In this document: in pieces, positions 1 through 48,039 of the stretch
Position numbering within the stretch: position 1 is the first letter of the stretch
How the letters are laid out: the number at the start of each line of letters is the position of its first letter
DNA from: an uncultured Acidobacteriia bacterium
GTDB taxonomy: Bacteria > Acidobacteriota > Terriglobia > Bryobacterales > Bryobacteraceae
Length of the DNA stretch: 48,039 bases
Direction: 5' to 3'
Assembly (NCBI GenBank): GCA_903875575.1
Contig: CAIQWJ010000050.1
Coordinates: 1 to 48,039 of the forward strand
Made by a program: the position numbers and the translations under genes
The notes under the pieces: generated by a model
Database searches by the model: none
What the model saw: the letters and a program-made list of their open reading frames with translations, nothing else
What the model was told of the DNA's origin: nothing

Positions 1-242
1 CGTGTCTGTCGTCGCCCGAAAAACGGCCCACGAAGGGTTGGCTCTGTCGTAATGTACGCGGGACCGCTTCATATGCCTCTCCGGCACATAAAACTACTTC
101 TGTCAAGCCCCATTAGCGGGAGTTCTGCAAGTGGGTCACGTGGAATCAACATTTATATTTGGTTTCGTTTCATGGTATTGCGGGAAACAGGAGGCTGGTT
201 TCGTATTGGGGTCGTGTTAGTTTTCAGGCGAGGAGCAACACT
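1..242. other. Leading stretch with no supported gene
   Basis: No convincing coding region is seen. A short open frame on the plus strand (from 52) has no family resemblance and no ribosome-binding site, and it runs into the following gene in another frame. The last 20 bases carry the purine-rich ribosome-binding site (GGCGAGGAG, about 228-236) for the gene that starts at 243. The rest may hold that gene's promoter and the end of an upstream unit lying outside the window. Confidence 0.5.
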
Positions 243-743
243 ATGCCAAAGCCGAAGAAAATGCTGTTGAACCGCATCATGACCGAAAAGACGATAGAAG
301 CCAGCCGCCGCAATGGGAAGAAATCCAAAGGCCCGGTCACACCGCGTGGCCGGGCCGTTTCGTCTCAGAACCGGAGGACATTCGATCTGCTGCCTTTTGA
401 GAACCCCGCGCTGCCGAAGCAGTTGAATGCGCAGTATTACGCCCACTATCTCCCTTCCACCAAAGCAGAGCGGCAACTGGTGGACGCATTGGTGGAAGCC
501 GAGCGCGTGCAGCGGCATTGCGCCTATCTGGAATCACGCGTCTGGAACGAAGAGATGGAAGAATTCAATTCGCTGACGCGCGAGTCGGCAGCGGATGGAT
601 CGCCGGTGCACTCGATTGCCGATGTTCACGTTGCAGTGGCGCGGCGTTTGATGATGGTGCGGGCGCGGCTGGAGGCGTCGCAGAGCCGGTATCGGAATGC
701 CTGCCGTCAGCTGGATTCGATGCGGGAGAAGATTGCGGCGTAA
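243..743 (+). CDS. Hypothetical protein with TPRG motif near the N-terminus
   Basis: A 166-residue, basic, probably cytoplasmic protein of unknown function. I chose the ATG at 243 over the in-frame start at 159 because GGCGAGGAG lies 6-14 bases upstream. The N-terminus has the pattern K-S-K-G-P-V-T-P-R-G-R-A-x-S-S-Q-N (residues about 27-43). This resembles the K-S-T-G-P-x-T-P-E-G-K-A-x-S-S-x-N motif that opens a large family of uncharacterised proteins common in Acidobacteria and Planctomycetes. The remainder is predicted helical and charged, with several Arg-rich stretches, and could form a coiled coil (residues about 70-166). There is no signal peptide or membrane segment. It is followed 36 bases later by the PQQ dehydrogenase, but the products give no functional link. 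The gene is confidently real; its role is not known. Confidence 0.7.
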   Translation: MPKPKKMLLNRIMTEKTIEASRRNGKKSKGPVTPRGRAVSSQNRRTFDLLPFENPALPKQLNAQYYAHYLPSTKAERQLVDALVEAERVQRHCAYLESRVWNEEMEEFNSLTRESAADGSPVHSIADVHVAVARRLMMVRARLEASQSRYRNACRQLDSMREKIAA

Positions 744-779
744 GAGAGCGTTTCATTTCGAGATAAGATGTAACTCGAT

Positions 780-2822
780 ATGACCAATCGCGATCGGATG
801 AAGGCGGTTTTGCTGGCGAGCAGTGCGGCGGCGGTTTGCGTTGGCGCGCTGCTCGCTCAATCCGGGAAGATGGATTCGGCGAAGATGGATTCGGCGAAGG
901 AATGGCCGACTTATGGGCATGATCCGGGCGGGATGCGGTTTTCGCCGCTGACGGAGATCACGCCTGCGAATGTGGGTCGGCTGAAGGTGGCGTGGGTTTA
1001 TCACTTGTCGGTGCCGGGAGCCAGTGGTTCCTCGGGGCGGGCTGCGATTCCCGCGGCAGCTCAGGCCGTGGATGCTCCGGATACGCCGCAGACTGGGCGT
1101 GTTCGCGGTGGCGGCAACGGCTTCGCAGCCAGTGAAGTGACGCCGCTGGTGATCGACGGCGTGATGTATCTTTCGACGCCTCATGCGCGCGTGGTGGCGG
1201 TGGATCCGACAAACGGGAAAGAGATCTGGCAATACCAACTGCCTTCGAGCGTGCCTTCGACGCGCGGGGTGGAGTATTGGCCTGGCGATGGTCAGACACC
1301 GGCGCAGATCGTGTTTGGGTCAAGCGAGGGCAAGCTGTTTTCGCTGAATGCGAAGACGGGGAAGCCAAATGACGCGCTTGGGGATAACGGCATCGTCAAT
1401 CTGAATACGCCGGAGATCTTGCACGGGTTGCCGGGGCGGGACGGGCTGAGTTCGCCGCCGATTGTTTATAAGAATCTGGTGATCACGGGCGGGACGACGC
1501 AGGAGAATCCTCCGTTGGGCCCGGCGGGCGATGTAAGGGCGTGGGACATGCATACCGGGAAGCTGGTGTGGACCTTCCATTCGATTCCGGGCAAGGGCGA
1601 GAAATACAACGACACGTGGGCGGGGGAGAGCTGGAAGAATCGCTCCGGTGTGAATGTGTGGGGCTTCATTACGGTGGACGCGGCGCGGGGGATTGTTTAT
1701 ATGCCGTTCGGCGCGCCGTCTGTCGATCAGTATGGCGGCGACCGGGAGGGTGACAATCTTTTTGGCAGCAGTCTGGTGGCGGCGGATGCGAATACCGGGA
1801 AGTACCTGTGGCATTTCCAGATTGTGCGTCATGACATCTGGGACGGCGATATGACGGGCGCGCCTTTGCTGCTGGACGTGAAGCAGGGCGGGAAGACGAT
1901 TCCCGCAGTGGCCGCGATTAATAAGCTGGGACTGCTGTTTCTGCTGGATCGGGTGAGTGGCAAGCCGATTTACGGGGTGGAAGAGCGGGCTGTGCCGAAG
2001 AGTGAAGTGCCTCTGGAGCGCGCGGCGGCGAAGCAGCTGTTTCCTTTGAAGCCTGCGCCGCTGGTGCGGAATACGATGAGCGCGGCGGATATTGCGACGG
2101 TCACGCCGGAGTTGGAAGCTGCCTGTAAGAAGCTGATTGAGGGCGTGCAGATGGGCGGGCCTTATTTGCCTCCGGCGTATAACCGGTTGCGGGTGCAGTT
2201 TCCGGGAAATCATGGCGGGGTGAACTGGGGCGGCGTGTCCTTCAATCCGCAGTTGGGGCTGCTGTTTGTTAACACGAATGAGCTGGGGCAGTTGAGCGGA
2301 TTGAAGGATCATGATGTGAAGGCTGGCCGGGCAAATGGGCGGGGTGTGGGGAATCGGGTGGATCCGGATGGGCCGTATGAGGGTGTGGCGGGTGGAGGCA
2401 GATTCAGCGTGCCGGGGACGGACGCGCAGCAGTTGCCTTGTCAGCAGCCGCCGTGGGGTGAGTTGACTGCCGTGAACGTGAATACGGGCGAGTTTGCGTG
2501 GCGGGTGCCGCTGGGGGTGACGGATAGTTTGCCGGAGGGGAAGAAGAATACGGGTCGTCCAGGGAATGGGGGGACGATTGCGACGGCGGGCGGGCTGGTG
2601 TTTGTGGGGGCGACGGATGACGCGCGGTTCCGGGCGTTTGATGCGAAGACAGGGAAAGAACTGTGGACGGTGAAGCTGGGCGGAGCGGCGGAGGCGACGC
2701 CGATGACGTATCAGGGGCGGGATGGGCGGCAGTATGTGGTGATTACGTCAACCGGGGGTGGTTTTTTTAATAATCCGGTTACGGATGATAGTGTTGTGGC
2801 GTTTGCGCTGGATGGGAAGTAG
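780..2822 (+). CDS. Secreted PQQ-dependent dehydrogenase (quinoprotein glucose/alcohol dehydrogenase family)
   Basis: A 680-residue quinoprotein of the eight-bladed propeller family, which oxidises sugars or alcohols in the periplasm with pyrroloquinoline quinone. After a signal peptide (hydrophobic core about residues 9-26) comes the family opening W-P-T-Y-G-H-D-P-G-G-M-R-F-S-P-L, then repeated W-motif blades such as N-T-G-K-Y-L-W and K-T-G-K-E-L-W. It ends with the family-typical Y-Q-G-R-D-G-R-Q-Y-V-V. The five-helix membrane anchor of E. coli Gcd is absent, and so is the vicinal Cys pair of methanol/ethanol dehydrogenases, so it resembles the glucose-dehydrogenase branch in soluble form. 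No haem c motif (CxxCH) is present, so electrons must leave through a separate carrier. ATG at 780 is used; an internal ATG at 798 would also leave a good signal peptide. A perfect 15-bp tandem duplication (867-896) sits just after the signal peptide. The substrate cannot be told from sequence. Confidence 0.9.
   Translation: MTNRDRMKAVLLASSAAAVCVGALLAQSGKMDSAKMDSAKEWPTYGHDPGGMRFSPLTEITPANVGRLKVAWVYHLSVPGASGSSGRAAIPAAAQAVDAPDTPQTGRVRGGGNGFAASEVTPLVIDGVMYLSTPHARVVAVDPTNGKEIWQYQLPSSVPSTRGVEYWPGDGQTPAQIVFGSSEGKLFSLNAKTGKPNDALGDNGIVNLNTPEILHGLPGRDGLSSPPIVYKNLVITGGTTQENPPLGPAGDVRAWDMHTGKLVWTFHSIPGKGEKYNDTWAGESWKNRSGVNVWGFITVDAARGIVYMPFGAPSVDQYGGDREGDNLFGSSLVAADANTGKYLWHFQIVRHDIWDGDMTGAPLLLDVKQGGKTIPAVAAINKLGLLFLLDRVSGKPIYGVEERAVPKSEVPLERAAAKQLFPLKPAPLVRNTMSAADIATVTPELEAACKKLIEGVQMGGPYLPPAYNRLRVQFPGNHGGVNWGGVSFNPQLGLLFVNTNELGQLSGLKDHDVKAGRANGRGVGNRVDPDGPYEGVAGGGRFSVPGTDAQQLPCQQPPWGELTAVNVNTGEFAWRVPLGVTDSLPEGKKNTGRPGNGGTIATAGGLVFVGATDDARFRAFDAKTGKELWTVKLGGAAEATPMTYQGRDGRQYVVITSTGGGFFNNPVTDDSVVAFALDGK
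867..896 (+). repeat. 15-bp perfect tandem duplication inside the PQQ dehydrogenase gene
   Basis: The unit AAGATGGATTCGGCG occurs twice back to back (867-881 and 882-896), followed by a further AAG. It encodes K-M-D-S-A twice, in the linker between the signal peptide and the propeller, and keeps the frame. Confidence 0.9.
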
Positions 2823-2835
2823 CGGGTGGCGGCCA

Positions 2836-3234
2836 CTAATCGAGCTTTTCGGGCTTAAGTTCGATGTTGGTTTCGCCGGCCTGTTTCTTTTCCCAGTACT
2901 TGCGGACCCAGGCTTCCCAGCTCTTGCCTGCCGCCGTGTCGCGACCCGTGAAAGCGAGCCCGGCGATCTCGGAATACGGGATACTGAGCTTGTGCGGTTC
3001 GTTCTTCGGGAAGAGGCGCACGAGCGATTGGGCTAAGGTCGCGCCGTTGCGGCGATCGAAGATGTAGCCTTCCACCGAGGTGCCGTTCTTCAGCGTGATG
3101 GTGACGTCGCCGCGGTAATCGAAAGCCTTTTCGAGCGCATCGCGCAGTTCTGTTTCCGTGGCAGCCTCGAAAGCCTGGCCCTGGAGATTCTGGTGCTCGA
3201 AGCCGGGGGCGACTTCGAGCTCTTCATAATTCAA
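2836..3234 (-). CDS. Small conserved protein encoded directly after hpnH
   Basis: A 132-residue soluble protein of unknown function. The start is a TTG at 3234, 8 bases after the hpnH stop codon; no ATG is available in frame, and a GAGGTGGAAG purine run lies inside the end of hpnH. The middle part (about residues 30-60) reads L-E-K-A-F-D-Y-R-G-D-V-T-I-T-L-K-N-G-T, followed by V-E-G-Y-I-F-D-R. That pattern, a strand of the type 'V-x-V-x-L-x-D-G-x-x-V-x-G', suggests a small LSm/SH3-like beta barrel, but this is a guess from pattern only. The rest is charged. Tight spacing behind hpnH points to co-transcription and perhaps a role linked to hopanoid side-chain synthesis. The gene ends 13 bases from the convergent PQQ dehydrogenase gene, with no terminator hairpin visible between them. 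Confidence 0.6.
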   Translation of the reverse strand: MNYEELEVAPGFEHQNLQGQAFEAATETELRDALEKAFDYRGDVTITLKNGTSVEGYIFDRRNGATLAQSLVRLFPKNEPHKLSIPYSEIAGLAFTGRDTAAGKSWEAWVRKYWEKKQAGETNIELKPEKLD

Positions 3235-3242
3235 CGTCGTAC

Positions 3243-4376
3243 TCAGACTTCCACCTCTTCGCGCTGCGATGCGTTTTCATTTACCTTTAACTGCACCAGA
3301 CCTGCTTTGGCGTGGACCGACTGTACCGGCTCATCGAGCATTTTGAGGGCTTCGGCATCGGGATAACGCTTGAACAGAAACGCTCTCGCGGTATCGATGA
3401 AGCCGCGCACCGTCGTGAAGTTTTCATGCACCGCCGAAGCTTCGTAGCCGCTGTGGACCATGCAGTTCGCGCACTTGGGATTACCGGATTCGGTGCCGTA
3501 GTTTTCCCAGTTGGTCGATTCCATCAGTTCGGCGAAAGTATCGGCATAGCCATCCTGCAACAGGTAGCAGGGTTTCTGCCAGCCGAAGAGGTTGAAGGTC
3601 GGCATGCCCCAGGGGGTGCATTTGTAGTGGCGCTTGCCCATGAGGAACTCGAGGAACAGGGGCGACATGTTGAACTGCCACTTGGGATCGCGGTTGGAGA
3701 GCAGCGCGCGGAACAGGCGGCGAGTGCGGGCGCGGCCGAGGAAGTGCTGCTGGTCCGGCGCTTTGTCGTACGAGTAGCCGGGCGAAAGCATCATGCCTTC
3801 CACGCCGAGATCCATCATCTCGCTGAAGAATTTGCGGACGTGGTTGGGGTCGAACCCGTCGAAGAGAGTTGTGTTGGTGGTGACGCGGAAGCCGCGTTTG
3901 ACGGCCTCGCGGACGCCTTCGATGGCGAGTTCGTAGCCGCCTTCTTTGCAGACGGAGAAATCGTGCTCGTCTTTCTGGCCGTCGAGATGGACGGAGAAGC
4001 TGAGGTATTTGCTGGGCTTGAAGAGGTCGATTTTCTCACGCAGAAGGAGCGCGTTGGTGCAGAGGTAGATGTATTTCTTGCGGGCGACAAGGCCTTCGAC
4101 GATCTTGTCGATCTCGGGGTGCATGAGGGGTTCGCCACCCGGAATGGAGACCATCGGGGCACCGCACTCATCCACCGCGCGGAAGCATTCTTCCGGCGAC
4201 AGATTCATTTTGAGGACGTGGGCGGGGTACTGGATTTTGCCGCAGCCGGCGCAGGCGAGGTTGCAGCGGAACAGAGGCTCCAGCATCAGGACGAGCGGGT
4301 AGCGTTCGCGCCCGGCAAGCTTCTGCCCAAACACGTATGACGCAACGGTCCACATCTGAGAGACGGGAATGCCCAT
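3243..4376 (-). CDS. hpnH: Adenosyl-hopene transferase HpnH (radical SAM)
   Basis: A 377-residue radical-SAM enzyme that joins the 5'-deoxyadenosyl radical to diploptene, giving adenosyl-hopene, the first step in making extended (C35) hopanoids of the bacterial membrane. The Fe-S cluster motif CxxxCxxC is at Cys38, Cys42 and Cys45, and a GGEP motif follows. The C-terminal third carries further Cys residues ([20 protein letters not shown]) typical of the DUF3463 region of HpnH. Length matches the family (about 330-380). ATG at 4376 is well supported by GGAGGTG a few bases upstream. No other hopanoid gene (shc, hpnG and so on) lies in the window, so the pathway is scattered in this genome. The small gene at 2836-3234 follows it closely. 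A 37-base inverted repeat lies about 65 bases upstream. Confidence 0.95.
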
Positions 4377-4440
4377 CCGGATACACCTCCCCTTTTCGAA
4401 TAGCTGCCGTGGGAGCGGCGGCCAATTTCTATTGTCTCAC

Positions 4441-4477
4441 TTGAGGGTCGTGCCTGAACAGACACGTGAACCCTCAA
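4441..4477. repeat. Inverted repeat upstream of hpnH
   Basis: The outer arms TTGAGGGT (4441-4448) and ACCCTCAA (4470-4477) are perfectly complementary. An inner CGTG/CACG pairing extends the stem with a 3-base bulge. It lies 65-100 bases upstream of the hpnH start, on the 5' side of its message. No T-run follows on either strand, so it does not look like a simple terminator; it may be an operator or a leader hairpin. Confidence 0.55.
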
Positions 4478-4581
4478 AGAGCGCACAGAGAAGATTCGTG
4501 GGGCTGCTTGGGTGTTGGCGCGATATTACGCAGAGATGCCGCGTGATTTCGCGCAATTCGCGCAGCCTGTTCTGGGCTCGA

Positions 4582-4698
4582 TTATTTGCCGCTGTAGGCT
4601 CCGTAGTAAGGCCGTTCCGGGAATAGAATCATCTGGTTAGGCGCGATCATCGAAACGCCGATCACGACGAGGGCAAGAAGGAGCATGATGTATTTCAT
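4582..4698 (-). CDS. Possible 38-residue membrane peptide
   Basis: A short frame from ATG 4698 encodes a peptide with one clear hydrophobic segment (residues about 3-20, M-L-L-L-A-L-V-V-I-G-V-S-M-I) and a tail rich in Pro and Tyr. An in-frame upstream ATG at 4767 would lengthen it to 61 residues, but that extra part looks non-coding. The ribosome-binding site is weak. The single-pass small-peptide form is plausible, but only comparison with relatives could confirm it. No function is suggested. Confidence 0.35.
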   Translation of the reverse strand: MKYIMLLLALVVIGVSMIAPNQMILFPERPYYGAYSGK

Positions 4699-4833
4699 AG
4701 GTGCGTTCTCAACCTGGAGAATGCAACTGATATGCCAAAACGTCGCGATCAAAGTTCGGACCGACATGGCCGATAAGCAATGCTTACAGACAGTTTGGAG
4801 ATTCCGGGGACCGGGCCTGGCGAGGGCCGAACT

Positions 4834-5760
4834 ATGCTCAACGAAGAAATCGAGACGCTGGCGGAGCGGGGATTAATCATTGCGGAGAAGGCCAGCGCCG
4901 AAGGGTTGGTTGCGGAAGAAGTGGTCCATTCGTATGGGCCGGTGGACACGCGGGTGGAGGAGGGTCTGCGCCTGCGGCATGAGCTTGCCGAGCAGGCTGC
5001 GCGCACGGCACATCTGGAGATTGTCCACCTGAAGAAGTTGCTGGCGGAGCAGGATATGGCGCGGAAGCACGCGCAAAGGGCTGCGGCCCAGGCGCAGCGG
5101 CACATGAAAGGGCTGGAGACGGACGCCAACCGGCTGCGGGACGAACTGGCGCGTGCGAGGGAACTGCATGCGCAGGCGAAGCAGGAGCACAGCGTCGACG
5201 TGCGTCAGGCGGCGGACCGCGAGGCCGGGCTTATGGCGGAACTGGTGGAGGCTCGGCACCGGGCGACGAAGGCGGTGGACTCGGCTTCGGGGTATCGGCA
5301 CAGGTGGCTGGCGATTGCGCTTTGTATTGCGGTGCCATCAGTTGCCGGGCTGGCGTTGGGCTGGGGGAAGCTGTTGCCCGGGGGATGGGGGATGCAGACC
5401 GGCGGGGAGAAACAGACCGAGGCCGTGACTGCGCCGCCGGTGGAGAGCGTCAGACCGTGGGTGCCCAAACCGTTGGGTGCCAGTGGGGGAAAAGTGCAGC
5501 CGCAGGACCTGAGCGGAGCGTTGGGAACGCTGGACGATGCGCTGGACCGTTTCCGGGGGATCAGCCCGGAAGAAGTTCTGCACCGGGCGCACAAGGAAAA
5601 CCTGGCGCGCGGGGTGTCTGTTTGCTCGTTCGAATGGAACAGCGGACGGGTCAGCCTGGTGTTTGGCGGTGGCGAGACGGAGGATCCGGAATCGTCAATC
5701 GTTCACTGTGCGGACGCAGTGAACCACCTGGCCGGGACCCCGTCCGCCGCGGTGAAGTAA
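4834..5760 (+). CDS. Coiled-coil protein with one membrane segment
   Basis: A 308-residue protein of unknown function. I prefer ATG 4834 (CGAGGG about 9 bases upstream) over the in-frame ATG at 4780, which has no ribosome-binding site and adds 18 residues. Residues about 40-150 are rich in Glu, Arg, Ala, Lys and Gln with heptad-like spacing and should form a long coiled coil in the cytoplasm. One hydrophobic segment follows (H-R-W-L-A-I-A-L-C-I-A-V-P-S-V-A-G-L-A-L, about residues 157-177). Then comes a Pro-rich linker and a C-terminal part of about 110 residues, outside the membrane if the N-terminus is inside. That part holds two Cys residues (in V-S-V-C-S-F-E-W and I-V-H-C-A-D) that could pair. 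No family is recognised. It ends 7 bases from the convergent receptor gene. Confidence 0.65.
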   Translation: MLNEEIETLAERGLIIAEKASAEGLVAEEVVHSYGPVDTRVEEGLRLRHELAEQAARTAHLEIVHLKKLLAEQDMARKHAQRAAAQAQRHMKGLETDANRLRDELARARELHAQAKQEHSVDVRQAADREAGLMAELVEARHRATKAVDSASGYRHRWLAIALCIAVPSVAGLALGWGKLLPGGWGMQTGGEKQTEAVTAPPVESVRPWVPKPLGASGGKVQPQDLSGALGTLDDALDRFRGISPEEVLHRAHKENLARGVSVCSFEWNSGRVSLVFGGGETEDPESSIVHCADAVNHLAGTPSAAVK

Positions 5761-5767
5761 GTCGCGA

Positions 5768-8700
5768 TTAAAAGATCAGCTTCAGCCCGAATTGAATCTG
5801 ACGTGACGTGGTGGCGGTACTGGTGATCAGACCCGCGGTGGGGCTGACGACCCCGCTCGAAAACACTGTGGCGTTTGGCGTGCCGAAATTTGCGTGATTC
5901 AGCGAGTTAAAGGCCTCGGCCCGGAACTGCATGCGGATGCGGTCCGTGAAGGCGATGAGCTTGAAGAGCGAGAGATCAGCAGTCGCCATGCCTGGGCCGG
6001 TGTAGACGCCGCGGCCAAGACTGCCCCAGGTTCCCGCGGTGGGCAACGAGAAGGCGTTGGGGTTGTACCACTGGGTGGGGGTGCCGAGGATCACCGGGCC
6101 GGAGAAGGCCGGGTTGAGATTGGGGCGATCAGGATTGCGGGTATCGCCGTCGCCGGAGCGGTTCGAGCCGACCTGCGGGGTGAACGGGAAACCGCTGAGT
6201 GCGGTGACGATGCCATTCACCTGCCAACCTCCGAGCACCTGCTCGCCAACGCCGCTGAGCTTATTGAGGAAGGCCTGGCCGTGACCGAACGGGAGCACGT
6301 AGCGGAGAGAGACGCTGGCCTGATGCTTTACGTTCAGGGCGGAGGGGCCCCAATCGCGGCTCAGGTTGTTGCGGTCCATGATCATCTGAGCCTGGTTGTT
6401 GGATTGCGCGCCGGTGAGGCCGGAGTTCATATCCAGATTCTTTGAGAAAGTATAGTTGCCGCGAATTTCAAGGCCGTGCGTGAGGCGGCGGGCGATTTCC
6501 GTCTGAAGCGCGTTGTAGCGACTGTTGCCCTGGGTGTACCAGAAGAAGCCGGCACCGAGCGCGGAATTCGGACGCGTGGTGACAGGAATGTACTGCTGGC
6601 CCTGGAGGACGGAGCCTTTGGTGGTGCCCGGAGTGCCGCCGGTAACGCAGGTGGCGGTGGCGCAGACCTGAGCGGCGATCGTGTTGGGGTCAACACTGAT
6701 CAGACCGTGAATGCCGAAGGAGCCGACGTAAGCAACGCGAAGAGAAGTGCCTTTGGCGACCTGCTGTTCAATGGTGAAGTTCCACTCATTGACAGCCAGC
6801 GCCCGTGCATCGGGCTGGAGACCCTGGGGGGCGAAGGTGCAGGCGGGAACGGTGCCGGGACCGCAGGCGGGCGGTGCGCTGCGCGTGATGGGCAACAAAG
6901 GGAGCACGGCCTGATTAGCGAAAGACAGGCTGCTGTTGGTAGGCGGCAGAGAGTTCATCAGGAAGTTGAGGGCGTCAATCATCGAGTAATAGATGCCGTA
7001 GCCGGCGCGCACGGCGGTGCGGCCATTGCCGAAGACGTCCCAGGCGAGAGAGACGCGCGGAGAAAAGAGCTTCCGCATGTTGTTCTTCGTGAGGATGGAA
7101 CTGCCCACAATGGGATTGGTCAGCAGGACACCGTTGGCGTCGGTTACGTAATTCGCTGCGCGATTCGAAACCTCATTCCAGCCTGAGGTGAATTCGTGAC
7201 GGAGGCCGAGTTGCAGCGTGAGGTGCGGCAGAATGCGGATGGCGTCCTGCAGGTACCACGCGCCGTACCAGCTTCTCCAGCCGAGCTCGTTGGCCTGGGG
7301 GATCACCTGGAAGGTGGTCACGGTTCCCTGAAGCAGGGTGGTGAGGCTGGCGAAGGTGGCGACGCCCAACTGGCGCGAGCCGGAATCCTCGTTATCGCGC
7401 AGGCGCTGAAACCAGACTCCCGCGCTAAGGTGGTGACGACCGCGGGTGTACTGGTAGTCGTCGGTGTAAGTAAACAGGTTGCGACGGTTCCAGGAGCCAG
7501 TGGCGTTGTTATTGCCGGCGGCGGTGATCACGCCCGGCCCGGTGGTGGTGACGGCACCGGAAACCACAATGCCTCCGGGTTGCGAACCCTGCACAAAGGA
7601 CAGCGCGGAAGGAAACTGCGTAATTGCCACGCCGTCGAAATTGAAGGCGGCGCGGGAATAGCCGAGAGCCATGGTGTGCAGGAAGCGGGGCGAGAAGATG
7701 TGCGTTTCCTGAACGCTGGCCACCTGGCTGCCGAGGAGTTCGGTATCGGCAAATAGGGGGTCCGCCTGCGGGAGGATGCTGTTGCCTTTGTCGATGGTGT
7801 AGAAGAGCGAGGCGGTGTCGCGGTCTGAGATGGCGTAATCGGCGCGGGTGGTGCCGAAATCCTCATGGATGGCCTGGTGGGGATTGTTGTAAGAGTATGC
7901 GGTGCCGGTGGGGAGCCCGGCAGCGGTGAGAAGTTCTGCGCCGTTGGCGTCGGGCCAGAGCACCATGTATGGCAACATGCCAGTGTTGAGATTGGCAACC
8001 TTGGCGTAGATCCCGGTGGTGGCGTTGGGAAGGAGGCCGAGGCGGGCCTGAGCATCCGGGACCACGCTGACGCTGGTTAAGGCGAGCGACTGGCGGAAGC
8101 CTTCGTAATTGCCGAACAGGAAGAGCTTGTTCTTGCGGATGGGACCGCCGATAGCACCTCCGAACTGATTGCGGCGGAATGGCGGAACATAGCTCTGGTC
8201 AAAGAAGTTTCGCGCATCGAGTGCGCTGTTGCGCAGGAATTCGAAGAGGCTGCCGTGGACCAGGTTGGTGCCGGACTGGGTGACGATGGCGATCTGAGCT
8301 CCGGCGCGCTTGCCATACTGAGCGCCGTAGGTATCGGTGAGCACGTTGAATTCGCGAATGCCGTCAATCCCGAGCAACTGACCGCTCACGCCACCGGGGG
8401 TGACGGCCAACTGGCTGGAGCCGGAGTATTCGACGCCATTGAGGCTGAACTGATTGTCGCCGGGGCGGCGGCCCGCGACGGAAAATGTGTTGCCATCACT
8501 GGTAGTGGTCTGCGGGCTCTTGAGAGCACTGTAATTGATGGCACCGGGATTGGTGGTTATCAGAGTATCCAGGCTGCGACCGTTGAGCGGCAGGTCCTTC
8601 ACCTGTTCTTCGGTGACCAGTCCGGCGACAGGAGAGGTGGAGATATTGACGGTGGGGATGCCCTCGATGACATCGACATGTTCCTTCTGATCGCCGACCT

Positions 8701-9067
8701 GGAGTCTGAGGGTGACGTTGGCATCCTGTCCGAGGACGAGATCGATACCGGTGCGGATTTCGACTTTGAAGCCGGTCTTTTCAGCGCGAACTTCAAGGGC
8801 GCCGAGCGGGAGGGAGTCGATGCGATAGCTGCCGGAATCATCCGTGGTGGCGGTACGGGAAGCCCCGGTTTCCGCACTCTTCACAGCAACGCTGGCACCG
8901 CCGATTCCGGCACCGGAGGCGTCCAGAACCTTGCCGGAGATTGCGGCAGTTACCTGCGCCTGAGCGGTGGATACGGCCACGAGAAGGGCGACGCCCGCGG
9001 CGAGAGCTACCGAGCCTTTGAACGCCGTCTTCATGCACTTCAGAGTGCTGCTGATGCCTGATTTCAT
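5768..9067 (-). CDS. TonB-dependent receptor, Oar-like, with carboxypeptidase-regulatory-like N-terminal domain
   Basis: A 1099-residue outer-membrane protein of the kind expanded in Acidobacteria. ATG 9067 is chosen because AGGAGAAGG lies just upstream; a frame open to 9151 has no support. Order of parts: signal peptide (to about residue 38, ending S-T-A-Q-A-Q); a carboxypeptidase-regulatory-like beta-sandwich (about 40-125, I-S-G-K-V-L-D-A-S-G-A-G-I-G-G-A); a plug region with P-L-N-G-R-S-L-D-T-L and R-R-P-G-D-N-Q-F-S-L-N-G-V; then a long beta-barrel ending in an aromatic C-terminal strand (I-Q-F-G-L-K-L-I-F). The final Phe is the usual signal for outer-membrane assembly. Such receptors are presumed to import oligosaccharides, peptides or metal complexes; the ligand is unknown. 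It lies 47 bases downstream of the DUF58 gene on the same strand. I see no TonB/ExbB genes in the window. Confidence 0.92.
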   Translation of the reverse strand: MKSGISSTLKCMKTAFKGSVALAAGVALLVAVSTAQAQVTAAISGKVLDASGAGIGGASVAVKSAETGASRTATTDDSGSYRIDSLPLGALEVRAEKTGFKVEIRTGIDLVLGQDANVTLRLQVGDQKEHVDVIEGIPTVNISTSPVAGLVTEEQVKDLPLNGRSLDTLITTNPGAINYSALKSPQTTTSDGNTFSVAGRRPGDNQFSLNGVEYSGSSQLAVTPGGVSGQLLGIDGIREFNVLTDTYGAQYGKRAGAQIAIVTQSGTNLVHGSLFEFLRNSALDARNFFDQSYVPPFRRNQFGGAIGGPIRKNKLFLFGNYEGFRQSLALTSVSVVPDAQARLGLLPNATTGIYAKVANLNTGMLPYMVLWPDANGAELLTAAGLPTGTAYSYNNPHQAIHEDFGTTRADYAISDRDTASLFYTIDKGNSILPQADPLFADTELLGSQVASVQETHIFSPRFLHTMALGYSRAAFNFDGVAITQFPSALSFVQGSQPGGIVVSGAVTTTGPGVITAAGNNNATGSWNRRNLFTYTDDYQYTRGRHHLSAGVWFQRLRDNEDSGSRQLGVATFASLTTLLQGTVTTFQVIPQANELGWRSWYGAWYLQDAIRILPHLTLQLGLRHEFTSGWNEVSNRAANYVTDANGVLLTNPIVGSSILTKNNMRKLFSPRVSLAWDVFGNGRTAVRAGYGIYYSMIDALNFLMNSLPPTNSSLSFANQAVLPLLPITRSAPPACGPGTVPACTFAPQGLQPDARALAVNEWNFTIEQQVAKGTSLRVAYVGSFGIHGLISVDPNTIAAQVCATATCVTGGTPGTTKGSVLQGQQYIPVTTRPNSALGAGFFWYTQGNSRYNALQTEIARRLTHGLEIRGNYTFSKNLDMNSGLTGAQSNNQAQMIMDRNNLSRDWGPSALNVKHQASVSLRYVLPFGHGQAFLNKLSGVGEQVLGGWQVNGIVTALSGFPFTPQVGSNRSGDGDTRNPDRPNLNPAFSGPVILGTPTQWYNPNAFSLPTAGTWGSLGRGVYTGPGMATADLSLFKLIAFTDRIRMQFRAEAFNSLNHANFGTPNATVFSSGVVSPTAGLITSTATTSRQIQFGLKLIF

Positions 9068-9114
9068 ACCTTCTCCTGATCGCCTGCCCTGTTCGGATAT
9101 CCGCAGTGCCTCAA

Positions 9115-10248
9115 CTACTCCGCGGATTTTACGAAGAATGCGCCGGACCACCGGCTATTTTCAAACTCTTCGGGATGCGAGCTGAACACAATGCGCGCTC
9201 CGCCCGCATCATGACCTGACTCGATTCCCGACCCGGAAGTTACTGCCATTAAAGGCTCTACCAAGGCTAGAAACCTAAGAATAGCGTAAAAATCCTCTTC
9301 CTCATCCGCCGTGTATGTAAATCTCTGTGAAGTAAAGGACATTTTGGCGTTGCCGGAGGCCAGATTCGACACCAGAAAGGTGCAGCGCTCGACTGCGGTT
9401 TCAAAGGTTTTGCTGTCGCCGGCGGGGGTGCGGCGGTCGAGCAGGACCTTGATGGTGCCTTGTTCGTCACGTGCGAATTCGCGGAGATGGGGGAGGCCGG
9501 TGTGGGCGGTGATTTTCCAATCCATGTGGCGGGAACTGTCGCCGTGTTCGTAGGGGCGGATGCGGTAAAAGTCCTGCCCGGGGCCGCGCACGGACATTTC
9601 GAGTTCACCGGCGGTGGTTTGGTCCAGGATGCCGGCAGCGTCTGGAATGGGTTCCGGGGCGGGGTAGACCACGGTTTCGCGCTGAAGCGAGAGGGTGGTG
9701 GTTTTGCGGAGAAAGCCAAAGGGGAAGCGGGTGGCGATGAGGAAGACGTTTTCCTTGTGGCGGCCGCGATGGGGAAAGCTAACGTCGACAGGGGCTTCGA
9801 CGGCGGTGCCGCCGGGGACGATGGGGAAGTAGACGGGGGCGGTGAGGATGGGCGGCACGGTGGAGAGGGCGTTCCGCTGGCCGATGAGTTCGAGCGAGAA
9901 GGAGGGGGTGAAGCGCTTGAGGTTGCGCAGGCGGACACGGGCGGGGGCGGGGGTGCGGGCCCAGACGTGCTCCGGGAGGAGCAGTTCGAGTTCGAGGCCG
10001 GAGAGCATGAGGCGGCTGAGGAAGCCGGAGACCAGGAGGATGGCCAGCAAGGCGGAGAAGACGAGGAAGAGGAGGTTGTTGGCGGTGAGGACGGCGGCGA
10101 AACCGACGAGGATGACGGCGAGGAAGTAGAGGATGCCGCCGGGGGTGATGCGGTAGCGGACACGTCGACGGAGGGAGGCACGGAAGCGGGAGAGCACGGG
10201 GAGGCGTTTTCCGTTCTCCGGTTTGCGATTTCCGTTTGGGGCGGCCAC
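9115..10248 (-). CDS. DUF58 domain membrane protein
   Basis: A 377-residue protein of the DUF58 family, usually encoded with a MoxR-type AAA ATPase and a transglutaminase-like protein; neither is present here. Two adjacent hydrophobic segments (about residues 37-76, G-G-I-L-Y-F-L-A-V-I-L-V then L-L-F-L-V-F-S-A-L-L-A) anchor it. The conserved core is R-P-Y-E-H-G-D-S-S-R-H-M-D-W-K (about residues 235-249), the family signature, followed by a von-Willebrand-like stretch (L-L-D-R-R-T-P). The start is a GTG at 10248, four bases after the preceding gene's stop codon, with no clear ribosome-binding site; translational coupling is likely. Family function is not settled. Standing behind a toxin-antitoxin unit and before a TonB receptor is an unusual setting. 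Confidence 0.85.
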   Translation of the reverse strand: MAAPNGNRKPENGKRLPVLSRFRASLRRRVRYRITPGGILYFLAVILVGFAAVLTANNLLFLVFSALLAILLVSGFLSRLMLSGLELELLLPEHVWARTPAPARVRLRNLKRFTPSFSLELIGQRNALSTVPPILTAPVYFPIVPGGTAVEAPVDVSFPHRGRHKENVFLIATRFPFGFLRKTTTLSLQRETVVYPAPEPIPDAAGILDQTTAGELEMSVRGPGQDFYRIRPYEHGDSSRHMDWKITAHTGLPHLREFARDEQGTIKVLLDRRTPAGDSKTFETAVERCTFLVSNLASGNAKMSFTSQRFTYTADEEEDFYAILRFLALVEPLMAVTSGSGIESGHDAGGARIVFSSHPEEFENSRWSGAFFVKSAE

Positions 10249-10252
10249 TTGT

Positions 10253-10558
10253 TTATTGTCGCGCTGGTGGGGGCGGCGTGGGGGGCGGCGGCTCGTTGAA
10301 ATTCTTCACATCTTCGAAGGTGAAGCCAAAGTCACGGAGCACAGCTTCGAATGGAATTGGCTTGTTGTGCTCCAGCCAGACACTGGCTGCCGCGGCGGAT
10401 TGGCGCTCTTCGTCGGTTTCGGGCTCGTCGTCGAGCGGAGCATTGGCGATGGCGCGAGCGACCGGATGGGACGGCAATTCGAGCGGGTGGCCGCCGACGG
10501 TGCCTGGCCGTTCGCTTTTGCAGATGATTCGGCCTTCAAGCACTCTACCTGTAGGCAT
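10253..10558 (-). CDS. Second antitoxin-like protein, downstream of RelE-like toxin
   Basis: A 101-residue protein whose middle (H-P-V-A-R-A-I-A-N-A-P-L-D-D-E-P-E-T-D-E-E-R, about residues 31-52) and following helix (H-N-K-P-I-P-F-E-A-V-L-R-D-F-G-F) match the C-terminal half of the RelB-like antitoxin at 10808-11113 (D-P-V-A-A-A-L-R-N-A-P-F-E-D-E-D-I-S-D-E-E-E-R ... G-V-P-H-D-E-A-M-R-R-L-G-L). It lacks that antitoxin's N-terminal helical part. It ends in a Pro-rich tail (P-P-P-P-T-P-P-P-P). It starts 14 bases inside the end of the toxin gene, with AGGGATC as a possible ribosome-binding site, so it is translated together with the toxin. It may be a duplicated, truncated antitoxin that still binds the toxin. 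Confidence 0.65.
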   Translation of the reverse strand: MPTGRVLEGRIICKSERPGTVGGHPLELPSHPVARAIANAPLDDEPETDEERQSAAAASVWLEHNKPIPFEAVLRDFGFTFEDVKNFNEPPPPTPPPPARQ

Positions 10559-10790
10559 TTTTGCGATCCCTGACGCGTAGCACTCGAATAGTGTCGCCCT
10601 CGAAGTGAAAACGGACTCTGTAGTCTCCGGAGCGAAGGCGGTGCTCGGGTGGGTCGATTCCCTGCAACCGTTTCACGTTGCCGGCACCGGTGGCGGCGAA
10701 TCGCTCAACGCTTCGCTTCACCTGACGGGCGATGGCTTTGTCGAGAGCCGCCATGTCGTTGAGCGATGTTTCGGTCCAGACGATCTCCAT
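10545..10790 (-). CDS. RelE/ParE-family toxin
   Basis: An 81-residue protein with the family outline: V-W-T-E-T-S-L-N-D-M at the start, then helices, then N-V-K-R-L-Q-G and the strand pair H-R-L-R-S-G-D-Y-R-V-R-F-H-F-E-G-D-T-I-R-V-L-R-V-R-D-R-K-N-A-Y. The R-S-G-D-Y-R-V and R-V-x-x-R-K-x-x-Y patterns are hallmarks of the RelE fold. RelE members cut mRNA on the ribosome and ParE members poison gyrase; the short sequence does not settle which this is. It begins 17 bases after the antitoxin stop codon and overlaps the next antitoxin-like gene by 14 bases. Confidence 0.88.
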   Translation of the reverse strand: MEIVWTETSLNDMAALDKAIARQVKRSVERFAATGAGNVKRLQGIDPPEHRLRSGDYRVRFHFEGDTIRVLRVRDRKNAYR

Positions 10791-10807
10791 TGCCGAGAAC
10801 CCGTCGC

Positions 10808-11113
10808 CTAAAGACCGAGGCGGCGCATCGCTTCGTCATGAGGAACGCCTTTGCCGCCATTGAGTCGCAGTTCCTGACGCGCCACCTCCACTGCCCGCTC
10901 TTCCTCATCGGAGATGTCTTCATCCTCAAATGGTGCGTTCCGAAGCGCGGCGGCAACGGGGTCGGTTATGGTTTCGAGCAGTCCGACGAGGGCGGCAATT
11001 TGGGCGTCAGGCAGTCGGTCGATTAGTTCGTGAGCTTGTTCGCGGTGGCCGTTCATGGTTCTGATCTCGATCACACCGTCAGCATGGACTGAATTGGCGT
11101 GTTTGTAGTGCAT
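10808..11113 (-). CDS. RelB-like antitoxin
   Basis: A 101-residue acidic protein. The N-terminal helical part (H-E-L-I-D-R-L-P-D-A-Q-I-A-A-L-V-G-L-L-E, about residues 28-47) is of the type seen in antitoxins paired with RelE toxins. It is followed by D-P-V-A-A-A-L-R-N-A-P-F-E-D-E-D-I-S-D-E-E-E-R and a C-terminal toxin-binding helix. ATG 11113 is used: a TAGAAT -10-like box lies five bases upstream of it, so the message could be leaderless. An ATG at 11056 is an alternative that would give an 82-residue protein closer to the usual size. The gene lies just upstream of the toxin, as expected for autoregulation. Confidence 0.8.
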   Translation of the reverse strand: MHYKHANSVHADGVIEIRTMNGHREQAHELIDRLPDAQIAALVGLLETITDPVAAALRNAPFEDEDISDEEERAVEVARQELRLNGGKGVPHDEAMRRLGL

Positions 11114-11125
11114 TGTCTATTCTAC
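11114..11125 (-). promoter_or_regulatory. Possible -10 box of the toxin-antitoxin unit
   Basis: Read on the minus strand, TAGAAT is followed by AGACA and then the ATG at 11113. This spacing would place the transcription start at or next to the start codon. No good -35 box is visible at 17 bases. Confidence 0.3.
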
Positions 11126-11366
11126 CCGGTTTGCGATTCTGGGTTTAGAGGGGCTTGTTTGATGCGCTCGCAATCGCGCCTGAGCGTTCGCGAGGAATGT
11201 CGCAGGAGAAGGAACGTCATTACCCTTAGGCTGGAGAATGTGCATTTTGGGAGACATCCCACTACGCGACCGTGTGCTTAAAGATGTCAAGCGAGCGACT
11301 CGTGAGGACGCACCCGCGCCAGCGCCGGCGGTTTGTGCCGTGGGTAAACTGGAGTACTCATACGCT

Positions 11367-11846
11367 ATGGACGGCGCGGCCCTTACAATTTCCGTGAATG
11401 TGAAATCACTTCGCCGGTCGGCCTCTGGCGTCATCCACGGCCAGATCCATCTATGTTTTGGTGAGGTGGTGTTTCCAGGCCGTGGATGGGACGACTTTGT
11501 GGTTGCGTTCCTGGTAGCGTGGCTCAGGGCTGTCATCGGTCTATGGAGATCCGCACACGAGAGGGAACGAGTACGGTTCTTTGACGGTCCGTATTGGGCC
11601 GAGCTCTCAACATCCCGTGCCGCTCAAGGATCGGTGGAAGTTGTTCTGGTAGCGGACCAATCAGGAGTTCCTGTGACGCAGCACCTGGAAATAGTCGAGG
11701 TGTCCCAGTTGGGGCGCAACGCGTTGAGCGTTGGGCGAGAACTCCTGTCAGTCTGCGCCAACGAGGGGTGGAATGATTCGGACCTGGAGGATCTGGCAGA
11801 GCAGGTGACAGTCCTTTCTAATTTTGTCGAAGAGCCGGTCCAGTAG
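11367..11846 (+). CDS. Hypothetical protein resembling small immunity-type proteins
   Basis: A 159-residue protein from ATG 11367 (GGAG about 14 bases upstream). The frame is open back to an ATG at 11238, but the extra 43 residues are Ala/Pro-rich, and the ribosome-binding site there touches the start codon. The core reads I-H-L-C-F-G-E-V-V-F-P-G-R-G-W-D-D-F-V-V-A-F-L-V-A-W-L, then R-F-F-D-G-P-Y-W-A-E-L. The 'F-P-x-x-G-W-x-D-F ... W' and 'F-M/F-D-G-P-Y' pattern recalls small proteins seen beside polymorphic toxins and as orphan immunity genes. This is my impression, not a family assignment. No toxin gene is next to it. Composition is a little less GC-biased at third codon positions than its neighbours, so recent gain is possible. 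Confidence 0.55.
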   Translation: MDGAALTISVNVKSLRRSASGVIHGQIHLCFGEVVFPGRGWDDFVVAFLVAWLRAVIGLWRSAHERERVRFFDGPYWAELSTSRAAQGSVEVVLVADQSGVPVTQHLEIVEVSQLGRNALSVGRELLSVCANEGWNDSDLEDLAEQVTVLSNFVEEPVQ

Positions 11847-11868
11847 TTACCGAGTTAAGTCCAACGGG

Positions 11869-12867
11869 CTAAGACCAGTCCACCACTGCTTTCACGATCC
11901 CCGCTTCGCGGTGCAGCCACGCCGGGAAGCGCTCCTGCATCTTCTCTCTCGGCGCGCATTCCATTGGCCAGCCGGTGACATCGATTTCACCGCTTTCCAT
12001 CAGATCGAGCACGCGATGGTGCTCTGCCGGAGTGCTGTTACGGCTGGCGAGGATAGTAGCTTCTTTGCGGTGCAGGTCGGGATCGAACAGCGAGACCTGA
12101 TCGTTAATCAGCCCGACGAAGACCAGTCTGCCGCCCTGCTCCAGCAGGTGGATGGAGTTCTCCATGGAACCGCGGTTGCCGGTGCAATCGAAAACCAGCA
12201 TGCTCGCCTGCTCCTGTTTCGCTTCTTCCTGTGACGGATAAAAGCGCTTGAGGCCATGGTGCTTTGCGGCGAATTCCAGGCGCTCCGGCATTTGTTCGAC
12301 AACGCCGATATCGGCACCGGCGAGTTTCAGGAATTCGATCACCGAGAGTCCAATGGGGCCCGCGCCGACCACGATGGCGCGCTCGCCCGCCTGAACGCCG
12401 GAGCGGCCTACGGCGTGGATGCCGACGCCCAGCGTTTCGACGAGCGGGATCAGCATGGGGGTCAGCTTCTCCACTTTGTACATCTGTTTGGCGGGGAGGA
12501 GGATGCGGTCGCGCATGCCGCCGTCAGTATGGACGCCGATCACGCACATTTTCGCGCAGCAGTTGGAACGGCCGCGGATGCAGGCGGCGCAGACGCCGCA
12601 GGTCATGTAGGGGTTGACCGCGCACTGGTCGCCGGGCTTCAGGCCTTCGACGCCGTCGCCGGTTTCGATGACTTCGACCGCGAGTTCATGGCCCAGGACG
12701 CGGGGATAGCTGAAGAAGGGCTGGGTGCCTTCGAAGGCGTGGAGGTCCGTACCACAGATGCCGACCATGGTCACCCGGACCAGCACTTCGCCGGGGCCGG
12801 GTTTGGTGGGCAGGACGGTGCCGGAATGGGCGAAACGGCCGGGTTGTTCGAGGGTGACGGTATTCAT
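11869..12867 (-). CDS. Zinc-dependent alcohol dehydrogenase (MDR family, LgoD/RspB-like)
   Basis: A 332-residue medium-chain dehydrogenase. Catalytic zinc ligands are in G-I-C-G-T-D-L-H (Cys about 38) and L-G-H-E-L (His and Glu about 59-60); structural zinc Cys residues are in C-G-V-C-A-A-C-I-R-G-R-S-N-C-C (about 90-104). The NAD(P)-binding glycine motif is V-V-G-A-G-P-I-G-L-S-V (about 164-174). The stretch G-T-Q-P-F-F-S-Y-P-R-V-L-G-H-E is close to that of L-galactonate/sugar-acid oxidoreductases such as LgoD, so a polyol or sugar-acid substrate is likely but unproven. It begins three bases after the ProC-like gene stop codon and is the last gene of a three-gene unit. Confidence 0.88.
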   Translation of the reverse strand: MNTVTLEQPGRFAHSGTVLPTKPGPGEVLVRVTMVGICGTDLHAFEGTQPFFSYPRVLGHELAVEVIETGDGVEGLKPGDQCAVNPYMTCGVCAACIRGRSNCCAKMCVIGVHTDGGMRDRILLPAKQMYKVEKLTPMLIPLVETLGVGIHAVGRSGVQAGERAIVVGAGPIGLSVIEFLKLAGADIGVVEQMPERLEFAAKHHGLKRFYPSQEEAKQEQASMLVFDCTGNRGSMENSIHLLEQGGRLVFVGLINDQVSLFDPDLHRKEATILASRNSTPAEHHRVLDLMESGEIDVTGWPMECAPREKMQERFPAWLHREAGIVKAVVDWS

Positions 12868-12870
12868 GGG

Positions 12871-13692
12871 TTAATTGGGCAGATTATCAGAACGCGTTTC
12901 GTGGACGGCAAAACGGCGGTGCCGCTGCTCGGTTCGCTGGTCCATGGCCTGCTTCATGGCAGCGAATAGTTCGGGCAGATCTCGACGCAGGACAGAAGCG
13001 CCGCTTTCCGTCAGGCCGCCTGGATTGGCTACGGTGTTGGCGAGTTCGTCGAAGGACGTGGATTTGGAGTAGGTCAGCAGGAGAGTGCCGAGAGCGCTTT
13101 CCGCCAGGAGGTCCCGGGATTCGGTTGCGCTCAGATGGAAAGCCTGGCCAAGTTCGTGGAGGATGGTGGCGAGCAGACCGGGGAGGCAGGAGGTCACCGG
13201 CGAGAGGCGGTCAAATTCTTCTTCCATGCTGAAGCGGACGACGCTGCCGACCATGCCGAAGATGCGTTCGAGTTCCGGGGCGTCGTGACTGGACATCACG
13301 AGCGTCACGCTTTTGCCGATGGACGCGGTGACGGCCGGAACCGCTTTGGCCCAGCGAATAGACGGAAATCTGGCTTCGAGAGTGGCGAGAGGCAGGCCGT
13401 TGCAACAGGAGACCACGAGGCGACTGGAGGCCGAAAGCCGGGAGACTCGGTCGGTGGGGATTTCGAGAATTGCCTGACCGGGGATGGCCAGGAGCAGCGG
13501 GCAGGATTCCTGGTCAAAGGCTTCGAGTCGTTCGACGAACCGCACTTCCGGATACCGGGAAGCCATATTGCTCGCGCGCGCCGCGGTGCGATTGTGGACT
13601 GTGATCGGCGCGGTGCGGGAACGCAAAAAGCCCTCCAGTAACGCTGTCCCAAGGTGCCCGGCACCCTGAACCGCAAGACTGGAGGGCTGCAT
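12871..13692 (-). CDS. Pyrroline-5-carboxylate reductase-like oxidoreductase
   Basis: A 273-residue protein of the ProC superfamily, which uses NAD(P)H to reduce cyclic imines. The Rossmann glycine motif is at the N-terminus (V-Q-G-A-G-H-L-G-T-A-L, residues about 8-18). The C-terminal helical domain holds A-N-P-G-G-L-T-E-S-G-A-S-V-L, equivalent to the P5C reductase signature. Length matches ProC (about 265-280), but the first part is divergent, and the setting between a ThuA-like protein and a sugar-type dehydrogenase does not suggest proline synthesis. It may act on another imine or ketone. The start ATG 13692 lies 17 bases after the thuA-like stop codon. Confidence 0.75.
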   Translation of the reverse strand: MQPSSLAVQGAGHLGTALLEGFLRSRTAPITVHNRTAARASNMASRYPEVRFVERLEAFDQESCPLLLAIPGQAILEIPTDRVSRLSASSRLVVSCCNGLPLATLEARFPSIRWAKAVPAVTASIGKSVTLVMSSHDAPELERIFGMVGSVVRFSMEEEFDRLSPVTSCLPGLLATILHELGQAFHLSATESRDLLAESALGTLLLTYSKSTSFDELANTVANPGGLTESGASVLRRDLPELFAAMKQAMDQRTEQRHRRFAVHETRSDNLPN

Positions 13693-13709
13693 TTCCGTTT
13701 GAGCTTGCC

Positions 13710-14702
13710 TTACTGGGCTGCGGGGCCGCGACCACCACCGCCGCCACTGCCACCACGACCGCCGCCGCCGCCGCGTCCACCACCGCTACCGCCACGTCCA
13801 CCACCGCGGCCGGGAGGTGCCACGTAGCCGACGAGTTCTTCCACCGGCTTCTTACCTGCCCACGCAATGCCGCGCAGGAGGGTTTTCTGGATATCCGGGT
13901 TGGCGAAGTTGGTGTACGTATGGCCCTGCATCCACACAAAGGCGCGAGCGGGCTGACCGCCGGGGAGTGTGTGTTCGTAGGTCCACATCTGGGGGACGAT
14001 TTCGCCCTTGTGGGTGCCTGCGCTGGGGGTGCCGGCGATTTCGCCATTGGCCAGCACATGAATGCCGGGGTCCTTGGCCCAGGTGATGGAGTAGAAGGCT
14101 TCGTCCACTTCGAGCGTAAAGTCGTGGAAATCCTTCATGATCGGGTTCGCCTTGTCGACTACCGTGTACGGAATGGGCGCCTCGAGCGTGAAGTTCGTTT
14201 CACCGTGCTTCTTGCCGCCGCCGACGAGGCCGGCGAAATAGGCTGGATCCGGACCACAGAGCGAGTCGTGAAAACTAACGAGGCCGCCGCCGCGCTTGAC
14301 ATACGCTGCCAGGACTGCCTTTTGATCGTCGGTCAGGTAGGCTGCGTCGCCTTTATAGATGATGACGACGTCGGTGCCCTCAAGGTCGGCAGCGCTGGGG
14401 CCGTGGAGGGCACCCTGGACGACGGCACCACGCTCGGTGAGGAGCTTGCTCCAATCGGCGAGGAATTGGGGGTAATCGTGAAACCCGACGCCGTGCGACT
14501 TGAGGCCCGCCCATATATAGATGTGCATACCGTTGGGATTCTGACCCGGAGGCAGGGGGGCAGCATTGCCGCGGCCAGCGACGGGAATCTGGTCGGCTGT
14601 AGTTTGCGGCATTGCCGACACACCAGTCAATAAGACAAGGAGGGCACCGCAGGCGAGCCGCCGGATTGCCCCTTCAGTAGTAGTTCTTTTTGCGTTCGAC
14701 AT
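13710..14702 (-). CDS. Secreted ThuA-like protein with Gly/Arg-rich tail
   Basis: A 330-residue exported protein with a ThuA (trehalose-utilisation-like, class I glutamine-amidotransferase-fold) domain. ATG 14702 is preferred over 14732 because GAGGTGAT stands five bases ahead. A signal peptide (hydrophobic stretch A-C-G-A-L-L-V-L-L-T-G-V, about residues 17-30) precedes the domain. The domain includes T-D-V-V-I-I-Y-K-G-D, R-G-G-G-L-V-S-F-H-D-S and W-T-Y-E-H, with G-R-A-F-V-W-like P-A-R-A-F-V-W-M-Q-G-H near the end, as is usual in ThuA proteins. ThuA domains occur widely in secreted carbohydrate-linked proteins of Acidobacteria, Planctomycetes and Bacteroidetes; their reaction is not established. 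The last 35 residues are a low-complexity tail of Gly, Arg and Ser (13713-13815), rare in this family. First gene of the unit that includes the ProC-like and MDR genes. Confidence 0.85.
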   Translation of the reverse strand: MSNAKRTTTEGAIRRLACGALLVLLTGVSAMPQTTADQIPVAGRGNAAPLPPGQNPNGMHIYIWAGLKSHGVGFHDYPQFLADWSKLLTERGAVVQGALHGPSAADLEGTDVVIIYKGDAAYLTDDQKAVLAAYVKRGGGLVSFHDSLCGPDPAYFAGLVGGGKKHGETNFTLEAPIPYTVVDKANPIMKDFHDFTLEVDEAFYSITWAKDPGIHVLANGEIAGTPSAGTHKGEIVPQMWTYEHTLPGGQPARAFVWMQGHTYTNFANPDIQKTLLRGIAWAGKKPVEELVGYVAPPGRGGGRGGSGGGRGGGGGRGGSGGGGGRGPAAQ

Positions 14703-14881
14703 CACGATCACCTCGGCGGCGGTCCAGGGCACTCAGCGGAGCGCGCAGTGGTTGGACCGGCAGAAGGAATTGTATCAATATCCGAGTCTCCGTATGCAGA
14801 ATTCTGGCCGACAGAACGCGAAAAGCTCTTCAGCGAAATTTCAGTTTTCGGGCCGGGACGACGAAAATTTACCGGATTGTC

Positions 14882-14894
14882 ATATTCCGAATAT
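14882..14894. promoter_or_regulatory. Palindrome before the phosphate transport genes
   Basis: ATATTC-C-GAATAT is a perfect 6-bp inverted repeat with a one-base centre, 28 bases upstream of the DUF47 gene start. It is AT-rich within a GC-rich region and sits where a -10 box or an operator would be. I see no recognisable pho box. Confidence 0.4.
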
Positions 14895-14921
14895 TTCAAG
14901 TTGGTTACTCTGATAGGTGAC

Positions 14922-15536
14922 ATGAACTTGTTTCCACGTGACGAGAAGTTCTTCAAACTGCTCGAACAGCAGTCGAATCTGATTCTGGATGCCGCGCAGG
15001 CGCTGTTTGACGGGGTTCAGGCCGGGGCGGCCGGCATGACGCTGAACGCCGGTGTGATTAAGCGACTGGAGCACGATGCCGATGAGATCACACACCAGAT
15101 CCTGACGCGTCTGCACGCTACCTTTGTGACGCCGATCGATCCGGAAGATCTCCACGCCATCACCACGGCGATGGACGACGTGATCGACTCCATTGAGGAT
15201 AGTTCTTTCCGGCTGACGGCTTACCGGATCGACCCGATTCCGGCTGGCATGATCGAATTCGCCCAGATTATTCACGCGACGTGTATGCGGCTTCAGGTGG
15301 CGATTCAGAAGTTGCGCGCCGGAAAAGCGCTGCAGGAAGAGTGCATCGAGATCAACCGCCTGGAAAATACGGCGGACGATCTGGTGCGGCGTCTGGTGAC
15401 GAACCTGTTCGAATCCGGGATGGACGCAATTTCCGTGATGAAGCACAAAGAAATCTACGAGTTTCTGGAACTCGCGGTGGACCGCTGCGAAGACGTGGCA
15501 GACGTGCTTCAGACCGTGGCCGTCAAGAACAGCTAA
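14922..15536 (+). CDS. DUF47 family (PhoU-like) phosphate transport regulator
   Basis: A 204-residue all-helical protein of the DUF47/PhoU-like family, normally encoded with a PiT transporter and thought to control or assist it. Start ATG 14922 is fixed by AGGTGA four bases upstream; the frame is open to 14748, but that part is non-coding leader. Family features seen: F-F-K-L-L-E-Q-Q-S-N at the start, L-E-H-D-A-D-E-I-T-H (about 49-58), D-P-E-D-L-H-A-I-T-T-A-M-D-D-V-I-D-S-I-E-D (about 73-93) and a second repeat L-E-N-T-A-D-D-L-V-R-R-L. These are the metal-binding E-x-x-A-D repeats. It ends six bases before the transporter gene, so the two form an operon. Confidence 0.92.
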   Translation: MNLFPRDEKFFKLLEQQSNLILDAAQALFDGVQAGAAGMTLNAGVIKRLEHDADEITHQILTRLHATFVTPIDPEDLHAITTAMDDVIDSIEDSSFRLTAYRIDPIPAGMIEFAQIIHATCMRLQVAIQKLRAGKALQEECIEINRLENTADDLVRRLVTNLFESGMDAISVMKHKEIYEFLELAVDRCEDVADVLQTVAVKNS

Positions 15537-15542
15537 GACCAT

Positions 15543-16544
15543 ATGACGATTTCCTGGCTGGTAGCAGGCACGGTTGCGATCGCCCTGCTGTTCGATTTCA
15601 TCAACGGTTTTCACGATTCGGCGAATTCCATTGCGACCATCGTGGCAACGCGGGTATTGCGACCGTTTCATGCCGTTATTTGGGCCGCGTTTTTCAATTT
15701 CATTGCGGCGATGTTTCTGGGCACGGGCGTGGCGTCGAGTATCAGTAAGGGTTACGTCGACCCAAAGATTGTGACGCCGGAACTGGTGTTGGCGGGTTTG
15801 CTGGGCGCGATTGTGTGGAATCTGATTACGTGGTGGCTGGGATTGCCTTCGAGTTCGTCTCACGCGCTGATCGGCGGCTATGCCGGCGCGGCGGTGGCGA
15901 AGGCGGGACTGGGGGCGCTGGTGCCGGGGAAGTGGCCGATGACGCTCTCGTTCATCGTGCTTTCTCCGCTGATCGGCATGGCGCTTTCGTACCTCATGAT
16001 GCTGATTGTGCACTGGACGTTCCGGCACACGGCACCGGCGAAGTCGGACAAGTTTTTCCGGCGGATGCAGTTGGTATCGTCGGCGCTGTTCAGTTGCGCA
16101 CATGGGACGAACGACGGGCAGAAGACGATGGGCATCATTACGGCGCTGCTGGTGGCCGCGAAGCTGCAGAAAGGCAGCCACATCCAGACCTGGGTGATTG
16201 TTTCGGCCAGTATCGCGATCAGCCTGGGCACGATGAGCGGCGGGTGGAAGATTGTGAAGACGATGGGCTCCGGGCTGACCCGACTGAAGCCGCGCGGCGG
16301 TTTCTGCGCAGAGACGGGCGCGGCGCTTTCGATTCTTTTCCCGACTTATCTGGGGCTGCCGGTTTCGACGACACATGCAATTGCGGGTGCGATTGCGGGC
16401 GTTGGGTCGACACATCGGCGTAAGGCTGTGCGGTGGGGTAAGGCAAGGGAGATCGTGTGGGCGTGGGTGCTGACGATTCCATGCGCGGCGTTTGTGGCTG
16501 CGATTTGCTACATCGTGGTGCGGATGTTTGCACCGGCGGCGTAA
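15543..16544 (+). CDS. Inorganic phosphate transporter, PiT family
   Basis: A 333-residue low-affinity phosphate permease of the inner membrane. The two PiT signatures are present: G-F-H-D-S-A-N-S-I-A-T (about residues 20-30) and, in the second half, A-H-G-T-N-D-G-Q-K-T-M-G (about 187-198). Also present is G-L-P-S-S-S-S-H-A-L-I-G-G, with its counterpart G-L-P-V-S-T-T-H-A-I-A-G. About ten hydrophobic segments are seen. Length agrees with short bacterial PiT proteins. It is co-transcribed with the DUF47 gene. Transport is expected to be of metal-phosphate coupled to protons. Confidence 0.94.
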   Translation: MTISWLVAGTVAIALLFDFINGFHDSANSIATIVATRVLRPFHAVIWAAFFNFIAAMFLGTGVASSISKGYVDPKIVTPELVLAGLLGAIVWNLITWWLGLPSSSSHALIGGYAGAAVAKAGLGALVPGKWPMTLSFIVLSPLIGMALSYLMMLIVHWTFRHTAPAKSDKFFRRMQLVSSALFSCAHGTNDGQKTMGIITALLVAAKLQKGSHIQTWVIVSASIAISLGTMSGGWKIVKTMGSGLTRLKPRGGFCAETGAALSILFPTYLGLPVSTTHAIAGAIAGVGSTHRRKAVRWGKAREIVWAWVLTIPCAAFVAAICYIVVRMFAPAA

Positions 16545-16579
16545 GTTGACTCGCGGCGCGTGATACGCTGGCGCGTGTT

Positions 16580-17446
16580 ATGAAGGCGTTCGCGGTACTG
16601 CTGGCAATTTGCGCCATGGCGATGGGGCAGGATACTCATGTTGTCCTGCTGGGCACGGGCAATCCAAATCCAGACCCCGAACGCATGGGACCGTCGGCCG
16701 CAGTAGTGACCGGCGGACGCGTTTACCTGGTGGATCTGGGGGCGGGCGTGGTGCGTCGGGCCGCACTGGCCGGCTTGAAGATGACGCAGATGACGCGCGC
16801 GTTTGTGACGCATCTGCACACGGATCACACGGTGGGACTGCCGGATATGATTTTCACTCCGGCGGTGACGGGCAGGCTGGAGGCATTGGAATTGTATGGA
16901 CCTCCAGGGCTGCGTTCGATGGTTTCCAACGTGATGAAGGCCTGGCAGCAGGATATGGATATCCGGCTGCACGGGCTGGAACCGGCGATGCAGGCGGCTT
17001 ATGTGGTCCATGCGCACGACGTGAAGCCTGGAGAGATCTATCATGACGACGCGGTGCGGGTGATCGCGTTTCCGGTGAAGCACGGGTCGTGGAAGTACGC
17101 GTATGGGTATCGCCTTGAGGCGAAAGATAAGGTGATCGTGTTTTCGGGCGATACGACTTTCAGCGAAGCGGTAGCGCGCGCGGCAGCGGGTTGCGACATT
17201 CTGGTGCATGAGGTGTACTCGGCGGCGGGGCTGGCGAATCGCACGCCGGACTGGCAGAAATATCACACGGCGTTTCACACCTCGGCGGTGGATCTGGGGA
17301 AGCTGGCGGCAGAGGCGAAGCCGAAGAAGCTGGTGCTGTATCACGAGTTGCCGATGGGGCAGACGCAGGAAGAAGTGCTGCGTGAGATTCGACAGCATTT
17401 CGACGGGAATGTGATTTACGGGAACGATCTGGACGTGATCCGGTAG
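16580..17446 (+). CDS. Exported metallo-beta-lactamase-fold hydrolase (RNase Z-like subgroup)
   Basis: A 288-residue protein with a short signal peptide (M-K-A-F-A-V-L-L-A-I-C-A-M-A-M-G-Q). The metal motif H-L-H-T-D-H is at His78, His80, Asp82, His83. Later ligands are likely in F-P-V-K-H-G, F-S-G-D-T-T-F and L-V-L-Y-H-E-L-P. The L-G-T-G-N-P-N-P opening and S-G-D-T-T segment place it near RNase Z/arylsulfatase-type members, but an exported protein is not a tRNA processing enzyme, so the substrate is unknown. It starts 35 bases after the PiT gene; shared transcription is possible. Confidence 0.85.
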   Translation: MKAFAVLLAICAMAMGQDTHVVLLGTGNPNPDPERMGPSAAVVTGGRVYLVDLGAGVVRRAALAGLKMTQMTRAFVTHLHTDHTVGLPDMIFTPAVTGRLEALELYGPPGLRSMVSNVMKAWQQDMDIRLHGLEPAMQAAYVVHAHDVKPGEIYHDDAVRVIAFPVKHGSWKYAYGYRLEAKDKVIVFSGDTTFSEAVARAAAGCDILVHEVYSAAGLANRTPDWQKYHTAFHTSAVDLGKLAAEAKPKKLVLYHELPMGQTQEEVLREIRQHFDGNVIYGNDLDVIR

Positions 17447-17464
17447 AGGCGAAGCCGATGGCCA

Positions 17465-19618
17465 CTACGCGAAATTCAGCCGTTGGCGCAGACGTTGGAA
17501 ACGCGGGTCGTCATGATACCGATCGAAGAGTGATATGGAGCGCAGCGAGGGCAAGTAGAGATCGCGGCGCGCGAACGCTTCCTCCAGAGCTTCGAACATG
17601 GCATCGATTTGGCCTGCTGCGGCGTAATAGATAGCTGCACCGAAACTGGATGGACCGGTGAATTGACGCGCCAGCTCCCTCGCCGCAGCCGGATTGCCGG
17701 CAAGATGGTGTGCGGCAGCAAGACAACCAAGCACGGAGACATACCAGGGTGCAACCTGCAGGCACCGGGTGAAGCTCATTACCGCATCGGAAGGCTGGCC
17801 CGCGCCAAGTTGCGCGAAGCCCATCGTCAAAAGGATCAGATGGGAATCCGGTGCCATCTCGATAGCCTGTCGCGCCGCGTCAATGGCTTCAGTATGTCTT
17901 CCTGCCGCGAATAGTGAATAGATCAGACCGGAATGGTAAAGCATGGCAAGCGGATCGGTCTGGAGCGCGAGACGGCTTTGTTCCACGGCCTCGGCGGTGT
18001 TCCCCGTCGGCACAAGCCACGAAAAAGCGTATACATATCGCGCCCGCGGGGAAACGGTGTCGCCCGCGATTGCTTTGAGATGATGCCCGCGAGCGACTTC
18101 CCAGTCATAATCGAAAATTCCAGCCATGCCCCCGAGAACAGTGTGGGCATCGCTGTCTGTCGGATCGAGAGCCAGCGCTTTCTCCGCCGCGTGTTTCGCC
18201 AGGTGCTTCATTTCACTGAGGGGCCGGGCACCCATATTGGCGAGCACGTAGTAGCAGAGCGCCAGCCCGCTGTAGGCCTGTGCGTAGTCCGGGTCAATCG
18301 CGATAGCGAGTTCAAACTGTTCCTGCGCTTTCGCGGCAAACTGAGGGGTGTTGCTCTGTCTGAAATGGACGCCTCTGAGCCAGCATTCCCAGGCGCGCAG
18401 ATTTATGGCCCGTCCACGAGAGATTAAACGTACCTGAAGGGCGTCGGCGATGGCCTGGCCGATTTCGTCCTGAATGGCGAAAACGCCGGCAAAATCGCGA
18501 TCAAAACGTTCTGACCAGATGTGAGAACCGTCTGAGACCTGAACGAGTTGCGCGGTCACACGAATACGGTTGCCCGCGCGACGGACGCTGCCTTCCAGAA
18601 CATGCTGCACTCGCAGGGTTTCGGCAATCTTCGCGATGTCATCGCTCTTGCCGCGAAAAGCGAAGGACGACGTTCGGGCAATTACTTTCAGTCCCTTGAT
18701 GCGAGCCAGCAGATTGAGGATCTCTTCGGCAAGACCATCGCTGAAATACTCATTTTCCTTGTCCGCACTCAGATTGATGAAAGGCAGGACGGCGATGGAA
18801 GGAAGCTTTTCCGGCACCTGTCGTTCGATTGCCGTGGTGGCGACCAGCCCTTCAATTTCGGTTCGGACTTCGGAGATTGTCTGGTAACGATCTTCCGGCA
18901 GTTTTCGCATGCAGCGGCCGATTATGACGAAGACATTCGGCGGGAGATCCAGCGGTGCCGGCTCGTCGCGCAATACCGCGGAAATAGTGTCCGCGGCAGA
19001 CTTGCCCGCGAAGGCGCGCTTACCACTCAGAAGTTCGTACAGGACCACGCCGAATGAGAAAATATCGGAGCGCGTATCCACCGTGTCCCCTCTAGCCTGC
19101 TCCGGCGACATGTAGGCCGCAGTCCCGATGACACTGCCCACCTCGGTGAGGCTCATGGTCCGCGTCGCGTCCTCCGGACCGGCCGCTGCGGCAACTCTGG
19201 CGAGTCCGAAATCCAGCAGCTTCACACCGGACGCCGTAAGCAGGATGTTGGCGGGCTTCAGATCACGATGGACGATCTGTTTGCTGTGTGCGGCTTCCAG
19301 TGCGAGGCAAATCTGCACGGCATAGGACAGAGCTTTTTCGACAATCAGCGGGCCACCGAGCGGCGAACCGTCAATCAACTCCATCACCAGGTAGTTCGGT
19401 CCGACGTCGTACACCTGGCAAATGTGAGGATGGTTCAGGGCGGCGATGGCCTGGGCCTCGCGTTCGAAGCGGTCGCTGAAGCGAGCGGAGGATACTTTGA
19501 TTGCCACGTCACGATTAAGACGCGGATCATGAGCCCGGTATACCTGCCCCATGCCGCCGGAACCGACGGGCACCAGGATTTCGTAAGGACCGAGTTTGGT
19601 GCCGGGCGTGAGACTCAT
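17465..19618 (-). CDS. Ser/Thr protein kinase with TolB-like and TPR regions
   Basis: A 717-residue cytoplasmic protein. The kinase domain (about 12-255) has all key residues: glycine loop G-S-G-G-M-G-Q-V-Y (19-27), Lys41, H-R-D-L-K-P-A-N with Asp119, and D-F-G at 136-138. It should therefore be active. A TolB/adenylate-cyclase-associated type region follows (S-I-A-V-L-P-F-I-N-L-S-A-D-K-E-N-E-Y-F-S, about 272-385), then TPR-like helical repeats to the end (A-I-D-P-D-Y-A-Q-A-Y-S-G-L-A is a clear one). There is no membrane segment, unlike PknB-type kinases. This kinase-TolB-TPR layout is common and expanded in Solibacter-type Acidobacteria. Its partners are unknown. It is divergent from gatB with 78 bases between. 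Confidence 0.93.
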   Translation of the reverse strand: MSLTPGTKLGPYEILVPVGSGGMGQVYRAHDPRLNRDVAIKVSSARFSDRFEREAQAIAALNHPHICQVYDVGPNYLVMELIDGSPLGGPLIVEKALSYAVQICLALEAAHSKQIVHRDLKPANILLTASGVKLLDFGLARVAAAAGPEDATRTMSLTEVGSVIGTAAYMSPEQARGDTVDTRSDIFSFGVVLYELLSGKRAFAGKSAADTISAVLRDEPAPLDLPPNVFVIIGRCMRKLPEDRYQTISEVRTEIEGLVATTAIERQVPEKLPSIAVLPFINLSADKENEYFSDGLAEEILNLLARIKGLKVIARTSSFAFRGKSDDIAKIAETLRVQHVLEGSVRRAGNRIRVTAQLVQVSDGSHIWSERFDRDFAGVFAIQDEIGQAIADALQVRLISRGRAINLRAWECWLRGVHFRQSNTPQFAAKAQEQFELAIAIDPDYAQAYSGLALCYYVLANMGARPLSEMKHLAKHAAEKALALDPTDSDAHTVLGGMAGIFDYDWEVARGHHLKAIAGDTVSPRARYVYAFSWLVPTGNTAEAVEQSRLALQTDPLAMLYHSGLIYSLFAAGRHTEAIDAARQAIEMAPDSHLILLTMGFAQLGAGQPSDAVMSFTRCLQVAPWYVSVLGCLAAAHHLAGNPAAARELARQFTGPSSFGAAIYYAAAGQIDAMFEALEEAFARRDLYLPSLRSISLFDRYHDDPRFQRLRQRLNFA

Positions 19619-19696
19619 GGTTTGCGTTCAGTCCAGTTTAACGGAACCACTATTGGGCAGGTCAGACCCCACCGGATATCCTGAATAACAGCACAC

Positions 19697-21163
19697 ATGC
19701 AGGAACTCGCTTCACCCGAACTCATCGCGAAATACGAGCCGGTCATTGGCCTTGAAGTACACTGCCAGCTCGCCACGCGTACCAAGATTTTTTGCGGCTG
19801 TCCGACCAGTTTCGGTGCGCCGCCCAATACAAATGTCTGCCCGACCTGTCTCGCGCTTCCCGGCGCGCTGCCGGTGCTGAGCCGGGAGGCGGTGGAACTG
19901 GCGATTAAGGGATCGCTGGCGCTCAATTGTGCGGTGAATCCGGTTTCGCAGTTCGCGCGCAAGAATTACTTCTACCCGGATTCACCCAAGGGCTATCAGA
20001 TTTCGCAGTATGATAAACCGCTTTCCGAGCACGGCTTTGTCGATATCGTGGCTGGCGGGGCGCCGAAGCGGGTGGGCGTCACGCGTATCCACATGGAAGA
20101 CGACGCCGGCAAGAGCCAGCATGACGGCTTTAAGGATTCGTCGCGGTTTACGTACGTGGATCTCAACCGCAGCGGTACACCGTTGATCGAAATCGTGAGT
20201 GAGCCGGACATGCGGACTTCCGACGAAGCGGTGGCTTACTTCGCGGAAGTGAAGCAGGCGCTGGAATTTGTGGGCGTCTCCACGTGCGATATGGAAAAAG
20301 GTCATCTGCGCTGCGATGCCAACGTCTCGGTGCGGGTGAAGGGCGCAGAGAAGTTCGGGATTCGCGCCGAGGTGAAGAACCTCAACTCGTTCCGGTTTCT
20401 GAAGCTGGCGATTGAGTACGAAATTGCGCGGCAGGTGGCGATCGCGGAGAGCGGCGGCAGGATGTTTCAGGAGACCCGCCTGTTCGATCCGGAGACTGGC
20501 CAGACCGTCGGCATGCGCAGCAAGGAAGATGCGCACGATTACCGCTATTTTCCGGAGCCGGATCTGGTGCCGCTGCGGGTGGGCGAAAAGTGGCTGGCGG
20601 ACGTGCGGTCGACGATGCCGGAACTGCCGACTGTGAAGCGGAAGCGCTTCATTGAAGTTTACGGACTCAGTGAATACGATGCCGACGTACTGACGCAGAG
20701 CCGCCCGATTGGCGAATACTACGATGCCGTGGCGATTGCAACCGGGGACCCGAAGACTTCCGCAAATTGGGTGATGGGCGATCTGACTGCCCTGCTGAAT
20801 ACCGCGGGAACTGAGATCGGGAATTCACCGGTGACAGCGAAGAGTCTGGCGGAACTGCTGGGGCTGATCGCGAGCGGCGAACTTTCCGGGAAACTGGCGA
20901 AAGATGTGCTGGCGAAAATGTTTGAATCCGGGGATACCGCTCCGGCCATCATGGAGCGTGAGGGTCTACGGCAGATCAGCGACTCCGGCGCGCTGGGCGC
21001 GATTGTGGACGAAGTAGTAGCGGCCAATCCGAAGCAGGTGGAGCAGTACCGGAGCGGGAAGACAGCCGTGATCGGATTCCTTGTGGGCCAGGTGATGAAG
21101 CAATCGCGGGGTCAGGCGAATCCGGCTGCGGTCAATGAGCTGCTGAAGGCAAAACTTTCTTAG
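19697..21163 (+). CDS. gatB: Asp/Glu-tRNA amidotransferase subunit B
   Basis: A 488-residue subunit of the GatCAB enzyme, which converts misacylated Glu-tRNA(Gln) or Asp-tRNA(Asn) into the amidated forms. The N-terminal signature G-L-E-V-H-C-Q-L is at 18-25. The four Cys residues that bind zinc (Cys33, Cys35, Cys48, Cys51) are all present. The kinase domain has N-Y-F-Y-P-D-S-P-K-G-Y-Q-I-S-Q-Y and H-M-E-D-D-A-G-K. The C-terminal YqeY-like tail (about 410-488), which contacts tRNA, is complete. gatA and gatC are not in the window. The ribosome-binding site is weak. Confidence 0.97.
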   Translation: MQELASPELIAKYEPVIGLEVHCQLATRTKIFCGCPTSFGAPPNTNVCPTCLALPGALPVLSREAVELAIKGSLALNCAVNPVSQFARKNYFYPDSPKGYQISQYDKPLSEHGFVDIVAGGAPKRVGVTRIHMEDDAGKSQHDGFKDSSRFTYVDLNRSGTPLIEIVSEPDMRTSDEAVAYFAEVKQALEFVGVSTCDMEKGHLRCDANVSVRVKGAEKFGIRAEVKNLNSFRFLKLAIEYEIARQVAIAESGGRMFQETRLFDPETGQTVGMRSKEDAHDYRYFPEPDLVPLRVGEKWLADVRSTMPELPTVKRKRFIEVYGLSEYDADVLTQSRPIGEYYDAVAIATGDPKTSANWVMGDLTALLNTAGTEIGNSPVTAKSLAELLGLIASGELSGKLAKDVLAKMFESGDTAPAIMEREGLRQISDSGALGAIVDEVVAANPKQVEQYRSGKTAVIGFLVGQVMKQSRGQANPAAVNELLKAKLS

Positions 21164-21181
21164 AACGAGGGGATTTCACTT

Positions 21182-21631
21182 ATGTTGAATGTTGGCGATA
21201 AGGCACCGGTTTTCAAAGTTCTGACGGATTCGGGCGAAGAGTACGATCTGGCGGCGCACCAGAATGAGCGTATTGTGCTGTATTTCTATCCGCGCGCCGA
21301 TACGCCGGGCTGCACGATTGAGTCCTGCGAGTTTCGCGATACTTCGAAGAAGTTCGCGACGAAGAAGGTAACGATATTGGGGGTATCGCCGGATACGCCG
21401 AAGGCGCAGCTGAAATTCAAAGAGAAGTTCGAGCTGAATTTCACGCTGCTGGCCGATGACGATAAGACCATCGCGAATCTCTACGGCGTCATGAAAGAGA
21501 AAAACATGTACGGCAAGAAGGTGATGGGGGTGGCGCGCACCACCTTCCTGATCGATAACGGCGTGATCACCCGTATCTTTACCGGCGTGAAGCCGGAGGG
21601 ACACGCGGAAGAAGTTCTGGGAGCGCTGTAG
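21182..21631 (+). CDS. bcp: Thioredoxin-dependent peroxiredoxin, Bcp/PrxQ family
   Basis: A 149-residue cytoplasmic thiol peroxidase that reduces hydrogen peroxide and organic peroxides. The active-site segment Y-P-R-A-D-T-P-G-C-T-I-E-S-C-E-F-R-D holds the peroxidatic Cys44 and, five residues on, Cys49, the resolving Cys of the atypical two-Cys PrxQ type. The family's usual G-V-S-x-D-x-x-x-x-x-x-x-F motif is present. GAGGGGAT precedes the ATG. It ends four bases from the convergent substrate-binding protein gene. Confidence 0.95.
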   Translation: MLNVGDKAPVFKVLTDSGEEYDLAAHQNERIVLYFYPRADTPGCTIESCEFRDTSKKFATKKVTILGVSPDTPKAQLKFKEKFELNFTLLADDDKTIANLYGVMKEKNMYGKKVMGVARTTFLIDNGVITRIFTGVKPEGHAEEVLGAL

Positions 21632-21635
21632 GGCT

Positions 21636-22754
21636 TTACTCCGTCACGGTTTTTGCCAGCGTCAGTTTGCCGCCGCTCACTTTCGCGACAAAGAACCGGT
21701 GAACGCCGTTGTGGTTGGCGTCGAACGTGTAATCGGCCATGATGCCCTTGAAAGCCTTCAGACCTTCGAGGCCGGTCTTGACCCCGGCGCGCGTGGAGCC
21801 GCCAGCTTTGATCGCCTCCGCGATCATCAGCAGCGAATCGTAATACTGAGCCGCGATGACGTTCGCATCGGCACCGAAGCGCTTCTTATAATCTGCCGCC
21901 CATGTCTGGGTGGCGGGTGACATCAGCGCCGGAGCGTATTCGGTGAAAATCAACGTGCCCTCCGCCGCGGCACCGGCTTCGTCCAGAACCGGCTTCACGC
22001 CGAAATCGCGGTGGCCGATCACCTGCACCTGCAAGCCGGACGACTTCACCTGCTTTAGGAACGCCCCGCCTTCCGCCGTCTCGCCCAACGCCACCAGCAC
22101 CTTTGCGTTGCTGGCCTTGACCTGTCCGATTTGCGCTGCAAAGTCTTTATCGCCGGGACTCCAGGTGGCATTGACTGAGGCGACGATTCCCTTTTCCTTC
22201 AGCGTATCGGCAACAAAACCCGCGCGCTGATTGTGGACGCCCGTTTTGTCATGCAGGATGGCGACGTCCTTCGCTTTGAGGTCGTCAACGATGAATTGGG
22301 CGATGAAACCGGCGAGAACCGTGTCGCTGGCCCCGGCGCGAAAGATCCACTTCGACGCCGCGGTAGTGCGGGGACTCGAGCCGCCGGTCAGGTAGGGCAC
22401 CGCTTCTTTATCGACGATGGGTGCGCTGGCCAAAACGAGTGGGCTGTTGATTTCACCGGCGATCGCGATCACCTGGGGATCGTGAACCAATTTGTCGAGA
22501 GCTTTGACGGAGCCGTCGGCCGTGCTCGCATCGTCGGACCAGACGAGTTCCAGCTTAGGACCTTTCGCGCCTGCGTTGACTTTATCCAGCGCCATCTGCA
22601 GTGCGTTCTGCATGAGCTTGCCGACGTCGGCACGCTCACCGGTCAGGGGCAACTGAACGCCCACCTTGACGGTCTGGGCCTGGACGGCGCTCGTCAAAAA
22701 TACCAGCGCGAGGACTGCGCCTGTCGCGAAACTGGATGGTCTGTAGATCTTCAA
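21636..22754 (-). CDS. Branched-chain-amino-acid-type ABC substrate-binding protein (LivK-like)
   Basis: A 372-residue periplasmic-binding protein, type I fold. The start is a TTG at 22754, supported by GGGGAGAT eight bases upstream; the first residues form a signal peptide (to about residue 27, S-A-V-Q-A-Q). Family features are V-G-V-Q-L-P-L-T-G at the mature start, A-I-A-G-E-I-N-S-P-L-V-L-A-S-A-P-I (about 94-110) and F-R-A-G-A-S-D (about 137). No permease or ATPase gene is near it, so it either shares a transporter encoded elsewhere or acts as a sensor. Ligand cannot be predicted beyond amino acid or related small molecule. Confidence 0.88.
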   Translation of the reverse strand: MKIYRPSSFATGAVLALVFLTSAVQAQTVKVGVQLPLTGERADVGKLMQNALQMALDKVNAGAKGPKLELVWSDDASTADGSVKALDKLVHDPQVIAIAGEINSPLVLASAPIVDKEAVPYLTGGSSPRTTAASKWIFRAGASDTVLAGFIAQFIVDDLKAKDVAILHDKTGVHNQRAGFVADTLKEKGIVASVNATWSPGDKDFAAQIGQVKASNAKVLVALGETAEGGAFLKQVKSSGLQVQVIGHRDFGVKPVLDEAGAAAEGTLIFTEYAPALMSPATQTWAADYKKRFGADANVIAAQYYDSLLMIAEAIKAGGSTRAGVKTGLEGLKAFKGIMADYTFDANHNGVHRFFVAKVSGGKLTLAKTVTE

Positions 22755-22831
22755 GGTCTTATCTCCCCACGGGTGTGGAATAGATCGATTGTGTCATATC
22801 CGGCGGAGTAGTCTGTTTGCGGGATGGGCGC

Positions 22832-23932
22832 TTAGCGGGTGCCGCGCAACGACGCCGCGAGCGCAGAGCCGGGATTCAGCGCCACGATGGCGTCCAGTTC
22901 GGCATTGGCTTCTTTGGCAAGCCCAGCTTTGGTGTAGAGAATGGCGAGGAGCAGATGCGAAGGCGGATTGGCGGCCTGCGCCTGGGCAATGCCGCGCGCT
23001 TCTTCTTCCGCGGCAATTTCGAAACGAGGAGACGCTTTGCGCGGCGCGGGCGAAGTGGTCCACGCGCCATTGCGAAGCACGGCGACCTGCCAGACCATGG
23101 GGCGGCCGCGCGGCAGCGCCACTTCCGGAGTCCAGACGGGCGCGTGAATGGTGCCGCTGGTGGCGATTTCCTTCAGGCTGTCGTCGGCAATCGAGACCCG
23201 ATAAGCAGTGGCGCCTTCAGGCGGCGACCAGCGAAATTCGGGGCGATCGGAAAGCACGAAAACTCCGCTCGGAGAAAAGGCTCCAGCTTCCGGCTGTGCG
23301 GGACCAGTGGGCAGGCCGCGTAGCGAATCTTCCTGCCTGGCGGCATCGACGAGGGGCAGAGGGCCATCTGGCAGGTGTCCGGCTTTCAGTGCAGCAGCGA
23401 TCAGTTTCGCGGTACCTGGAGGTGGAGTGGCATCGGCCACGAGTGCACCCGACGCGCTCAGCCGGAAAAAACCACCCGCGTCGCGGAGTTGGGCCGAGGC
23501 GGCGGGTCCGGATTTTCCAGCGCGTTCCACGAGCAAGGCGGAAATTCCAGCCGCCAGGCAGAGTGCCGCGGCAAGCGGAAGCGCCCAGGCGAGGGTACGG
23601 CGGGCGGACGGCGGTGCCGGCATTTGGCGTGGGGAGAGTTGCTCGCGACGAAAGTCCTGGAGATCGGCAACCATCGCCTCGCATGATTCGCAGGTTTGCA
23701 GATGAGCGGCCAGCCGAGCCTGATCGCCCGATGTCAGGCGGCCAGCCACGTAATCGACTGCCTGCTGTTCCGCCAGGTGATCGGCACCCGCCCCCGAGGC
23801 CAGCGCGGACAACAGTTCGGCGCACAATTGGCAGGAATCGATGTGCGCGTGAAAGGCAGGAATCTGCTCCGGAGGGAGGCGCTTCGCCGCGTAGTCCTGC
23901 AACTGCGCGAAGGTGAAATGGTCGCCGTTCAT
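22832..23932 (-). CDS. Anti-sigma-like membrane protein A (two zinc fingers, beta-sandwich, helical repeats)
   Basis: A 366-residue protein. Two zf-HC2-type fingers are seen: His30-xxx-Cys34-xx-Cys37 and His77-xxx-Cys81-xx-Cys84. One membrane segment follows (about 112-134). The outer part has a fibronectin-like beta-sandwich (about 235-310, R-P-E-F-R-W-S-P-P-E-G-A-T-A-Y-R-V-S-I) and a C-terminal helical stretch like one or two TPR units (L-L-L-A-I-L-Y-T-K-A-G-L-A-K-E-A-N-A-E-L). Its ATG overlaps the stop codon of the sigma-like gene by four bases and has its own AGGAG, so the two products are made together. The protein at 27158-28270 has the same layout and similar sequence. Role as anti-sigma factor is inferred from the fingers and the gene order. 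Confidence 0.8.
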   Translation of the reverse strand: MNGDHFTFAQLQDYAAKRLPPEQIPAFHAHIDSCQLCAELLSALASGAGADHLAEQQAVDYVAGRLTSGDQARLAAHLQTCESCEAMVADLQDFRREQLSPRQMPAPPSARRTLAWALPLAAALCLAAGISALLVERAGKSGPAASAQLRDAGGFFRLSASGALVADATPPPGTAKLIAAALKAGHLPDGPLPLVDAARQEDSLRGLPTGPAQPEAGAFSPSGVFVLSDRPEFRWSPPEGATAYRVSIADDSLKEIATSGTIHAPVWTPEVALPRGRPMVWQVAVLRNGAWTTSPAPRKASPRFEIAAEEEARGIAQAQAANPPSHLLLAILYTKAGLAKEANAELDAIVALNPGSALAASLRGTR

Positions 23933-24996
23933 CTGCCTGCTCCTGTGGTGCCGGAATCCGGTGGGATATTAGTGCCGGTCGGGGATTGATCTATAACGGC
24001 CATGCGACGCGTCAACCGCTGCCGCGCGGAGGAGCGCAGGTTGATGACCTGCTGCCTCTCCAATTGCAGGAGAACTGCAATTTCATTGTCCGGAAGTGGC
24101 ACGCGGTTCCAGATGGCCGCCAGCGCCTCTTGTGTCATTTCCAGAGTGGCTGCGAGGGTGGCGAAGGTGGCGATCCGGAGGTCGGCAAGAGCACACATAG
24201 TGGCTTCTCCTGCGTTGGCGGCCCCGGAGCCGAGATTGAGCAACAGAGCGATGCGCTGGTGCAACGGCAACTGGCTGACTTCGCGCCAGAGCCAGGTGAG
24301 GCGATCTTTCAGTTCGGCGGCGTGGGCGAACCGGACCCCGTGGTCAGTCAGAGATTCGGCATGATCTTCCACGACCTCCATGCGGTCCGTGATGCCGAGG
24401 GCGTGTGCCGCTAACGTGGTGACGTCACTCAGTTCAAACCTGGCGGGTGCCGAAGACAGGATTTGACAGATCAGGTCCGGCAGCCGGGTCACCGATGATT
24501 TCGCGTTGAGCAGCTTTGTCTTGAAGCTATCGAGGGTCTCTTCGGAAGCGGCCTCGCCAGACTGTGCCATGCCGGCCAGTCCGCAAAGCCAGACACCATG
24601 TTCGGATTCCACGAAGGTGAAGCGCGCATCCGTGGTGAGTACGTAACGGATGCGATTGCGCAGGCGGGCGCGTTGCGGAGCGCGGGCGGCAAAAAATCGG
24701 TCAGCGGTATTGGATGCAACGGTGGCAGCGTAGTTTGTGAGGTCGCCGATTGGCGGACCGCCATCGGTCTCACGATGGAGACGCACAATGATGGCGGAAA
24801 CGGCATCGGCGCAGACATCTTCAAGATCTTCGGGCCGGATGTTGCGCGCGGAACTGAAACGACGCTTTACTGTGTTTCGAACAACAGGTAAGACCACGGC
24901 GAGGACGAAGGATTCGGCAGCGTCACCTGTGCCGGTACTCGCAGTGCCGGAGGGGGGCACGGGATCGCCGACGGTCGGATTCCGCGCCAATGGCAT
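23929..24996 (-). CDS. Sigma-70-like protein A, atypical, with long central region
   Basis: A 355-residue protein from ATG 24996; the frame is open to 25218 but that part overlaps the divergent gene's leader and looks non-coding. The N-terminal part (about 27-110) resembles sigma region 2 of ECF factors: D-L-E-D-V-C-A-D-A-V-S-A-I-I-V-R-L, then Y-A-A-T-V-A-S-N-T-A-D-R. A block R-L-R-N-R-I-R-Y-V-L-T-T-D-A-R-F follows. The C-terminal part (about 240-340) resembles region 4: Q-L-P-L-H-Q-R-I-A-L-L-L-N-L, later L-A-A-T-L-E-M and S-A-R-Q-R-L-T-R-R-M. The roughly 130 residues between make it nearly twice the usual ECF length. It is paralogous to the protein at 26113-27105. Whether it binds RNA polymerase is untested. 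Confidence 0.7.
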   Translation of the reverse strand: MPLARNPTVGDPVPPSGTASTGTGDAAESFVLAVVLPVVRNTVKRRFSSARNIRPEDLEDVCADAVSAIIVRLHRETDGGPPIGDLTNYAATVASNTADRFFAARAPQRARLRNRIRYVLTTDARFTFVESEHGVWLCGLAGMAQSGEAASEETLDSFKTKLLNAKSSVTRLPDLICQILSSAPARFELSDVTTLAAHALGITDRMEVVEDHAESLTDHGVRFAHAAELKDRLTWLWREVSQLPLHQRIALLLNLGSGAANAGEATMCALADLRIATFATLAATLEMTQEALAAIWNRVPLPDNEIAVLLQLERQQVINLRSSARQRLTRRMAVIDQSPTGTNIPPDSGTTGAGR

Positions 24997-25021
24997 CAAT
25001 CCATGATAAACGACTGGCGCG

Positions 25022-25034
25022 GAAAGAATCTTTC
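25022..25034. promoter_or_regulatory. Palindrome in the divergent promoter region of sigma-like gene A and the PEP-CTERM gene
   Basis: GAAAGA-A-TCTTTC is a perfect 6-bp inverted repeat with one centre base, 26 bases upstream of the sigma-like start (24996) and 83 bases upstream of the PEP-CTERM start (25117). It is well placed to be an operator for either gene. Confidence 0.4.
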
Positions 25035-25116
25035 GAGTCGGACTAATATGCTCCGGGCATGGCGCACCTTGCAGGAAGAAGAGCGCGCAACCAGCCGCTC
25101 TCCGGAGGAAACATCT

Positions 25117-26016
25117 ATGCCGTCCACAGCGCAATTCAAACAAATCGCCCTTAAGTTTGCAGTCACGTTCACATTGGCGTTGCCCGCCTTTGGGGGTGTC
25201 GTCATTCCCCCGTCTCAATGGGGGCCGGGCTCGGGGAATATTCAGGAGAGCATTACCAACTACTCGGGCCCCAGTAGTTGTTATCTCCAGGCAAACGGAA
25301 ACGGCAGCACTTGCGGGCTTAGTATCGGGTCCAACGTCCCACCCCAGAATTTTATTCCGGCGAACGGCGTGGGCACTGCAGCGGCGACTCTCAGTGCGTG
25401 GACGGATGCTAACGGTTCACATATAGTCACGTCCGCGTCCGGATCGGGAAACAGCGAAGAAGACGTTACCGCGTATGCCGACTTCTTCGATACAGCGGTG
25501 AATACCACGTCCAATGCGATTCAGTTTCAGGTCAGCTTTCACCTGGATGCGCAACTCTACGCACTCTCCGATGCCTACGTCTCGCTCAAGGTTCTGGACG
25601 TTCTCGGTTTCAATCAGACTTCCATCTTCAGTCAAAGCATCAATGGCGGAGGTGCAGGCACTTACAATACGATCAACCAGACCATCACGACCCCCCTTTT
25701 TACGATCGCGCCAAATGGTTCTCAGGCGTGGGGAATCATCCTCCAGGCCAACATGTCGGTATGGTCGGGACTCAACATAATATATCCGTCAGGTCTGCCG
25801 CAGGCTTCGATTGACGCCGGCCACACCCTTTCAATGAGCAGCATTTCGGCGTTCGATATGGCAGGGAATGCATTACCGTCGTCCGCACTTTCTTCGGCGA
25901 ACGGCTACACCAACGGCGCGGCCACGCCCGAACCCGCGACTTTCGCTCTGTTCGGCGGAACACTCCTGATTCTGCTGGGCGGCAAGCGGTTGTCGAAGGC
26001 ACGGAAAGGCGCCTGA
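25117..26016 (+). CDS. PEP-CTERM sorted exported protein
   Basis: A 299-residue secreted protein. ATG 25117 is certain: GGAGGA stands seven bases ahead. A signal peptide (about residues 1-28, ending L-P-A-F-G-G) is followed by about 240 residues rich in Asn, Ser, Thr, Gly and Ala, predicted beta-structured, with one Cys pair early (C-Y-L-Q, T-C-G-L). The C-terminal sorting signal begins at residue 270: T-P-E-P-A-T-F-A, a hydrophobic stretch (L-F-G-G-T-L-L-I-L-L-G-G), then basic K-R-L-S-K-A-R-K. Exosortase systems recognise such tails and process the protein for the cell surface or matrix. No exosortase gene is in the window. The gene stands between two sigma/anti-sigma-like pairs. Confidence 0.9.
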   Translation: MPSTAQFKQIALKFAVTFTLALPAFGGVVIPPSQWGPGSGNIQESITNYSGPSSCYLQANGNGSTCGLSIGSNVPPQNFIPANGVGTAAATLSAWTDANGSHIVTSASGSGNSEEDVTAYADFFDTAVNTTSNAIQFQVSFHLDAQLYALSDAYVSLKVLDVLGFNQTSIFSQSINGGGAGTYNTINQTITTPLFTIAPNGSQAWGIILQANMSVWSGLNIIYPSGLPQASIDAGHTLSMSSISAFDMAGNALPSSALSSANGYTNGAATPEPATFALFGGTLLILLGGKRLSKARKGA

Positions 26017-26076
26017 ATGCATAGTGCCGTGGAAAGGAGGGCGGAGATCCGTTGATCGGTTAGAATTGTATGTGCC

Positions 26077-26096
26077 ACGCCCATAGTTGAGGGCGT
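26077..26096. repeat. Small inverted repeat before sigma-like gene B
   Basis: ACGCCC (26077-26082) and GGGCGT (26091-26096) form a 6-bp stem with an 8-base loop, 16 bases upstream of the start at 26113. It lies between the PEP-CTERM gene and sigma-like gene B. No T-run follows, so it may be a leader hairpin rather than a terminator. Confidence 0.35.
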
Positions 26097-26112
26097 CCCG
26101 CATTCGCCGAGG

Positions 26113-27105
26113 ATGGATTCCCTGAACGCCGACGAGATCCTCGCCAAGTACCTGGCCGAGACCGATGATACTGCCGCCGAGCTCCTTCTTCACACGCTGA
26201 TTGCGGAGACGGCGGCCCCATTTGTCCGCATGGTGGTTTCCTCGAATCTCAGAGGACCTCATCAGGCGGAAGCCAGTGACGCATCACAGGAAGTTCTGCT
26301 GGATCTGACCTGTCGGCTCCGCAGGCTGCGGGAAGTTCAGGCCGGGGGCCAGAGCGAAGATTCCCTGATTCGCAATTTCCAGGCCTACGTAGCCTCGGCC
26401 GCGCGACGGGCGGCGGGTTTTGTACTGCGACGGAATAATCCGGAGCGCTACCGACTGCGAAACCGCATCCGTTACTCGCTAAAGACAAACCCGCAGTTCG
26501 CGCTCACAGAGGATTCGCAGGGGCGGCGACTGGCGGAACTGAGCAGTAGCCGATCGGGTGCAGCCACCATGACCCTGAAGGATTTGATGGCCATGCCCGT
26601 GCCGCAGGGTGCTTCCGGTATGAATTTGCGGGTTCTGATCGAAAGGGTACTGGTACCTTTGAAGGCTCCGGTATTGGTGGACGACCTTTCCGATTACATT
26701 GGCACGGCGCTGGGCGGATATGCCCGCGAGGAGGCCTTTGAAAGCGCGGCGAACGTGGCTTCCTCCAATCTGTCGGAGCAGATGGACCAACGGGCGTGGC
26801 TGGCGCATCTCTGGACGGAAATCGTGCAACTGCCTCGTAATCAAAAGGTTGCGCTGCTGTTAAACCTCCGGGATCAGATTGGTGATCCGGCACTTCGGCT
26901 TTTGCCTTCGCTGGGAATCGCCTCGATTCGGCAGATTGCGATGGCCCTCGAAATGGAACCGGAAGCCCTGGCCGGGCTTTGGCGCGACCTGCCCGTGGAT
27001 GATCTGAAGATCTCTGAACTCCTTTCTTTGACCCGGCAACAGATCGCGAATCTGCGGAAATCCGCCCGGGATCGACTGATTCGGCGCATGGGAGTTCGCC
27101 GGTGA
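26113..27105 (+). CDS. Sigma-70-like protein B, atypical, paralogue of A
   Basis: A 330-residue protein. Region-2-like part: about 25-110, with D-A-S-Q-E-V-L-L-D-L-T-C-R-L and Y-V-A-S-A-A-R-R-A-A. The shared block R-L-R-N-R-I-R-Y-S-L-K-T-N-P-Q-F-A matches protein A almost residue for residue. The C-terminal part Q-L-P-R-N-Q-K-V-A-L-L-L-N-L, then L-E-M-E-P-E-A-L-A-G-L-W, L-T-R-Q-Q-I-A-N-L-R-K-S-A-R and D-R-L-I-R-R-M also aligns with A throughout. Start ATG 26113 has only GAGG directly before it, so its translation signal is weak. Followed 52 bases later by anti-sigma-like gene B. In ordinary ECF proteins region 2 and region 4 are joined by a short linker; here a long central section is kept in both copies. 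Confidence 0.72.
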   Translation: MDSLNADEILAKYLAETDDTAAELLLHTLIAETAAPFVRMVVSSNLRGPHQAEASDASQEVLLDLTCRLRRLREVQAGGQSEDSLIRNFQAYVASAARRAAGFVLRRNNPERYRLRNRIRYSLKTNPQFALTEDSQGRRLAELSSSRSGAATMTLKDLMAMPVPQGASGMNLRVLIERVLVPLKAPVLVDDLSDYIGTALGGYAREEAFESAANVASSNLSEQMDQRAWLAHLWTEIVQLPRNQKVALLLNLRDQIGDPALRLLPSLGIASIRQIAMALEMEPEALAGLWRDLPVDDLKISELLSLTRQQIANLRKSARDRLIRRMGVRR

Positions 27106-27157
27106 TACAACGAGCGGTAATATTGAGAGAATTTGTGCGCTCAACAGGTATAGAAAG

Positions 27158-28270
27158 ATGAAAGAGCACCTTACATCTCAACAAGTGACCGAGTGGCGGT
27201 CAGGCGTTACAGGCGCGGAAGATATTTTGCGTCTGGACGATCACCTGGCCAGTTGCCCGGATTGTCGCGCGTTGGTTGTGGGTGGCACGGATTCCCCGGA
27301 CATCAACTCCGCGATTCGGCATCTGCGGAGCGAGTTCTCGTCCGAACACCTGACTGACGCGCAGATGGACGATTACGCGGCATCCCGGCCTTTGCCGGCT
27401 GACGTGATGCAGCACCTGGATCAGTGTGAAGAATGCCGGGCGGACGCTGCGGATCTGCGTAAGTTTGCCAGCGAAGAACCGCCCGCGGCGACCACGCACA
27501 AAGTGGTCCCGATACGCAGTGGGTCGCCGGTATGGCTGCGGTCGCTGGCCGCCGCGGTAGCTGTGGCCGCGCTGGGACTTGCCGTACGGTTTGCGCTGGA
27601 TAAGAAGGTGGACCCGGCGGGAGATAAGGCCCCTGTCGCGTCGCTTGGCCAGTCGCCGGAGGAAGTTGCTCTCAACATACCGGTGCAGTACCGCGACGAG
27701 GTGAAGGCGGCCATGTACTCCGGGGGACTCCACATTCCGGAAGCGATTGCCGGCATGGAGGCCGGGCCGATTCAACTGCGATCGACTACTGACGTGAAGC
27801 CTTCAGCTCTGCACGTGATTTCCCCGCAGGCGACCGCCGTGGTGGAAGACACGCCGGTTTTCCGCTGGACGTCCGTGGATGGTGCCAGTTATACGATTTC
27901 GATCTACGACGACCAGTTTCACGCGATGGAAAGCGCCAGCGGATTGAAGGTCACAGAGTGGCGTCCCGATAAGCCGTTGCGACGCGGTGCGGTGTATCGC
28001 TGGGAAGTCCGCGCGGTGAAGGGGAAGCACGCAGATCTGGCACCCGCACCCACAGAGCCGGAAGCTCGATTCAGCGTTCTCGGTGTGGCGGTAACACAGC
28101 GACTGGCGGAAGCGCGTACGGCCATGACTCATGCGCCGCTGGCCATGGGAATTCTCTATGCGGATGCCGGTGCGCTGGATGATGCGAAGCGCGAACTGGC
28201 GGATGCTGTAGCGACGAACGACCTGAATCAGAAGGGTCTCGCGGAACGACTGCTGGCGAAGCTGAAGTAG
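27158..28270 (+). CDS. Anti-sigma-like membrane protein B, paralogue of A
   Basis: A 370-residue protein with the same plan as the product of 22832-23932. Fingers are His29-xxx-Cys33-xx-Cys36 and His86-xxx-Cys90-xx-Cys93. A membrane segment spans about 126-146. The outer beta-sandwich (about 222-300) opens D-T-P-V-F-R-W-T-S-V-D-G-A-S-Y-T-I-S-I, matching D-R-P-E-F-R-W-S-P-P-E-G-A-T-A-Y-R-V-S-I of protein A. The C-terminal helical stretch has L-A-M-G-I-L-Y-A-D-A-G-A-L-D-D-A-K-R-E-L. The fingers would hold the sigma-like partner on the cytoplasmic side and the outer domain could sense an envelope signal; both points are inference from the layout. Confidence 0.8.
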   Translation: MKEHLTSQQVTEWRSGVTGAEDILRLDDHLASCPDCRALVVGGTDSPDINSAIRHLRSEFSSEHLTDAQMDDYAASRPLPADVMQHLDQCEECRADAADLRKFASEEPPAATTHKVVPIRSGSPVWLRSLAAAVAVAALGLAVRFALDKKVDPAGDKAPVASLGQSPEEVALNIPVQYRDEVKAAMYSGGLHIPEAIAGMEAGPIQLRSTTDVKPSALHVISPQATAVVEDTPVFRWTSVDGASYTISIYDDQFHAMESASGLKVTEWRPDKPLRRGAVYRWEVRAVKGKHADLAPAPTEPEARFSVLGVAVTQRLAEARTAMTHAPLAMGILYADAGALDDAKRELADAVATNDLNQKGLAERLLAKLK

Positions 28271-28273
28271 AAG

Positions 28274-28297
28274 GCTTTCAGCGATCAGCTTTCAGCG
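28274..28297. repeat. Short direct repeat in a convergent gap
   Basis: GCTTTCAGCG occurs at 28274-28283 and 28288-28297 with ATCA between them. It fills most of the 34-base gap between two convergent genes. It looks like a fragment of a simple dispersed intergenic repeat. No T-run terminator is seen. Confidence 0.5.
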
Positions 28298-28304
28298 TTA
28301 GCTT

Positions 28305-28688
28305 CTAAGCTGCGTGGGTACGGACCCACTCGGTTTCCCACTTGCGAATCGCGGCGTCATACTCTTCCATCTCGCGCTGCGTGATCGTCAGGTATTCCTT
28401 GTCCAGATCTTCGCCGTTTTCCGTGACCTGACGTAGTTTGCACGCGGCCATGCGCGAACACCAGGTGTCACTGATCAGCCGGCCTGTACGCTTTGAGAAT
28501 TCGCGGATGGCGGGATGCGAAAGCACGACCACCTTCTGTGCCTTTTCGTCGCCGCTTTCAATCACAAAGCAGACATCCACCGAATCGCTGTGGCGAATCG
28601 AGATGCCCGTCTGCAAATACTTGAAGCGGGCGTGCCAGGTGCGGCCAAACGGGTCCGGGCCCAGTTGGAAATCGCGGAAGTTTTCCAT
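28305..28688 (-). CDS. Small conserved hypothetical protein
   Basis: A 127-residue soluble protein of unknown function. ATG 28688 is preferred; the frame is open to 28769, but the added 27 residues are very basic and overlap the ackA promoter region. The N-terminal half is predicted beta-rich (F-Q-L-G-P-D-P-F-G-R-T-W-H-A-R-F-K-Y-L, S-I-R-H-S-D-S-V-D-V-C-F-V-I). The second half is helical, with two Cys residues (T-W-C-S-R and A-A-C-K-L) and a charged C-terminus. No signal peptide, membrane segment or known motif is seen. Confidence 0.6.
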   Translation of the reverse strand: MENFRDFQLGPDPFGRTWHARFKYLQTGISIRHSDSVDVCFVIESGDEKAQKVVVLSHPAIREFSKRTGRLISDTWCSRMAACKLRQVTENGEDLDKEYLTITQREMEEYDAAIRKWETEWVRTHAA

Positions 28689-28782
28689 CACATTTATTTT
28701 AGCGTGCGCCCTTTTCCGGTGACGCTTCTTCGCGTCACCATACGAGCTCGCCCGTGCCAGAATTGGCATAGCTCTTTACGTC

Positions 28783-29913
28783 ATGAAAATCCTGGTTCTC
28801 AATGCGGGCAGTTCCTCGCTCAAGTACGCGCTGTACGAAACGACGCCTGAAGCGGCCGCCTCTGATTCCGATCGATTGGTAAGTGAGGGGCTCATCGAGC
28901 GCGTTACAGAGATGAAAGATGCGCTCCGGGAAGCGTTCGACGAGTTGACTCCGCTGCTGAAGGGCGAAGTGATCGCCGGTGTGGGCCATCGGGTAGTGCA
29001 TGGCGGCAGTTTTCCGGGGGCCATGGTGATTGACGCCGCAGTGGAGCAGGCTATCGATGAGTTGAGTGCGCTTGCGCCCCTGCACAATCCGCGCAGCCTG
29101 GCCGCCTACCGTGCGGCGCGCGCTCATGTGCCGGATGCGGTTCACGTAGCTGTTTTCGATACGGCGTTTCACCAGACCATGCCCCAACATGCCTATGCCT
29201 ATGCGATTCCCCCGCGTTTTCTGGAAGAGAAGAAGATCCGGCGTTACGGCTTCCACGGGATTTCACACCGCTCTGTCGCTCTGCGGTTCGCAAAGCTGCA
29301 GGGGAAATCGCCGGAAGATTTTCGGGTGATCATTTGTCATCTGGGCAATGGATGCTCTGTATGCGCCGTGGATCGCGGTCGGTCGGTGGATACGTCGATG
29401 GGCTTTACCCCGCTCGAAGGTCTGGTGATGGGGGCGCGCAGCGGCGATATGGATGCCAGTGCCCTGCTCCACCTGATCATCCGGGAAGGCGAAGACCCGG
29501 CGGCATTATTGCAAATGCTGAACAACGAGAGCGGCATGAAGGCCATCTCCGGAATTTCGAACGACATGCGCGACGTCTTGAGCGCGGCGGATTCGGGGAA
29601 CGAACGGGCGCGGTTCGCGGTGGACGCGTTCTGCTATCGCGCGAAGAAATTCATTGGAGCTTATCTCGCCGCGATGAACGGTGCGGATGCCCTGATTTTT
29701 ACGGCGGGGATCGGCGAAAACTCCGCCGCGGTTCGGGCCGGGATTTGCGCCGGACTGGACAGCCTTGGTATCGCACTCGATGCGGAATTGAACAGTGCGA
29801 AGCTGCCCGGTGCGCGACCCATTGGCAACTCGGCGATACCCGTATGGGTAGTGCCCACCGAAGAACAGGTGACCATCGCGCGCGATACGCTGGGATGTAT
29901 TCATTCCCGCTGA
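28783..29913 (+). CDS. ackA: Acetate kinase
   Basis: A 376-residue cytoplasmic enzyme interconverting acetate plus ATP and acetyl phosphate. Family signatures: M-K-I-L-V-L-N-A-G-S-S-S-L-K-Y (1-15), H-R-V-V-H-G-G, V-F-D-T-A-F-H-Q-T-M-P (catalytic Asp), H-G-I-S-H, I-C-H-L-G-N-G-C-S, M-G-F-T-P-L-E-G-L and F-T-A-G-I-G-E-N-S. Slightly shorter than the common 395-400 residues but complete. No pta gene is adjacent, although the two are often paired. The GH16 gene starts 12 bases after it. Confidence 0.96.
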   Translation: MKILVLNAGSSSLKYALYETTPEAAASDSDRLVSEGLIERVTEMKDALREAFDELTPLLKGEVIAGVGHRVVHGGSFPGAMVIDAAVEQAIDELSALAPLHNPRSLAAYRAARAHVPDAVHVAVFDTAFHQTMPQHAYAYAIPPRFLEEKKIRRYGFHGISHRSVALRFAKLQGKSPEDFRVIICHLGNGCSVCAVDRGRSVDTSMGFTPLEGLVMGARSGDMDASALLHLIIREGEDPAALLQMLNNESGMKAISGISNDMRDVLSAADSGNERARFAVDAFCYRAKKFIGAYLAAMNGADALIFTAGIGENSAAVRAGICAGLDSLGIALDAELNSAKLPGARPIGNSAIPVWVVPTEEQVTIARDTLGCIHSR

Positions 29914-29925
29914 TAAACTTTCAGC

Positions 29926-30762
29926 ATGAAACGCTGGGTGCAGTTCGCGTGCTTCCTGTTGCCGCTCGCGCTGGGTCAGGCGCAGAGCACGCCTCCCGCA
30001 GGTTGGCGACTGGTGTGGAGCGATGAATTTAACGGCCCAGCCAACGCTCCTCCGGACGCCGCGAAGTGGACCTACGACCTGGGCAACAACAACGGCTGGG
30101 GCAACCGCGAGTTAGAGAATTACACCAAAGATCCGGCCAACGCCCACACGGATGGCAAGGGCAGTCTGGTGATTCACGCCGAGCCCATCAAGTCCGATAC
30201 TCCGATCGCGGCGGGCGCGCCTGCGTATACTTCAGCGCGGATTAAAACGCAGGGGCTTTTCTCCATTGGGCCGGTCAGCCGCGTGGAAGCCCGCGTGAAA
30301 GTTCCCGCCGGTACCGGTATGTGGCCTGCGTTCTGGATGCTCGGGAGTACCTTTAACAACCGCAACTGGCCGCAGGCCGGCGAGATCGACATCATGGAGA
30401 GCATTGGCAGGGAACCGACCATGAATCACGGCAGCCTGCACGGGCCGGGTTACTCCGGCGGGAAGCCGATGACCGCGATCTACACGTTGCCAGGCGGCCG
30501 GAAGTTCGCGGACGATTTTCATCTCTTCGCCATTGAATGGACGCCGACAGAAGTGAAGTTCTTTGTCGACGATGTCGCGTACAACACCGTCCACAGTACG
30601 GACATTCCCGCCGGGACGCAGTGGGTTTACGATCAGCCGTTCTTCCTGCTGCTCAATCTGGCGGTAGGCGGGAATTTCGCCGGACCGGTGGGGCTGGAGA
30701 CAGTTTTTCCGAAGGAGATGCTGGTGGATTACGTCCGGGTGTACACAAAGGCGGCGCAATGA
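29926..30762 (+). CDS. Secreted glycoside hydrolase family 16 beta-glucanase
   Basis: A 278-residue exported enzyme. A signal peptide (about 1-20, ending G-Q-A-Q) precedes the GH16 domain. The catalytic motif E-I-D-I-M-E gives Glu153 as nucleophile, Asp155, and Glu158 as acid/base. The early W-S-D-E-F-N-G and the segment N-N-G-W-G-N-R-E-L-E-N-Y-T are typical of laminarinases (beta-1,3- or beta-1,3(4)-glucanases). No carbohydrate-binding module is attached. It probably attacks fungal or plant beta-glucan outside the cell. Its stop codon overlaps the next start codon by four bases. Confidence 0.93.
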   Translation: MKRWVQFACFLLPLALGQAQSTPPAGWRLVWSDEFNGPANAPPDAAKWTYDLGNNNGWGNRELENYTKDPANAHTDGKGSLVIHAEPIKSDTPIAAGAPAYTSARIKTQGLFSIGPVSRVEARVKVPAGTGMWPAFWMLGSTFNNRNWPQAGEIDIMESIGREPTMNHGSLHGPGYSGGKPMTAIYTLPGGRKFADDFHLFAIEWTPTEVKFFVDDVAYNTVHSTDIPAGTQWVYDQPFFLLLNLAVGGNFAGPVGLETVFPKEMLVDYVRVYTKAAQ

Positions 30763-31199
30763 TCGGTGGCCCTGGATTTATGGGGAGCGAGGCCGACCTG
30801 GACGGCATGATCTACGGCTTTGAAAATGGCTCCCTGCCGAGGGCGGAATGGACGCACGCCGCGCACCTGGCGCTTTGTGCCTCTTATGTTCTGGAGGGCG
30901 ACAGGGATGGCATTTCACCGCTGGATCGGCTGAGAGCGAATATCCCGAAGTACAACGTGAGTCAGGGCGGCGCGAATACCGAAGACAGTGGTTACCACGA
31001 GACGCTGACGTGTTTCTGGCACCAGACGATTCGGGATTACATTGCGTGCCTGCCGACGGAATTCGACCGGCTGGAGATTATCGGCGAGGTGGTGAACCGA
31101 TTTATTAACCAGCGCGACCTGTTCGCGAAGTTCTACAATTTCGACGTGGTGAACTCGCGCGAAGCCCGTGCGCGGTGGATTTCACCGACTACGAGCTGA
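30759..31199 (+). CDS. Conserved hypothetical protein of the W-T-H-A-A-H / Y-H-E-T type
   Basis: A 146-residue soluble protein. ATG 30759 overlaps the GH16 stop codon (ATGA), so it is co-translated; an upstream extension in the same frame would lie inside GH16 and is rejected. Conserved-looking motifs: E-W-T-H-A-A-H-L-A-L-C-A (about 29-40), I-P-K-Y-N-V-S-Q-G and D-S-G-Y-H-E-T-L-T-C-F-W (about 76-87). I have seen such a pattern in widespread small proteins with no assigned role. His, Trp and Glu residues in these motifs could form a metal or ligand site. Linkage to the glucanase is likely incidental. Confidence 0.75.
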   Translation: MIGGPGFMGSEADLDGMIYGFENGSLPRAEWTHAAHLALCASYVLEGDRDGISPLDRLRANIPKYNVSQGGANTEDSGYHETLTCFWHQTIRDYIACLPTEFDRLEIIGEVVNRFINQRDLFAKFYNFDVVNSREARARWISPTTS

Positions 31200-31363
31200 T
31201 CCTCCGGCACCAGGGCTGCGTTATGGGCGGAAAGCCTGCTGCCATCCCACGCACCTGCAATTGTCCGCACCCTGAAGTGTTTTACTTGCCTCATTCCCGG
31301 CCGGAATGAGAATTGCGCGAACCATAGCGCAGTTTCTCAGTGCATTCGTTGAGGAGGCAAGGC

Positions 31364-33625
31364 ATGTTCGTCAACAAGGTAACCCCAGGATTTGTAATAT
31401 CTTCATTCAGGCCTGTAAAGACCGCGCGCGTGTTTCGGTTCCGGCTTCTACAGTGGCTGATGTTTGCCGTATTCGCAGGCCTGGCATTGGCCCAGGCACC
31501 ATCCGGACTGACCGTGGTATCGGCAACGAATGTGAAGGTTCAACTCACGTGGAACGGAACCGGCACCAGTTACATCGTCCAACGAGCGGCGGTGGGAGGG
31601 GCTTTCGGTGCCATTGCAACAGTCTCCGCCACGAGTTTTACCGACACGCCGATCGATCCATACGGCGACTATACTTATCAGATTGTCAGCGCGGCTTCCA
31701 GTTCCCAGGTATCGAACCAGGTCACAGTTGGCGCTCCACCGTCCGGGATCAGCGTGGCGGCACCGGCACCCATCATCGGCAGTACGCCGTCCCCCGGCTA
31801 TGGCTTCAACACGACGCTGGCGCTTGATGGTAATGGCGACCCTGCGTTTGGGTTCCTCTGGGCCGATCCCAACAACAAGCAGGATTATACGCAAACCCAG
31901 TTGATGTTCCGCAGCTGGAACCGCGCACAGGCGAAATGGAACCCGGTAGTGTCTATCGCAGTTGTGGGCGATGTCTCCACCGGCGGCCATGCATCCACGT
32001 CTCTGGCTTACGATTCCGCAACGAACACCTGGGCTTTGGCGTGTGAAGATTCCACCGATTCGGTACGGCTCTACACCTCGAAGGACGGGGGAGTGACATG
32101 GGGCCTGAAGCGGACATTTTCGGGCTATGTCTCCAGCCCTTCGCTCGGCGCGGCGGGTGGCATTTTTTATATGGTCTTTAACGTCGGGGGACAGGGGCTT
32201 ACCTATGTGACGGGTGCCAAAGGGGCTGATCCATCGACGTATCAAACGGTTATTGCTCCGGTGCCGGCTGGCATGAGCATCGCCCGCACGGATATCTCGC
32301 CTTCGCTCGCGGTGGATAGCGCGGGGAATCCGGCGGTGGCCTACTACGCTAACGATTCCTCAGGTACTGGCAATACAATGTTGTTCTATTGGCGCCCGAC
32401 GACGGGCGCGGCACCGGTCAAGGTGCTGACGACAGACGATACCGTGGCGTCCACCAGCTATGTGCGGATGGTGTTTCACAACCTGAACCCGAGGATCGCT
32501 TTTGGGGCCGAGGTCAAGACCGCGCCTTCCGGGGCGCATGTCTTCTTCGTGCGTTCGGACAACGGCGGGACCACATGGCAGTCGCCCGCAGTCATTCCGC
32601 AGGATGGCGAATCCGGCGCCGACTATCCGTTCGATATCGCAACAACGTCGCAGGATGCAGCAGCGATTGCCTATGGAGTGAACGGCTCAGTTGGTGGCGG
32701 GGCATGTGGGAACCCGAAGCTGGCGCGTTCCAGCAACCTCGTAAACTGGACCGTTTGTTCCGCGCCGAACACGAATAGCTTCAACCTGTATCCCGATTCG
32801 ATCCAGCTTGCGTTCGGCGGCAACGACAAACTGCTGCTCTTTTGGTTCAACGTCGGCTCCTCGCAGGCGGATACCGGGGTAATGCTGTATCGCGAACCAC
32901 CGGACAACCAGTCGACGGTGCCCGTGATGGCGAATCTTCTGGATGCGGAAAGCTCGCGTGCCACGGTTGTGGCCGGATCGTGGGCCGCCATTTACGGGTC
33001 CAATTTATCCGGCACTACGCGGATCTGGAACACTCAGGACTTTAACTCGGGCAGTGCGTTGCCCACGGCTCTCAGCGGCGTGAGCGTCTCGTTTAACGGC
33101 CTCCCCGCGCCGGTGTACTTTATCAGCCCGACTCAGCTCGATGTGCAGGTGCCGGCAAACATCAGCGGCTCGGTCTCTGTGGCGGTAACCGCCAATGGTT
33201 CCACCAGCGCGGTTTTCAAAACCACGGTGGTGACCAACGCGCCGTCGTTGTTTTACTATGCGGGCGGAACGAAGATCTATCCTGCGGCTGTTTTCCCGGA
33301 CGGCATACTGGTAGGCGATCCGACGCAAACAGGCGTTTCCAGCCGTAAGGCAAAACCGGGCGACACGCTCATTCTGTTTGTGAACGGGCTGGCTTCGTCG
33401 CCTTCGGGCAACATTATCTCGTCGCCCATCGCCTATTCCAGCCCCGTGACCGTGACGATCGGGACCACCTCTTTCACGGCCGCTTATGCGGGCCTGGTGG
33501 CGGCGGGTGAGTTTCAGCTCAATGCTGTGATTCCGACGAGTCTCACTCCGGGCGAGTATCCCATTACTGTTACCGTGCAGGGTCAGACCTCGCCGAACAA
33601 CGTGATGTTGCCAGTCGGCCCGTAG
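31364..33625 (+). CDS. Secreted Solibacter-type protein: Fn3, propeller-like region, Soli_Cterm domain
   Basis: A 753-residue exported protein. ATG 31364 is fixed by GAGGAGG six bases upstream; an in-frame GTG at 31340 is rejected. Parts in order: N-terminal basic stretch and signal segment (about 24-45, ending L-A-L-A-Q-A); a fibronectin-III-like domain (about 46-125); a long part with sialidase/BNR-like repeats (for example S-K-D-G-G-V-T-W-G and S-D-N-G-G-T-T-W-Q, the Asp-box pattern) to about residue 510; and the TIGR03437 Solibacter C-terminal domain (about 520-753, with W-A-A-I-Y-G-S-N-L-S-G-T-T-R and V-Q-V-P-A-N-I-S-G). TIGR03437 is largely restricted to Solibacter relatives. Function is unknown; surface or extracellular binding seems likely. 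An intrinsic terminator follows. Confidence 0.88.
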   Translation: MFVNKVTPGFVISSFRPVKTARVFRFRLLQWLMFAVFAGLALAQAPSGLTVVSATNVKVQLTWNGTGTSYIVQRAAVGGAFGAIATVSATSFTDTPIDPYGDYTYQIVSAASSSQVSNQVTVGAPPSGISVAAPAPIIGSTPSPGYGFNTTLALDGNGDPAFGFLWADPNNKQDYTQTQLMFRSWNRAQAKWNPVVSIAVVGDVSTGGHASTSLAYDSATNTWALACEDSTDSVRLYTSKDGGVTWGLKRTFSGYVSSPSLGAAGGIFYMVFNVGGQGLTYVTGAKGADPSTYQTVIAPVPAGMSIARTDISPSLAVDSAGNPAVAYYANDSSGTGNTMLFYWRPTTGAAPVKVLTTDDTVASTSYVRMVFHNLNPRIAFGAEVKTAPSGAHVFFVRSDNGGTTWQSPAVIPQDGESGADYPFDIATTSQDAAAIAYGVNGSVGGGACGNPKLARSSNLVNWTVCSAPNTNSFNLYPDSIQLAFGGNDKLLLFWFNVGSSQADTGVMLYREPPDNQSTVPVMANLLDAESSRATVVAGSWAAIYGSNLSGTTRIWNTQDFNSGSALPTALSGVSVSFNGLPAPVYFISPTQLDVQVPANISGSVSVAVTANGSTSAVFKTTVVTNAPSLFYYAGGTKIYPAAVFPDGILVGDPTQTGVSSRKAKPGDTLILFVNGLASSPSGNIISSPIAYSSPVTVTIGTTSFTAAYAGLVAAGEFQLNAVIPTSLTPGEYPITVTVQGQTSPNNVMLPVGP

Positions 33626-33645
33626 AAACGAACGGTTCGATCAAT

Positions 33646-33688
33646 AAAAAATGCGCGAGCCCACGTTGCTGTGGGCTCGCGCATTTTT
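33646..33688. terminator. Bidirectional intrinsic terminator
   Basis: ATGCGCGAGCCCAC (33651-33664) and GTGGGCTCGCGCAT (33671-33684) form a perfect 14-bp stem with a 6-base loop. It is flanked by an A-run before and a T-run after, so it can stop transcription from both sides. It separates the convergent Soli_Cterm gene and ahcY and is the only canonical terminator I can see in the window. Confidence 0.92.
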
Positions 33689-33703
33689 GCACTGAAGAGC
33701 GAT

Positions 33704-35131
<1,428 letters not shown>

Positions 35132-35167
35132 GGTGTGTTTACTTATGCTCCTTTATCGAATCAACAA

Positions 35168-35183
35168 ATCAAAATATATTGAT
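35168..35183. promoter_or_regulatory. Probable operator between ahcY and its regulator
   Basis: ATCAAAATATATTGAT is an inverted repeat with 14 of 16 positions symmetrical (arms ATCAA and TTGAT, six-base centre). It lies in an AT-rich 84-base gap, 37 bases upstream of ahcY and 33 bases upstream of the regulator start, overlapping the likely promoters of both. A winged-helix dimer of the ArsR type could bind it. Confidence 0.6.
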
Positions 35184-35215
35184 ATATCTTTGCGCCAAGA
35201 CCTACAATAGCATAA

Positions 35216-36133
35216 GTGGCCTCCATCCTCAAAACCCTGAAACTGATATCGGACCCCAGTCGGCTGCGCCTGCTTCTGCTGCTGGAACGCGAGGAATTGT
35301 CCGTAGCGGAGTTGCAGGAGATTCTCGCCATGGGGCAGAGCCGCATCTCAACGCACCTGTCGCAGCTTAAGGGCGCGGGGCTGGTGGAAGATCGGAAACA
35401 GGGCAAGAATAGTCTTTATCGGATCTGCGACCGCCAACTTATAGACCTTCTGCATTCGGCCGCCAGCGAAATTCCAGAGGCGAAGGACGACGCGCGGGCG
35501 CTCCAACTGGTGCTGGAGAAGCGGCAGGACAAGGTTCGGGGCTATTTCGACGAGTTGGCTGGGAAGTTTGGCCGGGATTATGTGCCTGGCCGCAGCTGGA
35601 AAGGGCTGGCGGAGATGCTGTTGCAACTGATGCCGCCGATGGTAATTGCGGATCTGGGTGCGGGAGAAGGTACGTTTTCGCAATTATTGGCCCAGCGCGC
35701 GGAACGCGTCATCGCGGTGGATAATTCCGCGAAGATGGTGGAGTTCGGCGCGAAGCTGGCGCGCGACAACGGGATTAAGAATCTGGAGTACCGGCTGGGC
35801 GACCTTGAGACGCCGCCTATTGACGATACTTCCATTGACCTCGCATTTTTCAGTCAGAGTCTGCATCATGCGCTGCATCCGGAGCGTGCGGTGGCGGCGG
35901 CGGCTCGGCTATTGAAGCCCGGCGGGAGGATCGTGATCCTGGATCTCAAGAAGCACAGCTTTGAGCAGGCTAGAGAGCTATATGCCGATACCTGGCTGGG
36001 ATTCTCCGAAGTGGAACTGCGCGGCTTTCTGGAAAGCGCGGGCTTCAAGGCGGTGCAGAGCTGGGTGGTGGACCGCGAAGCGCAATCGCCGGGGCTGGAA
36101 ACGATTCTGGCCATGGGGATAAAGTCCGCCTGA
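35216..36133 (+). CDS. ArsR-family regulator fused to SAM-methyltransferase-type domain (SahR-like)
   Basis: A 305-residue protein. Residues 1-85 form an ArsR-type winged helix (S-V-A-E-L-Q-E-I-L, then Q-S-R-I-S-T-H-L-S-Q-L as recognition helix). Residues 135-260 are a class I methyltransferase fold with D-L-G-A-G-E-G at 146-152 and L-K-P-G-G-R-I-V-I-L-D. The same domain plan and the divergent placement next to ahcY fit SahR, an SAH-responsive repressor described in Proteobacteria. The likely job here is to sense SAH or SAM through the methyltransferase-like domain and control ahcY. Whether the domain still methylates is unknown. The start is a GTG at 35216 without a clear ribosome-binding site. 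Confidence 0.8.
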   Translation: MASILKTLKLISDPSRLRLLLLLEREELSVAELQEILAMGQSRISTHLSQLKGAGLVEDRKQGKNSLYRICDRQLIDLLHSAASEIPEAKDDARALQLVLEKRQDKVRGYFDELAGKFGRDYVPGRSWKGLAEMLLQLMPPMVIADLGAGEGTFSQLLAQRAERVIAVDNSAKMVEFGAKLARDNGIKNLEYRLGDLETPPIDDTSIDLAFFSQSLHHALHPERAVAAAARLLKPGGRIVILDLKKHSFEQARELYADTWLGFSEVELRGFLESAGFKAVQSWVVDREAQSPGLETILAMGIKSA

Positions 36134-36186
36134 AGAAAGACCTTGCGAAGGGAACTCCCGAATCCGGCCCCTCGTATCTCACACTT

Positions 36187-36876
36187 ATGACCAAAAACCC
36201 CGGCTTGGCCGGAATTCTTTGCTTTGCCCTCGTGGCAGCGTGCTTAGTGCCTTTGACATTCGGGCAGCAGCCCGGAGGCGCACAGTCCGTCAACCTGGCG
36301 GAGCAGTTGTCGGCAGGTCAATTGCACGGAGTGAATCGCACCGCCAGCGCCCTTCCGGCACCCGCTGGGAGCGTTCACCTGTCCGAGGCCGCTGGTTCGG
36401 GGCTCGTCTGGCTCAAAGGTACCGAGTTTTCCGAGGGCACCATCGAAGTGGAAGTGCGCGGCCGCGACGTCTACCAGCAGAGTTTCCCGGGAATTGCCTT
36501 TCATGGGGTGGACGACCAAACGTACGAAGCGGTCTATCTGCGTCCGTTCAATTTCCGGGCCGACGATCCGGTGCGCCACAAACACGCCGTGCAATACGTC
36601 TCGGTACCGGACAATGACTGGCCAAAACTGCGCGAAAAGTTCCCGGACGAATTCGAGAGTTCGGTGGATGTGGACAAGACCATAGAGCCCGCCGGCTGGG
36701 TGTCGCTCCGGATTGTCGTTGCGGCAAAGTCGGTGCGGGTCTACGTGGGGAAGGCGACAGTGCCGGCGCTGAGCGTCCGCAGGCTGGGAAGTGCCGAACA
36801 CGGCATGATCGGCCTGTGGGCAGGGAACAACAGCGACGGCGATTTCGCAAATCTTCGGATCACGCGGACGAAGTAA
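36187..36876 (+). CDS. Exported lectin-fold (concanavalin-like) protein
   Basis: A 229-residue protein with a signal peptide (about 1-26, A-L-V-A-A-C-L-V-P-L-T-F-G-Q). The rest looks like a single jelly-roll domain of the DUF1080/LamG kind: E-F-S-E-G-T-I-E-V-E-V-R-G-R-D, S-F-P-G-I-A-F-H-G, Y-E-A-V-Y-L-R-P-F-N-F, W-V-S-L-R-I-V-V and G-M-I-G-L-W-A-G-N-N-S-D-G-D-F-A-N-L. Such domains bind or act on carbohydrates. Catalytic residues are not evident. No operon partner is seen; the next gene is convergent. Confidence 0.75.
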   Translation: MTKNPGLAGILCFALVAACLVPLTFGQQPGGAQSVNLAEQLSAGQLHGVNRTASALPAPAGSVHLSEAAGSGLVWLKGTEFSEGTIEVEVRGRDVYQQSFPGIAFHGVDDQTYEAVYLRPFNFRADDPVRHKHAVQYVSVPDNDWPKLREKFPDEFESSVDVDKTIEPAGWVSLRIVVAAKSVRVYVGKATVPALSVRRLGSAEHGMIGLWAGNNSDGDFANLRITRTK

Positions 36877-36890
36877 GCCCGTTCAGCGTT

Positions 36891-37685
36891 TCAGCGGACA
36901 GGCGACGCAGGCAGGAAGTCGACTCCGACAATCCATGGCTCCAGTGACGCGCCGTAGCGCAGATGGACACGATACCTGGCGGTACCGTCTTTCGGCAAAT
37001 GCCTGAACCCGTCGCTGAACTCAAGCGGGACGTGGATGGAGGAAGGGATCTCCTGTATCCCGCCCACAACCCTCGGGTCCCGCCTCGCAACCGGAGCGCG
37101 GGAGGCGGCCCCTTCACCGGCATAAAACGGCTCGAGGTCGATCCGGATTACAGCAGGCACAATGATTGTCGATTGGCGATCCGGGTGGCTTGCGCGCAAC
37201 CGGGCTGGGTCAGTGCCAGCGTCGATGGCAATCAGATAGGTTGTGTCGACCGGTTGTCGCCTGGTAAATTGCGGAGACACCGAACTCTCGCTGTCCCGCC
37301 GGACAACGGCTTCATTCCATTTCTGCCATGCCGGTCCATCGTTTTCGAGGGCCACAAACGCGCGGCGCGGACGCTGTCTCCGGTAGAACTCGGCGGCGGC
37401 GGCGTCAGTTGGCGGGACCGTTGTGTCGAAACCCAACTCGCGCAAGTGTTTCGTATCCAGCCAGGACGTCTGCGTATCGTCCGGCCATGATCCCAGTCGG
37501 ATCCACTGCAGATCGAGCGTGACGCCGCTATCGTCATCAGCAGCATACGAAGGCGTGAGTTCACGTTGTGTCAGGATGATTTCCGCCTCCGCAGCGCCGG
37601 TGCGATTCGCCCTCGCGTGCATCAATGCCACGCTATCGGCAACCAGGACGATGGCAACCGCGGCCAGCAGTGAAGTGAGCTTCAT
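36891..37685 (-). CDS. DUF4824 family membrane-anchored protein
   Basis: A 264-residue protein with an N-terminal membrane segment or uncleaved signal (about 3-22, L-T-S-L-L-A-A-V-A-I-V-L-V-A). ATG 37685 overlaps the stop codon of the DUF2157 gene by four bases, so an open stretch up to 37871 is rejected. Features typical of DUF4824: an early E-A-E-I-I-L-T-Q-R-E-L, then S-G-V-T-L-D-L-Q-W, and later V-V-G-G-I-Q-E-I-P-S-S-I-H-V-P. The outer part is predicted beta-rich. The family is uncharacterised, but its regular pairing with DUF2157 indicates the two proteins work together in the envelope. Confidence 0.8.
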   Translation of the reverse strand: MKLTSLLAAVAIVLVADSVALMHARANRTGAAEAEIILTQRELTPSYAADDDSGVTLDLQWIRLGSWPDDTQTSWLDTKHLRELGFDTTVPPTDAAAAEFYRRQRPRRAFVALENDGPAWQKWNEAVVRRDSESSVSPQFTRRQPVDTTYLIAIDAGTDPARLRASHPDRQSTIIVPAVIRIDLEPFYAGEGAASRAPVARRDPRVVGGIQEIPSSIHVPLEFSDGFRHLPKDGTARYRVHLRYGASLEPWIVGVDFLPASPVR

Positions 37686-38776
37686 GCCGTGGCTCCTGCC
37701 GAAACCATCTGCCCACGCACGCGCTTGAAAGCCAGCACCAGAGCAATTCCCAGAGCGCCAATCACCGCGAAGAACAGATAGCGGGGCATCCAGTCCCACC
37801 ACCAGTGATAGAGGCGGGCGTATAAAAGGAACACGAAGGCGGTGGCCGAGGCGTTCACCACCCCATTCCAATTGCGTGCGATTCCGAGGCCAATGGCCCC
37901 CGCGGAAATCAGCAAGCCGGCGAATTCGTACAGCCGCTCAATGTTTTGCTGACTGAAGGGCAGATAGCTGGGAACACCCCATTCCGCCAGCGAAAGCAGA
38001 CAAATGAAGAAAACGATGGTACCGACGAGCCGGTAAACCGGAGGAAAATCGCCGTGCCGCTCATGCCGGATAACAGAAGGAATCCAGAACGCCAGCAATG
38101 CCAGACCCGCCACAAATTCCGGACGCTGCCCGAAGTCGAGCCATCCATGGCCGAGTTGTGCCGTCACCATCGCAGCGGCATAGGCAACAAGCATCAAGAG
38201 GCCCAACGTCAGTTGCAGCCGTAGTCCATACCGATACGCCAGCGCCATCGCGAATGCGCCCCAGGCGAACAATGCCCGTTCCGTGGGCACGATATTGAAG
38301 ATACTGCCCAGGACCGAAAGGTTCATCACAAAAGACGCGAGGGCGACCAGTGACAGCAGCCCGGTGAAATAGAGAGTCCGCTCCCGCCTGGCTGCGAATT
38401 CGGTGCCAGCGAGCAGGCACAGCGGCAGGATTATCACGATTGCTACCTGAACGGGAGTATCGAGATAGCCCCAGTAGCGGATGAAGAAAAGGACGACGGC
38501 GGTGCAAATCGCCAGCGCCCCCAGCGTGGAGGCAATACGCATCCCCCACGACGCGCGCTTCTGAGCGGCGGAAACATCCACGTCGAAATCCCGCGCCAGT
38601 TCCGCGAGTTGCCCGCGGGACCAGTCGTCGAAGCGGGAGTGCTGCTCGGGAGTCAGCGCAAGGACCTGCTGCAGTTCCGGACTGGCGAGTTCCTGCCGCA
38701 GAATCCGGATGCGATCGGCGGTTTGCTGTGCCTGCGCCTGGCTCGCCTTGCGCAACTGTTCGCCGCTGAGTTCCAC
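37682..38776 (-). CDS. DUF2157 family integral membrane protein
   Basis: A 364-residue protein. The first 90 residues are soluble and helical (the DUF2157 start, L-R-K-A-S-Q-A-Q, then L-T-P-E-Q-H-S-R-F). Then come about ten hydrophobic segments. The start is a GTG at 38776 without a clear ribosome-binding site. Function is unknown. It is co-translated with the DUF4824 gene. Confidence 0.82.
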   Translation of the reverse strand: MELSGEQLRKASQAQAQQTADRIRILRQELASPELQQVLALTPEQHSRFDDWSRGQLAELARDFDVDVSAAQKRASWGMRIASTLGALAICTAVVLFFIRYWGYLDTPVQVAIVIILPLCLLAGTEFAARRERTLYFTGLLSLVALASFVMNLSVLGSIFNIVPTERALFAWGAFAMALAYRYGLRLQLTLGLLMLVAYAAAMVTAQLGHGWLDFGQRPEFVAGLALLAFWIPSVIRHERHGDFPPVYRLVGTIVFFICLLSLAEWGVPSYLPFSQQNIERLYEFAGLLISAGAIGLGIARNWNGVVNASATAFVFLLYARLYHWWWDWMPRYLFFAVIGALGIALVLAFKRVRGQMVSAGATA

Positions 38777-38824
38777 TGCTTAGATGCTACCGCTTTCGGC
38801 AAGGACGTTCCGAGCTTTTCGGTA

Positions 38825-38854
38825 ATGTCAGAATTTATGATATACTTCTGACAT
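38825..38854. promoter_or_regulatory. 9-12-9 palindrome and -10 box at the AbiE-type operon start
   Basis: ATGTCAGAA (38825-38833) and TTCTGACAT (38846-38854) are perfect inverted repeats 12 bases apart. A TATACT -10 box (38841-38846) lies between and partly in the second arm. The start codon at 38853 is at the edge of the palindrome. Transcription would begin at or beside the ATG, so the message should be leaderless. A dimer bound here would block the promoter, as expected for antitoxin autoregulation. Confidence 0.7.
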
Positions 38855-39419
38855 GAACACGAGAAAACAAATTCTCGCTCTCCTTCTGGAGAAAGGCCAG
38901 GTAGCGGCCAAGGAACTGCTGCACCTGGGCAACCGTGCTGCTGTAGATCAGGCGCTCTCACGTCTGGCGAAGAGCGGCCAGATCCTTCGCATCAGTCGCG
39001 GCTTGTACGCGGCACCGGTGCAGGGCCGGTTTGGCCCACGCCCCCCTGCGGCTGAGCAGACTGTTGCCGCTCTTGCCAAAAAACGCGGAGAAACTATCGT
39101 GCCGCACGGCGCTGCAATAGCGAATCGCCTCGGTCTGACCACGCAGGTCCCCGTGCGCGAGGTCTATCTCACATCCGGCCCCAATCGCGAACTGAAACTC
39201 GGCGCTCAGGTGATTGAACTGCGCCATGCTCCGGCGTGGCAACTGATTCTGCCCGGAACCACGGCAGGGGATACGGTGCGGGCTATGGCCTGGCTCGGCC
39301 GCGAGGCAACGCCGTTAACGCTGAAGCCGCATCTCTCGCCTGCCGAAAGAGCGGCGCTTCTCGCCACACGCGCACTGCTGCCCACCTGGATCGCGCAGGC
39401 CGTTTCCGCCTATGCCTGA
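38853..39419 (+). CDS. AbiEi-type antitoxin / transcriptional regulator (DUF6088-like)
   Basis: A 188-residue protein with an N-terminal winged helix (R-K-Q-I-L-A-L-L-L-E-K-G-Q-V-A-A-K-E-L, then L-S-R-L-A-K-S-G-Q-I-L-R-I-S-R-G-L-Y, about 4-50), the R-G-L-Y-A-A-P turn being typical. The C-terminal domain has P-H-G-A-A-I-A-N-R-L-G-L-T-T-Q-V-P and V-Y-L-T-S-G, as in AbiEi antitoxins of type IV modules. It overlaps the toxin gene by eight bases. It should repress its own operon through the palindrome at 38825-38854 and counter the toxin. Confidence 0.88.
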   Translation: MNTRKQILALLLEKGQVAAKELLHLGNRAAVDQALSRLAKSGQILRISRGLYAAPVQGRFGPRPPAAEQTVAALAKKRGETIVPHGAAIANRLGLTTQVPVREVYLTSGPNRELKLGAQVIELRHAPAWQLILPGTTAGDTVRAMAWLGREATPLTLKPHLSPAERAALLATRALLPTWIAQAVSAYA

Positions 39420-40461
39420 GTTTCTCCGGCTTCCCGACGATGACCGCCGGGAAGCGCTCAACTTCGCGGCCGCACGTTCGGGGCGGGCACCGCATCTCCT
39501 CGAAAAGGACGTCTGGGTGGTTTGGGCTCTTGACTCTCTCTTCCGCGCGCCCTTCGGCAAGCATCTGGTCTTCAAGGGAGGCACTTCGCTCTCGAAAGCC
39601 CACGGCATCATCCGGCGTTTCTCGGAAGATATCGATGTCACCTTCGATATCCGTGCGCTGGTGCCGGAACTTGCGGGCACTGACGAGGCCATCCCGCCGA
39701 CTCGCAGCCAGGAAAAACGCTGGACCGCCGAAATCCGCCGGCGGCTCCCCCTTCAAATCGACGAACAGGTGCGCCCGTGGCTGCGCACTGCGCTCGACCG
39801 CCAGCATTTGCAAGCCGACCTTCGCCAGGACGATGACAAACTCTACATCCGGTATGCCGCCCTAACCTCCGGCACCGGCTACGTCCGCCCGGAAATCCTG
39901 CTGGAATTCGGTGCCCGCTCGACCGGCGAGCCCAGTGACATCCGCCCCGTGGTTTCCGACGCCGCGCAACATATCCCCGAACTCACCTTCCCCACCGCCA
40001 ACCCGCGCACGCTGCGACCGGAACGTACCTTCTGGGAGAAGGCAACCGCCATGCACGTCTACTGCGTGACCGGAGGTTTTCGCGGAGGCAATCGCTTTGC
40101 GCGTCACTGGCATGACGTCACGTGTCTGGACGGCGCGGGCCTGGCCGACGCCGCTATTGCGGACACGGAACTCGCCCAGGCCGTGGCCCGTCACAAAGCA
40201 GGTTTCTTTGCAGAAAAAGGCGTCGATTACGGAACCGCAGTGAGCGGCAACCTTCGGCTCATACCCACAGGCGACGCACTGGCGAAGCTGGAAGATGACT
40301 ACGCGAGAATGCTCGACGACCGGCTACTGCCCGCCGACGAATCCTATCCGTTTGAAAATCTGCTGGAGCGATGCCAGGCAGTCGAAGAAAAAGCCAATCG
40401 GCCAACTACTTATTCATCACCCAGGCCAGCACCGCCGCGCCGGCGATCAGCCGGTAAATAG
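39412..40461 (+). CDS. AbiEii-type nucleotidyltransferase toxin
   Basis: A 349-residue protein with the two nucleotidyltransferase motifs, G-G-T-S-L-S-K (56-62) and S-E-D-I-D (71-75), and the family's later R-P-E-R-T-F-W-E-K-A segment. AbiEii/MenT toxins block growth; some members add pyrimidines to tRNA acceptor stems. AbiE modules are known for abortive phage infection. All catalytic residues are present, so the toxin is probably active. The last 18 codons read through the end of the convergent uppP gene (56-base overlap), giving a basic, Pro-rich tail (S-S-P-R-P-A-P-P-R-R-R-S) that is probably recent. Confidence 0.9.
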   Translation: MPEFLRLPDDDRREALNFAAARSGRAPHLLEKDVWVVWALDSLFRAPFGKHLVFKGGTSLSKAHGIIRRFSEDIDVTFDIRALVPELAGTDEAIPPTRSQEKRWTAEIRRRLPLQIDEQVRPWLRTALDRQHLQADLRQDDDKLYIRYAALTSGTGYVRPEILLEFGARSTGEPSDIRPVVSDAAQHIPELTFPTANPRTLRPERTFWEKATAMHVYCVTGGFRGGNRFARHWHDVTCLDGAGLADAAIADTELAQAVARHKAGFFAEKGVDYGTAVSGNLRLIPTGDALAKLEDDYARMLDDRLLPADESYPFENLLERCQAVEEKANRPTTYSSPRPAPPRRRSAGK

Positions 40462-41314
40462 CGAACGGCACAAAGCCGCGCGTCCGCACCCAGTTCATGA
40501 ACCAGCCGACGACGGCATAAGCCACCACAAACGAAATCACGGTACCCAGAAGCAGCAGCACCCATCCGTGCGCATCCACGTGCACAGGTGTCTCACCAGC
40601 CGTGGGCTTCAGCGAGGAAAGCAGATCGTGACCGGTCGCCGCGATCATCGTCGGAATGGAGAGCAGGAAAGAAAACTCAAGCGCAGCCGGCCGTGAGAGG
40701 CCGCACAACTGCGCGCCTGCAATGGTCGCCATGGAGCGCGAAGTACCCGGAAAAATCCCTGAAACCGCCTGGCAGAGACCGATCCAGACAGCGCGCCCAA
40801 GCCCCATATCCTCCACTTCCCTGGCCGCTTCGGCTTCCGTGCTTCCCTTCCCGCGGGAGCCGAACACCGCATCCACGATCCACATCACAATGCCACCCGC
40901 AATCATCGTGATCGCAATCAGCGAAAGATCTTCCAGATGTTTCGAGATCAGCTTCTTCAGCAGCAGCGCGGGTCCGGCCGTAAAGCAGAAAGCCACGGCG
41001 GTGAGCGTAATGGGGTGCGTCGCCACAGTGCGATCACCCTGTGTGCCGCCGGGAAACGACGCGAACCAGACAGCGATGCGGTCACGAAAGAAGATCGGCA
41101 GGCAGAGAATTGGCCCAATCTGGATCACGATCGCGAACATCTTCCAGAAGCCGTCGCTCAGGTCCATGCCGAGCAGCGCCTGCGAGATCCGCAGGTGCGC
41201 GGTGGAACTAACGGGCAGAAATTCAGTCAGGCCCTCGACGATGCCGAGGATGAGGGTAAGAAGATAGTCGTTCAAGTAAGTCCATCTTACCAGGCAGGAG
41301 GCTTTCGACCGCAT
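40406..41314 (-). CDS. uppP: Undecaprenyl-diphosphate phosphatase (BacA/UppP)
   Basis: A 302-residue membrane enzyme that recycles the lipid carrier for cell-wall synthesis by removing a phosphate. The catalytic motif regions are G-I-V-E-G-L-T-E-F-L-P-V-S-S-T-A-H-L (about 29-46) and later P-G-T-S-R-S-M-A-T-I. About eight hydrophobic segments are seen. ATG 41314 with AAAGG eight bases ahead is used; a TTG at 41275 would give 289 residues and match the usual N-terminus (N-D-Y-L-L-T-L-I-L-G) more closely, so the start is uncertain. Its 3' end overlaps the AbiE-type toxin gene. Confidence 0.94.
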   Translation of the reverse strand: MRSKASCLVRWTYLNDYLLTLILGIVEGLTEFLPVSSTAHLRISQALLGMDLSDGFWKMFAIVIQIGPILCLPIFFRDRIAVWFASFPGGTQGDRTVATHPITLTAVAFCFTAGPALLLKKLISKHLEDLSLIAITMIAGGIVMWIVDAVFGSRGKGSTEAEAAREVEDMGLGRAVWIGLCQAVSGIFPGTSRSMATIAGAQLCGLSRPAALEFSFLLSIPTMIAATGHDLLSSLKPTAGETPVHVDAHGWVLLLLGTVISFVVAYAVVGWFMNWVRTRGFVPFAIYRLIAGAAVLAWVMNK

Positions 41315-41447
41315 GTAATCGGCCTTTAACTTTCGCGCGGCGCTTCGCACACCGGCCTGTCTCTGAAGTCCATCGCTATGGCGCGGCCTCGCCCGGGGGA
41401 CCAATACCGAACGCCGCCCAACCTCACGCTATCTTGGTATTGAACCC

Positions 41448-42854
41448 ATGGCCAACGCAAAAATCGTCGTCACACTCGGGCCTGCCAGCGACGCCTTCGA
41501 AACCGTCTGTACTCTCATCCGCGCAGGCGCTACCATCTTCCGCCTGAACACTTCCCACGGCTCGTGGGATCAACACCAGAAGCGAATTGAGACTGTGCGC
41601 GCCGCCGAGGCCCATACCGGAAAGCCGGTTGGCATTCTGCTGGACCTTCAGGGCCCCAAGATCCGTCTGGGCAAGTTTGCCACCGGCAAATGCATCCTGG
41701 AAACAGGTTCGCGCTTCACCATCACCACCGAAGAACTGCTGGGCGACGAAACCCGCGCCTCCACGGTCTACAAACGCTTCGCCAACGACGTTCGCGTGGG
41801 GGATCGCGTTCTGCTCAACGATGGTGCCGTGTCTCTGCGAGCCATCTCGACCGATGGCATCTCCGTAACTTTCGACGTCGTCTCCGGCGGCCCCATTGGC
41901 GACAACAAGGGCATCAATCTTCCCGGCGTCAAAGTCAGCGCGCCCTCCATGACGTCAAAGGATCTGACCGACCTGCGCGCAGGTCTCGCCGCCGGTGTCG
42001 ATTTCGTCGCGATCTCTTTCGTGCGTTCTTCGGTGGACGTCCAGATGGTCCGCGATCGCATGGGCGCGGCCCGCGTGCCCATCATCGCCAAGATCGAAAA
42101 GCCCGAAGCAGTGCAGGATATCGACGGAATTCTCGATGTGGCCGATGGCATCATGGTGGCGCGCGGCGATCTCGGCGTCGAAATGTCTCTGGAGATGGTG
42201 CCGCCAATTCAGAAACGTCTTATCCGCAAGGCCCGTCGCCGCGGCCGCTTCGTCATCACCGCAACGCAGATGCTGGAATCCATGATTGAGAACCCGAATC
42301 CGACCCGCGCCGAAGTGAGCGACGTCGCCAACGCTGTTTACGATGGCAGCGATGCGGTCATGCTCTCTGCTGAAACCTCCGTTGGCAAGCATCCCGTGGC
42401 CGCCGTGGAATACATGGTCAAGATTGCGGAGGAAGTGGAGCGCGGTCTGCGCCGCCGTGGTTTCGCCGAACCAGTGGCGATCGGAACAGACGATTCTGAG
42501 ATCGTGGCCGACGCCGCGTTTCATGCCGCTAAATCGGCCGGAGTGGAAGCCATCGTCGTTTTCACCGAGAGCGGCTACAGCGCGCGTCTGATCTCGCGCT
42601 TCCGGCCATTGTTCCGCGTCATTGCAATGGCCAGTTCGATCGATGTGGTGCGCAGGCTGACGGTGAACTACGGCGTCACCCCGGTGCAGGCACCGATCGT
42701 GACCACCACGGACGAAATGATCGGCCAAATGGATGCGCTGCTGGTTTCGCGCGAATTTCTGTACCCTGGCAATCGCGTGGTCTTCGTGGCCGGAACACCT
42801 GTCGGGCGCGCTGGCTCTACCAATCTGATGAAACTGCACACGGTCGAAGGGTAA
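41448..42854 (+). CDS. pyk: Pyruvate kinase
   Basis: A 468-residue glycolytic enzyme making pyruvate and ATP from phosphoenolpyruvate and ADP. Signatures: K-I-V-V-T-L-G-P-A-S at the start, F-R-L-N-T-S-H-G, I-L-L-D-L-Q-G-P-K-I-R, I-I-A-K-I-E-K-P-E-A (catalytic Lys), M-V-A-R-G-D-L-G-V-E and the usual N-P-x-P-T-R-A-E. The C-terminal allosteric domain is present (about 350-468). The alpha/beta hydrolase gene follows by nine bases. Confidence 0.97.
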   Translation: MANAKIVVTLGPASDAFETVCTLIRAGATIFRLNTSHGSWDQHQKRIETVRAAEAHTGKPVGILLDLQGPKIRLGKFATGKCILETGSRFTITTEELLGDETRASTVYKRFANDVRVGDRVLLNDGAVSLRAISTDGISVTFDVVSGGPIGDNKGINLPGVKVSAPSMTSKDLTDLRAGLAAGVDFVAISFVRSSVDVQMVRDRMGAARVPIIAKIEKPEAVQDIDGILDVADGIMVARGDLGVEMSLEMVPPIQKRLIRKARRRGRFVITATQMLESMIENPNPTRAEVSDVANAVYDGSDAVMLSAETSVGKHPVAAVEYMVKIAEEVERGLRRRGFAEPVAIGTDDSEIVADAAFHAAKSAGVEAIVVFTESGYSARLISRFRPLFRVIAMASSIDVVRRLTVNYGVTPVQAPIVTTTDEMIGQMDALLVSREFLYPGNRVVFVAGTPVGRAGSTNLMKLHTVEG

Positions 42855-42863
42855 GAAGTCGTC

Positions 42864-43790
42864 ATGAAGTTTCCGCCGCCAGGCCGAATGGTGGATATCG
42901 GCGGGCATTGCCTTCACCTGCACGTTTCCGGTCAGCACGCGCCAGGCAACCCGACAGTGATCCTCGAGGCCGGTCTCGCGGCCACATCGCTCAGCTGGGC
43001 GCTTGTGCAACCCGCAATTGCGGAATTTGCGCAGGTCGCCAGCTACGATCGCGCTGGCCTGGGCTGGAGTGACGATCCGGTGGCGCCGCCCACAGCGCTC
43101 AATGCGGCTAACGAATTACGAAGACTGTTGCTGGAGTCAAAGCTGCCGGCCCCCTTCATTCTGGTTGGCCACTCCTTCGGCGGTTTGATCGCGCGCCTGC
43201 TGCAACAACTGCACCCCGAGTTGGTGGCGGGGCTCATTCTTGTAGATCCCGTGGCGCGTTCCCAGTGGCATACGCCAGATCCAAGGCACAGGAAGATGCT
43301 GTCGCGTGGTGCCGCGCTTTCGCGGCGCGGCGCTTTTCTGGCGCGAATCGGCGTCGTGCGTTTTGCGCTGAGCCGCCTGACGGGCGGTTCGCATAGAGTC
43401 TCAGGCCTGGTAGCGAAGACGTTTGCCGGCAAAGCATCCGGCGTTGCCACCCGACTGGTGGGCGAGGTGCGCAAAATTCCCAGCGAACTCTGGCCCGTCA
43501 TCGCGGCGCACTGGAGCGAAGAGCGCGCGTTCCGCACCATGGCGGATTACATTGAACAACTGGCCCTGAGTTGCGGCCAACTGGATGAGTCCAGAGGGCT
43601 CGAAGATCTCCCGACGGTGGTTCTTTCGTCAGCCGGCGCCTCCGCGGATACCCTGGCCGAACATCGTCGCGATGCCGGGTTATCCACGCGCGGCGAGCAG
43701 TCCATCGTTCCGGACACCGGACACTGGATAAACCTGGATTCCCCGGAAGTTATTGTGGGCGCCGTGCGGCGGATGCTCGCCGCGCGATGA
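42864..43790 (+). CDS. Alpha/beta hydrolase
   Basis: A 308-residue hydrolase. The nucleophile elbow G-H-S-F-G-G is at about 100-105; the catalytic His is in D-T-G-H-W-I-N-L-D near the C-terminus; the acid is likely the Asp in the stretch before it. The oxyanion-side segment L-E-A-G-L-A-A-T and S-Y-D-R-A-G-L-G-W-S (about 69-78) are standard for the fold. No signal peptide is seen. Substrate unknown (esterase, lactonase or epoxide hydrolase type). Probably transcribed with pyk. Confidence 0.88.
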   Translation: MKFPPPGRMVDIGGHCLHLHVSGQHAPGNPTVILEAGLAATSLSWALVQPAIAEFAQVASYDRAGLGWSDDPVAPPTALNAANELRRLLLESKLPAPFILVGHSFGGLIARLLQQLHPELVAGLILVDPVARSQWHTPDPRHRKMLSRGAALSRRGAFLARIGVVRFALSRLTGGSHRVSGLVAKTFAGKASGVATRLVGEVRKIPSELWPVIAAHWSEERAFRTMADYIEQLALSCGQLDESRGLEDLPTVVLSSAGASADTLAEHRRDAGLSTRGEQSIVPDTGHWINLDSPEVIVGAVRRMLAAR

Positions 43791-43814
43791 ACCGCGGGGA
43801 ACAGCACCGCTGCA

Positions 43815-44669
43815 TCACGTGCGGCGGCGAAGCATAACCAACAGCCCCATCCCCACCATACCGAACGTCGCGGGCTCCGGTGTGCTCGACGAACTGCTGT
43901 CTCCGTAGATCCGCACTCCTATCGTTTGGTCCTGCAAACCAAGACTCCTGAGTGTGGAGGTGAAATTCCCGTTCGTTTCCGAATTCGCGTTGCGGTAATA
44001 GCCGTTAAATACAGCTGCCCCCACAGTTGGCGCCACTCCGGATTCGATCACGGATGTGAGCGCGTTGGCGCTGCTGTAGTTGGTGCCGTCCGTTGTGCCC
44101 TGTACGTTAAATGTCAGTCCGATCGTCGTACCGGATATCGCCAGCGGGGTCGACAGGGTGACGGTCGACAGATAGTAAAGGACACCGGAGTTGAAGCTTC
44201 CTGTGGCCGTGATCGTGTAGGTACCCAGTAAACTGCCGAAGGCCGGAGTGGTGGAGTTTACGGTACCTGTGTTCACATTGCCCCAGACATCCAGATTTAC
44301 CTCCAGCCCTGTATAATTCGTTCCCGTAAGATTGGCTGCCGCGAAATCAAAGCCGGAGATTTTGGTTGTCCCGGCCGTAAGGATGTAACCATCACCCATG
44401 AACGTGTTTGGATTCGATCCCGTCACGTTCACAGCTGACCCGGCTGCCAGGTTTTGTTGAGCGGTGAGATTGTCAAAGACTACGGAGCCCGCACGCGCGG
44501 TGGAGGCGTGCGCGAAGCACATCGGAGAAACCGAGGCGAATATTGGGAAAAGCTTACGAATGGATGTTGTTGTTACGTAACGAGCGGTGAGATGTTTCAG
44601 TATCCGCCCTCCCCGGGCGTTGGTTGGCAGTAGCACGCCTTCGGTGAGGACCGCCGAAACGAGGATCAT
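43815..44669 (-). CDS. PEP-CTERM sorted exported protein (second), start uncertain
   Basis: The frame encodes up to 284 residues. The C-terminal tail is a clear PEP-CTERM signal: S-S-S-T-P-E-P-A-T-F-G-M-V-G-M-G-L-L-V-M-L-R-R-R-T. The body is rich in Thr, Asn, Gly and Ser and predicted beta. A signal-peptide-like stretch I-R-K-L-F-P-I-F-A-S-V-S-P-M-C-F-A-H-A lies at about 37-55, but no ATG, GTG or TTG stands just before it. The nearest in-frame starts are GTG 44636 and ATG 44669, far upstream and without ribosome-binding sites. A rare start codon (ATT) or a lost start is possible. Two palindromes lie in or before the 5' part. Confidence 0.75.
   Translation of the reverse strand: MILVSAVLTEGVLLPTNARGGRILKHLTARYVTTTSIRKLFPIFASVSPMCFAHASTARAGSVVFDNLTAQQNLAAGSAVNVTGSNPNTFMGDGYILTAGTTKISGFDFAAANLTGTNYTGLEVNLDVWGNVNTGTVNSTTPAFGSLLGTYTITATGSFNSGVLYYLSTVTLSTPLAISGTTIGLTFNVQGTTDGTNYSSANALTSVIESGVAPTVGAAVFNGYYRNANSETNGNFTSTLRSLGLQDQTIGVRIYGDSSSSSTPEPATFGMVGMGLLVMLRRRT
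44572..44581. promoter_or_regulatory. GTTACGTAAC palindrome near the 5' end of the second PEP-CTERM gene
   Basis: A perfect 10-bp palindrome. It shares the ACGTAA core with the larger palindrome at 44688-44702, about 110 bases away. It lies before the signal-peptide segment, so if translation starts after it the site would be in the promoter region. Confidence 0.35.
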
Positions 44670-44687
44670 CCCGATAGCGCATGGTTG

Positions 44688-44702
44688 TGACGTAATACGT
44701 CA
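44688..44702. promoter_or_regulatory. TGACGTA-A-TACGTCA palindrome upstream of the second PEP-CTERM gene
   Basis: Perfect 7-bp arms with one centre base. It overlaps the stop codon of the upstream glycosyltransferase gene and lies 19 bases before the ATG at 44669. A further TGACG follows at 44709. It is a good operator candidate. Confidence 0.5.
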
Positions 44703-46055
44703 AAAGGGTGACGTTTGTGCGTGGAGGCCGACGGCTGGGTTTACCCAGGGGATCGAATCCTTATCCTTCTCAAAACCCCACACAAACAGACCGAGCAGGA
44801 TGAGCGCGACAGCCACGCTCCCGGCAGCGCGGCGATTCAGATAAGGCATATCGAAAGGCAACGCAAATTCCGGGATGGAGCCAGTTCGCGCGCGCTTCCA
44901 GGCCACCGCGAACACGAATACAACCGTCAACCAGCAGAGCAGCTGGAGAAAATCCAGATGCCCCGCCCAGGAGCCGACAATATTGCTGTCCGCCACATAC
45001 CACGGGAAGCCGAGAGACCAGTAGTTATACACCACCAGCAGGAACACGCCGCTTGTGGCGTAGAGTACAGCTGTCGGCAGCGCCCCGAGTTCAACCACCC
45101 ACGGAGTCAGCCACGCAAGGTATTGGATGCCGAAACCGGTGGTCAGGGCAAGAAACGCAAAGAATACCAGGCCGGCCTGCGAAAACAGCGAGGGCGCCTG
45201 TTTCGATCGATTCATCCACCAGGACCCGCAAGCGATCAGAGCGATCAGCGAGAATGTGGCGGCACGCTGCACCAGACTACTCCACTCCGCGGCGGTGCCG
45301 GAATCTATCAGACTGGAGATTCCCCAGATGCCAAAAAGACTGCCGTACCCGAAGACCTTGCGAGCGATTAGCACCGGCTCCATCCAGAGAAACGGCGACC
45401 AGAACACAGCAATCACACCTACGGTTCCGGCGAAAAATTCGAGGGCCTTGCGAAAGCTCTTCGGATAAAAGAGGAACAGCGGGATGAGGATGACCGGCAC
45501 GACCTTGACGCTGAGCGCCAGACCGAAGGCCGCGCCGGCCATCCAGCGACGGGGGCCTCGCTCCAGGAGATGAATGGCGAGGAGGATGAAGAAGATCATC
45601 ACGGAGTCGGTATTACCGTGAAAGCCCGAGATCAGGATCAGCGGCGGCGCGGCCGCGAGAAACAGGACCGCCCAGCCAATGGACCGCTCAGCCACGCGGA
45701 CACCCAGAATCCGCCACACCAACCAGAGAATGCCGACATCGGCGACGATGGCGGGCAGACGGATCCAGAAAGGGAACGGAATTCCGCTGGCATCGGAGAG
45801 ACTGCCGATCAACGGGAGCACATGAAGCATTGAAGGCGGGTGATTGAAGTCGCCTGCGACGGCGTAAAGGCCACCCCCGAAAGCGCGCGCACCGTCAGCA
45901 AACCTCCGCCAGGCGTACACATCGTTGGTGCCGAAGGTGCGCAGGGCCATGACGATCTTGCCGATGAAGGCGATGACCGCCACTCCGGAAATAATGTCCC
46001 GCCAGGTAGAGGGCATTCCAGACTGCGGACGGCTGGGATTGGTGGGAAGTGCCAC
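44700..46055 (-). CDS. Polytopic membrane glycosyltransferase (GT-C, GT87-like)
   Basis: A 451-residue protein with about eleven hydrophobic segments. The first outer loop carries F-G-T-N-D-V-Y-A-W-R-R-F-A-D-G-A (about 42-57), where an acidic residue is the likely catalytic base. Then come H-P-P-S-M-L-H (about 72-78) and G-N-T-D-S-V-M-I-F-F (about 145-154). This pattern fits polyprenol-phosphate-dependent mannosyltransferases of the GT87/DUF2029 type. Its product might decorate envelope glycans or proteins. The start is a GTG at 46055 without a good ribosome-binding site; ATG 46016 is an alternative. Confidence 0.78.
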   Translation of the reverse strand: MALPTNPSRPQSGMPSTWRDIISGVAVIAFIGKIVMALRTFGTNDVYAWRRFADGARAFGGGLYAVAGDFNHPPSMLHVLPLIGSLSDASGIPFPFWIRLPAIVADVGILWLVWRILGVRVAERSIGWAVLFLAAAPPLILISGFHGNTDSVMIFFILLAIHLLERGPRRWMAGAAFGLALSVKVVPVILIPLFLFYPKSFRKALEFFAGTVGVIAVFWSPFLWMEPVLIARKVFGYGSLFGIWGISSLIDSGTAAEWSSLVQRAATFSLIALIACGSWWMNRSKQAPSLFSQAGLVFFAFLALTTGFGIQYLAWLTPWVVELGALPTAVLYATSGVFLLVVYNYWSLGFPWYVADSNIVGSWAGHLDFLQLLCWLTVVFVFAVAWKRARTGSIPEFALPFDMPYLNRRAAGSVAVALILLGLFVWGFEKDKDSIPWVNPAVGLHAQTSPF

Positions 46056-46089
46056 TGTAAATGAGGGGCGGCGGGACCGCCGTACAGGA

Positions 46090-46530
46090 TTAGTGCCCCT
46101 TGGCCTTTTCCGACACCGCCCAGGCCAAATTGTTCTTTGCCAGTTGCAGGTCGGGCTTCAGTCGCACCGCCTCCTGGCAGGCCTGGATGGCGTCATCCCA
46201 GTGCTTGAGGTCATTGTGCGCGGCGCAGATGTTGTTCCAGGCTTCAGCGTACGCTGGCTGCAGGTTGAGTGCCTGCCGCGCGGCTGCAATCGATTCCGGA
46301 AGCCGTTTGGCCTGATAATCGGCCAGCGATAGATTGAGGTAATTTCCGGGAGTCGGATTCTTTGCAGCCTGATCCTCCGCCTGCTGCACTGCAGCGACGG
46401 AAGTGGGCGACGGGTTAACGGAAGCGATTCCGGAGTCAGCCGGCTTCGGCGGGTTCCCGCCATCACGATTCAGAAACCAGTAACCAGCGCCTGCGGCAGC
46501 CAGCACGGCGATGACAACCAGGACCCGCAC
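46090..46530 (-). CDS. TPR protein with N-terminal membrane segment
   Basis: A 146-residue protein from GTG 46530. A membrane segment (about 3-20) is followed by a Pro-rich linker and two or three TPR units (for example A-R-Q-A-L-N-L-Q-P-A-Y-A-E-A-W-N-N-I and C-Q-E-A-V-R-L-K-P-D-L). The frame stays open 84 bases upstream with a plausible acidic, hydrophilic peptide (S-E-E-K-E-H-A-H-V-P-E-V-A) but no start codon. A strong AGAGGAGAAGG and an ATG (46571) stand there in another frame, which stops after four codons. A one-base error or frameshift near 46540-46575 would join them. Function is unknown. Confidence 0.7.
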   Translation of the reverse strand: MRVLVVIAVLAAAGAGYWFLNRDGGNPPKPADSGIASVNPSPTSVAAVQQAEDQAAKNPTPGNYLNLSLADYQAKRLPESIAAARQALNLQPAYAEAWNNICAAHNDLKHWDDAIQACQEAVRLKPDLQLAKNNLAWAVSEKAKGH

Positions 46531-46691
46531 GTCCGACCGCGCGGACTCTCCGCCGGCTACTTCCGGGACATGCGCGTGTTCCTTCTCCTCTGAATCCAGA
46601 TCTACTTTGAAACCTCAACTTGGCAGTATAGAGACAGGGCGTTCATAAGTCAATTCTGACCAGAGCCCAAAGAGCCAAAAACCGCAGGCAC

Positions 46692-47138
46692 TTACGGGAG
46701 TCGGTGCGCCGCTTTCGAACCGCTGATAATGGCATCCGCAATCTCACGCGGCCGGTCCAGATTCCCAATCGCCATCGCGCCGCTTTCGCCCGCGCTTTCC
46801 AGCATCAGGTCCCCGGTGCCCATGATGCGCTGCCACAACGTCTGCTGTACCGTGACATCCTGGATCTTCGCCATATCCAGCGTTCGCCGCGTGCGCGACA
46901 GAAACCCGGATTCCAGCGTCAGATGATCGTCCTGAATCCTCAGCGTCACCATGCGCCGTTTCATCTGCATATTGACAGCAGGCAGCAATGCGGGGAACGG
47001 GATGAAATAGAGCCAGCCCGGCTGATCCTGCCCGTAACGATGCACCGCCCACATCCCCGCCACCACTACGATTCCGGCCAGCGCATAGGCCGCCCACACC
47101 GACTTCATGCTGGGATAAATTGTGCGGTCTTCCATCAT
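46692..47138 (-). CDS. Bacterial PH domain (bPH2, YdbT-like) membrane protein
   Basis: A 148-residue protein. Two membrane segments (about 11-30 and 40-60) precede a bacterial PH domain with the family segments L-E-S-G-F-L-S-R-T-R-R-T-L-D-M-A-K-I-Q-D-V and G-T-G-D-L-M-L-E-S-A-G. ATG 47138 overlaps the stop codon of the preceding small gene by four bases, which sets the start; the open part up to 47450 is not coding. YdbS/YdbT-type proteins are membrane-bound and of unsettled role. Confidence 0.85.
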   Translation of the reverse strand: MMEDRTIYPSMKSVWAAYALAGIVVVAGMWAVHRYGQDQPGWLYFIPFPALLPAVNMQMKRRMVTLRIQDDHLTLESGFLSRTRRTLDMAKIQDVTVQQTLWQRIMGTGDLMLESAGESGAMAIGNLDRPREIADAIISGSKAAHRLP

Positions 47139-47353
47139 GATTTGCGTTGTTGATTCGCGTAACCGCGAATCACCCACGCCAGACCAGCCAGGAACAGCAG
47201 CGTCAGCGTGCTCCACGGCGCAAACGGGCAAAGCGTGTGATAGCCGAGGTCGCTGACCGTATGCGAGGACCAGGGGATCAGCGTCACGCACGAACCGAGC
47301 ACCAGCAGCACGACAGCGGCAAGCAATAGCGAACTGGAAGTTTCCTTTGTCAT
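47135..47353 (-). CDS. Small membrane protein, partner of the PH-domain protein
   Basis: A 72-residue protein with two hydrophobic segments (about 8-27 and 48-64) joined by a short loop with two Cys residues (S-C-V-T-L, H-T-L-C-P-F). The ATGA overlap with the next gene indicates coupled translation. No family is recognised. Confidence 0.65.
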   Translation of the reverse strand: MTKETSSSLLLAAVVLLVLGSCVTLIPWSSHTVSDLGYHTLCPFAPWSTLTLLFLAGLAWVIRGYANQQRKS

Positions 47354-47449
47354 TGCGATAAGCAGGAACGCCCCTCAGTTTAGCAACTCCCGCACGACGG
47401 CCAGGTGCGCCATCCGCCATCCCAATGCTAGCCTGACTTCGTGGAAGCA

Positions 47450-48039
47450 ATGGACTGGACGAAGCTCATCAGCGGCAGGCGCGCGGGCCCTGCCGATCAA
47501 CCAGCCGGTCATCCGGCGAGCGATCGCACCGAGTTCGAAGACGACCTCAGTCGCGTCGTCTTCAGTACGCCCGTCCGCCGTCTCCAGGACAAGACGCACG
47601 TCTTCCCCCTCGAAGCGCATGATTCCGTTCGCACCCGCCTCACCCATTCCCTCGAAGTCAGCAGCGTGGCCCGCGACATCTCGCAGGCGGCCTGCCGCCG
47701 TCTTGCCGGCTTCATCCCAACCCGCTACGCCACCGACGTTGCCACCATCGCCGCCACTTGTGCCTTGCTGCATGACATTGGCAATCCGCCGTTTGGCCAC
47801 GCCGGCGAGAAAGCCATTCAGGATTGGTTCGTGGCGAAGCTCACCGAAGATCGTGCCCTCTCTGCCGTGTTCACAGCTCTCGATGCCACAACCGGCAACC
47901 CGGTCTTCACTCCCGCCGCGCAGGATTTCGTCCAGTTCGATGGCAACGCACAGATGGTTCGCCTCGCCGCGCGTTTGCAGGTGCTGAGCGATCCCCACGG
48001 CCTCAATCTCACCTACGGTACGCTTTCCGCGGCCTGTAA
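47450..48039 (+). CDS. dgt: dGTP triphosphohydrolase family protein, 3' end cut by window
   Basis: The first 196 residues of an HD-domain dNTPase, which hydrolyses dGTP (or other dNTPs) to deoxynucleoside and triphosphate. The frame is still open at the window end; the final TAA bases are out of frame. Family motifs: F-E-D-D-L-S-R-V-V-F-S-T-P-V-R-R-L-Q-D-K-T-H-V-F (about 29-52), R-T-R-L-T-H-S-L-E-V (His66), the metal pair His108-Asp109 in L-L-H-D-I-G-N-P-P-F-G-H, and F-D-G-N-A-Q-M-V-R-L. ATG 47450 lies 96 bases from the divergent small gene. Such enzymes tune dNTP pools, and some relatives act in phage defence. Confidence 0.92.
   Translation, partial: MDWTKLISGRRAGPADQPAGHPASDRTEFEDDLSRVVFSTPVRRLQDKTHVFPLEAHDSVRTRLTHSLEVSSVARDISQAACRRLAGFIPTRYATDVATIAATCALLHDIGNPPFGHAGEKAIQDWFVAKLTEDRALSAVFTALDATTGNPVFTPAAQDFVQFDGNAQMVRLAARLQVLSDPHGLNLTYGTLSAAC

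Follow-up and report, generated by a model that had tools for sequence, protein, structure and literature searches.

Two divergent sigma/anti-sigma-like pairs of separate lineages around a PEP-CTERM-like gene belong to a family recurrently linked to TPR-CHAT genes

The window analysed here, a 48,039-nt stretch (contig CAIQWJ010000050.1) from an uncultured Acidobacteriia bacterium, contains at positions 22832-28270 two divergent sigma-like/anti-sigma-like pairs with one weak PEP-CTERM gene in between (Table 1). Pairs A and B are members of a family of ECF-like sigma factors with a delta-like extra segment that spans the phylum, which we take to be Acidobacteriota, and in relatives of these pairs a TPR-CHAT (caspase-like) gene is a recurrent neighbour. 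On balance, we favour a reading in which the pairs are independent switches that respond to envelope signals and are set free by cleavage, the probable agents being CHAT proteases acting in trans, and in which the PEP-CTERM-like gene is not the defining partner.

Table 1. Coordinates of the genes and predicted features in the window.
Feature	Positions	Strand	Evidence
asfA, anti-sigma-like A, 366 aa	22832..23932	-	zf-HC2 E 3.9e-9; hydropathy 2.31; alignment to asfB
sigA, ECF-like sigma factor A, 355 aa	23929..24996	-	NCBIfam sigma70-ECF 1.3e-4 (below cut-off); 33% to sigB; relatives
sigA sigma-4-like part	23995..24333	-	family alignment mapping among the evidence
sigA inserted segment resembling RNAP delta winged helix	24322..24519	-	family alignment; family profile to RNAP delta E 0.0036
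sigA sigma-2 part	24622..24996	-	columns mapped from family alignment
PEP-CTERM-like surface protein gene, 299 aa	25117..26016	+	C-terminal TPEPATF, hydrophobic stretch, basic end
TAGAATTG, -10-like octamer	26061..26068	+	~50 nt upstream of sigB; kept in 4/4 B-clade members
sigB, ECF-like sigma factor B, 330 aa	26113..27105	+	AlphaFold model and Foldseek
sigB sigma-2 part	26113..26496	+	family profile matches ECF sigma 9isn, E 0.0017
sigB inserted winged-helix-like segment	26590..26778	+	RNAP delta in the top 5 of 20 PDB profile hits
sigB sigma-4-like part	26767..27096	+	model and family alignment
asfB, anti-sigma-like B, 370 aa	27158..28270	+	zf-HC2 5e-8; AlphaFold model
asfB first HxxxCxxC finger	27167..27268	+	ligands in 33/33 aligned anti-sigmas
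asfB second HxxxCxxC finger	27347..27436	+	27/33 anti-sigmas
asfB membrane helix, residues 127-148	27536..27601	+	model and hydropathy
asfB FN3-like beta-sandwich, residues 220-307	27815..28078	+	model; Foldseek
asfB C-terminal helices (TPR-like), residues 310-369	28085..28264	+	model helices; family profile weakly to TPR proteins

The reading frames of sigA and asfA share 4 nt, and 52 nt separate sigB from asfB. A 429-aa sigA reading frame that reaches into the PEP-CTERM-like gene is probably too long, because an in-frame ATG lies at 24996, and the PEP-CTERM-like gene probably starts at 25117 rather than 25003, since GGAGG precedes the ATG at 25117. The five genes fall at the low end of the local range of GC3 (0.65-0.68, vs 0.65-0.79 in six neighbours), and nothing striking in this composition points to a foreign origin. 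A known defence system was rejected, as no PADLOC model matched the four regulators at E<=0.001.

The two sigma-like proteins align from end to end with 33% identity (108/327 columns, E 1e-36), in agreement with the paralogy proposed in the preliminary description; the RLRNRIRY block highlighted there is indeed identical in both, but is not invariant across the wider family. Their sigma-like identity is borne out mainly at the level of the family, where Sigma70_r2 is found at E<=0.1 in 19 of 35 members (best 3.6e-7), and by the AlphaFold model of sigB (pLDDT 89.9, pTM 0.61), whose best 18 Foldseek matches in the PDB are sigma factors as judged by titles, chain letters and lengths (best E 8e-3, none passing 1e-3). 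Against TIGR02937, sigA attains a sub-threshold 21.7 of 42.9 bits, and sigB gives no match. The sigma-4 region is less recognizable: Sigma70_r4_2 appears at E<=0.1 in only 4/35 members (best 0.022), and a PDB profile search with this region returned no sigma factor among its matches. As ~90 residues, including a hairpin and the winged-helix-like segment, separate sigma-2 from sigma-4 in place of the short linker of ECF factors, the proteins are named ‘ECF-like’ here. The profile of the inserted segment has RNA polymerase delta as the best 5 of its 20 PDB matches (E 0.0036-0.0076), the resemblance covering ~36 residues of the N-terminal part of delta at the best E-value, although in the family the segment sits inside a sigma factor, unlike the delta subunit itself. 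A Pfam search of the insert in the 35 members gave no strong match, and HARE-HTH, which we take to be the delta domain, matched in 0/35, so that the delta-likeness is tentative. A sigma factor with a delta-like winged helix would be an unusual way to build RNA polymerase specificity.

The anti-sigma-like partners are likewise paralogous over their full length (27% identity, 101/381 columns, E 7e-24). Two stretches in each of asfA (3.9e-9) and asfB (5e-8) match zf-HC2 above the Pfam cut-off, and the family profile matches the structures of ChrR (7e-5) and RsiW (0.022), which supports both the anti-sigma-like assignment and the two HxxxCxxC fingers read earlier from the letters alone. The membrane segment, beta-sandwich and helical tail of that reading hold as well. 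One hydrophobic segment is present in each protein, near residues 117-135 in asfA (hydropathy 2.31), and a 19-residue stretch with hydropathy >= 1.6, a predicted membrane helix by our own count, occurs in 32 of 33 anti-sigmas. The sandwich and tail derive from the asfB model (pLDDT 85.9, pTM 0.59): in Foldseek the sandwich matches the MtxA C-terminal domain (4.4e-5) and then an FN3 module (5.8e-4), whereas the family profile over the C-terminal helices gives weak matches to TPR proteins (E 0.06-0.23). Corresponding regions of asfA align to both, and asfA has a TPR_19 match (0.0015) below the cut-off of that model.

Relatives were collected from a 399-genome set (40 matched; 22 weakly matching genomes, E 1.8e-6 to 1e-3, left out), from which 13 places in 11 additional genomes were fetched, from a 237-genome set (34 matched, all looked at except the weak G241), and from a 396-genome set (27 matched; 23 places fetched from 18 genomes, leaving out 6 with weak matches, E 3e-10 to 9e-9); presence counts are lower bounds, because scoring was limited to 5-8 candidates in each genome. 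No relatives of the pairs came up in scans of the collection of named genomes. A cognate anti-sigma gene adjoins the sigma gene at most loci of the family, within 400 bp at 39/47 sigma hits in the set of the window's class and within 500 bp at 16/23 loci in other classes; at 4 of the 8/47 hits where the partner is missing, the contig ends at its expected place. Among the 31 of 35 sigma proteins with an anti-sigma in the set, A and B fall in different supported clades in the sigma and anti-sigma trees alike, and a clade uniting A and B is rejected by the AU test in both (p 3.8e-6 and 1.1e-5). These results rule out a local tandem duplication around the surface gene as the origin of A and B; the paralogy and the great age of the old duplication proposed in the preliminary description stand, and its placement around the surface protein does not. 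In the relative G012, one A-type pair and one B-type pair are located on separate contigs. Each sigma factor and its own anti-sigma have co-diverged, as the two trees of the same 31 rows co-vary with a Mantel r of 0.77 (0/2000 permutations as high). The chromosomal place of the pairs is not conserved: the ack-lam-orf30648 flank is present in G012, G006 and G008 with no pair in the fetched 10-13 kb before ack.

Within 6 kb of the pairs, CHAT genes occur at 16/45 loci of the window's class (18 gene pieces vs 0.41 expected, Poisson P 1e-23, or 7e-19 counting 15 gene pieces) and at 12/23 loci of other classes (10 with a CHAT ORF over 500 aa; 0.51 expected, P 4e-13), the Poisson values taking related loci as independent. 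This ~20- to 45-fold excess over chance in two non-overlapping sets compares near genes called by an HMM built here with a Pfam-based density, taken in the first set from 36 of 38 genomes (G127 and G122 missing). The linkage is not one inherited cluster, because CHAT presence (11/31 rows) changes at least 9 times on the sigma tree; nor is a shared operon general, since CHAT orientations vary and are often convergent. The sigma and CHAT trees correlate with r 0.50 (6 of 5000; 22 loci), a value confounded by species relatedness. Of the linked CHAT ORFs, 25 exceed 500 aa; by our own rules, 19 of these start with a signal-peptide-like sequence and 23 contain both the His and Cys motifs. The linked CHAT domains match chains 8d9f-h (‘CHAT domain protein’, E 9e-4), which we take to be Craspase. 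The window has no CHAT gene next to its pairs, and the A and B clades have one at 1/4 loci each (L024 and L016, respectively). Elsewhere in the source genome, contigs C29 and C83 encode homologues, 66-67% identical over the last 340 residues, of both CHAT proteins that flank the B pair of G012, the pair most closely related to pair B. On contig C10, a canonical ECF sigma, an HxxxCxxC protein and a TPR-CHAT protein are encoded in a further, separate row. The number of CHAT-domain genes ranges from 1 to 65 among the 54 pair-carrying genomes counted, and this abundance makes action in trans hard to falsify by genomics.

The favoured reading would thus comprise two independent transmembrane gene-expression switches that stand side by side by chance. 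Each switch would consist of an ECF-like sigma factor (sigma-2, delta-like winged helix, sigma-4) kept inactive by its own co-inherited, single-pass anti-sigma, with the N-terminal zinc fingers presumably in the cytoplasm and the FN3/TPR-like part outside. An envelope signal would lead to cutting of this outer part, and the usual intramembrane and cytoplasmic steps might then free the sigma factor. In this phylum the cut is probably made by an exported, caspase-like TPR-CHAT protease, encoded beside many relatives and, in the source genome, at other loci; because relatives often keep the pairs beside CHAT genes and rarely beside a surface protein, a CHAT protease is the likelier trigger. More speculatively, exported TPR-CHAT proteins of Acidobacteriota might be dedicated site-1 proteases for the delta-winged-helix sigma family, the TPR part sensing an envelope signal and the FN3/TPR ectodomain being cut to free the sigma factor; the window's two switches, of different lineages, would then stand together at a distance from their proteases, which would persist at other places in the genome.

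Several known systems share parts of this layout. ECF sigma factors with zf-HC2 (ZAS) anti-sigmas of the ChrR, RsiW and RsrA type have sigma-2 and sigma-4-like parts and an adjacent HxxxCxxC anti-sigma, but the window family adds the delta-like winged-helix insert and an expanded sigma-4, and its anti-sigmas have tandem zinc fingers and an FN3-like and TPR-like outer part. DdvS/DdvA (PDB 8rlz, 8rot, 8rw5) links an anti-sigma with a CHAT-annotated protein: DdvA and the 991-aa chain of 8rot have an N-terminus in common, and our anti-sigma profile spans the finger and hydrophobic part of that chain. DdvA, which the relevant passages of PMC4374960 treat as a Myxococcus xanthus protein, joins anti-sigma and CHAT in one chain, whereas the window family has separate genes, with CHAT absent at the window locus. 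The CASP/Craspase system of type III-E CRISPR (Csx29, Csx30, CASP-sigma) similarly combines a TPR-CHAT protease, a sigma inhibitor and an ECF sigma, and passages of PMC10028731 describe cleavage of Csx30, the inhibitor of an ECF sigma, by the TPR-CHAT protease Csx29; Craspase is, however, RNA-guided, and Csx30 is a protein different from the window anti-sigmas. The ECF54 group also has CHAT, carboxypeptidase and subtilase genes in its genetic context, but is described in the pertinent part of PMC8999054 as being without an anti-sigma factor, which the window family has. In CalpL/CalpT/CalpS, according to the sections of PMC11417357 on this system, a dedicated protease, CalpL, cuts the anti-sigma CalpT and frees an ECF sigma, although CalpL is a Lon-family protease triggered by cyclic oligoadenylate, unlike CHAT. 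The CHAT link offers a testable transmembrane signalling path outside CRISPR, and its strength makes the sigma/anti-sigma pairs a concrete candidate substrate for CHAT proteases. To our knowledge, few substrates of such proteases have been described.

A single unit of both pairs and the PEP-CTERM gene, in which the surface protein would be ligand, target or reporter of both switches as the preliminary description had suggested, appears quite improbable. The gene does stand alone between the sigma genes, with sigB 96 nt further on the same strand. The ‘PEP-CTERM’ label relies on features seen by eye (TPEPATF, a hydrophobic stretch and a basic end), as the gene scores below both curated cut-offs (Pfam, 15.4 vs 20.7 bits, E 0.02; NCBIfam, 13.2 vs 16 bits, E 0.13), so that this part of the description holds by eye but not by score; the source genome does encode an exosortase (PF09721, E 7e-72). 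Conservation beside the pairs, whose lack at most loci the preliminary description had named as a refutation, was not found: one fixed rule, made like our signal-peptide calls for this analysis rather than taken from curated tools, places a PEP-CTERM-like gene within 6 kb at 5/45 loci of the window's class, the window included (the others being L024, L069, L119 and L124, with L072 just beyond), and at 1/23 loci of other classes. A strict Pfam density would make these five genes an excess (1.07 expected, P 0.005), but the same loose rule predicts 4.7 by chance, from a small and non-random control (4 in 328 kb of other stretches, including stretches chosen for CHAT genes). At L024, L119 and L124 the PEP-CTERM-like genes adjoin a CHAT gene, and direct neighbourhood to a pair is confined to the window and L124. 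The window's PEP protein had no tblastn match at the first 11 relative loci, and in G002 and G011 the contigs that encode its homologues are not those that carry the pairs. Furthermore, sigB has in the intergenic stretch its own conserved octamer, TAGAATTG, similar to a housekeeping -10. Visual inspection and a single hexamer count revealed no motif common to sigA, sigB and the PEP gene, TAGAATTG occurring in the B clade only, and on this basis a shared ECF promoter was rejected. The gene is thus rejected as a conserved partner and is probably an incidental neighbour; it would be a chance neighbour or at most one regulon member of the switches.

A more serious, if doubtful, alternative is classical regulated proteolysis without CHAT, in which envelope stress would act through general site-1/site-2 proteases and the nearby CHAT genes would be regulon members or bystanders. 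The 6-kb surroundings of the window pairs, and of over half of the 68 loci (29/45 and 11/23, some truncated where a contig ends), lack a CHAT gene, an effector role is possible for CHAT proteins, and the membrane anti-sigmas RseA and RsiW are described in passages of PMC10028731 as cut by general envelope proteases; the excess of CHAT genes in both sets and the fusion of an anti-sigma to a CHAT-annotated protein (8rot/8rw5) argue instead for the proteolytic switch with CHAT. We give very little credence to a loss of sigma function, with the proteins still binding the anti-sigma but serving as adaptors or decoys. Such a role would accord with their strong divergence (neither sigA nor sigB matches a Pfam model at E<=1), the linker insert and the expanded sigma-4, but the sigB model matches sigma factors best, and a DxxDV..EV motif, which presumably corresponds in kind to that of sigma region 2, is invariant in 35/35 members together with Q309, N313, R315 and A318 of sigB.

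The region is filled by five genes: asfA and sigA, which overlap by 4 nt on the minus strand, a PEP-CTERM-like gene whose start is probably at 25117 and not at 25003, and then sigB followed by asfB on the plus strand. The sigma-like products of sigA and sigB are 33% identical over 327 columns and the anti-sigma-like products of asfA and asfB 27% identical over 381 columns, which confirms the layout given in the preliminary description, namely two paralogous sigma/anti-sigma-like pairs (A and B) that diverge around one PEP-CTERM-like gene. The window is the entire contig C50 (48,039 bases) of its genome, G000 (5.98 Mb in 110 contigs). The gene directly after asfB has a homologue in G008, 82% identical and ∼9 kb from ack.

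Coordinates of features in the window and in fetched loci (L, locus; G, genome; C, contig)
Location	Source	Feature
22832-28270	window	the two pairs and the PEP-CTERM-like gene
28305-28769 (-)	window	154-aa gene; no Pfam match
43815-44669 (-)	window	second PEP-CTERM gene, at a distance of 15.5 kb from the pairs; its 22.7 bits exceed the Pfam cut-off
L173:4001-8753	G000, C10	on one strand, canonical ECF sigma, HxxxCxxC membrane-type protein, then TPR-CHAT gene
L177:7689-11038	G000, C69	PEP-CTERM-like gene directly upstream of CHAT gene, same strand
L016:7204-13986	G012, C46	CHAT genes on both sides of the closest relative of pair B
L112:280-9872	G498, C545	complete pair and, 6.4 kb away, partial second sigma copy
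L020:8008-8757	G007	249-aa gene right before sigma, presumably GntR-like
L021:9130-9879	G002	249-aa gene right before sigma, presumably GntR-like
L024:819-5679		adjoining DUF1800/DUF1501 gene pair
L068:3802-7732		adjoining DUF1800/DUF1501 gene pair
L071:6391-10649		adjoining DUF1800/DUF1501 gene pair
L025:8329-9431; L026:8634-9427	G009; G010	broken pair copies (sigma divided between two frames; a stop codon and fragments)

The switches are ordinary in kind, an ECF-like sigma with a zinc-finger anti-sigma. Above the Pfam cut-offs, the four regulators yield zf-HC2 in the anti-sigmas and nothing else, and neither sigA nor sigB has a Pfam match at E ≤ 1. The sigma assignment is indicated by a sub-threshold NCBIfam sigma70-ECF match of sigA (1.3e-4), by the ECF sigma structure 9isn, which the profile of the 35-member sigma-like alignment matched across sigma-2 (E 0.0017), and by Sigma70_r2 at E ≤ 0.1 in 19 of the 35 members. 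The AlphaFold model of sigB has a pLDDT of 89.9 and a pTM of only 0.61, so that its domain placement is loose; Foldseek searches of this model against the PDB returned zero matches better than 1e-3, and the best 18 of the 166 matches are sigma factors, as judged by titles, chain letters and lengths. The asfB model (pLDDT 85.9, pTM 0.59) comprises finger helices, a membrane helix, an FN3-like sandwich (best Foldseek match the MtxA C-terminal domain at 4.4e-5, then FN3 modules) and a TPR-like tail. Ligands of the first finger are conserved in 33 of 33 aligned anti-sigmas and those of the second in 27. The build is unusual in its inserted delta-like helix, double finger and FN3-TPR ectodomain, the name ‘delta-like’ being tentative because the inserted segment had no Pfam match of strength in any of the 35 sigma-like members.

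Profile searches matched 40 of 399 genomes of the window's class (E ≤ 1e-3; the weaker matches are probably ordinary sigma factors), 34 of 237 in its taxonomic family (E ≤ 1e-10) and 27 of 396 in a phylum sample (E ≤ 1e-8), and the family is therefore patchy yet phylum-wide. The phylum is presumably Acidobacteriota, as in the preliminary description. Searches with the sigB and sigA proteins each matched the same 11 of 61 genomes. A first set, drawn from the window's class, comprised 45 loci, namely the window and 44 stretches of 37 further genomes; the window's taxonomic family accounts for 39 of these loci. A second set comprised 23 loci from 18 genomes of other classes of the phylum. An anti-sigma lies within 400 bp of the sigma in 39 of 47 first-set matches, and within 500 bp at 16 second-set loci. 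Among the eight first-set misses, a contig ends where the partner is expected in four (L078, L125, L127 and L128), L077 and the second L112 copy are partial, L079 is a weak match and L070 is without partner.

An old duplication around a surface protein had been suggested for both pairs, and this is contradicted by trees of 31 cognate sets. Pair B clusters with G012, G006 and G008 with support of 100/100 in both the sigma and the anti-sigma tree, pair A clusters with L024, L068 and L122 (100/98 and 99/97), and a forced A+B grouping is rejected by the AU test (p 3.8e-6 for sigma, 1.1e-5 for anti-sigma). Distances of sigmas and anti-sigmas correlate with r 0.77 (0 of 2000 permutations as high), or 0.69 on omission of two extreme rows. 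G012 carries one A-type and one B-type pair on separate contigs, and the downstream flank ack-lam-orf30648 is present in G012, G006 and G008, with no adjoining pair in the stretches fetched. Two complete pairs occur in the window only among the 45 first-set loci, and L112 is the only other fetched stretch of this set with two sigma matches. Given the trees, AU tests, G012, the flank and the rarity of double pairs, the side-by-side layout looks like two old switches, each inherited on its own, that came to lie together.

The PEP-CTERM-like gene, previously seen as a surface protein that might be target, ligand or reporter of both pairs, is probably not a conserved neighbour. By one fixed rule, five of the 45 first-set loci have such a gene no more than 6 kb away. 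Pfam density (683 in 245.7 Mb of 36 first-set genomes) would give 1.07 genes (P 0.005), but the rule used for the count is looser than Pfam. The same rule found four in 328 kb of other stretches, a small control partly chosen for CHAT genes, and thus 4.7 expected. No enrichment can be claimed, because the same-rule expectation is close to the five loci found, the rule is looser and the control is small. At second-set loci, 1 of 23 has such a gene. The earlier interpretation is partly right, and the PEP-CTERM-like gene between the pairs is probably incidental. The arrangement on contig C69 (see table) recurs in L119 and L124, and these three loci suggest that CHAT and PEP-CTERM genes may be linked.

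An unusual, phylum-wide link joins the family to genes of caspase-like (CHAT) proteases, which are candidates for cutting the anti-sigmas. Of the 45 first-set loci, 16 have a TPR-CHAT gene no more than 6 kb away. Counted as pieces, among them a remnant in L026 and two fragments in L117, these genes number 18, against 0.41 predicted by a density of 260 CHAT genes per 245.7 Mb. The idea was formed on this set and then tested on the second, in which CHAT lies within 6 kb at 12 of 23 loci (one a 67-aa fragment, another a 245-aa piece 5.5 kb away) versus 0.51 expected (236 genes in 108 Mb). All seven linked first-set proteins scanned by Pfam gave CHAT at 3e-56 or better, six with TPRs; of 25 linked ORFs above 500 aa in both sets, 23 have the His and Cys motifs and 19 a signal-peptide-like start by our own rules. 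CHAT presence in 11 of 31 rows requires at least nine changes on the sigma tree. The link is not at its strongest in the lineages of the window's pairs, since CHAT is found in one of four A-clade loci (L024) and one of four B-clade loci (L016). One genome of the phylum, G598, has 65 CHAT-domain matches. CHAT also occurs at two of the three loci adjoined by a DUF1800/DUF1501 gene pair, for which Pfam scans identified DUF1501 in L068 and DUF1800 in L024 and clustering the remainder.

No CHAT gene lies near the window's pairs. G000 has eight CHAT matches, six of which were examined; the proteins on contigs C29 and C83 are 66-67% identical over the last 340 residues to the two that flank the G012 B pair, and group with them in a quick tree (SH-aLRT 100). 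On contig C10 the sigma beside the CHAT gene exceeds the cut-offs for Sigma70_r2 and r4_2, and this canonical-ECF row implies that linkage to CHAT extends beyond the studied sigma family. The five other examined genes have no sigma or anti-sigma match of the studied family directly adjoining; for the C83 gene, a weak anti-sigma-like ORF is found at a distance of 6.6 kb. In the simplest interpretation, switches and their proteases drifted apart on the G000 chromosome.

Excerpts of published accounts describe dedicated proteases that cut a sigma inhibitor in Csx29/Csx30/CASP-sigma (PMC10028731) and CalpL/CalpT/CalpS (PMC11417357), and CHAT genes near ECF54 (PMC8999054). The DdvA-type anti-sigma has an N-terminus in common with a 991-aa PDB chain annotated as CHAT, and the signal inactivating DdvA is given as unknown in the excerpted text (PMC4374960). 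The main rival is that classical proteases alone act on the pairs; by virtue of these precedents we judge it most likely that an exported CHAT protease would cut the FN3/TPR ectodomain of the anti-sigma. Among the matches listed in the open literature (titles and abstract starts), none was seen that described this sigma/anti-sigma family, an anti-sigma as the target of an exported CHAT protease, or a link between PEP-CTERM genes and such pairs, and excerpts of the Solibacter genome paper, which lists ECF paralogues, contain no such arrangement (PMC3174227). An ECF group number for the family may already exist. The broken pair copies in L025 and L026 still adjoin a CHAT gene or CHAT remnant, and the L214 sigma is likewise split.
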